Part shown: one piece after another, positions 1 to 22,972 of the stretch
Position numbering within the stretch: the first letter of the stretch is position 1
How the letters are laid out: every line of letters begins with the position of its first letter
IMG/VR virus record: IMGVR_UViG_3300017818_000119
Coordinates: 1-22,972 of that record
DNA length: 22,972 nt
Origin: a virus
Direction: 5' to 3' (one strand)
Notes under the pieces: model-generated
What the model was told of the DNA's origin: nothing
Database searches by the model: none
Seen by the model: only the letters and a program-made list of their open reading frames with translations
Translations under genes and position numbers: made by a program

Positions 1-204
1 CGCTGAATAGCAGACCTGATAAGCTGTACGGAATTTGTGATAGGCTGTCAACCGTGCAGCATCTAGGTCAAAGCATTCCCAATCTCTGAGGTCAATACCA
101 CCGCCGTGATAAAAGTGCATTTCTATTGCTTCATTCAACATTATCAGCAATGCGTTTGCTTCGATGGGCGACAGGTCTAGGTCTAATGCGGTGTTTTTAA
201 CCAT
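1..204 (-). CDS. Hypothetical small protein, C-terminus beyond window
   Basis: Reading leftward from the ATG at 204 there is an open frame of 68 codons that runs off the window edge without a stop. It starts MVKNTALDLDLSPIEA and continues with a helical, acidic N-terminal third followed by a stretch containing MHFYHGGGIDLRDWE. The start shares its A with the stop of the upstream gene (TGATG), and a GGAG lies six to seven bases before it inside that gene, so the two are probably translationally coupled. I recognise no family. It belongs to a cluster of small leftward genes that usually encode early, host-directed proteins in podophages, but that role is inferred only from position. Confidence 0.7.
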   Translation of the reverse strand, partial: MVKNTALDLDLSPIEANALLIMLNEAIEMHFYHGGGIDLRDWECFDLDAARLTAYHKFRTAYQVCYSA

Positions 205-428
205 CAGGCATCTCCAATCAAGGCACTGCGTAATCTATAATAGGCATCATCCATCTTTACGATGTCATCAAAGACGGGATGGCACAACTCTCTGTAGTTA
301 CCTTGTAATTGTTCCCATGCAGTTTGCAAACTGAGCAGTGCTTCTCTTTGTTCAGGTGATAGTGCTTTCCATGTTTTTATTCTATTTTCGTTACGAATTT
401 CCCACTGGGTCTTCTGTTTCTTAGCCAT
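204..428 (-). CDS. Hypothetical 74-aa helical protein
   Basis: A small charged protein starting MAKKQKTQWEIRNENRIK. A longer in-frame start exists at 476, but the ATG at 428 is preferred because an AGGAG ribosome site sits seven bases upstream, and because 476 would fall inside the candidate promoter. The sequence looks all-helical, with a basic N-terminus and an acidic, Leu/Gln-rich middle (SPEQREALLSLQTAWEQL). There is no membrane segment or catalytic motif I can name. It is the first gene after the terminator and promoter pair at 461-526, and its stop overlaps the next start by one base. Function unknown; an early host-interaction role is inferred only from position. Confidence 0.7.
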   Translation of the reverse strand: MAKKQKTQWEIRNENRIKTWKALSPEQREALLSLQTAWEQLQGNYRELCHPVFDDIVKMDDAYYRLRSALIGDA

Positions 429-460
429 TTTGCTTCTCCTCTCTGGCTGTTGATATGTAA

Positions 461-489
461 TCCATACGGGAAACAAAACACCCTGTCAA
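461..489 (-). promoter_or_regulatory. Candidate sigma70-like promoter
   Basis: On the minus strand a perfect TTGACA (489-484) is followed after 17 bases by TATGGA (466-461), which matches only the first three positions of the -10 consensus. It lies directly downstream of the terminator T-run and 32 bases before the start at 428, so it could restart transcription for the two leftmost genes. The -35 and the spacing are good; the -10 is weak. Confidence 0.4.
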
Positions 490-490
490 C

Positions 491-526
491 AAAAAAAGAA
501 CGGGGCTGCAATTTCTCACAGCCCCG
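491..526 (-). terminator. Rho-independent terminator, leftward
   Basis: The minus strand reads an 8-bp GC-rich stem, CGGGGCTG paired with CAGCCCCG (526-519 with 508-501), around a 10-base loop. It is followed by TTCTTTTTTT at 500-491. This is a textbook intrinsic terminator just after the leftward gene ending at 550. It separates that three-gene unit from the next leftward unit. Confidence 0.9.
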
Positions 527-549
527 CTCCCCCAACCAACGAAAGAACC

Positions 550-801
550 TTACGCAACCTCGTAAGGTGTCCCTAGTCTTACTACAGCCTGACGGTTACT
601 GTCAAGCCACTTTTTGCATTCCCAACGACTTTTTCCGATAAAAATGCAAACATGGCGCAGATAGTCTACACAATCTTTTTCCCTAACCTGTTCGCGGCTG
701 GTTTCTCCAATGCGAACCGATGATGCGGGAACACATAGCATCCAGCGATTGTCGCTGCGTTCCAAGATTTCAATCTCAAGTTTTTCAGTCTTCAGAGACA
801 T
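550..801 (-). CDS. Hypothetical 83-aa protein
   Basis: Starts MSLKTEKLEIEILERSD. I chose the ATG at 801 because a GGAAG lies about eight bases upstream; a start at 819 would have no better ribosome site. It overlaps the end of the ribbon-helix-helix gene by 17 bases, so it is co-transcribed with it. The protein is mixed in character, with three cysteines (in WMLCVP, KDCVDY and WECKKW). It contains one GTTCG and one CGAAC, the word enriched elsewhere in the genome, so its DNA looks native. It is the last gene before the terminator at 491-526. No family recognised. Confidence 0.65.
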   Translation of the reverse strand: MSLKTEKLEIEILERSDNRWMLCVPASSVRIGETSREQVREKDCVDYLRHVCIFIGKSRWECKKWLDSNRQAVVRLGTPYEVA

Positions 802-994
802 TTGCGTCTTCTTCCTCATCTAATGCTTCAAGATAAATATCAATGGCATCCCGTATTAGGTCAGCCACGGCGACTTGTTCTAGGCTGCGTTTTTGCATAT
901 CATGTGCAATTTTAGATAGCCTAGCATACTGTTCTTCCTTCATCAACAGGTTGTATGTTTTAGTCGGTTCCAGTATCTTGTTTGGTCTTGGCAT
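785..994 (-). CDS. Ribbon-helix-helix (CopG/Arc-like) small DNA-binding protein
   Basis: A 69-aa protein starting MPRPNKILEP, with an AAGGA about nine bases before the ATG at 994. A short beta-strand-like segment (KTYNLLMKEEQYARL, about residues 13-27) is followed by two predicted helices (about 22-35 and 47-62), then an acidic tail. This is the size and pattern of a ribbon-helix-helix DNA-binding protein, which binds operators as a dimer through the strand. Members of this fold usually repress their own operon. It lies about 250 bases from the divergent control region at 1119-1245 and may act there. The fold call is pattern-based, and a non-repressor role remains possible. The gene has no GTTCG/CGAAC word. 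Confidence 0.6.
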   Translation of the reverse strand: MPRPNKILEPTKTYNLLMKEEQYARLSKIAHDMQKRSLEQVAVADLIRDAIDIYLEALDEEEDANVSED

Positions 995-1118
995 TTTGTA
1001 GTTCCTTCTTTCCAAGTTTATCTAGTTTAGATTTCTTCTTATTAGGAATAGTTTTATTTCTATACCTACTATCTCTTAGCAGTTTAGCTATTGGGTTTAT
1101 CTTTATAGTATTAGACAT
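960..1118 (-). CDS. Small basic phage protein (NPxAKxLR motif)
   Basis: A 52-aa, Lys-rich protein starting MSNTIKINPIAKLLRDSR. The ATG at 1118 is preferred to the one at 1169, because from 1118 the protein begins directly with a motif I recall from many short marine-phage proteins: NPxAKxLR, then R-rich and K-rich stretches, as in NKKKSKLDKLGKK. It overlaps the start of the ribbon-helix-helix gene by 35 bases. Arginines are mostly AGA or AGG and the DNA is AT-rich, unlike the replication genes. It is probably nucleic-acid binding given the charge, but no function is established. It is the first gene leftward from the divergent control region. Confidence 0.6.
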   Translation of the reverse strand: MSNTIKINPIAKLLRDSRYRNKTIPNKKKSKLDKLGKKELQNAKTKQDTGTD

Positions 1119-1127
1119 AATGGGTTT

Positions 1128-1137
1128 CCCTATAGGG
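1128..1137. promoter_or_regulatory. Palindrome CCCTATAGGG, possible operator or phage promoter core
   Basis: A 10-bp perfect inverted repeat just upstream of the leftward start at 1118. On the minus strand, CCTATAGGGA resembles the initiation end of a T7-class promoter (CTATAGGGA), but the upstream half does not match. No single-subunit RNA polymerase gene lies in this window. It could equally be the binding site of a dimeric regulator such as the ribbon-helix-helix protein nearby. Confidence 0.3.
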
Positions 1138-1234
1138 TGACTGTTCGTAATGGTTAGCAGGTTTGTCAATGGCGGTCAACAGGAAAAATGTGCTTGACAC
1201 GGATTTTGTTGTGAGCTACTTGTCATGGCAACAC

Positions 1235-1239
1235 GGGAG
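1235..1239 (+). promoter_or_regulatory. Ribosome binding site that fixes the primase start
   Basis: GGGAG lies six bases before the ATG at 1246. The in-frame ATGs at 1225 and 1240 have no comparable site; the 1240 codon is only one base beyond it. This favours 1246 as the initiation codon. Confidence 0.6.
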
Positions 1240-1245
1240 ATGCCC

Positions 1246-2040
1246 ATGACAGCTTGGTTAAAAGACTATGTTACGGATTTGTCGATTGCACCTGAAGGTC
1301 GTCTGCGGATGGATTGTCCAGCCTGCGGCAAAAAGAATACCTTTAGTGTTTCTGATACTGGCGGTGAACGCCTTTGGTTTTGCTTTCACGCTGACTGTGG
1401 TGTTCGCGGACGAACCGGTTTCCGAATCCGAACCGATACACCCTATCATCCCCTGTTACGGAAGACAATGCCTGTTCGCGAACCAATCTGCGAACCAGAG
1501 TTTCAACTTCCTGATACCGTTGTCCCTGTGTCTCGCAGCGAAGAAGCTGTGCGATACCTAAAGCGGGTTAACGCCTACGATGCGTACCTTGCAGGGCGTG
1601 TCGATATTCGTTATGACTTTCGCATGAATCGTGTTGTCTACCTAATCAAAGATGGTAGGCGAACCGTTGACGCTGCGGGTCGTAGTCTTGTTAATGCTAA
1701 ACCAAAATGGTGGAGATATGGAAAATCCGGCAATCCTTTCGTTTGCGGTGCCAGCCGCATCGGTGTTCTTCTGGAAGATTGTGCTAGTGCTTGCAGTGTA
1801 TCTGGTTTTCTTTCGGGGATAGCCCTCTTGGGAACGAACCTACAAGATAGCCACTTGCCTTTCTTAAAAAGATACGATAGATTACTTGTTGCCTTGGACA
1901 AGGATGCGACAAAGAAAGCGTTGCAACTTGTTCGGCAACTGCAAGGCCATCGGCCTACGAGCTTAGTTGTTTTGAACAAAGATGTGAAAGAAATGGAAGA
2001 AGATGAACGACACTCAACCTTCGCGAAATACCTCGATTGA
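1246..2040 (+). CDS. Zinc-ribbon TOPRIM DNA primase
   Basis: Makes the RNA primers for lagging-strand synthesis, acting with the helicase encoded next. From the start at 1246 the protein has 264 residues. An N-terminal zinc ribbon has C24 and C27 (CPAC) paired with C46 and C51 (CFHADC). A TOPRIM core follows, with the catalytic Glu in VLLEDC (E177) and the DxD metal site in ALDKD (D218, D220). KDVKE near the end resembles the KDxNE motif of T7 gp4 primase. The helicase domain that T7 fuses to its primase is a separate gene here, overlapping this one by 38 bases. The first 250 bases carry six GTTCG/CGAAC words, including a GTTCGCGAAC palindrome. Confidence 0.88.
   Translation: MTAWLKDYVTDLSIAPEGRLRMDCPACGKKNTFSVSDTGGERLWFCFHADCGVRGRTGFRIRTDTPYHPLLRKTMPVREPICEPEFQLPDTVVPVSRSEEAVRYLKRVNAYDAYLAGRVDIRYDFRMNRVVYLIKDGRRTVDAAGRSLVNAKPKWWRYGKSGNPFVCGASRIGVLLEDCASACSVSGFLSGIALLGTNLQDSHLPFLKRYDRLLVALDKDATKKALQLVRQLQGHRPTSLVVLNKDVKEMEEDERHSTFAKYLD
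1474..1483. repeat. GTTCGCGAAC palindrome, copy 1
   Basis: A perfect 10-bp inverted repeat inside the primase gene. Another CGAAC follows ten bases later and three related words lie within 80 bases upstream, making this the densest cluster in the window. Confidence 0.8.
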
Positions 2041-3241
2041 ACTACAGGTTCTGGGGTTCTTACTAAACAATGATTTCTACAACAGGGTAAAGAACATCGT
2101 CACTCGTGATATGTTCGAGGGGCGGTATGCTACCCTGTTTGATACGATTACCTACGCCCACAAGAACTATGCCACGAACCTGTCGCGTGAGCAGCTAGAC
2201 TCTTTGTTCATGGACAGGAACCCTGCTATGCCATCAAGTGCAAAGCAGGAAGTGTTTGATATTATTGCACAACTCAGTGAGCGGGTTAGTGATAGTGGTG
2301 ACCTAGAGTTAGATGTAACTAAGAATTTCTGGGTTCGTGACCGTGCGCGGCAGATTGGCGAGAAGGCTATTGCCATCTTCACTGGCGAATCCGAACACTT
2401 TGGCGAACTAAAGACCTTGATTGATATGGTCGAGGACGGGCGTATGTCCGACAAGACTACCTATAGTGAAATGGACAAGGGCTTTGTTCAGCTAATGGAA
2501 GAAGAGGTTGGCGAACCGGACTTCCCCTTCACTTGGGATTTGATGCGTGAGCATTTGTCAGGTATGGACAGGGGCAACCTTGGTATCATCTTTGCCCGTC
2601 CAGAGGTAGGCAAGACTACCTTCTGTGCCTTTGTTGCCGCAAGCTACATTAAGCAACAGCATAAGGTAGTTTACTGGGCGAACGAGGAACCGGCAGAAAA
2701 AATCAAGCTTAGGATTATTCAGAGCTTCTTCGGTTTGACACGGGATGAGATGAAGGCAGGAGCCGATGCTCTGTCCCATCGATACGCAACGGAAATCGAG
2801 CCTTACCTAACTGTGATGGATTCGGTAGGTACTTCGATGGAAGAGCTAAATGAGTATGCCCAGCTAAACGAACCAGATGTTATGTTCTGTGACCAGCTAG
2901 ATAAGTTTCGTGTTGCTGGTGAGTTTAACCGTGGGGATGAACGCCTAAAGGAAACCTATGTCGTTGCTCGTGAGATTGCCAAACGTAACAAGCTGCTTGT
3001 GTGGTCTGTTAGTCAGGCAAGCTTCGAGGCACATGACCGACAGTTCATCGACTACGCTATGCTAGACGGTTCGCGAACCGGTAAGGCAGGGGAAGCAGAT
3101 GTCATCATCGGGATTGGCAAGACGGGTACATCCGAAGAGGAGAACACGGTTCGCCACATCTGTATTTCTAAGAACAAACTAAACGGATGGCATGGTATGT
3201 TTACCAGCCACATTGATGTGCAGAGAGGGGTTTATTACTGA
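2003..3241 (+). CDS. DnaB-like replicative DNA helicase
   Basis: A hexameric motor that unwinds the duplex ahead of the polymerase. The protein has 412 residues. The N-terminal 110 residues are helical and resemble a DnaB N domain (LQVLGFLLNNDFYNRV). The RecA-like core has Walker A ARPEVGKT at 198-205, Walker B PDVMFCD ending at D297, a sensor-like stretch WSVSQAS near 334-340, and a C-terminal segment with ISKNKLNGW. The P-loop begins with Ala rather than Gly, as in other DnaB-type ARPxxGKT loops. The start lies inside the primase gene with GGAAGA just upstream. The stop TGA shares its A with the next ATG. Together with the separate primase it replaces the T7 gp4 fusion. Confidence 0.9.
   Translation: MNDTQPSRNTSIELQVLGFLLNNDFYNRVKNIVTRDMFEGRYATLFDTITYAHKNYATNLSREQLDSLFMDRNPAMPSSAKQEVFDIIAQLSERVSDSGDLELDVTKNFWVRDRARQIGEKAIAIFTGESEHFGELKTLIDMVEDGRMSDKTTYSEMDKGFVQLMEEEVGEPDFPFTWDLMREHLSGMDRGNLGIIFARPEVGKTTFCAFVAASYIKQQHKVVYWANEEPAEKIKLRIIQSFFGLTRDEMKAGADALSHRYATEIEPYLTVMDSVGTSMEELNEYAQLNEPDVMFCDQLDKFRVAGEFNRGDERLKETYVVAREIAKRNKLLVWSVSQASFEAHDRQFIDYAMLDGSRTGKAGEADVIIGIGKTGTSEEENTVRHICISKNKLNGWHGMFTSHIDVQRGVYY
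3067..3080. repeat. GTTCGCGAAC palindrome, copy 2, extended to 14 bp
   Basis: CGGTTCGCGAACCG is a perfect 14-bp palindrome in the helicase gene, the longest of the six copies. It overlies codons for a GSRTG peptide, so codon choice rather than protein sequence allows it. Confidence 0.8.
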
Positions 3242-3711
3242 TGATTGAAGTTATAGTTACAGATGATATGATATCTGCTGCAAAACAAAAAGCTTTAGAT
3301 ATGGGCAGATTAAATAACTCCATTCTATCTGGAACAGGTAACATGGCAGGTTTTGTAGGAGAGCAGATAGCATTATCTGTCTTAAAGGGTGAGTGGTCTA
3401 ATACATACGATTATGATATTCTGGTAGATGGATATAAGGTCGATGTTAAGACAAAGCAGACTACTGTAAAACCCAAACCATTCTATGAATGCAGTGTTGC
3501 AAACTATAACACTAGACAGTTGTGTGATGTGTACGCTTTTGTCAGAGTTTTAAAAGACCTGTCGAAAGGCTGGTATCTAGGCAGTATAAAAAAACAAGAT
3601 TACTTTTCTAAAGCAGTATACTTAAAGAAAGGCGACATAGACCCGTCTAATAACTTTACTGTTAGAGCCGACTGTTATAATCTTAGAATACAGGAGTTAG
3701 ATTTAAAATGA
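3241..3711 (+). CDS. PD-(D/E)XK nuclease-like protein, probable moron
   Basis: 156 residues. A predicted helix carries GFVGEQIALSVL with E41. It is followed by YDYDILVDG (D57, D59) and then VDVKTK (D68, K70), which is the E / D / DxK order of PD-(D/E)XK nucleases. The likely activity is Mg-dependent DNA cleavage; the target is unknown. It interrupts the helicase-exonuclease pair, sharing one base with the helicase stop and overlapping the exonuclease start. Its DNA differs sharply from its neighbours: it is AT-rich, all five arginines are AGA, and GTTCG/CGAAC is absent from 3154 to 3759. This suggests recent acquisition. It could be a homing-type or competitor-excluding enzyme, a host-DNA-degrading enzyme or a recombination nuclease. 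Confidence 0.65.
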   Translation: MIEVIVTDDMISAAKQKALDMGRLNNSILSGTGNMAGFVGEQIALSVLKGEWSNTYDYDILVDGYKVDVKTKQTTVKPKPFYECSVANYNTRQLCDVYAFVRVLKDLSKGWYLGSIKKQDYFSKAVYLKKGDIDPSNNFTVRADCYNLRIQELDLK

Positions 3712-4295
3712 ATATCCTAACCTTCGACGTGGAAACCACCCACAAACCCAAACCCAACGGTTCGACAACTGCTCTGCCGTACTTCGGAAACTCTTTAGTT
3801 TCAGTTGGTTACAAGTGGCTTGGCGAACCCGAAGTCTACTACCACTGCTTCTATCACAGTGTTTGCGAACCACAAGAGTTCGCTGCTGAAATATTCCAAG
3901 CACATCTTGACGAGGCCGATGTAGTTGTGGGACAAAACATAAAGTTTGACTTATCTTGGATACGGGAATGCGGATTTATATACGATGGTAAAATCTACGA
4001 TACGATGGTGGCGGAGTATATTCTTTCCCGTGCGAGGCGTTGGCCTCTTGGACTTGCTGCTCTTGCAGAGAAGTATAGTGATGTGCCAAAGGAGAAAGAC
4101 CTTATCGAACCGTATTTCAAGGAAGGTAAGACATTTTATGACATTCCTTGGGAAATAATTAGAACATATGGAAAGGCCGATGTTCTGGCAACAGAACAGG
4201 TCGCAGTAAAACAGCTTGAAGCTTTCGGAACTACCTTTGAGGAACTATTCAATGAACAACCAGACACTCTTGCCCACTTTGCGTCTGTCGCTTGA
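3708..4295 (+). CDS. DEDDy-type 3'-5' exonuclease (proofreading subunit)
   Basis: 195 residues with the three Exo motifs of DnaQ-like proofreading enzymes: FDVET (D7, E9), GQNIKFDL (D81) and YGKADV (Y154 and D158, the Y-x3-D pattern). It removes mismatched 3' ends and should act with the polymerase that follows, since the polymerase lacks its own exonuclease domain. The ATG overlaps the upstream stop, with AGGAG 11 bases before it at 3692-3696. The last 44 bases overlap the polymerase start, which should couple their synthesis. In T7 and E. coli both activities sit on one chain, so this is a split arrangement. Confidence 0.9.
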   Translation: MNILTFDVETTHKPKPNGSTTALPYFGNSLVSVGYKWLGEPEVYYHCFYHSVCEPQEFAAEIFQAHLDEADVVVGQNIKFDLSWIRECGFIYDGKIYDTMVAEYILSRARRWPLGLAALAEKYSDVPKEKDLIEPYFKEGKTFYDIPWEIIRTYGKADVLATEQVAVKQLEAFGTTFEELFNEQPDTLAHFASVA

Positions 4296-5799
4296 GATGA
4301 CGGACACTCTTGCCCGTATCGAACAGAACGGTATCAAGATTAACAAAGACACACTTGCCGACATCCGGCGCGAATACGAGGACGAACTGTTTACCCTCGA
4401 ACGCCGTCTCAACGAACTGGCAGCAGAAGCTATGGGTGATACCCCTATCAACCTAGACAGCCCTGATGACCGTTCCAAGCTGTTCTACTCTTGTAAGGTT
4501 TTGAACAAGAACAGATGGGCTGGTATTTTTAACCTTGGTCACGAGGTTCGCGGGGCGGGGCGTAAGCCTAAACGCCGTACACGGATGAGCCGTAATGACT
4601 TCCGCCGCAATGTTCTCAATGAGACAGAAGTGTTGTATAAGACTGTAGGCTCTCAATGTACCGATTGCGGGGGCGTAGGGCGGTATACAGCCCGTAGAAA
4701 GGATGGGACGCTAGGTAAGGCTGTCCGAATCTGTAAGCCCTGTGAGGGGACAGGTGTGCTCTACATACCCACGAACCAAGTTGCGGGGTTCAAGCTCGTT
4801 CCTCGTGACCCGTATGATGTGGCTGCTGCCGGTTTCAAAACTGACAAAGAAACCCTTGAAAGTATGTTCACATCCCTTCGTGGTGATGCTCGTGAGTTCG
4901 TGGAAGCTTACATCCGGTATAGTGCTGTTCGAACCTATCTGCGTTCTTTTGTCGAGGGTATGGAGAATAACATGGATGGGCAGGGATTCATTCACACAGA
5001 ATTTATGCAGTGTGTTACTGCAACGGGTCGTCTGTCTTCTCGCAACCCTAACTTCCAGAATATGCCACGTGGCTCTACCTTCATCATCCGTAAGGCTGTA
5101 GAGAGTCGGTTCGCGGGTGGGTCAATTCTAGAGGGCGACTATGCCCAGCTAGAGTTTCGTGTCGCTGGATTTCTTGCCAAGGACGAGGGCATCAGGGCTG
5201 ATGTGGAAGCAGGAACAGATGTGCATAGCTACACTGCCAGTATCATAGGATGTTCGCGGCAAGATGCTAAGGCTCACACCTTCAAACCTCTGTACGGTGG
5301 TGTATCGGGTACTGAAGACCAGAAACGCTATTACAGTGCATTCAAGGAAAAGTACAACGATGTAACTAAGTGGCATGAGTTCCTGCAAAAACACGCGGTT
5401 ACCAAAAAGTACATACAGCTTCCTTCAGGACGACAGTACGCTTTTCCACAAGCCAAGTGGACAGACTGGGGTACGGCAACTGACCGAACAGCTATCTGCA
5501 ACTATCCTGTGCAGGGGTTCGCAACTGCTGACCTACTGCCTATGTCACTGGTTTTGTTGGATAAAAGAATCCGCGAACAGGATTTGCGTTCGGTAATCTG
5601 CAACACTGTTCACGACTCTATCGTGATGGATGTATATCCGGGCGAAGAAAAAATTTGTATTGACACGATGGCTGAATGTATGTTAGCCATCCCATTGGAA
5701 TCAAAGAATAGGTACGGGATTGCCTATGACATGCCGGTTGGTATCGAACTAAAAATGGGAAAAAACTGGCTTGACTTGGAAGAGGTACTTACTGTATAA
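4252..5799 (+). CDS. Family A DNA polymerase with a DnaJ-type zinc-binding insert
   Basis: Replicative polymerase, 515 residues. The start at 4252 is chosen over 4216 because GAGGA lies eight bases before it. A DnaJ-like segment at about 136-168 has CTDCGGVG (C136, C139) and CKPCEGTG (C161, C164), which should bind zinc. The polymerase core follows: TGRLSS near 259, motif A EGDYAQLEF (D296), O-helix R336, K340, F344 and Y348, and motif C VHDSIV (H454, D455). F344 corresponds to Phe762 of E. coli Pol I. The residue after the motif C Asp is Ser, where Pol I and T7 have Glu. No exonuclease domain is fused. A DnaJ-bearing polymerase is, as I recall, a hallmark of the HMO-2011 phage group; the role of the zinc segment is unknown. 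Confidence 0.93.
   Translation: MNNQTLLPTLRLSLEMTDTLARIEQNGIKINKDTLADIRREYEDELFTLERRLNELAAEAMGDTPINLDSPDDRSKLFYSCKVLNKNRWAGIFNLGHEVRGAGRKPKRRTRMSRNDFRRNVLNETEVLYKTVGSQCTDCGGVGRYTARRKDGTLGKAVRICKPCEGTGVLYIPTNQVAGFKLVPRDPYDVAAAGFKTDKETLESMFTSLRGDAREFVEAYIRYSAVRTYLRSFVEGMENNMDGQGFIHTEFMQCVTATGRLSSRNPNFQNMPRGSTFIIRKAVESRFAGGSILEGDYAQLEFRVAGFLAKDEGIRADVEAGTDVHSYTASIIGCSRQDAKAHTFKPLYGGVSGTEDQKRYYSAFKEKYNDVTKWHEFLQKHAVTKKYIQLPSGRQYAFPQAKWTDWGTATDRTAICNYPVQGFATADLLPMSLVLLDKRIREQDLRSVICNTVHDSIVMDVYPGEEKICIDTMAECMLAIPLESKNRYGIAYDMPVGIELKMGKNWLDLEEVLTV
4927..4934. repeat. GTTCGAAC palindrome in the polymerase gene
   Basis: An 8-bp perfect palindrome formed by two overlapping copies of the enriched pentamer in opposite orientation. 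Confidence 0.7.
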
Positions 5800-5835
5800 T
5801 CCCTTTACGCTAAACGCTCATCTAAGGAGAACGCT

Positions 5836-6690
5836 ATGAGCACAGAACTACAAAATGTAAATGATGACTTGAATAACTTCCTTGCTGCCTTCGAAGAAGG
5901 TAATGAGGAATCCCTAATGGAACTGAGTGGTCAGAAGGACGGTGATAGTAAGCCGCAGCTTGGACTGCCACGCCTGACCATTAACTATGAAACAGAGACC
6001 GATGACGGTATAGTTTTGAAGCGCGGTGCGTGGAGAATCTGGAACGGTTCAGCACCGGTCTATGCAGATAGTGTACAGATTCGCCCATTGATGCGTACCT
6101 TCGAATGGTCTGTGTGGGACCAAGAAGAGGGCAAATTCTCCTGCAAGTCTGTGCAAAAGAATAAGCTAGGTGGGGATTTCCCAGATACATCTGGCGGTAA
6201 CAAGTGTGGTCGCCTGTCACGGCAAGAAGAAGAAGCCTTGAATCAAGATGACCCTCGTGTTCTGTTGAGCCGTTCGGTCAACTGTAATCAGGTAATCTAC
6301 GGTGTCTTAGACGCTGCAGATGCTACCTTGGCAGACGGTACTGCTGCTCCTATCGAGGCAATGCCGTTCGTGGCATATTTCAAGCGGTCAGGGTTCCGAC
6401 CTGTTAGTGACTTTATTCAGAAGCAGCTTACAGACCGTAAGATTATGATGCAAAAGGCAGTCATCGAACTGACTACTGAAAAGCAGAAGAACGGTGGTGT
6501 TGTCTACTGGACACCTAAGCTGTCTCTGGTCAAGGAAGTAAGCATCAGTGACACAGATAAGGAACTGATGAAGAAGTTTGGTGAGACTGTCATTGCACAT
6601 AATGAGTCTGTGTTCGAAGAATACAAGCAGGCTCAGAAAGCAATGTCTTCTTCTGATGATATCGACTTGTCGCAGCGTCTGGCTGGCTAG
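5836..6690 (+). CDS. Conserved-looking replication-cluster protein, candidate ssDNA-binding protein
   Basis: 284 residues with a strong AGGAG site eight bases before the ATG, after the only gap of note (36 bases) in the early part of the operon. The N-terminus is acidic and Asn/Glu-rich. The middle (about 45-215) looks beta-rich with many aromatics (FEWSVWDQ, MPFVAYFKR, VVYWTP). The end is acidic and disordered (SSSDDIDLS). A beta core with an acidic tail between polymerase and exonuclease is where podophages keep their ssDNA-binding protein (T7 gp2.5 type), so I suggest that role. I see no diagnostic motif, and an annealing or scaffold role is equally open. Its own strong ribosome site suggests high expression, which would suit an ssDNA-binding protein. 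Confidence 0.5.
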   Translation: MSTELQNVNDDLNNFLAAFEEGNEESLMELSGQKDGDSKPQLGLPRLTINYETETDDGIVLKRGAWRIWNGSAPVYADSVQIRPLMRTFEWSVWDQEEGKFSCKSVQKNKLGGDFPDTSGGNKCGRLSRQEEEALNQDDPRVLLSRSVNCNQVIYGVLDAADATLADGTAAPIEAMPFVAYFKRSGFRPVSDFIQKQLTDRKIMMQKAVIELTTEKQKNGGVVYWTPKLSLVKEVSISDTDKELMKKFGETVIAHNESVFEEYKQAQKAMSSSDDIDLSQRLAG

Positions 6691-6692
6691 TC

Positions 6693-7586
6693 ATGTTACC
6701 ACTTGTAGAAGTACAAGACTTTCTACAAAAGGCGGGGCGGGGAGAGGTTGATTCTTCTCGCCTCGAACCTTTGATAGAACAGTTTGGTGAGGACTGTAAG
6801 GCAGCTATGCGTAAGCAGTTCTCTAGTCGTGGTGACTATCGGATTCGTATGTCCGGTGTAGGTCGCCCTCTCTGTCAGCAGCAGCTTGAAAAGCAAGGAC
6901 ACAAACAAGATGTTGCCTATAATGATATAGTACGGTTCGCAACCGGTGACCTGCTAGAAGCCTTCGCCATTCTTGTGATGAGGGCAGCAGGATTGAAGGT
7001 AGTTGACGAACAGAAGAAGTGCAGCCTCGAACTGGCTGGAGAGACTGTCAACGGAACTCTAGACTTGATTCTCGACATAGACGGAGAAGAAGAGGTCTGG
7101 GATATTAAGACAGCAAGCCCGTGGTCATTCGATAACAAGTTTTCTGGTCGTGGTGGCTACGATGTCATCAAGGAAGATGACCCGTTCGGATATGTCATGC
7201 AGGGTCACCTGTACGGTGAATCTGAAGGTAAACGCTTCGGTGGTTGGATTGTAATCAACAAGTCTACTGGTGAGTGGGACTTTGTAGAAGCACCCCGCGA
7301 ACAGTCTGTTGACCGTGCAACATACCTAGAAGATGCGAACAAACGGGTGAAGGCTATTATTGAAGACGCTCCTTTCAAGGTGCCGTTTCAATCTCAGCCA
7401 GAGACTGTTACTATCGACAGGCAAAAGGTAGAGACAGGAAATCGTCTGATGCCAAAGACCTGCACCTTTTGTTCATTCAAGACTATCTGCTGGAAGAATG
7501 CAGAGCTTGCACCGAAAGTAACATCCAAGGCACGGTTCAAGCCTCACGTATGGTACACTAAACTGGTGAAGCGGGAGCTAGACTGA
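6693..7586 (+). CDS. RecB/Cas4-like PD-(D/E)XK exonuclease with probable 4Fe-4S cluster
   Basis: 297 residues. Nuclease motifs in order are GDLLEA (E89), GTLDLILD (D124), WDIKTAS (D137, K139) and GYVMQGHLYG (Q170, Y174), the RecB-family signature. One early cysteine (C61 in RPLCQQQ) and a C-terminal CTFCSFKTIC (C257, C260, C266) match the four-cysteine iron-sulphur pattern of Cas4 and AddB nucleases. It probably resects or degrades dsDNA ends for recombination and recycles host DNA, like T7 gp6 in role. It begins two bases after the previous stop with only a weak ribosome site, and its stop shares a base with the next ATG. The assignment is firm for the family and inferred for the role. Confidence 0.85.
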   Translation: MLPLVEVQDFLQKAGRGEVDSSRLEPLIEQFGEDCKAAMRKQFSSRGDYRIRMSGVGRPLCQQQLEKQGHKQDVAYNDIVRFATGDLLEAFAILVMRAAGLKVVDEQKKCSLELAGETVNGTLDLILDIDGEEEVWDIKTASPWSFDNKFSGRGGYDVIKEDDPFGYVMQGHLYGESEGKRFGGWIVINKSTGEWDFVEAPREQSVDRATYLEDANKRVKAIIEDAPFKVPFQSQPETVTIDRQKVETGNRLMPKTCTFCSFKTICWKNAELAPKVTSKARFKPHVWYTKLVKRELD

Positions 7587-7981
7587 TGCCGGTGCTGTAC
7601 ACACGAGAATACCCCCACGAACTGTTCGACTTGAATCCGCAGCTATACTGTGTGTTCGTGGAATCACATGAGCGTCGTGGGGGTGGTCGTTCTACAGTAC
7701 GGGTTCGCGGCTTAGAGGTTGCATTGCCTCTAACCTTGCGAGATAACTTCTCATCAGATGGGTCTTTGAAATCTGAAACAGAAGTTCGTGACATGACAAA
7801 GATAGAAGAGGAATTTCAGAACATTGTTCATTACCTGCGGCAAGGTTTGGTAGTATGCTTACCGACAATGGAAATCTCAAAAGAAATATCACAGCTAGAA
7901 AAACAGTCCCCAAAAGTAGGACGGTATCTATTAAAAAGGCTAGAAGGGGTGAAGGCGGCGTTTCCGTTGCTAGGATTATGA
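7586..7981 (+). CDS. Hypothetical 131-aa protein between two nucleases
   Basis: Starts MPVLYTREYPHELFDL, with GGGAG about nine bases upstream and a TGATG overlap with the exonuclease. The N-terminal half is beta-like (QLYCVFVESHERR, STVRVRGLEVALP). The C-terminal half is helical and Lys/Glu-rich (MEISKEISQLEKQ). No family recognised. Being locked between the exonuclease and endonuclease I suggests a DNA-processing partner, but that is inference. Its last 127 bases are also open in the frame of the next gene. Confidence 0.65.
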   Translation: MPVLYTREYPHELFDLNPQLYCVFVESHERRGGGRSTVRVRGLEVALPLTLRDNFSSDGSLKSETEVRDMTKIEEEFQNIVHYLRQGLVVCLPTMEISKEISQLEKQSPKVGRYLLKRLEGVKAAFPLLGL

Positions 7982-8349
7982 GACAGACACGATTTAGGTC
8001 GCAGTTCGAGATTAGCCTTGCGCGGTCTCTTGCAGACCGTAAAGTTAATTTTGAATATGAGCAGGCTAAGTTTGAGTACATACCCAAGCCGCGAACATAT
8101 ACTCCAGACTTCTATCTTCCTGAACAGGATATCTACATAGAAGCCAAGGGTCACCTAGATAAGGGTGACAGGGTGAAGATGCAGCTTATTAAGCAACAGC
8201 ATCCTGAGTTGGATATCCGGTTCGTATTCCTACGAGCCACGAACAAGATTTACAGAGGCAGCAAGACCAGCTATGCTGACTGGGCTAACCGTTACGGATT
8301 CCCGTGGGCTGAGGGTGGCATACCAGAGGAGTGGTTGAAGAATGATTGA
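7978..8349 (+). CDS. Endonuclease I, Holliday-junction resolvase (T7 gp3-like)
   Basis: Cleaves branched DNA and helps break down host DNA and debranch replicating genomes before packaging. The 123-residue chain aligns by eye with T7 gp3 throughout: FRSQFE, TYTPDFYLP, YIEAKGH, QQHPELDIR, TSYADW and IPEEWLK. The catalytic set is Glu in SQFE, Asp in TPDF, and Glu and Lys in IEAKG. I chose the ATG at 7978 because it makes an ATGA overlap with the upstream stop and places the first motif close to the N-terminus. An in-frame ATG at 7855 would add 41 basic residues that look like an out-of-frame reading of the previous gene; T7 gp3 has about nine more N-terminal residues than the short form. Confidence 0.9.
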   Translation: MRQTRFRSQFEISLARSLADRKVNFEYEQAKFEYIPKPRTYTPDFYLPEQDIYIEAKGHLDKGDRVKMQLIKQQHPELDIRFVFLRATNKIYRGSKTSYADWANRYGFPWAEGGIPEEWLKND

Positions 8350-8695
8350 TGAGCGTGAGTTTGAAAAGGCAAGCCTCTTAAAAGACAGATGGTATATCAT
8401 CCTGAAGAAAATGGATGACGATAATTTTATAATGACTGCCTATGACACAACGAGCATACCGGATGACCCTGAGTATATGGATGCGGGGTTCGTGGCGCAG
8501 CAGGGGCTTGTTGAACTACTAGAGAATGACTTTGACCGCATCATACAGGCTGGTCTCGCTCGTATCTCATTCATGGAAATGAAGGACACCATGCTCAATG
8601 AACTAGAGCAGGAAGGTGTAGAGGTAGAAGCAACAGACCGTATCAGAGAACGCGAACACAATGTCCTCAAGGTTGATTTTGGAACGAAGCAATGA
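8342..8695 (+). CDS. Hypothetical acidic 117-aa protein
   Basis: Starts MIDEREFEKASLLKD and overlaps the endonuclease stop by eight bases, with AGGAG ten bases before the ATG. The protein is strongly acidic, with runs such as KKMDDDNF, SIPDDPEY and LELLEND-like helices. I see no signal peptide or metal motif. The charge would fit a DNA mimic or a regulator of the adjacent nuclease or MazG, but nothing specific supports either. Its stop overlaps the MazG start as ATGA, so it is part of the same translationally coupled series. Confidence 0.65.
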   Translation: MIDEREFEKASLLKDRWYIILKKMDDDNFIMTAYDTTSIPDDPEYMDAGFVAQQGLVELLENDFDRIIQAGLARISFMEMKDTMLNELEQEGVEVEATDRIREREHNVLKVDFGTKQ

Positions 8696-9012
8696 GACTA
8701 GATGAGTATCAGATAAGAGCAGAGTCTACTGCAATCTATTCAGAGCAATATGCTATTGTGTATCCTGCGCTAGGTCTTGCAGGAGAAGCAGGTGAGGTTG
8801 CGGATAAGGTAAAGAAGATTATCAGGGATGACCAGACAGAGTTATTCTACAAGAATCACATTGCCAAAGAGCTAGGGGATGTGCTATGGTATGTAGCAGT
8901 ATTAGCACGAGACTTGGGCTACAGCTTGGAAGAGGTTGCACAGATGAACCTAGACAAGCTAGAAGACCGCAAGAATCGCAACAGGCTCCAAGGCAGTGGG
9001 GATGAAAGATGA
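8692..9012 (+). CDS. mazG: MazG-like NTP pyrophosphohydrolase
   Basis: 106 residues, all-helical. The metal-binding signature is GEAGEVAD (E32, E35) followed by KELGDVLW (E60, D63), then NLDKLEDRK. The family hydrolyses (d)NTPs to monophosphates, and phage versions are thought to adjust host nucleotide pools or alarmone levels and prolong host metabolism. It is a single-domain form, shorter than bacterial two-domain MazG. It shares ATGA with the gene before and with the gene after. It sits in a stretch (8657-9275) without the enriched GTTCG word and uses AGA/AGG arginines, which hints at a separate origin for MazG and the following gene. Confidence 0.88.
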   Translation: MRLDEYQIRAESTAIYSEQYAIVYPALGLAGEAGEVADKVKKIIRDDQTELFYKNHIAKELGDVLWYVAVLARDLGYSLEEVAQMNLDKLEDRKNRNRLQGSGDER

Positions 9013-9293
9013 GGCACGAAGAATACATGAAGAAGCGAGGCTTCGATGAGTACGGAAACTACGGGGAAAACAATCCCCCCGCAGACATGGTGAACAAGCC
9101 ACCACACTACAATCAGGCAGGTATTGAATGTGTGGACGCTATTGCAGCAGCAACAGACGGTGGCTTTGAATATTACCTGCAAGGAAACATAATTAAATAC
9201 CTCTGGCGGTATCGTTACAAGAATGGAAACGAAGACCTAAAGAAAGCCCAGTGGTACTTAAATCGGTTATTAGAGGTTCGAGGAGAAAAATAA
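9009..9293 (+). CDS. DUF3310 protein (T7 gp1.7 nucleotide kinase-related domain)
   Basis: 94 residues. The core MVNKPPHYNQAGIECVDAI followed by GNIIKYLWRY and DLKKAQWYLNRLL is the DUF3310 pattern (by recall), a domain also found in the T7 gp1.7 nucleotide kinase. The N-terminal 27 residues are polar and probably flexible. Between MazG and ribonucleotide reductase it most likely takes part in nucleotide metabolism; kinase activity cannot be read from so short a domain because there is no P-loop. The start overlaps the MazG stop, and its TAA shares a base with the reductase ATG. Confidence 0.8.
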   Translation: MRHEEYMKKRGFDEYGNYGENNPPADMVNKPPHYNQAGIECVDAIAAATDGGFEYYLQGNIIKYLWRYRYKNGNEDLKKAQWYLNRLLEVRGEK

Positions 9294-11221
9294 TGAGCAA
9301 CCAACTACCAACCCCCTATCAGCAATTCATTCACAAATCACGCTATGCTCGTTGGTTAGACGACGAACAGCGCAGGGAGAACTGGGATGAAACTGTATCC
9401 AGATATATTTCTTTTATGGATGAGCATGTGCGTGATAAGCACGGCTATGAGCTTCCTGATTCACTGAAGACAGAACTAGAAGACGCTATTCTGTCCTTGA
9501 AAGTGATGCCAAGTATGAGGGCAGTTATGACTGCCGGACCTGCCTTGGCTCGTGACAATGTATGCGGATATAATTGTAGCTATATTCCTGTAGATAGCCC
9601 TCGTGCGTTCGATGAGTGTATGTACATATTGATGTGTGGTACGGGTGTTGGTTTCTCTGTCGAACGGGAAAATGTGGATAAGCTACCGACTATCAGCGAC
9701 AACTTTAATGATTCGAGTACTGTAATCAAGGTTGGCGACAGCAAGCCCGGATGGGCAAAAGCACTTCGCGAACTGATTGCACTTCTCTATGCAGGGCAGG
9801 TTCCATCGTGGGATATGTCTGGGGTTCGTGAAGCGGGTGAACGCCTGAAGGTTATGGGTGGTAGAGCCAGCGGTCCGCAGCCGCTTGCTGACCTTTTCAA
9901 CTTCACGGTGGAGACATTTAAGAAGGCCAAGGGACGCAAGCTGTTCCCAATCGAGTGTCACGACCTGATGTGTAAGGTTGGGGAGATTGTGGTTGTAGGC
10001 GGGGTTCGCCGTAGCGCACTCATCAGCTTGTCGAACCTGAACGATGACCAGATGGCACACGCCAAGTCTGGTATGTGGTGGGAAACAGAGCCGCAACGTG
10101 CGTTGGCGAACAACTCTGTAGCGTACAAGCAAAAGCCAGAGATGGGAACCTTCATGCGTGAATGGTTGGCTCTCTATGACAGTAAGTCGGGTGAGCGCGG
10201 TATGTTCAACCGTGAGGCTGCAGATAAGCAGGTGGCTCGTAATGGTCGCCGTGAGACAGGGCATATGTGGGGTACGAACCCCTGTTCGGAGATTATCCTT
10301 CGTGGATATCAGTTTTGCAACCTGTCTGAGGTAGTGGTTCGCGAACTGGATTCCTTAGAAGACCTAAAGGATAAGGTTCGTCTAGCCACCATTCTTGGAA
10401 CCCTTCAGTCCACCCTAACTGATTTCAAATACTTGAGGAAGATATGGAAAGACAACACAGAGGAAGAGCGTTTGTTAGGCGTATCCTTGACTGGTATCAT
10501 GGACCATCCCGTTTTATCCAAAAACGTCGACAGCAAGCGTTGGCTCGAAGAGATGAGGGAAGAGGCAGTGAAAGCGAACAAGAAGTTTGCCCAGACTCTT
10601 GGTATCCCACAAAGCAGTGCAATCACCTGTGTCAAGCCGTCGGGTACTGTGTCACAACTGGTGGACGCCGCCAGCGGGATACATGCAAGGCACAACGACT
10701 ATTACATAAGAACAGTTCGTGGCGATAACAAAGACCCGCTGACACAGTTCCTTATTGAAAGTGGTGTCCACAACGAACGGGATATGATGAAGCCAGATTC
10801 AACAACTGTCTTTTCGTTCCCTATGAAATCACCAGATGGTGCCGTAATCAGAACAAAGATGTCGGCTATTGAACAGTTAGAACTGTGGAAAACCTATGCT
10901 ATCCACTGGTGCGAACACAAACCGTCTATTACTGTGTCTGTAAAGGAACATGAGTGGATGGATGTAGGTGCTTGGGTCTATGAGAACTTTGATGTAGCTT
11001 CAGGCGTTTCCTTTTTGCCACATAGTGACCATACCTATCAGCAAGCTCCGTATCAGGATATAGAGCAGCCTGAATACTTGGAATGGAAGCAGATGTATGA
11101 TAAGGTAACTATTGACTGGAAAAAGCTGGCTGACTTCGAGAAGGAAGATAACACCAGTGGTTCGCGGGAACTTGCCTGCACAGCCGGTGTTTGTGAAGTC
11201 GTGGATTTGAACGCGGCCTGA
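9293..11221 (+). CDS. Class II (B12-dependent) monomeric ribonucleoside-triphosphate reductase
   Basis: Makes dNTPs from rNTPs using adenosylcobalamin, so it depends on host B12. 642 residues from the ATG at 9293 (GAGGAG just upstream). Active-site NPCSEI gives N329, the radical Cys C331 and E333. FCNLSEV gives C342, with the same 11-residue spacing as C408 and C419 of the Lactobacillus enzyme. CVKPSGTVSQ lies at 446-455. The C-terminal redox pair ACTAGVCEV (C629, C634) has the spacing of C731 and C736. The N-terminal redox Cys is one of C91 or C95. It is about 100 residues shorter than the bacterial enzyme, as usual in phages. It completes the MazG, DUF3310 and reductase nucleotide block. 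Confidence 0.93.
   Translation: MSNQLPTPYQQFIHKSRYARWLDDEQRRENWDETVSRYISFMDEHVRDKHGYELPDSLKTELEDAILSLKVMPSMRAVMTAGPALARDNVCGYNCSYIPVDSPRAFDECMYILMCGTGVGFSVERENVDKLPTISDNFNDSSTVIKVGDSKPGWAKALRELIALLYAGQVPSWDMSGVREAGERLKVMGGRASGPQPLADLFNFTVETFKKAKGRKLFPIECHDLMCKVGEIVVVGGVRRSALISLSNLNDDQMAHAKSGMWWETEPQRALANNSVAYKQKPEMGTFMREWLALYDSKSGERGMFNREAADKQVARNGRRETGHMWGTNPCSEIILRGYQFCNLSEVVVRELDSLEDLKDKVRLATILGTLQSTLTDFKYLRKIWKDNTEEERLLGVSLTGIMDHPVLSKNVDSKRWLEEMREEAVKANKKFAQTLGIPQSSAITCVKPSGTVSQLVDAASGIHARHNDYYIRTVRGDNKDPLTQFLIESGVHNERDMMKPDSTTVFSFPMKSPDGAVIRTKMSAIEQLELWKTYAIHWCEHKPSITVSVKEHEWMDVGAWVYENFDVASGVSFLPHSDHTYQQAPYQDIEQPEYLEWKQMYDKVTIDWKKLADFEKEDNTSGSRELACTAGVCEVVDLNAA
10337..10346. repeat. GTTCGCGAAC palindrome, copy 3
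   Basis: In the reductase gene. A further GTTCG lies about 30 bases downstream, and a CGAAC and a GTTCG lie about 60 bases upstream. Confidence 0.75.
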
Positions 11222-11222
11222 T

Positions 11223-11381
11223 ATGAAGTGCTGGCACTGCAATAGTGAACTAACTTGGATGAGTGATGTTGACAGGGATGATGACTTGTATTACATTATG
11301 GTCACATTCCTGCACTGCTCCAACTGTGGTTCAGATGTAGAAGTATGGTTACCTAATCTTGAGGAGAATGAAAGTGACTGA
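11223..11381 (+). CDS. Small zinc-ribbon protein
   Basis: A 52-residue open frame starts one base after the reductase stop. It begins MKCWHCNSEL and has two CxxC knuckles, C3/C6 and C32/C35 (HCSNCGSD), separated by an acidic stretch and a hydrophobic strand (YYIMVTFL). That is a plausible four-cysteine zinc ribbon. It exactly fills the space between reductase and the next gene. There is no good ribosome site, so it would rely on re-initiation (TGATATG). It could bind nucleic acid or protein; it may also act as an accessory to the reductase, but only position suggests that. Its end contains the ribosome site for the following gene. Confidence 0.65.
   Translation: MKCWHCNSELTWMSDVDRDDDLYYIMVTFLHCSNCGSDVEVWLPNLEENESD
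11362..11366 (+). promoter_or_regulatory. Ribosome binding site favouring a GTG start
   Basis: AGGAG lies seven bases before a GTG at 11374 but only one base before the ATG at 11368. Spacing therefore argues for GTG initiation of the following gene. Confidence 0.5.
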
Positions 11382-11580
11382 AGAAGATAAAATTACCATC
11401 AACGACACAGAGTATGATGTCGAAAGTCTAGATGACCATCAGAAGTATCTGATACAGCAGGTTAAAAATCTTCGTGCTAGAATTGCAGAGGCACGATTTA
11501 ATCTAGACCAAATGATTGCTGCAGAGAACAGCTTTACGAACACCTTGGTAGAGTCTGTAAAGGAAGAGGAAGCGGCATGA
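11374..11580 (+). CDS. Small coiled-coil protein, DUF6447-like
   Basis: 68 residues, beginning at GTG 11374 by ribosome-site spacing, or 70 residues from the ATG at 11368. The pattern ITINDTEYDVESLDDHQK followed by a long heptad helix (QQVKNLRARIAEARFNLDQM) recalls the small phage family DUF6447, which has a short strand 'IxIxxxxYDxxSL' and then a coiled coil. The recall is not database-checked. Function unknown; such proteins are common in marine tailed phages. The GTG or ATG lies inside the end of the zinc-ribbon frame, and the stop overlaps the next ATG as ATGA. Confidence 0.65.
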   Translation: MTEEDKITINDTEYDVESLDDHQKYLIQQVKNLRARIAEARFNLDQMIAAENSFTNTLVESVKEEEAA

Positions 11581-12002
11581 CTTCTATGGAACCAGCAGTT
11601 TGTGACCGCAAGAAGTTCGATTTAGACCTGTCCTATGGAAAGGTTCGCGAACAGCGGGTTGCAGAGATGCTAACCGATAAGAAGATAGAGGTGAAGTCTG
11701 AACGAGACATGTGGGTTCGAACAGGCAACATTTGTATTGAGTACGAATCGTATGGCAAGCCTAGTGGTATTGCAGCCACAGAAGCGGACTACTGGTTCCA
11801 CAACCTGTGCATTGGTGACGAAACCTTTGCTACCTTGGTGTTTGACGTTCCGTCCTTGAAACGCATCATAGACAACCTAGATTACAAAAAAACCGTGAGC
11901 GGTGGTGACCACAACGCTTCACGGCTTTACCTTCTGAACATACAGAAGTTGTTTTCATCAGATGTAATTAAGGCGTATAAGAATGAGCAACAAGCATCCT
12001 AA
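11577..12002 (+). CDS. Small PD-(D/E)XK nuclease-like phage protein
   Basis: 141 residues. FDLDLSYGKVREQRV (D15 or D17, E25) is followed by KKIEVKSERD (E38, K40), then a strand NICIEYES and the conserved-looking PSGIAATEADYW. This order is what I recall from a widespread family of short phage proteins related to Hjc/VRR-type nucleases. Likely activity: DNA cleavage or junction binding; substrate unknown. It carries a GTTCGCGAAC palindrome and a GTTCGAAC palindrome within 80 bases. It overlaps its neighbours at both ends (ATGA upstream, 20 bases downstream). Confidence 0.7.
   Translation: MTSMEPAVCDRKKFDLDLSYGKVREQRVAEMLTDKKIEVKSERDMWVRTGNICIEYESYGKPSGIAATEADYWFHNLCIGDETFATLVFDVPSLKRIIDNLDYKKTVSGGDHNASRLYLLNIQKLFSSDVIKAYKNEQQAS
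11643..11652. repeat. GTTCGCGAAC palindrome, copy 4
   Basis: Near the start of the small nuclease gene; a GTTCGAAC palindrome lies 62 bases downstream. Confidence 0.75.
11715..11722. repeat. GTTCGAAC palindrome in the small nuclease gene
   Basis: Overlapping opposite copies of the enriched pentamer; the last occurrence before a 710-base stretch with none. Confidence 0.7.
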
Positions 12003-12207
12003 AGCTGAACTATTCAAACTCACAGCCCGTATGAATGATAAGGGAAACATAGAGATGGATATGGATTGTGTGAACCCAGACCAGTTTGTGTCCCTAATGG
12101 AAAAAGACCTGCCAGAGTATGAAGGAACCTTCAAAGTGGCAAGTCTTCTTCGTTTCTTAAAGTCTATGGGAGACGAGATGCTAGAGAAATCTAGCCGCTA
12201 TGTTTAA
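11983..12207 (+). CDS. Hypothetical 74-aa protein, last gene of the rightward operon
   Basis: Starts MSNKHPKAELFKLTARM and overlaps the upstream nuclease by 20 bases. It has a strand-like first half (FKLTARMNDKGNIEMDMDC) and a helical second half (VASLLRFLKSMGDEMLEK). No family recognised. Its TAA (12205-12207) interlocks with the TAA of the opposing leftward gene (12206-12204). The gene contains no GTTCG/CGAAC word. Confidence 0.65.
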   Translation: MSNKHPKAELFKLTARMNDKGNIEMDMDCVNPDQFVSLMEKDLPEYEGTFKVASLLRFLKSMGDEMLEKSSRYV

Positions 12208-12389
12208 GCAGCAGCTTCTTCTGTAGGTTCCAAGTCCTTTAGTTCCGCATCAATTTTATCGCGGATACCTTTGAGATACTTGGCACGAGCAGCATCTTGC
12301 TCTTTCTTCATTTCTTGAACCACAGCTTCGCTCACAATCATAACTGGGCTACGGCTGTAGAAGTTCAGGATATCAGTCAAACCGTACAT
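12204..12389 (-). CDS. Hypothetical 61-aa helical protein, last gene of the virion cassette
   Basis: Starts MYGLTDILNFYSRSPV. The ATG at 12389 is preferred to those at 12401 and 12452 because GGAG lies six bases upstream of it. The protein is almost entirely helical and charged (VVQEMKKEQDAARAKYLKGIRDKIDAELKDLE) with an alanine tail. No family recognised. It is separated from the gene before it by 59 bases, the largest gap in this half, so it may have its own promoter. It ends head-on against the replication operon. Confidence 0.65.
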   Translation of the reverse strand: MYGLTDILNFYSRSPVMIVSEAVVQEMKKEQDAARAKYLKGIRDKIDAELKDLEPTEEAAA

Positions 12390-12426
12390 GATTCTCTCCA
12401 TTGGTTTGTTGTTGTTTTGCCTATAG

Positions 12427-12452
12427 ATGGGAGTTCGCGAACCGCTTGTCAA
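12427..12452 (-). promoter_or_regulatory. TTGACA box with a GTTCGCGAAC palindrome just downstream
   Basis: On the minus strand TTGACA (12452-12447) is followed four bases later by the perfect palindrome at 12442-12433. The -10 region at normal spacing reads CATCTA, which is poor, although CTATAG lies slightly further on. The palindrome would sit between -35 and -10, where an operator would block polymerase. This is the only intergenic copy of the palindrome. Confidence 0.35.
12433..12442. repeat. GTTCGCGAAC palindrome, copy 5, intergenic
   Basis: The only copy outside coding sequence, in the 59-base gap between the two last leftward genes. Confidence 0.75.
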
Positions 12453-12613
12453 CCCTTTTTGTGGGTTTCCTGAACTGTAAATTTAGCACGTAAACTAGCA
12501 CCCTTGTGACGCTTATAGCCATCGCGAGGGTTTTTCATTAGGCGATATCCTGAACCGTGCTTCATCCAGTGATAGCCCTTTGGTGCGGGAACTGTCTTAG
12601 TTCTAGTAGCCAT
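12449..12613 (-). CDS. Small basic phage protein (PKGYHWMK motif)
   Basis: 54 residues starting MATRTKTVPAPKGYHWMK. The ATG at 12613 is favoured because the PxPKGYHWMK...YRLMK block then lies near the N-terminus, as I recall from short proteins next to virion genes in marine podophages and pelagiphages. The protein is Lys/Arg-rich throughout and ends HKKG. Ribosome site is weak (an A/G-rich stretch only). Its start overlaps the end of the upstream gene. It may bind DNA or be a minor virion component; no direct evidence. Confidence 0.6.
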   Translation of the reverse strand: MATRTKTVPAPKGYHWMKHGSGYRLMKNPRDGYKRHKGASLRAKFTVQETHKKG

Positions 12614-12842
12614 TTTTCTTTTTGGCCTTTCCACCGTACATCATACCCATACCCTGCTGCTGACGAGGCTGCATAGGATTCATCATAGATGTCATACTTG
12701 TCTCTGGATTCATGGGTGTGCGAACCATCGAGCCATAGGCATAACCTTTGGTCTTGCCGCCACGAGCCATGTAGCCCATCTTGTTTCGAACAGGCTTGGG
12801 AAGCTTGGCAAGCCCTTTATTGTCCTTTGATATTGGTTTCAT
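12603..12842 (-). CDS. Small basic Gly/Met-rich phage protein
   Basis: 79 residues with AGGAG ahead of the ATG at 12842. An N-terminal basic block (GLAKLPKPVRNKMGYMARGGK) leads into a Met/Gln/Gly-rich, low-complexity tail (PMQPRQQQGMGMMYGG) ending in KAKKKNGY. There is no hydrophobic segment. It overlaps the end of the 1488-residue gene by 26 bases, so it is made from the same message. Likely intrinsically disordered and possibly a virion-associated DNA-binding peptide; function unknown. Confidence 0.6.
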   Translation of the reverse strand: MKPISKDNKGLAKLPKPVRNKMGYMARGGKTKGYAYGSMVRTPMNPETSMTSMMNPMQPRQQQGMGMMYGGKAKKKNGY

Positions 12843-15800
12843 TTACCTCTCCTTCTTGTGGCATGTAATAGTCGGGCAGTTCACGCTGTCCCATACGAGC
12901 CAGTTCGGTGAACACAAACTCCGCAAGGATTTCGTTTAGGTTGTCCACATCGGTTCGTGTAACCAGTTCGGGATACTGGAACATGTTGTTGATAATACGA
13001 GCCGCATCTTTGTTACCGGCTGCAAGCTGCAATACTTCGATACCAGAAGACGATGCCAAACGAACTGCAAACTCTGATGTGACATAGAGGGGGCTAACCA
13101 TACCACGGCTGATATTGTATAAGCGGCTCAAGCCCTCGTTCACAGAGTACCCGCGAACCATCCCTTCTACATTAACGCGGCTAGAAGCAGCCCTGTCTAA
13201 GAAGTCTGCAATGTCACGCAGGTAATTTACATGGTCTGGGCCAAGTATCATATTCAACATTTCACGATTCTCTTGAACATCCAAGAGCATGGTCTGTGGA
13301 GACATGAATTGGCGAACCTTTAGCTTATCCCCATCCAAGGCTGTCATCTTCAAGCCTTCTACAGGACGCAAGTCACCACGGTTCATAAAGCCGCGTGACA
13401 CAAGGCTGCGAACCGCTTTGTCAAACATAGCTTCTGCTTCGTCTGCAGACTTGCCAGTCTTTACGACTGCAGGTATGAAGGTATCCCGCAGGGTACTGAA
13501 CTTGCTTTCGCTACCGTTCAAGATGAACTGGTCGTAGAACTGGTCTGGTGTTATATCACCAGAGAACCTACGCAAGGCATCCAAGGCATCTTTATCCGCA
13601 GCCACATTGTTGTCCGCGTTTTTGCGAACCACGGAAGCCGTGTCGTTAAAGCTGGTTACAAACTCTTCATACTTGGTGCGAACACTAGACTGTTCGCGAA
13701 GTAGCTTGGTAATATCGCGGGCTTCGGAATACATGTCACCCAAGTTGACCAAGGGAACCTCAACGACCTCACCATTCTGGCGAACCTTAACCATCATGCG
13801 CTCTGTGATGTTCGCTTCGTCCGCAAGGTTTTTGAACTTGTAGCCGCCACCTTCCAAGAGGCTAGATGGACCTTCCACCCGTTCGAAAACTGCTGTGGCT
13901 CGTTCTGCCCAGTCAGAATAGACCTGTTCGGTGAGCAGGTTTTGGATTGCCTCGAACTTGGCTTTGCCCTCTTCGCTGTCCAAATCAAAGACGCTTTGAC
14001 CATCTACACGGTCTGCCCAGTCCGTAACCAAGTTGTCAACCATATCCTTGATGGCTTTTTGGTCATCAGGCTTACCTTGCAGGGCACCCGTAATCTTGGT
14101 GGAGATTGGGCGGAACACGGTCAAGGGCGTTACATTCTTGTAGCGATACCGTGTCAGGTCAGTAGCCTCGATAGTTACCTTTTCACCACCTTCACGAGAC
14201 GCATCTAGGTTGCGAAGCGTACCCCGCGAACGGAGACGGTCACCAATCTCATCCCGATAGGTTCGCCGCGCCTGTTCCAAAAGGGTGTAGGTTGCACCGT
14301 CTTGCTTGCGAATCAGATTATCCAAGTTGGTCTTGAACTTGTTTACCTCGCGTCCCAGTTCGGGCATTGTGTTCCGTACACGGTACGCATAGTCTCCGAA
14401 TGCGCGGCGCATCTCATCAACCTCGTAAGCATTGGCCTTTGCGAACGGCTTGAAGTCTGGCGACAACCGCTGCATTTCCAACGCAATCTCTAGGTCTGTC
14501 ATGCTTTGAACAAGCTCTTGCCCATATCCATTCGAAAGAAGGGCTTCACGAATCTCAGCCATCTGTTCAGATGGAATGGTTCTCTTAACCATATCATCGA
14601 ACACGCGATAGGTAATCTTACCCATGCGGCCTGCAAAGAACTGACCTTCTGGGCTAAAGAAACGGTGCATTTCTGTTTCACCAGCTTTTTCCATCAGGTC
14701 AATAACCGCATCGTGCATATCGATAGCAGGTGCCTGTTCCGCAGCTTTGCGAACCTTGTCGTAAGCCACTTTGCCCTTCAGGTGCATTCCTTCCAAGTGG
14801 GCGTCGAACACATCTTCTAGGGTTCGTGAAAGACCCGCTTCGTACCCAACACCTTTACCGCGATAGTTACGCAGGCTAGTAACCCGCTGGGTAATGCCGT
14901 TGTACAGGTCAGTCAAGTTTTCCCCGATTGATTTGCGTTCGTCAACTAAGATACCAAGACGCTTCTTCATTGCGACATCTGCTTCTACGAGATTGTTCAA
15001 GAAGCCTTCTGGTACATCGATTGTCGGGTCAGCAAGCACCTGTTTGCGGATGTCGTTCATAACATCCAAGGTGGCTTCTGCCCGCTTATCCAAATCCCGT
15101 TTGAACTGTTGCGTTGCGTTACGGGTATTGTCGAGCATTGCCTGCACGGTTTCACGGTCAGCAATGTCCGATGTGGCGTTCAGGAAATTCTGGAAGTTAT
15201 CTAAGGCAGCTTCTGTTGCCTTAACCTGTGCGTCTGCCTGATTCATCAGGTCAACCATATAGGTTGCATCATAGCCCTTCAGTTTGCGAACATCTAGTTT
15301 GTTCACAGAAAGAGCGTGTAGGGCAGCAAGGGGACCTAAGCTAGATGCCTGTGCAAAGGATTGCGTGAACAGTTCGCCAGCCTGCTGCTGTGCTTCCGGT
15401 GGGAAGTTGCTGATGATACGGTTCCGCAAATCGTTGTAGTCTTCGATTGCATTTAAGATTTTCTCACGGGCTTCGGGACTTGTCGTGTTGTTAATCATGC
15501 GAACGGCATAGGTTACGGCTTTGCGCTGTTCGGCAGTTAAGACCCTGCCAGTTGCCTGTTCGTACTCACGAATCGTATTGTCTGTGATATTGAAGCCTTT
15601 GTACTTACCAAAGGTCAGGAAATCAACGGTGTTTGCAAGAGATGCACCAACCCCACCACGAGGTGATGCTGTAAAGTTCGCAACCTTGCTGCCAACATAA
15701 CGAGCAGTCTGATGCCCGCCAAGAACCATACCCATCATACCGAAGGCTTCGGCTGTTGCCGGTTCCATACCGTCAAACATTTGAGGCAAATATTCACGAG

Positions 15801-17283
15801 CCGCAAGCTGACCCGCAGAAATGACCAAGGCATCTTCTACATTCTCGCGAACATAGGGAAATGCCCGTAAGGTATACAAAGACTGCATCTTGCGGTTCAC
15901 AAGCGTTTGCCGACGGCCTTCTAAGGTTTTGTACTCCGCACCAGTTTTTGAACCACCTTTGCGGATGATGTCATCCATCTGCAGGTCAACTTCCCGCAGT
16001 TCGTTGTTTAAGCGACCCATAGCTTGCATACTGCGCTGCTGGCTAACAGCAATGCTCATGGCCTTCAAGTTAATCTTGGCTTTGCCATCTGCCTGATTGA
16101 TAATCTGGGCAGCTTCGAACGGGTCATCTACATCCTTGAGAAGCTTGCCCATAGTTGTACCGGCGTAGCTTTGCTTTAGCTTTTCGAACTTTCGCATGGT
16201 TCGCGCACTGCGAAGGGTTCCCGGACCAACCATCCCAAGAACATTCTCGACGAACATAACACCAAACTGCTGGGATTTAGGCAGTTCGTTGAAAGCTAGG
16301 TCAATAAGATTACCTGCAGCTTCGTCTGTTATAAACTCCTTGCGCTGAAGAGTACCATCTTCTAACTCAATCATTGCAATATTATTGTACTGGTCTTCTG
16401 TCAGCGTACCATCGTCTAGCTGCTTTTTCAGCCTTTCGTGAACACCATCGTTGAAGGCCATTTTCATAGTAGGACGGGGAATTGCCTTATCGATGTAGTT
16501 ATAGGCCGTGTCTAAATCTTGCTGTATATCACTAGAACGAGCACCCCATTCGGCGGACCAATCGGTTCCCTTTTCTTTGGAATCCAGATATGCACCCAAG
16601 GCGTGTTTGCCCATGACATAGCCCATAGCTGGGCCAGTTGCCATGAACTGTCCGGCTTCAGCCAGCCGGGTCTCTAAGGAACTATAGAAATCACCGGTCT
16701 CGAACTGGTCTACAAAGATTTGGCGAACCGTTGGGTCAGGCACATATTGAGACAGCATGTTATCCAAATTGATGCGGTTCTGGGCATACCGTTCGGCAGC
16801 AGGAACAAGCATCGGGTCTTTGATTACCTCTGCCGCAACAACCTCGCCACGACGGGCAAACGGAATCTGGACCTCTTCTCCAGCTTTTATGGCTTGGCCG
16901 TGTTTTACCCATCTAGCCCGTAACTCGACCATAGCTTCTGGGTTCTTGTTCGCAAAGTCCAAGACCCGTTCGTTGATATTCAAGTCACCTAGTTTTGGAA
17001 CATTACCCGCAAGCACATCTTCCCACGCTACCCCAGCTTCCTGTGCTGCAATGTCCTGTGCAGCAGCAGGCTCCAAGGTAGTGGTTGTGGTTTGAACACC
17101 TAGTACAGGGTCTTCTGTGCTAACCTCAACCTTTGCTGGTTCGTCGAGCATGACCTTGCGTTCCACAGGAGCAATAGAAATACGCTGTGGTTTACCCGCA
17201 GTAGCAGGTGCATCTCCAGAGGTCTCGTAACCTACGATATCCCGTTCTTTAACTGGCTTCGATACTTCTTGTGGCTCTGCCAT
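12817..17283 (-). CDS. Very large virion protein, candidate DNA-ejection (internal core) protein
   Basis: 1488 residues, largely helical with coiled-coil stretches and few aromatics. The N-terminal 110 residues are Pro/Ala/Val/Thr-rich and probably disordered. Weakly hydrophobic Gly/Met patches occur near 340-355 (FVENVLGMVGPGT) and 505-525 (FGMMGMVLGG). I see no lysozyme or transglycosylase motif. By size and place after the 448- and 619-residue genes it matches T7 gp16 (1318 aa), which is ejected into the host with gp14 and gp15; this is analogy, not sequence similarity. The start shares TAATG with the upstream stop, with AGGAG ten bases before it. It is dense in GTTCG/CGAAC throughout. Confidence 0.7.
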   Translation of the reverse strand: MAEPQEVSKPVKERDIVGYETSGDAPATAGKPQRISIAPVERKVMLDEPAKVEVSTEDPVLGVQTTTTTLEPAAAQDIAAQEAGVAWEDVLAGNVPKLGDLNINERVLDFANKNPEAMVELRARWVKHGQAIKAGEEVQIPFARRGEVVAAEVIKDPMLVPAAERYAQNRINLDNMLSQYVPDPTVRQIFVDQFETGDFYSSLETRLAEAGQFMATGPAMGYVMGKHALGAYLDSKEKGTDWSAEWGARSSDIQQDLDTAYNYIDKAIPRPTMKMAFNDGVHERLKKQLDDGTLTEDQYNNIAMIELEDGTLQRKEFITDEAAGNLIDLAFNELPKSQQFGVMFVENVLGMVGPGTLRSARTMRKFEKLKQSYAGTTMGKLLKDVDDPFEAAQIINQADGKAKINLKAMSIAVSQQRSMQAMGRLNNELREVDLQMDDIIRKGGSKTGAEYKTLEGRRQTLVNRKMQSLYTLRAFPYVRENVEDALVISAGQLAAREYLPQMFDGMEPATAEAFGMMGMVLGGHQTARYVGSKVANFTASPRGGVGASLANTVDFLTFGKYKGFNITDNTIREYEQATGRVLTAEQRKAVTYAVRMINNTTSPEAREKILNAIEDYNDLRNRIISNFPPEAQQQAGELFTQSFAQASSLGPLAALHALSVNKLDVRKLKGYDATYMVDLMNQADAQVKATEAALDNFQNFLNATSDIADRETVQAMLDNTRNATQQFKRDLDKRAEATLDVMNDIRKQVLADPTIDVPEGFLNNLVEADVAMKKRLGILVDERKSIGENLTDLYNGITQRVTSLRNYRGKGVGYEAGLSRTLEDVFDAHLEGMHLKGKVAYDKVRKAAEQAPAIDMHDAVIDLMEKAGETEMHRFFSPEGQFFAGRMGKITYRVFDDMVKRTIPSEQMAEIREALLSNGYGQELVQSMTDLEIALEMQRLSPDFKPFAKANAYEVDEMRRAFGDYAYRVRNTMPELGREVNKFKTNLDNLIRKQDGATYTLLEQARRTYRDEIGDRLRSRGTLRNLDASREGGEKVTIEATDLTRYRYKNVTPLTVFRPISTKITGALQGKPDDQKAIKDMVDNLVTDWADRVDGQSVFDLDSEEGKAKFEAIQNLLTEQVYSDWAERATAVFERVEGPSSLLEGGGYKFKNLADEANITERMMVKVRQNGEVVEVPLVNLGDMYSEARDITKLLREQSSVRTKYEEFVTSFNDTASVVRKNADNNVAADKDALDALRRFSGDITPDQFYDQFILNGSESKFSTLRDTFIPAVVKTGKSADEAEAMFDKAVRSLVSRGFMNRGDLRPVEGLKMTALDGDKLKVRQFMSPQTMLLDVQENREMLNMILGPDHVNYLRDIADFLDRAASSRVNVEGMVRGYSVNEGLSRLYNISRGMVSPLYVTSEFAVRLASSSGIEVLQLAAGNKDAARIINNMFQYPELVTRTDVDNLNEILAEFVFTELARMGQRELPDYYMPQEGEVNETNIKGQ

Positions 17284-19142
17284 TACGACTTTGCTCCTGA
17301 CATCATTTGCATAACTTCGGCTGCAGGAACTGGTTGTGTTCCAGCCTCGTCCCTATAGAAGGAAGTGCCGTCTGAATAAAAACCTGTGTCTTTATCTAGG
17401 GTCAAGGTTCCTGCAGGTCTAGGGGCCGCTACATCAGCAGCAGCAGGGGCTGCAGCAGCAGTTGCCTTATAGTTCGCAGCTTGGGCTTGGCGAATAATCT
17501 GGTCAGCACGAAGGATACGTGCCTCGCGGCGTCCGAACTCAGGAGCAATAGCTACCTCGTGCAGGATTTCCAACCGGCGACGCTGACGCTTAAAGTCGTC
17601 GATAACTACCCGCAAGCTTGCCTGTGCCTGTGCCTTGGATGTAAACCAGCCAACTTGACCCAAGCGTTGTAGCTGAATCTCAAAGTCTTGGTTCGACAAG
17701 CGGCCTGAAGGGTCAACAGCACGAGCCATTTCTGCAGCCAATGACAGCTTGAGAGCGTCCATTTCAGAAAGCTTTGTAGCTGCGTCTTTAGATAGAAATC
17801 CAGTATCTATTGCCCGTTGTGTGAGGCTTTCTACAGTAGTCCCCTCTTCTAAACCACCTTGGTCTCTAAAAAATTGGTCAATCTGACCCCCTTCTCCAAA
17901 GATACCAAAGCCTATGCTTTGTACTTTAGCCTTCAAACCACTAGATGTTTCTTTATCCGAAACCAAGGTGTACAAAGCATCTAGTTTATTTATTGTTCCT
18001 TGAGAAGCGTTATACTGTTCAATAACCTGTTCTTTATTTAGCTTGTTGCGAGTAAAGTAATCTTCGGGGGGAGCCATCTTGGTTTCCCGCTTCAGGTAAC
18101 CGCCAGTCATTGTTGCTTGGTCTTCTTTTATCTTTACCAATGGAGCATAGGCTTGGATGGCAGCACGGTAATCTCCGCCGAACTCATCGTTCACATAGTT
18201 CGCGAACTGCGTTTGCAACTGCTGGCTACCTGTTAAGGTTCCGGCAGCAAGCTGACCGAAGCCCATACGTTCCATTTCAACTGCAGACAACATAGTTGCA
18301 TAGGCATCTTCTGCCGTATCAGCATAAGACACATCTTGAAAGTTCTTGATAAACGCCTGAACATCTGTGCCGTAGCCAAGGTTCGCAGAGACACGCTGGA
18401 TAGCTTCTAGGTCTGCATCCCGAAACTCCAAAGTGGAATCCTTAGTCTTACCATCGACAGTACGAAAAGAAACCACAAAAGCGTTCGAGGGGTTGGATAT
18501 CTTGCCTGCACTTGTTTCGTTCTGGATGAGCTTTTGGTCAGCAGTGTTCTGTACCTGCCGGTCACTACCCGGCATAATTTTAGAAGTGTTCAAGAACCCA
18601 AACAGGGGTTTGTAGGCTTGGTCTGCTGGGATGTAGTCGTGAACCACATCTGTGCGACCTTCTTTGTATCGCTGTCCTGTAATATAGTAATCAGAATACT
18701 TCTGAACATCGTTTACAAACTTGTCGCGATAGTTCGGATTTTCATTGAAGAACTTCTCTGCTTTTGCAGCATTCTTGGGGTCTGACAAAATAGTGTTCCA
18801 AGTGTTTAGCCATGTGCCGCCAGCCCGAAGTGGATTGTCGGGGCGCAGGTCTTCATCCCACTTTTTATTGGGTTTATCGAACATCAAGGAACCATATCCG
18901 ATACTGTTCTCAATGTTCGACATCTTGTTGGATACACCCGTAAGATACGGTTCGAACCTTTTAGGAAGACCAGTAGGCTTGTTAATATCACCCTTCAGGA
19001 ATGATTGAACAAGCTCCATACCCATCTTGTCTTCAAATTCTCTATCCGCTGCTGCTTGTTTTGCTGCTGCATCAGCTTTCTCTTTAGCAATCTGATTCAT
19101 CTCACCAAGAAAGCCACGGAAAAAGGAAGCTACCATAGGCAT
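17283..19142 (-). CDS. 619-aa virion protein, candidate internal core protein
   Basis: Begins MPMVASFFRGFLGEMNQIAK, followed by an Ala/Lys/Glu heptad helix. The body is mixed helical, and the C-terminal 60 residues are an Ala/Pro-rich linker (KATAAAAPAAADVAAPRP) before a short ordered end. GGGAG lies nine bases before the ATG at 19142, which overlaps the stop of the gene upstream. Length and position between the 448- and 1488-residue proteins parallel T7 gp15 (747 aa), a tube-forming ejection protein. I see no motif that proves it. The centre (17696-18178) lacks the enriched pentamer and is more AT-rich. Confidence 0.65.
   Translation of the reverse strand: MPMVASFFRGFLGEMNQIAKEKADAAAKQAAADREFEDKMGMELVQSFLKGDINKPTGLPKRFEPYLTGVSNKMSNIENSIGYGSLMFDKPNKKWDEDLRPDNPLRAGGTWLNTWNTILSDPKNAAKAEKFFNENPNYRDKFVNDVQKYSDYYITGQRYKEGRTDVVHDYIPADQAYKPLFGFLNTSKIMPGSDRQVQNTADQKLIQNETSAGKISNPSNAFVVSFRTVDGKTKDSTLEFRDADLEAIQRVSANLGYGTDVQAFIKNFQDVSYADTAEDAYATMLSAVEMERMGFGQLAAGTLTGSQQLQTQFANYVNDEFGGDYRAAIQAYAPLVKIKEDQATMTGGYLKRETKMAPPEDYFTRNKLNKEQVIEQYNASQGTINKLDALYTLVSDKETSSGLKAKVQSIGFGIFGEGGQIDQFFRDQGGLEEGTTVESLTQRAIDTGFLSKDAATKLSEMDALKLSLAAEMARAVDPSGRLSNQDFEIQLQRLGQVGWFTSKAQAQASLRVVIDDFKRQRRRLEILHEVAIAPEFGRREARILRADQIIRQAQAANYKATAAAAPAAADVAAPRPAGTLTLDKDTGFYSDGTSFYRDEAGTQPVPAAEVMQMMSGAKS
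18198..18207. repeat. GTTCGCGAAC palindrome, copy 6
   Basis: In the 619-residue virion gene; extended by one pair to the 12-bp palindrome AGTTCGCGAACT (18197-18208). Confidence 0.75.
18949..18958. repeat. GGTTCGAACC palindrome
   Basis: A 10-bp extension of the GTTCGAAC palindrome in the 619-residue virion gene. It resembles a tRNA T-arm, but no tRNA surrounds it. Confidence 0.7.
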
Positions 19143-19687
19143 TATTCAGTCTCCCTTTCAGCTAGGAACCCGCGCTCTTCGGGTTCGCGGGGTGTGCGGC
19201 CTGCCCGAATTGCAGCGTTGACATTTTCTTGAACATATGCAAACATCTGTGGGTTGTTGTCCTTCATCATCTGTAGGAATGTATCATCGTCCATCTCACC
19301 TTCAGACATTGGGTCGTCGTTTTCGAACAGGCGATAGGGGATACCTTCATCTTCCGCCATGTTCGCAATTAGGATACCTAAAGATGGCTTGATAAGAAGC
19401 CCAGTGTCCAAACTAAACGAACCTTCTTGAAAACCCTGCACAACAATACCCTCAACAATAACTTCAACAGATACACCAACCAATAACAGTTTGAACATTT
19501 CTTGCTTGTTGCGAGGCTTGCTAATCCGTTTGATAGCTTCGTCGAGGGCTTCTTCTGGGTCTACATAGCGGGGTGGCCGACCCCAAGACCACTTGGTATT
19601 GTCCTGTGTTAGAGAATGTCCGGGCGGTGCTGCTGCGAACGGGTCGATACCTTCTATTGTTCCTGCAAGGGGATTACGTTCAGCCAT
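19142..19687 (-). CDS. Hypothetical virion-cluster protein, 181 aa
   Basis: Starts MAERNPLAGTIEGIDPFAA. An AGGTG lies about six bases before the ATG at 19687; a GTG at 19690 is also possible. A Pro-rich N-terminus leads to a helix (DPEEALDEAIKRISK), a hydrophobic stretch (MFKLLLVGVSVEVIVEG, about 65-81) that could insert in a membrane, and an acidic C-terminal half (MSEGEMDDDTFLQMM). It overlaps its upstream neighbour and shares one base with the next start. The hydrophobic segment would suit an ejection or membrane-contact component, but this is inference from location among core-protein genes. Confidence 0.6.
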   Translation of the reverse strand: MAERNPLAGTIEGIDPFAAAPPGHSLTQDNTKWSWGRPPRYVDPEEALDEAIKRISKPRNKQEMFKLLLVGVSVEVIVEGIVVQGFQEGSFSLDTGLLIKPSLGILIANMAEDEGIPYRLFENDDPMSEGEMDDDTFLQMMKDNNPQMFAYVQENVNAAIRAGRTPREPEERGFLAERETE

Positions 19688-20159
19688 CACTCACCTCTAT
19701 CGATTTAGACTCTTTGCGAACACTAGCGGCAGATGTTTCTGTTACCTCTGGAATCTTAGCTGCTTGAACAGCAAGAGTCCGGCGTCCCCCGCCCAAGGTA
19801 CGCTCTGTTCTGTATTGGTCAAAAAACTTGTTTGTTTGATTGTTCGAACTGTACTCTCTCATAAACCGACGCAGGGCAACCTGCATGTCAGGACGGTTCA
19901 AACCCACCATATTTTGTGCCTGTCCTACAGCAATACCTCGCGCAGGGCCTGAGCCACTGACCCGCTGATACTTTGGTAGGTCAGGTGCGTAATCGTCCTT
20001 ATCTTTTTGTGAGGACAGATAGGCTGATGCGGCTGTGCTCAAGAAGCCTCCGCTACGACCAACCACGTCTCCACTTTCGTATTCCTTTTCACCGAAGATA
20101 AATTCTACAGCCGGTTCGATGAAGCTGGATAGAGAGTTGAAAAAAGAAGCGAATGACAT
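19680..20159 (-). CDS. Hypothetical virion-cluster protein, 159 aa
   Basis: Begins MSFASFFNSLSSFIEPAVEF, an amphipathic N-terminal helix, followed by a Gly/Ser/Ala segment (GRSGGFLSTAASAYLSSQ) and a basic middle containing RRFMREYSS and GGGRRTLAVQ. AAGGA lies about a dozen bases before the ATG at 20159. I recognise no family. Its N-terminus resembles those of proteins that associate with membranes or with a portal-tail core, but that is a composition-based guess. It overlaps the following gene by eight bases. Confidence 0.6.
   Translation of the reverse strand: MSFASFFNSLSSFIEPAVEFIFGEKEYESGDVVGRSGGFLSTAASAYLSSQKDKDDYAPDLPKYQRVSGSGPARGIAVGQAQNMVGLNRPDMQVALRRFMREYSSNNQTNKFFDQYRTERTLGGGRRTLAVQAAKIPEVTETSAASVRKESKSIEVSDG
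19842..19849. repeat. GTTCGAAC palindrome in the 159-aa gene
   Basis: Fourth 8-bp palindrome built from overlapping opposite copies of the enriched pentamer. Confidence 0.7.
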
Positions 20160-20162
20160 TTG

Positions 20163-21509
20163 TTAAAGTATCCTTGCTAACCACGAACCAAGCTGTGAAG
20201 CCATAGCGTCTTTTTGCTGCTGATTATAGTAGGCTTGTGTCGCAGCATTTTGCATAGCTTGCAAACCAGTATCGTGCTGACGTTGAAGAGCGTTTTCACT
20301 TTTCTGGAAGTTCCACGCAGCATTGTCACGATACTGTTGCCACAGATTGTTCAAGGCATTTTGACTTGCATTGTAAAGGTTCTGTGTATTGATGCGGTTC
20401 GTTTCGTTTTGTATGGTTGTTGCGGCAGTGTTTACTTCGCGACGCCACACCGCATTTGACTGGTCAACCGCGAACTGCATGTTCGCATTGAACTTGTCAC
20501 GGGAATCTTGCATCTGACTATTGAACTGAGACATTGCGTTCGCTTCAGATACATTGAACTGGCGCATGGCTGCAACGCGGTTCGCGTTTGCTGTCTCGAC
20601 CTGCGAACCAAGTTCGGCAAAGAACTCTTCAACCTGTAGCTCGTTTTTGGCATTGAATTGCTGACGGGCATTATCTTCTGCCGCATCCTTGAACAAGCCT
20701 TGAACTAGGCTACTATATGTAAGTGTATCACTTTTTTGCTTGTTGTCAAGGTTTTTCAGGTCTACAGATAGTAGGGCTTGAGCTTCTGTAACAGCACCTT
20801 GTAGGCGGGCATTGAGGTTCGCTTTGTCCATTGCAGCGTAGGTTGCAGCATTGGCAAGGGCAGTTTGCTGCTGGTTGTTCAGGTTTTGTAGCTGGATTGT
20901 AGCGTACTTGTTCGCATCTTGCTGGGCAATCTGAACCCCAGATTCCATGAGGGCTTGGGTTATTGCAGCCCCCGCCATCGAACTGGCACCCAAGCCACGA
21001 GCTTGCATGATGCCTGACACTTTGCGAACCGCTGGGGAAGCCCATGGGGGGAGGGGTCCGCCCGATTGAATAGAGGACATTAGCTGCCCAAGTTGATACT
21101 GCGTGGTAGCCTGTGGGTCGAGGGTCTGAGTAGCTGCTGTGGCAATAGCCCCTGCAGATGGACCAGCCTGTACACCTGTCATGTCAACATAGGGCTGGGT
21201 TGGAGTTAGCTGGGCAGCTTGCGCCCCGCCTAGCTGTTGAAGACCGGGTGTTACGTCTGTTACCTGTGCAATCTGACCAACACTAGGAGCAGGGGTTGTG
21301 GGGGCCGTCGGGGTAATTCCTGTGGTGGGAGCAGCGGCAGTTGTAGCGGCAGGAGTTGGGGCTGCTAACTGTCCGGCTGTAGCTGCCATGAGTTCCCCGG
21401 TTTGAACCGTAGGCACTACAGGGGAAACTTGCTGGATGTTGGCAGTTACCCCTCCTGCAAGGTCTCCAACCTCTTGTTGCAACTGTGCGTCTGTTGTAAT
21501 CGTCGCCAT
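20163..21509 (-). CDS. Internal virion protein candidate with Pro/Ala/Thr-rich N-terminus
   Basis: 448 residues. The first 120 or so are low-complexity Pro/Ala/Thr/Gln (PTPAATTAAAPTTG, PTAPTTPAPS), probably disordered. From about 150 the chain becomes a long Gln/Asn/Ala helix (QLQNLNNQQQTALANAAT, MRQFNVSEANAMSQFN) likely to form coiled coils. Small helical Gln/Ala-rich proteins of this kind include T7 gp14, the outer component of the ejection core, and this gene precedes two larger candidates as gp14 precedes gp15 and gp16. The N-terminal extension is much longer than in T7. No GTTCG/CGAAC occurs over the extension (21030-21721). Confidence 0.65.
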   Translation of the reverse strand: MATITTDAQLQQEVGDLAGGVTANIQQVSPVVPTVQTGELMAATAGQLAAPTPAATTAAAPTTGITPTAPTTPAPSVGQIAQVTDVTPGLQQLGGAQAAQLTPTQPYVDMTGVQAGPSAGAIATAATQTLDPQATTQYQLGQLMSSIQSGGPLPPWASPAVRKVSGIMQARGLGASSMAGAAITQALMESGVQIAQQDANKYATIQLQNLNNQQQTALANAATYAAMDKANLNARLQGAVTEAQALLSVDLKNLDNKQKSDTLTYSSLVQGLFKDAAEDNARQQFNAKNELQVEEFFAELGSQVETANANRVAAMRQFNVSEANAMSQFNSQMQDSRDKFNANMQFAVDQSNAVWRREVNTAATTIQNETNRINTQNLYNASQNALNNLWQQYRDNAAWNFQKSENALQRQHDTGLQAMQNAATQAYYNQQQKDAMASQLGSWLARIL

Positions 21510-21512
21510 AGG

Positions 21513-21737
21513 TTATTCCCTACTCAATACTTTGTCTAGTTTATCTTCGACACGATGTAATGCGTCCATGACTTTTCTCATATCATCTCGTAACTCAAAC
21601 TTGGTTGCGTAGTCTTCACGTGTCTTGTTTAACAAAATCTCAAGACGCTTGACTTCTTTAGCCATAGTAGTAACCCAAAAGCCACCACCTGCTACGACCA
21701 AGCCTAATAGTATATCAACGAGTTCGGTCATTTCCAT
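21513..21737 (-). CDS. Small membrane-anchored coiled-coil protein, holin or spanin-like candidate
   Basis: 74 residues. A single predicted transmembrane helix (VDILLGLVVAGGGFWVTTMA, about 6-25) follows a short acidic N-terminus. After it comes a charged helix with heptads (EVKRLEILLNK, MRKVMDALHRVEDKLDKVL). One N-terminal membrane segment plus a coiled coil is typical of small phage lysis or membrane proteins and of some tail-associated membrane proteins. It ends three bases before the 448-residue gene. No lysozyme gene lies in the window to confirm a lysis cassette, so the call is provisional. Confidence 0.55.
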   Translation of the reverse strand: MEMTELVDILLGLVVAGGGFWVTTMAKEVKRLEILLNKTREDYATKFELRDDMRKVMDALHRVEDKLDKVLSRE

Positions 21738-21740
21738 TGC

Positions 21741-22088
21741 TTACCACCCAGCAGGTACTTTGCCAACGATAGGTGGGTTCGCCATCTCATCAATCTTTGT
21801 GTCAAGCGTTGTCTGTAGTTCAGCTTCTGTTTTGTCAAGTGACTCAAGAACTTTTGCTTTGCACCAGTCTTTTGTAACACTGTCAAATGCTACAAAGTTA
21901 TCTGCATCTGCTTCTCCAGCACTTGCTGTACCGTATACTGATGTTGACAGGTAATTGCCTTCATCATCTTGTTCAGTGTCACTGACAGCGGTGATGCGCC
22001 AGTGAATCGTTTTAATTACGTCTGACAAAGCACCTTCGGTGGGGGCTGTGTCAAGTGTTGGGAAATCCCACGTATACGTGTTTGCCAT
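21741..22088 (-). CDS. Small tail-region protein, DUF7936-like
   Basis: 115 residues starting MANTYTWDFPTLDT; AAGGAG lies seven bases before the ATG at 22088, which rules out the longer in-frame start at 22172 inside the previous gene. The pattern is a strand with WDFP, then IHWRITA, then a loop with SVYGTAS, then FVAFDSVTKDWCKAKVLESLDK, and an end with ANPPIVGKVPAGW. It matches what I recall of DUF7936, a small family in marine phages, often beside tail genes. Function not known to me. It is clean of the enriched pentamer except one copy at the C-terminus. Confidence 0.65.
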   Translation of the reverse strand: MANTYTWDFPTLDTAPTEGALSDVIKTIHWRITAVSDTEQDDEGNYLSTSVYGTASAGEADADNFVAFDSVTKDWCKAKVLESLDKTEAELQTTLDTKIDEMANPPIVGKVPAGW

Positions 22089-22098
22089 TTTATGCTCC

Positions 22099-22644
22099 TT
22101 AAAGTTCATCAGGCCAATCGGCAATAGGTGCATTGCCAGTTGGATTACCATCCGCATCAACAGGTGTATCAAATAGTGCTACAAATGCAGTATGGTCTGC
22201 CGCACCGTCAATGCTTGCTTCAATCGTGTTGCTTGCTGTACGCACAGCCGCACGGTAAGTTGTAATGTTTGCAGGTACGGTGTAACCCGCAACTTCACTG
22301 GCTTTGATGACCATCCAATCGGTTGGCGCAAGTTTGCCCCCCGCCTGTTCTTTGATAATGTTCTTCCACACGGACTTGAGGCCAAGTGTAACAACCTGTT
22401 CGCCATCCTGCATCACAGGATTGCCGTCTTCGTCTACCTCGTTGACATCATCCAATGCCTTCGGTGTATCGGCGTCCCACCAGAAGCGATTGTCAAACGA
22501 TGCAGGGTCATCTTCCCACACAAGACCAGCAGCGGCCTTGTCTTCATCTGACCAAATCATCCAGTTGCGTGGATGTGTGATACCGTCACTGTCTTGCCAA
22601 CTGCGTCCAGCACGGATATAAGTATCGTTATATTTCCAAGCCAT
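22099..22644 (-). CDS. Tail-fibre accessory protein with chaperone-like C-terminal region
   Basis: 181 residues starting MAWKYNDTYIRAGRSW, with AAGGAG seven bases upstream of the ATG. The N-terminal 60 residues are Trp/Asp-rich (RNWMIWSDED, NRFWWDAD). The C-terminal part (KLAPTDWMVIKASE, ITTYRAAVRTASNTIEASI) has the 'DW......TYR..VR' pattern of phage tail-fibre assembly chaperones. It follows the tail-fibre gene directly, the usual place for such a chaperone. I take it as an assembly helper or minor fibre protein; the N-terminal region is unassigned. Confidence 0.6.
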   Translation of the reverse strand: MAWKYNDTYIRAGRSWQDSDGITHPRNWMIWSDEDKAAAGLVWEDDPASFDNRFWWDADTPKALDDVNEVDEDGNPVMQDGEQVVTLGLKSVWKNIIKEQAGGKLAPTDWMVIKASEVAGYTVPANITTYRAAVRTASNTIEASIDGAADHTAFVALFDTPVDADGNPTGNAPIADWPDEL

Positions 22645-22654
22645 TGGTCACTCC

Positions 22655-22972
22655 TTAACGTGCATTGGCATATTTGAATGGTTGTTCGGCAAAGGCGAGG
22701 TAGATGTATGTCGCGCCAGATATGTTTCTATCTGAGCCGCCTTCTATTTTTAGGCCGTTAGACACAATGGAATTAGTTGTTCCAGCACTGGCGTCTTCAG
22801 CACTGGCTAAATTAGCGCATAGCGTGTCTAAATCTCTGTTGTACCCGGGGCGTCTATTGTCAAGAATAACCCAGTTTGATGTGGTGGATGCTGCCTTCAG
22901 CATAATCCAAGCTGGCCTAAACCCTGTGTAAATAAACGGCCCATCGCTGCTGCCGTTGCCGGTGTAACTGCC
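22655..22972 (-). CDS. Tail-fibre or tail protein, C-terminal part (gene enters from beyond window)
   Basis: The frame is open from the window edge to the TAA at 22657-22655 and gives about 105 residues. The sequence GNGSSDGPFIYTGFRPAWIM, then SNWVILDNRRPGYN, then NGLKIEG and GATYIYLAFAEQPFKYANAR, is the repeated C-terminal pattern of receptor-facing tail proteins in many marine phages (a Gly-rich YxGFxPxWIMxK motif and a YIYLAFAExPF end). An internal ATG at 22903 is not a real start because the upstream codons continue the same domain. It should take part in host recognition. The rest of the protein lies outside the window. Confidence 0.8.
   Translation of the reverse strand, partial: GSYTGNGSSDGPFIYTGFRPAWIMLKAASTTSNWVILDNRRPGYNRDLDTLCANLASAEDASAGTTNSIVSNGLKIEGGSDRNISGATYIYLAFAEQPFKYANAR

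Follow-up and report, generated by a model that had tools for sequence, protein, structure and literature searches.

A family A DNA polymerase from a lineage of marine phages carries two conserved cysteine pairs within a positively charged insertion of the thumb, placed after the helix that begins with FNLSS in E. coli Pol I and lacking in related polymerases, and its 3'-5' exonuclease has been split off into an overlapping gene. The zinc segment of such polymerases is already known; the split variant and the sharper placement of the segment in the thumb are added here. The window analyzed here is a 22,972-base virus stretch of an ocean phage (IMG/VR record IMGVR_UViG_3300017818_000119). Its replication genes are arranged in the order primase (1225-2040), DnaB-like helicase (2003-3241), a small gene (3241-3711), 3'-5' exonuclease (3708-4295) and family A polymerase (4252-5799); the last two genes and all elements located within them lie on the plus strand. 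The primase carries its own putative zinc ribbon and a Toprim signal without a helicase domain, and its gene overlaps the start of the helicase gene at 2003. On the 3' side of the polymerase, a 284-aa protein (5836-6690; phrog_5686, no Pfam match) and a Cas4-like exonuclease (6693-7586; phrog_1990, 4e-29) are encoded.

Separation of the exonuclease gene

The polymerase ORF is translated into 515 aa with no internal stop, and its match to PF00476 (3e-47; 161.8 bits against a cut-off of 34.3) assigns the protein to family A. This match spans residues 193-507 (4828-5772; profile positions 56-380 of 381), the palm and fingers of the polymerase core, with D296 at 5137-5139 and H454-D455 at 5611-5616. 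In a 111-row alignment, the catalytic D296 and D455 are found together with K340 in 111/111 rows and R336 in 110/111, R336 and K340 being the O-helix arginine and lysine expected of family A. Within the same region (residues 336-348, 5257-5295), F344, the equivalent of Klenow F762, is invariant (111/111 rows), and residue 348 is tyrosine in 68 rows and phenylalanine in the other 43. The Klenow 762 position has been tied to phage lifestyle. The best named-phage matches of the polymerase all belong to the HMO-2011 type (HTVC033P, 48.8% identity; CRP-3, 41.1%; HMO-2011, 40.1%), and among the 12 HMO-2011-type "DNA polymerase" records that cover at least 96% of the query, 11 cover 99% at 36-49% identity.

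The exonuclease had been considered separate in the first-pass annotation, and it does occupy its own ORF of 195 aa (3708-4295), with a PF01612 match (5.2e-11) of 43.1 bits against a cut-off of 23.6. Residues D7, E9, D81, Y154 and D158, which we take to form the DEDDy motif, are kept together with N77 in 72/72 complete exonucleases of the clade, as expected of a DEDDy proofreading enzyme. All clade contigs that contain the junction are split (158 split, 0 fused), with exonuclease and polymerase as overlapping out-of-frame genes; as these 158 contigs are related and hold 133 distinct polymerase sequences, the counts do not represent independent events. The 158 loci comprise 86 distinct loci, including the window and with re-fetched contigs removed, and 72 from the last scan, in which three more contigs are cut before the exonuclease. 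In the first scan, 77/80 contigs reach the exonuclease, all of them split, and the other three are cut. In the other HMO-2011-type branches, by contrast, 343/343 records with both domains and the cysteine fingers are fused and none is split (310 distinct ORF proteins), and HMO-2011, HTVC033P, CRP-3, CRP-603 and CRP-738 all encode exonuclease and polymerase in one ORF. In a 94-row tree, the 12 split rows are found on one side of a branch with an SH-aLRT of 100, and the split group is placed within the finger-bearing group, beside the HTVC033P type (SH-aLRT 97, with a program warning of long branches there). Judged from sequence and tree, the separation of the exonuclease is a lineage-specific fission with one origin. 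The window polymerase has the two-CXXCXGXG segment and the tree placement of the HMO-2011 type, but exonuclease and polymerase are not in one protein, and it is therefore filed as a split variant, with the HTVC033P type as sister, and not as a typical member.

Two other origins of the split were rejected. Sequencing error does not account for the same junction in 158 distinct contigs. For a homing endonuclease, the gene considered was the small one at 3241-3711, which encodes 156 aa and separates helicase from exonuclease. No notable Pfam, NCBIfam or PHROG family matches it, and its stretch VDGYKVDVKTK resembles, by eye, a PD-(D/E)XK nuclease core. Among the loci with at least 900 nt upstream, it is present in 1/59 split loci, which is the window itself, and in 1/286 fused loci; being found in only 2/345 loci, it is not tied to the split.

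The two genes overlap by 44 nt (4252-4295) with a +1 frame change, and the exonuclease stop TGA (4293-4295) lies in the polymerase codons S-L-E. A Shine-Dalgarno sequence, GAGGA (4239-4243), lies inside the exonuclease ORF, 8 nt ahead of the ATG that starts the polymerase. In the 86 distinct loci of the first set, GAGG precedes an in-frame ATG by exactly 9 nt without exception. A Shine-Dalgarno sequence of at least 4 nt with an in-frame start is present in 158/158 loci; since the same scan of five upstream windows as a loose control also passes in 307/741 cases, the mere presence of both signals is weak evidence, and the pattern is stronger. Codon 178 of the exonuclease, a glutamate codon, is GAG in 72/72 sequences, the observed changes preserve the Shine-Dalgarno sequence (AAGGA, GGAG), and the longest version, TAAGGAG, occurs in the five loci in which the start codon is TTG. 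The spacing to the start is about 7-8 nt in most loci, with overlap lengths of 29, 35, 38, 41, 44, 50 and 68 nt. The exonuclease stop falls within the polymerase codons S-[LF]-E in 153/158 loci, so that the polymerase sequence itself may explain much of the constancy of this stop. In four split loci (L560, L561, L565 and L566) the leucine of S-L-E is encoded by CTG, the usual TGA is lost and the exonuclease is extended to the 68-nt overlap; in one further split locus it ends in TAG. An alternative TTG start of the polymerase at 4216 (527 aa) is disfavored, as the open frame before the ATG varies (74-137 nt before the exonuclease stop), while the ATG at 4252 with its Shine-Dalgarno sequence is kept.

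These signals are consistent with separate translation of the exonuclease, the stop of which overlaps the polymerase start and may lead to coupled initiation. Alternatively, programmed +1 ribosomal frameshifting in the overlap could yield exonuclease and polymerase as one protein. The frames do differ by +1, the constrained frame switches from exonuclease to polymerase near 4252, and relatives are fused. Nevertheless, frameshifting is improbable and is not favored: start codon and Shine-Dalgarno sequence are kept in every one of the 158 loci, with changes that keep or strengthen the latter, its distance to the exonuclease stop varies where a prfB-like site would need a fixed distance, and by eye the overlap contains no classical slippery site.

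The zinc-knuckle insertion and its place in the thumb

Two CxxCxGxG-like knuckles had been noticed in the polymerase at first reading, and both are recovered by motif scan and conservation as putative zinc knuckles: CTDCGGVG at residues 136-143 (C136/C139; 4657-4680) and CKPCEGTG at residues 161-168 (C161/C164; 4732-4755). They contain the only CXXC pairs of the polymerase, and among 200,000 shuffles of its residues at least one CXXCXGXG match occurred in 237 and two in none. Across all fetched records, duplicates included, both pairs are present at the expected spacing in 541/557 (461/477 with a polymerase hit and 80/80 of a later scan). The 16 exceptions are seven contigs that start within or after the segment (L276-L281, L464), five named phages outside the HMO-2011 type (L084-L088) and four distant contigs of 27% identity (L282-L285). 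Loss of the cysteines in active relatives, named beforehand as a finding that would speak against the proposed role of the segment, was sought, and the HMO-2011 type yielded no case. All rows of the 111-row alignment (37-88% identity to the window protein) share the four cysteines, G141 and G168; since these rows were picked for carrying CXXC pairs, the invariance of the cysteines is partly by construction, and the unbiased figure is 541/557. In many HMO-2011 relatives the CXXCXGXG spelling of knuckle 2 is relaxed and its cysteines are kept. Bacterial and archaeal genome bins contributed 10 loci, eight with the segment and two cut before it (two pairs share contig names). The segment is matched at E<=1 by 12 of 50,697 phage records; all 12 belong to the HMO-2011 type, with one phage represented twice, which agrees with the earlier statement that this fusion is rare outside such phages.

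The segment resembles the cysteine-rich domain of DnaJ. A profile of the insertion alone matches the E. coli DnaJ zinc domain (1exk, residues 26-64, motifs 2 and 3; E 3.7e-4), and the Pfam family DnaJ_CXXCXGXG (PF00684) is matched by 56/56 scanned insertion sequences at E<=0.1. Against the PF00684 cut-off of 32.7 bits, the whole polymerase scores 18.5 bits (residues 134-170) and the insertion alone 22.3 bits, both sub-threshold. The likeness thus concerns motifs 2 and 3: DnaJ possesses four CXXCXGXG motifs and a J domain, whereas the segment has two motifs, sits within a polymerase and lacks a J domain, which is not among the three Pfam families listed for the polymerase at E<=1 (PF00476, PF00684 and a weak Zn_Ribbon_Prim). 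Motifs 2 and 3 of DnaJ jointly bind a single zinc ion, and a single-zinc ribbon is therefore expected in the segment. The description as "DnaJ-type" remains apt for the zinc knuckles, and nothing points to a chaperone function. A role in bringing the DnaK chaperone system of the host to the phage replication complex, by analogy with lambda, is most implausible for the segment, because stimulation of DnaK by DnaJ requires the J domain, and two of the four motifs are missing. The points in its favor are the sub-threshold PF00684 match and a mention of the DnaJ role in lambda replication in a passage of PMC9038755. The insertion profile also matches phage antitermination protein Q (7ubj, E 0.0079; 4mo1, E 0.015), and the Q-like phrog_6060 is matched by 50/56 insertion sequences. 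Here, the two-knuckle ribbon is shared, but Q is a transcription factor without a polymerase core. A built-in thioredoxin-like part, suggested by a single weak match of the helix-strand-CXXC half of the insertion profile to the thioredoxin 4ruv (E 0.0098), which is curious in view of the thioredoxin used by T7, was dropped as probably due to chance: the 16 matches listed at E<=1 include no other thioredoxin, and in the model the CXXC is followed by hairpins and not by a helix.

The position of the segment is defined by the thumb helix that follows INLDSP (residues 66-83; 4447-4500), which by alignment is the equivalent of Klenow FNLSSTKQLQTILFEKQ (578-594) and is modeled by AlphaFold2 as a helix at residues 71-79. 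It is followed by the thumb-tip insertion (residues 84-186; 4501-4809), a basic region with the predicted zinc ribbon that is lacking in the V1209, V1077 and StenR_269 polymerases and in E. coli Pol I. In finger-less relatives (two Zobellviridae vibriophages and StenR_269), the thumb helix leads directly to the following strand, whereas some 100 additional residues intervene in the window protein; relative to E. coli Pol I, the alignment places the insertion roughly between residues 594 and 596, behind the helix starting with FNLSS at 578. The PF00476 match begins only at profile position 56, after the insertion. The segment had initially been placed upstream of the polymerase core, which is right for the order in the sequence; by alignment and model, however, it belongs to the polymerase domain itself and is located at the thumb tip, after the FNLSS helix.

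The AlphaFold2 model of the window polymerase has a pLDDT of 91.1 and a pTM of 0.81, with values of 78-97 for ten-residue blocks of the insertion, and over 389 of 515 residues it can be superposed on Bst Pol I 463-876 (Z 32.3, VIA-align). A natural fused homolog (L170; pLDDT 90.6, pTM 0.83) superposes on Bst Pol I (3ez5_D) with 531/678 residues (Z 35.8). The insertion is thus predicted to leave the Klenow-like core intact. Its own fold is likewise a prediction, in which hairpins between the knuckles (E144-148 and E154-160) are compatible with a zinc ribbon.

Phage T7 polymerase also has a thumb insertion, at a different place. T7 NPSS pairs with FNLSS of Pol I in a pairwise alignment (score 80; the mean of shuffled sequences was 26, and 0/500 shuffles scored as high). 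FNPSS is located at T7 334-338, and the thioredoxin-binding insertion ends just before it. The T7 and window insertions therefore lie on opposite sides of one thumb helix, and the window polymerase does not show the T7-type arrangement with the insertion before this helix. Two automatic multiple alignments did not pair the two motifs and hhalign covered T7 397-701 only; the motif-based reading then held in the pairwise alignment. T7 polymerase is absent among the best 50 matches listed in either structure comparison, which has no bearing on the fold.

Role of the insertion

Residues 84-180 of the insertion carry a net charge of +13 in the window, with a median of +8 and a range of -1 to +18 over the 111 rows, so that a positive charge is usual but not universal, which counts against the clamp described below. 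Lysine or arginine is found at position 86 in 111/111 rows, at 130 in 110/111, at 149 in 111/111 and at 150 in 97/111; the last two belong to a basic turn (R149 K150 D151 G152; 4696-4707) of the hairpin that links the knuckles, and in this turn G152 is kept in 109/111 rows. Mean entropy is higher in the insertion outside the fingers than in the core (1.87 versus 1.28), so that this part is less conserved. The most likely role of the insertion would be to clamp the primer-template with a basic thumb stiffened by zinc, with proofreading in trans. Zinc would be bound by the four cysteines, and the stiffened hairpin with its conserved basic turn would close over the duplex of primer and template as it emerges from the active site. 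The closed hairpin would then keep the polymerase on DNA as an intrinsic clamp, in the manner of the T7 thumb insertion although no host protein would be needed, and the 195-aa exonuclease would re-associate with the polymerase or proofread in trans. The clamp is favored because thumb-tip insertions serve processivity in the T7 and human mitochondrial polymerases and because the basic turn is conserved. Thumb insertions of both enzymes are described as binding processivity factors in a section of PMC7699545, and excerpts of PMC5984650 report contacts between the DNA backbone and basic residues in the T7 insertion, listing residues from K268 to E330 as DNA-contacting. As the window insertion is one helix away from that of T7, the positional analogy is loose. 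It had been proposed earlier that the segment may replace the processivity function that T7 obtains from thioredoxin; the thumb-tip position and the basic charge support this indirectly, but the insertion is not that of T7, and "replace" can only mean an analogous solution. The best joint explanation, a single-zinc DnaJ-type ribbon on a basic thumb-tip insertion of about 100 residues that acts as an intrinsic DNA clamp, with a separate exonuclease, is advanced tentatively and falls somewhat short of being probable.

A serious rival, somewhat unlikely in our estimate, is that the zinc ribbon forms a docking site for a replisome partner such as the helicase, a single-strand binding protein, the primase or a host protein. 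DnaJ-type zinc domains are protein-binding modules, and related zinc knuckles occur in the antiterminator Q (7ubj, 4mo1). Outside the fingers the insertion is variable, as partner-specific surfaces often are, and this variable part would also fit a tether or docking site. The T7 thumb insertion, too, is described in part of PMC7699545 as binding the T7 single-strand binding protein. Against docking, the most conserved non-cysteine positions are basic residues and glycine, which suit nucleic-acid contact at least equally well, and the analysis yielded no partner gene.

The insertion might also mainly hold the exonuclease to the polymerase, as contact must persist in this lineage if the separate protein proofreads. 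This is decidedly improbable. The ribbon is equally present in the 343/343 finger-bearing records with a covalently fused exonuclease, so that holding it cannot be the ancestral role, and the exonuclease of Klenow-like enzymes packs on the palm and the base of the thumb, not on its tip. The idea of the first-pass annotation that the segment mediates contact with the exonuclease is weakened by the same records, and the thumb clamp remains the preferred reading.

Relation to known systems

A partial DnaJ central domain has already been described for HMO-2011-type polymerases (in passages of PMC6918029, PMC9038755 and PMC8528129). The published account, as far as these passages go, places the segment between two domains, whereas here it is assigned to the thumb tip within the polymerase domain. 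Sequences of >540 aa were taken for the polymerase phylogeny according to the methods passage of PMC9038755, a limit below which the 515-aa polymerase of the split branch would fall. The literature searched gave no earlier account that places the segment in the thumb or describes an exonuclease gene of its own for the HMO-2011 type, and the words "thumb", "split" and "frameshift" have 0 uses each in PMC9038755.

HMO-2011-type phages are abundant and widespread in the oceans, as stated in part of PMC9038755. It is conceivable, although we consider it unlikely, that a marine phage lineage has a two-subunit family A replicase, in which a polymerase with its own zinc-stiffened clamp and no need of a host processivity factor is joined by an exonuclease subunit made from an overlapping gene by coupled translation. 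If so, proofreading per polymerase would be tunable, and the exonuclease may be shared or exchanged. The natural fission would provide a family A replicase to which the proofreading subunit can be added back at will, and placement at the thumb tip makes the vague "partial DnaJ domain" directly testable for processivity.

Among known systems, the HMO-2011-type polymerases (HMO-2011, HTVC033P, CRP-1/2/3 and others) are the closest, sharing the family A core and the two-CXXCXGXG partial DnaJ segment; they differ in that exonuclease and polymerase form one ORF, where the window has two overlapping ORFs. The T7 gene 5 polymerase is likewise a family A phage polymerase with a basic insertion at the tip of the thumb; its insertion precedes the FNPSS helix, has no cysteine ribbon and binds thioredoxin, whereas that of the window follows the matching helix, contains two CXXC pairs and is not known to depend on thioredoxin. 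Lineage-specific thumb insertions, some of them lysine-rich, are also found in the plant organellar, human mitochondrial and theta family A polymerases; in the relevant part of PMC7699545, no zinc ribbon is described for these insertions, which serve lesion bypass, end joining or the binding of processivity factors.
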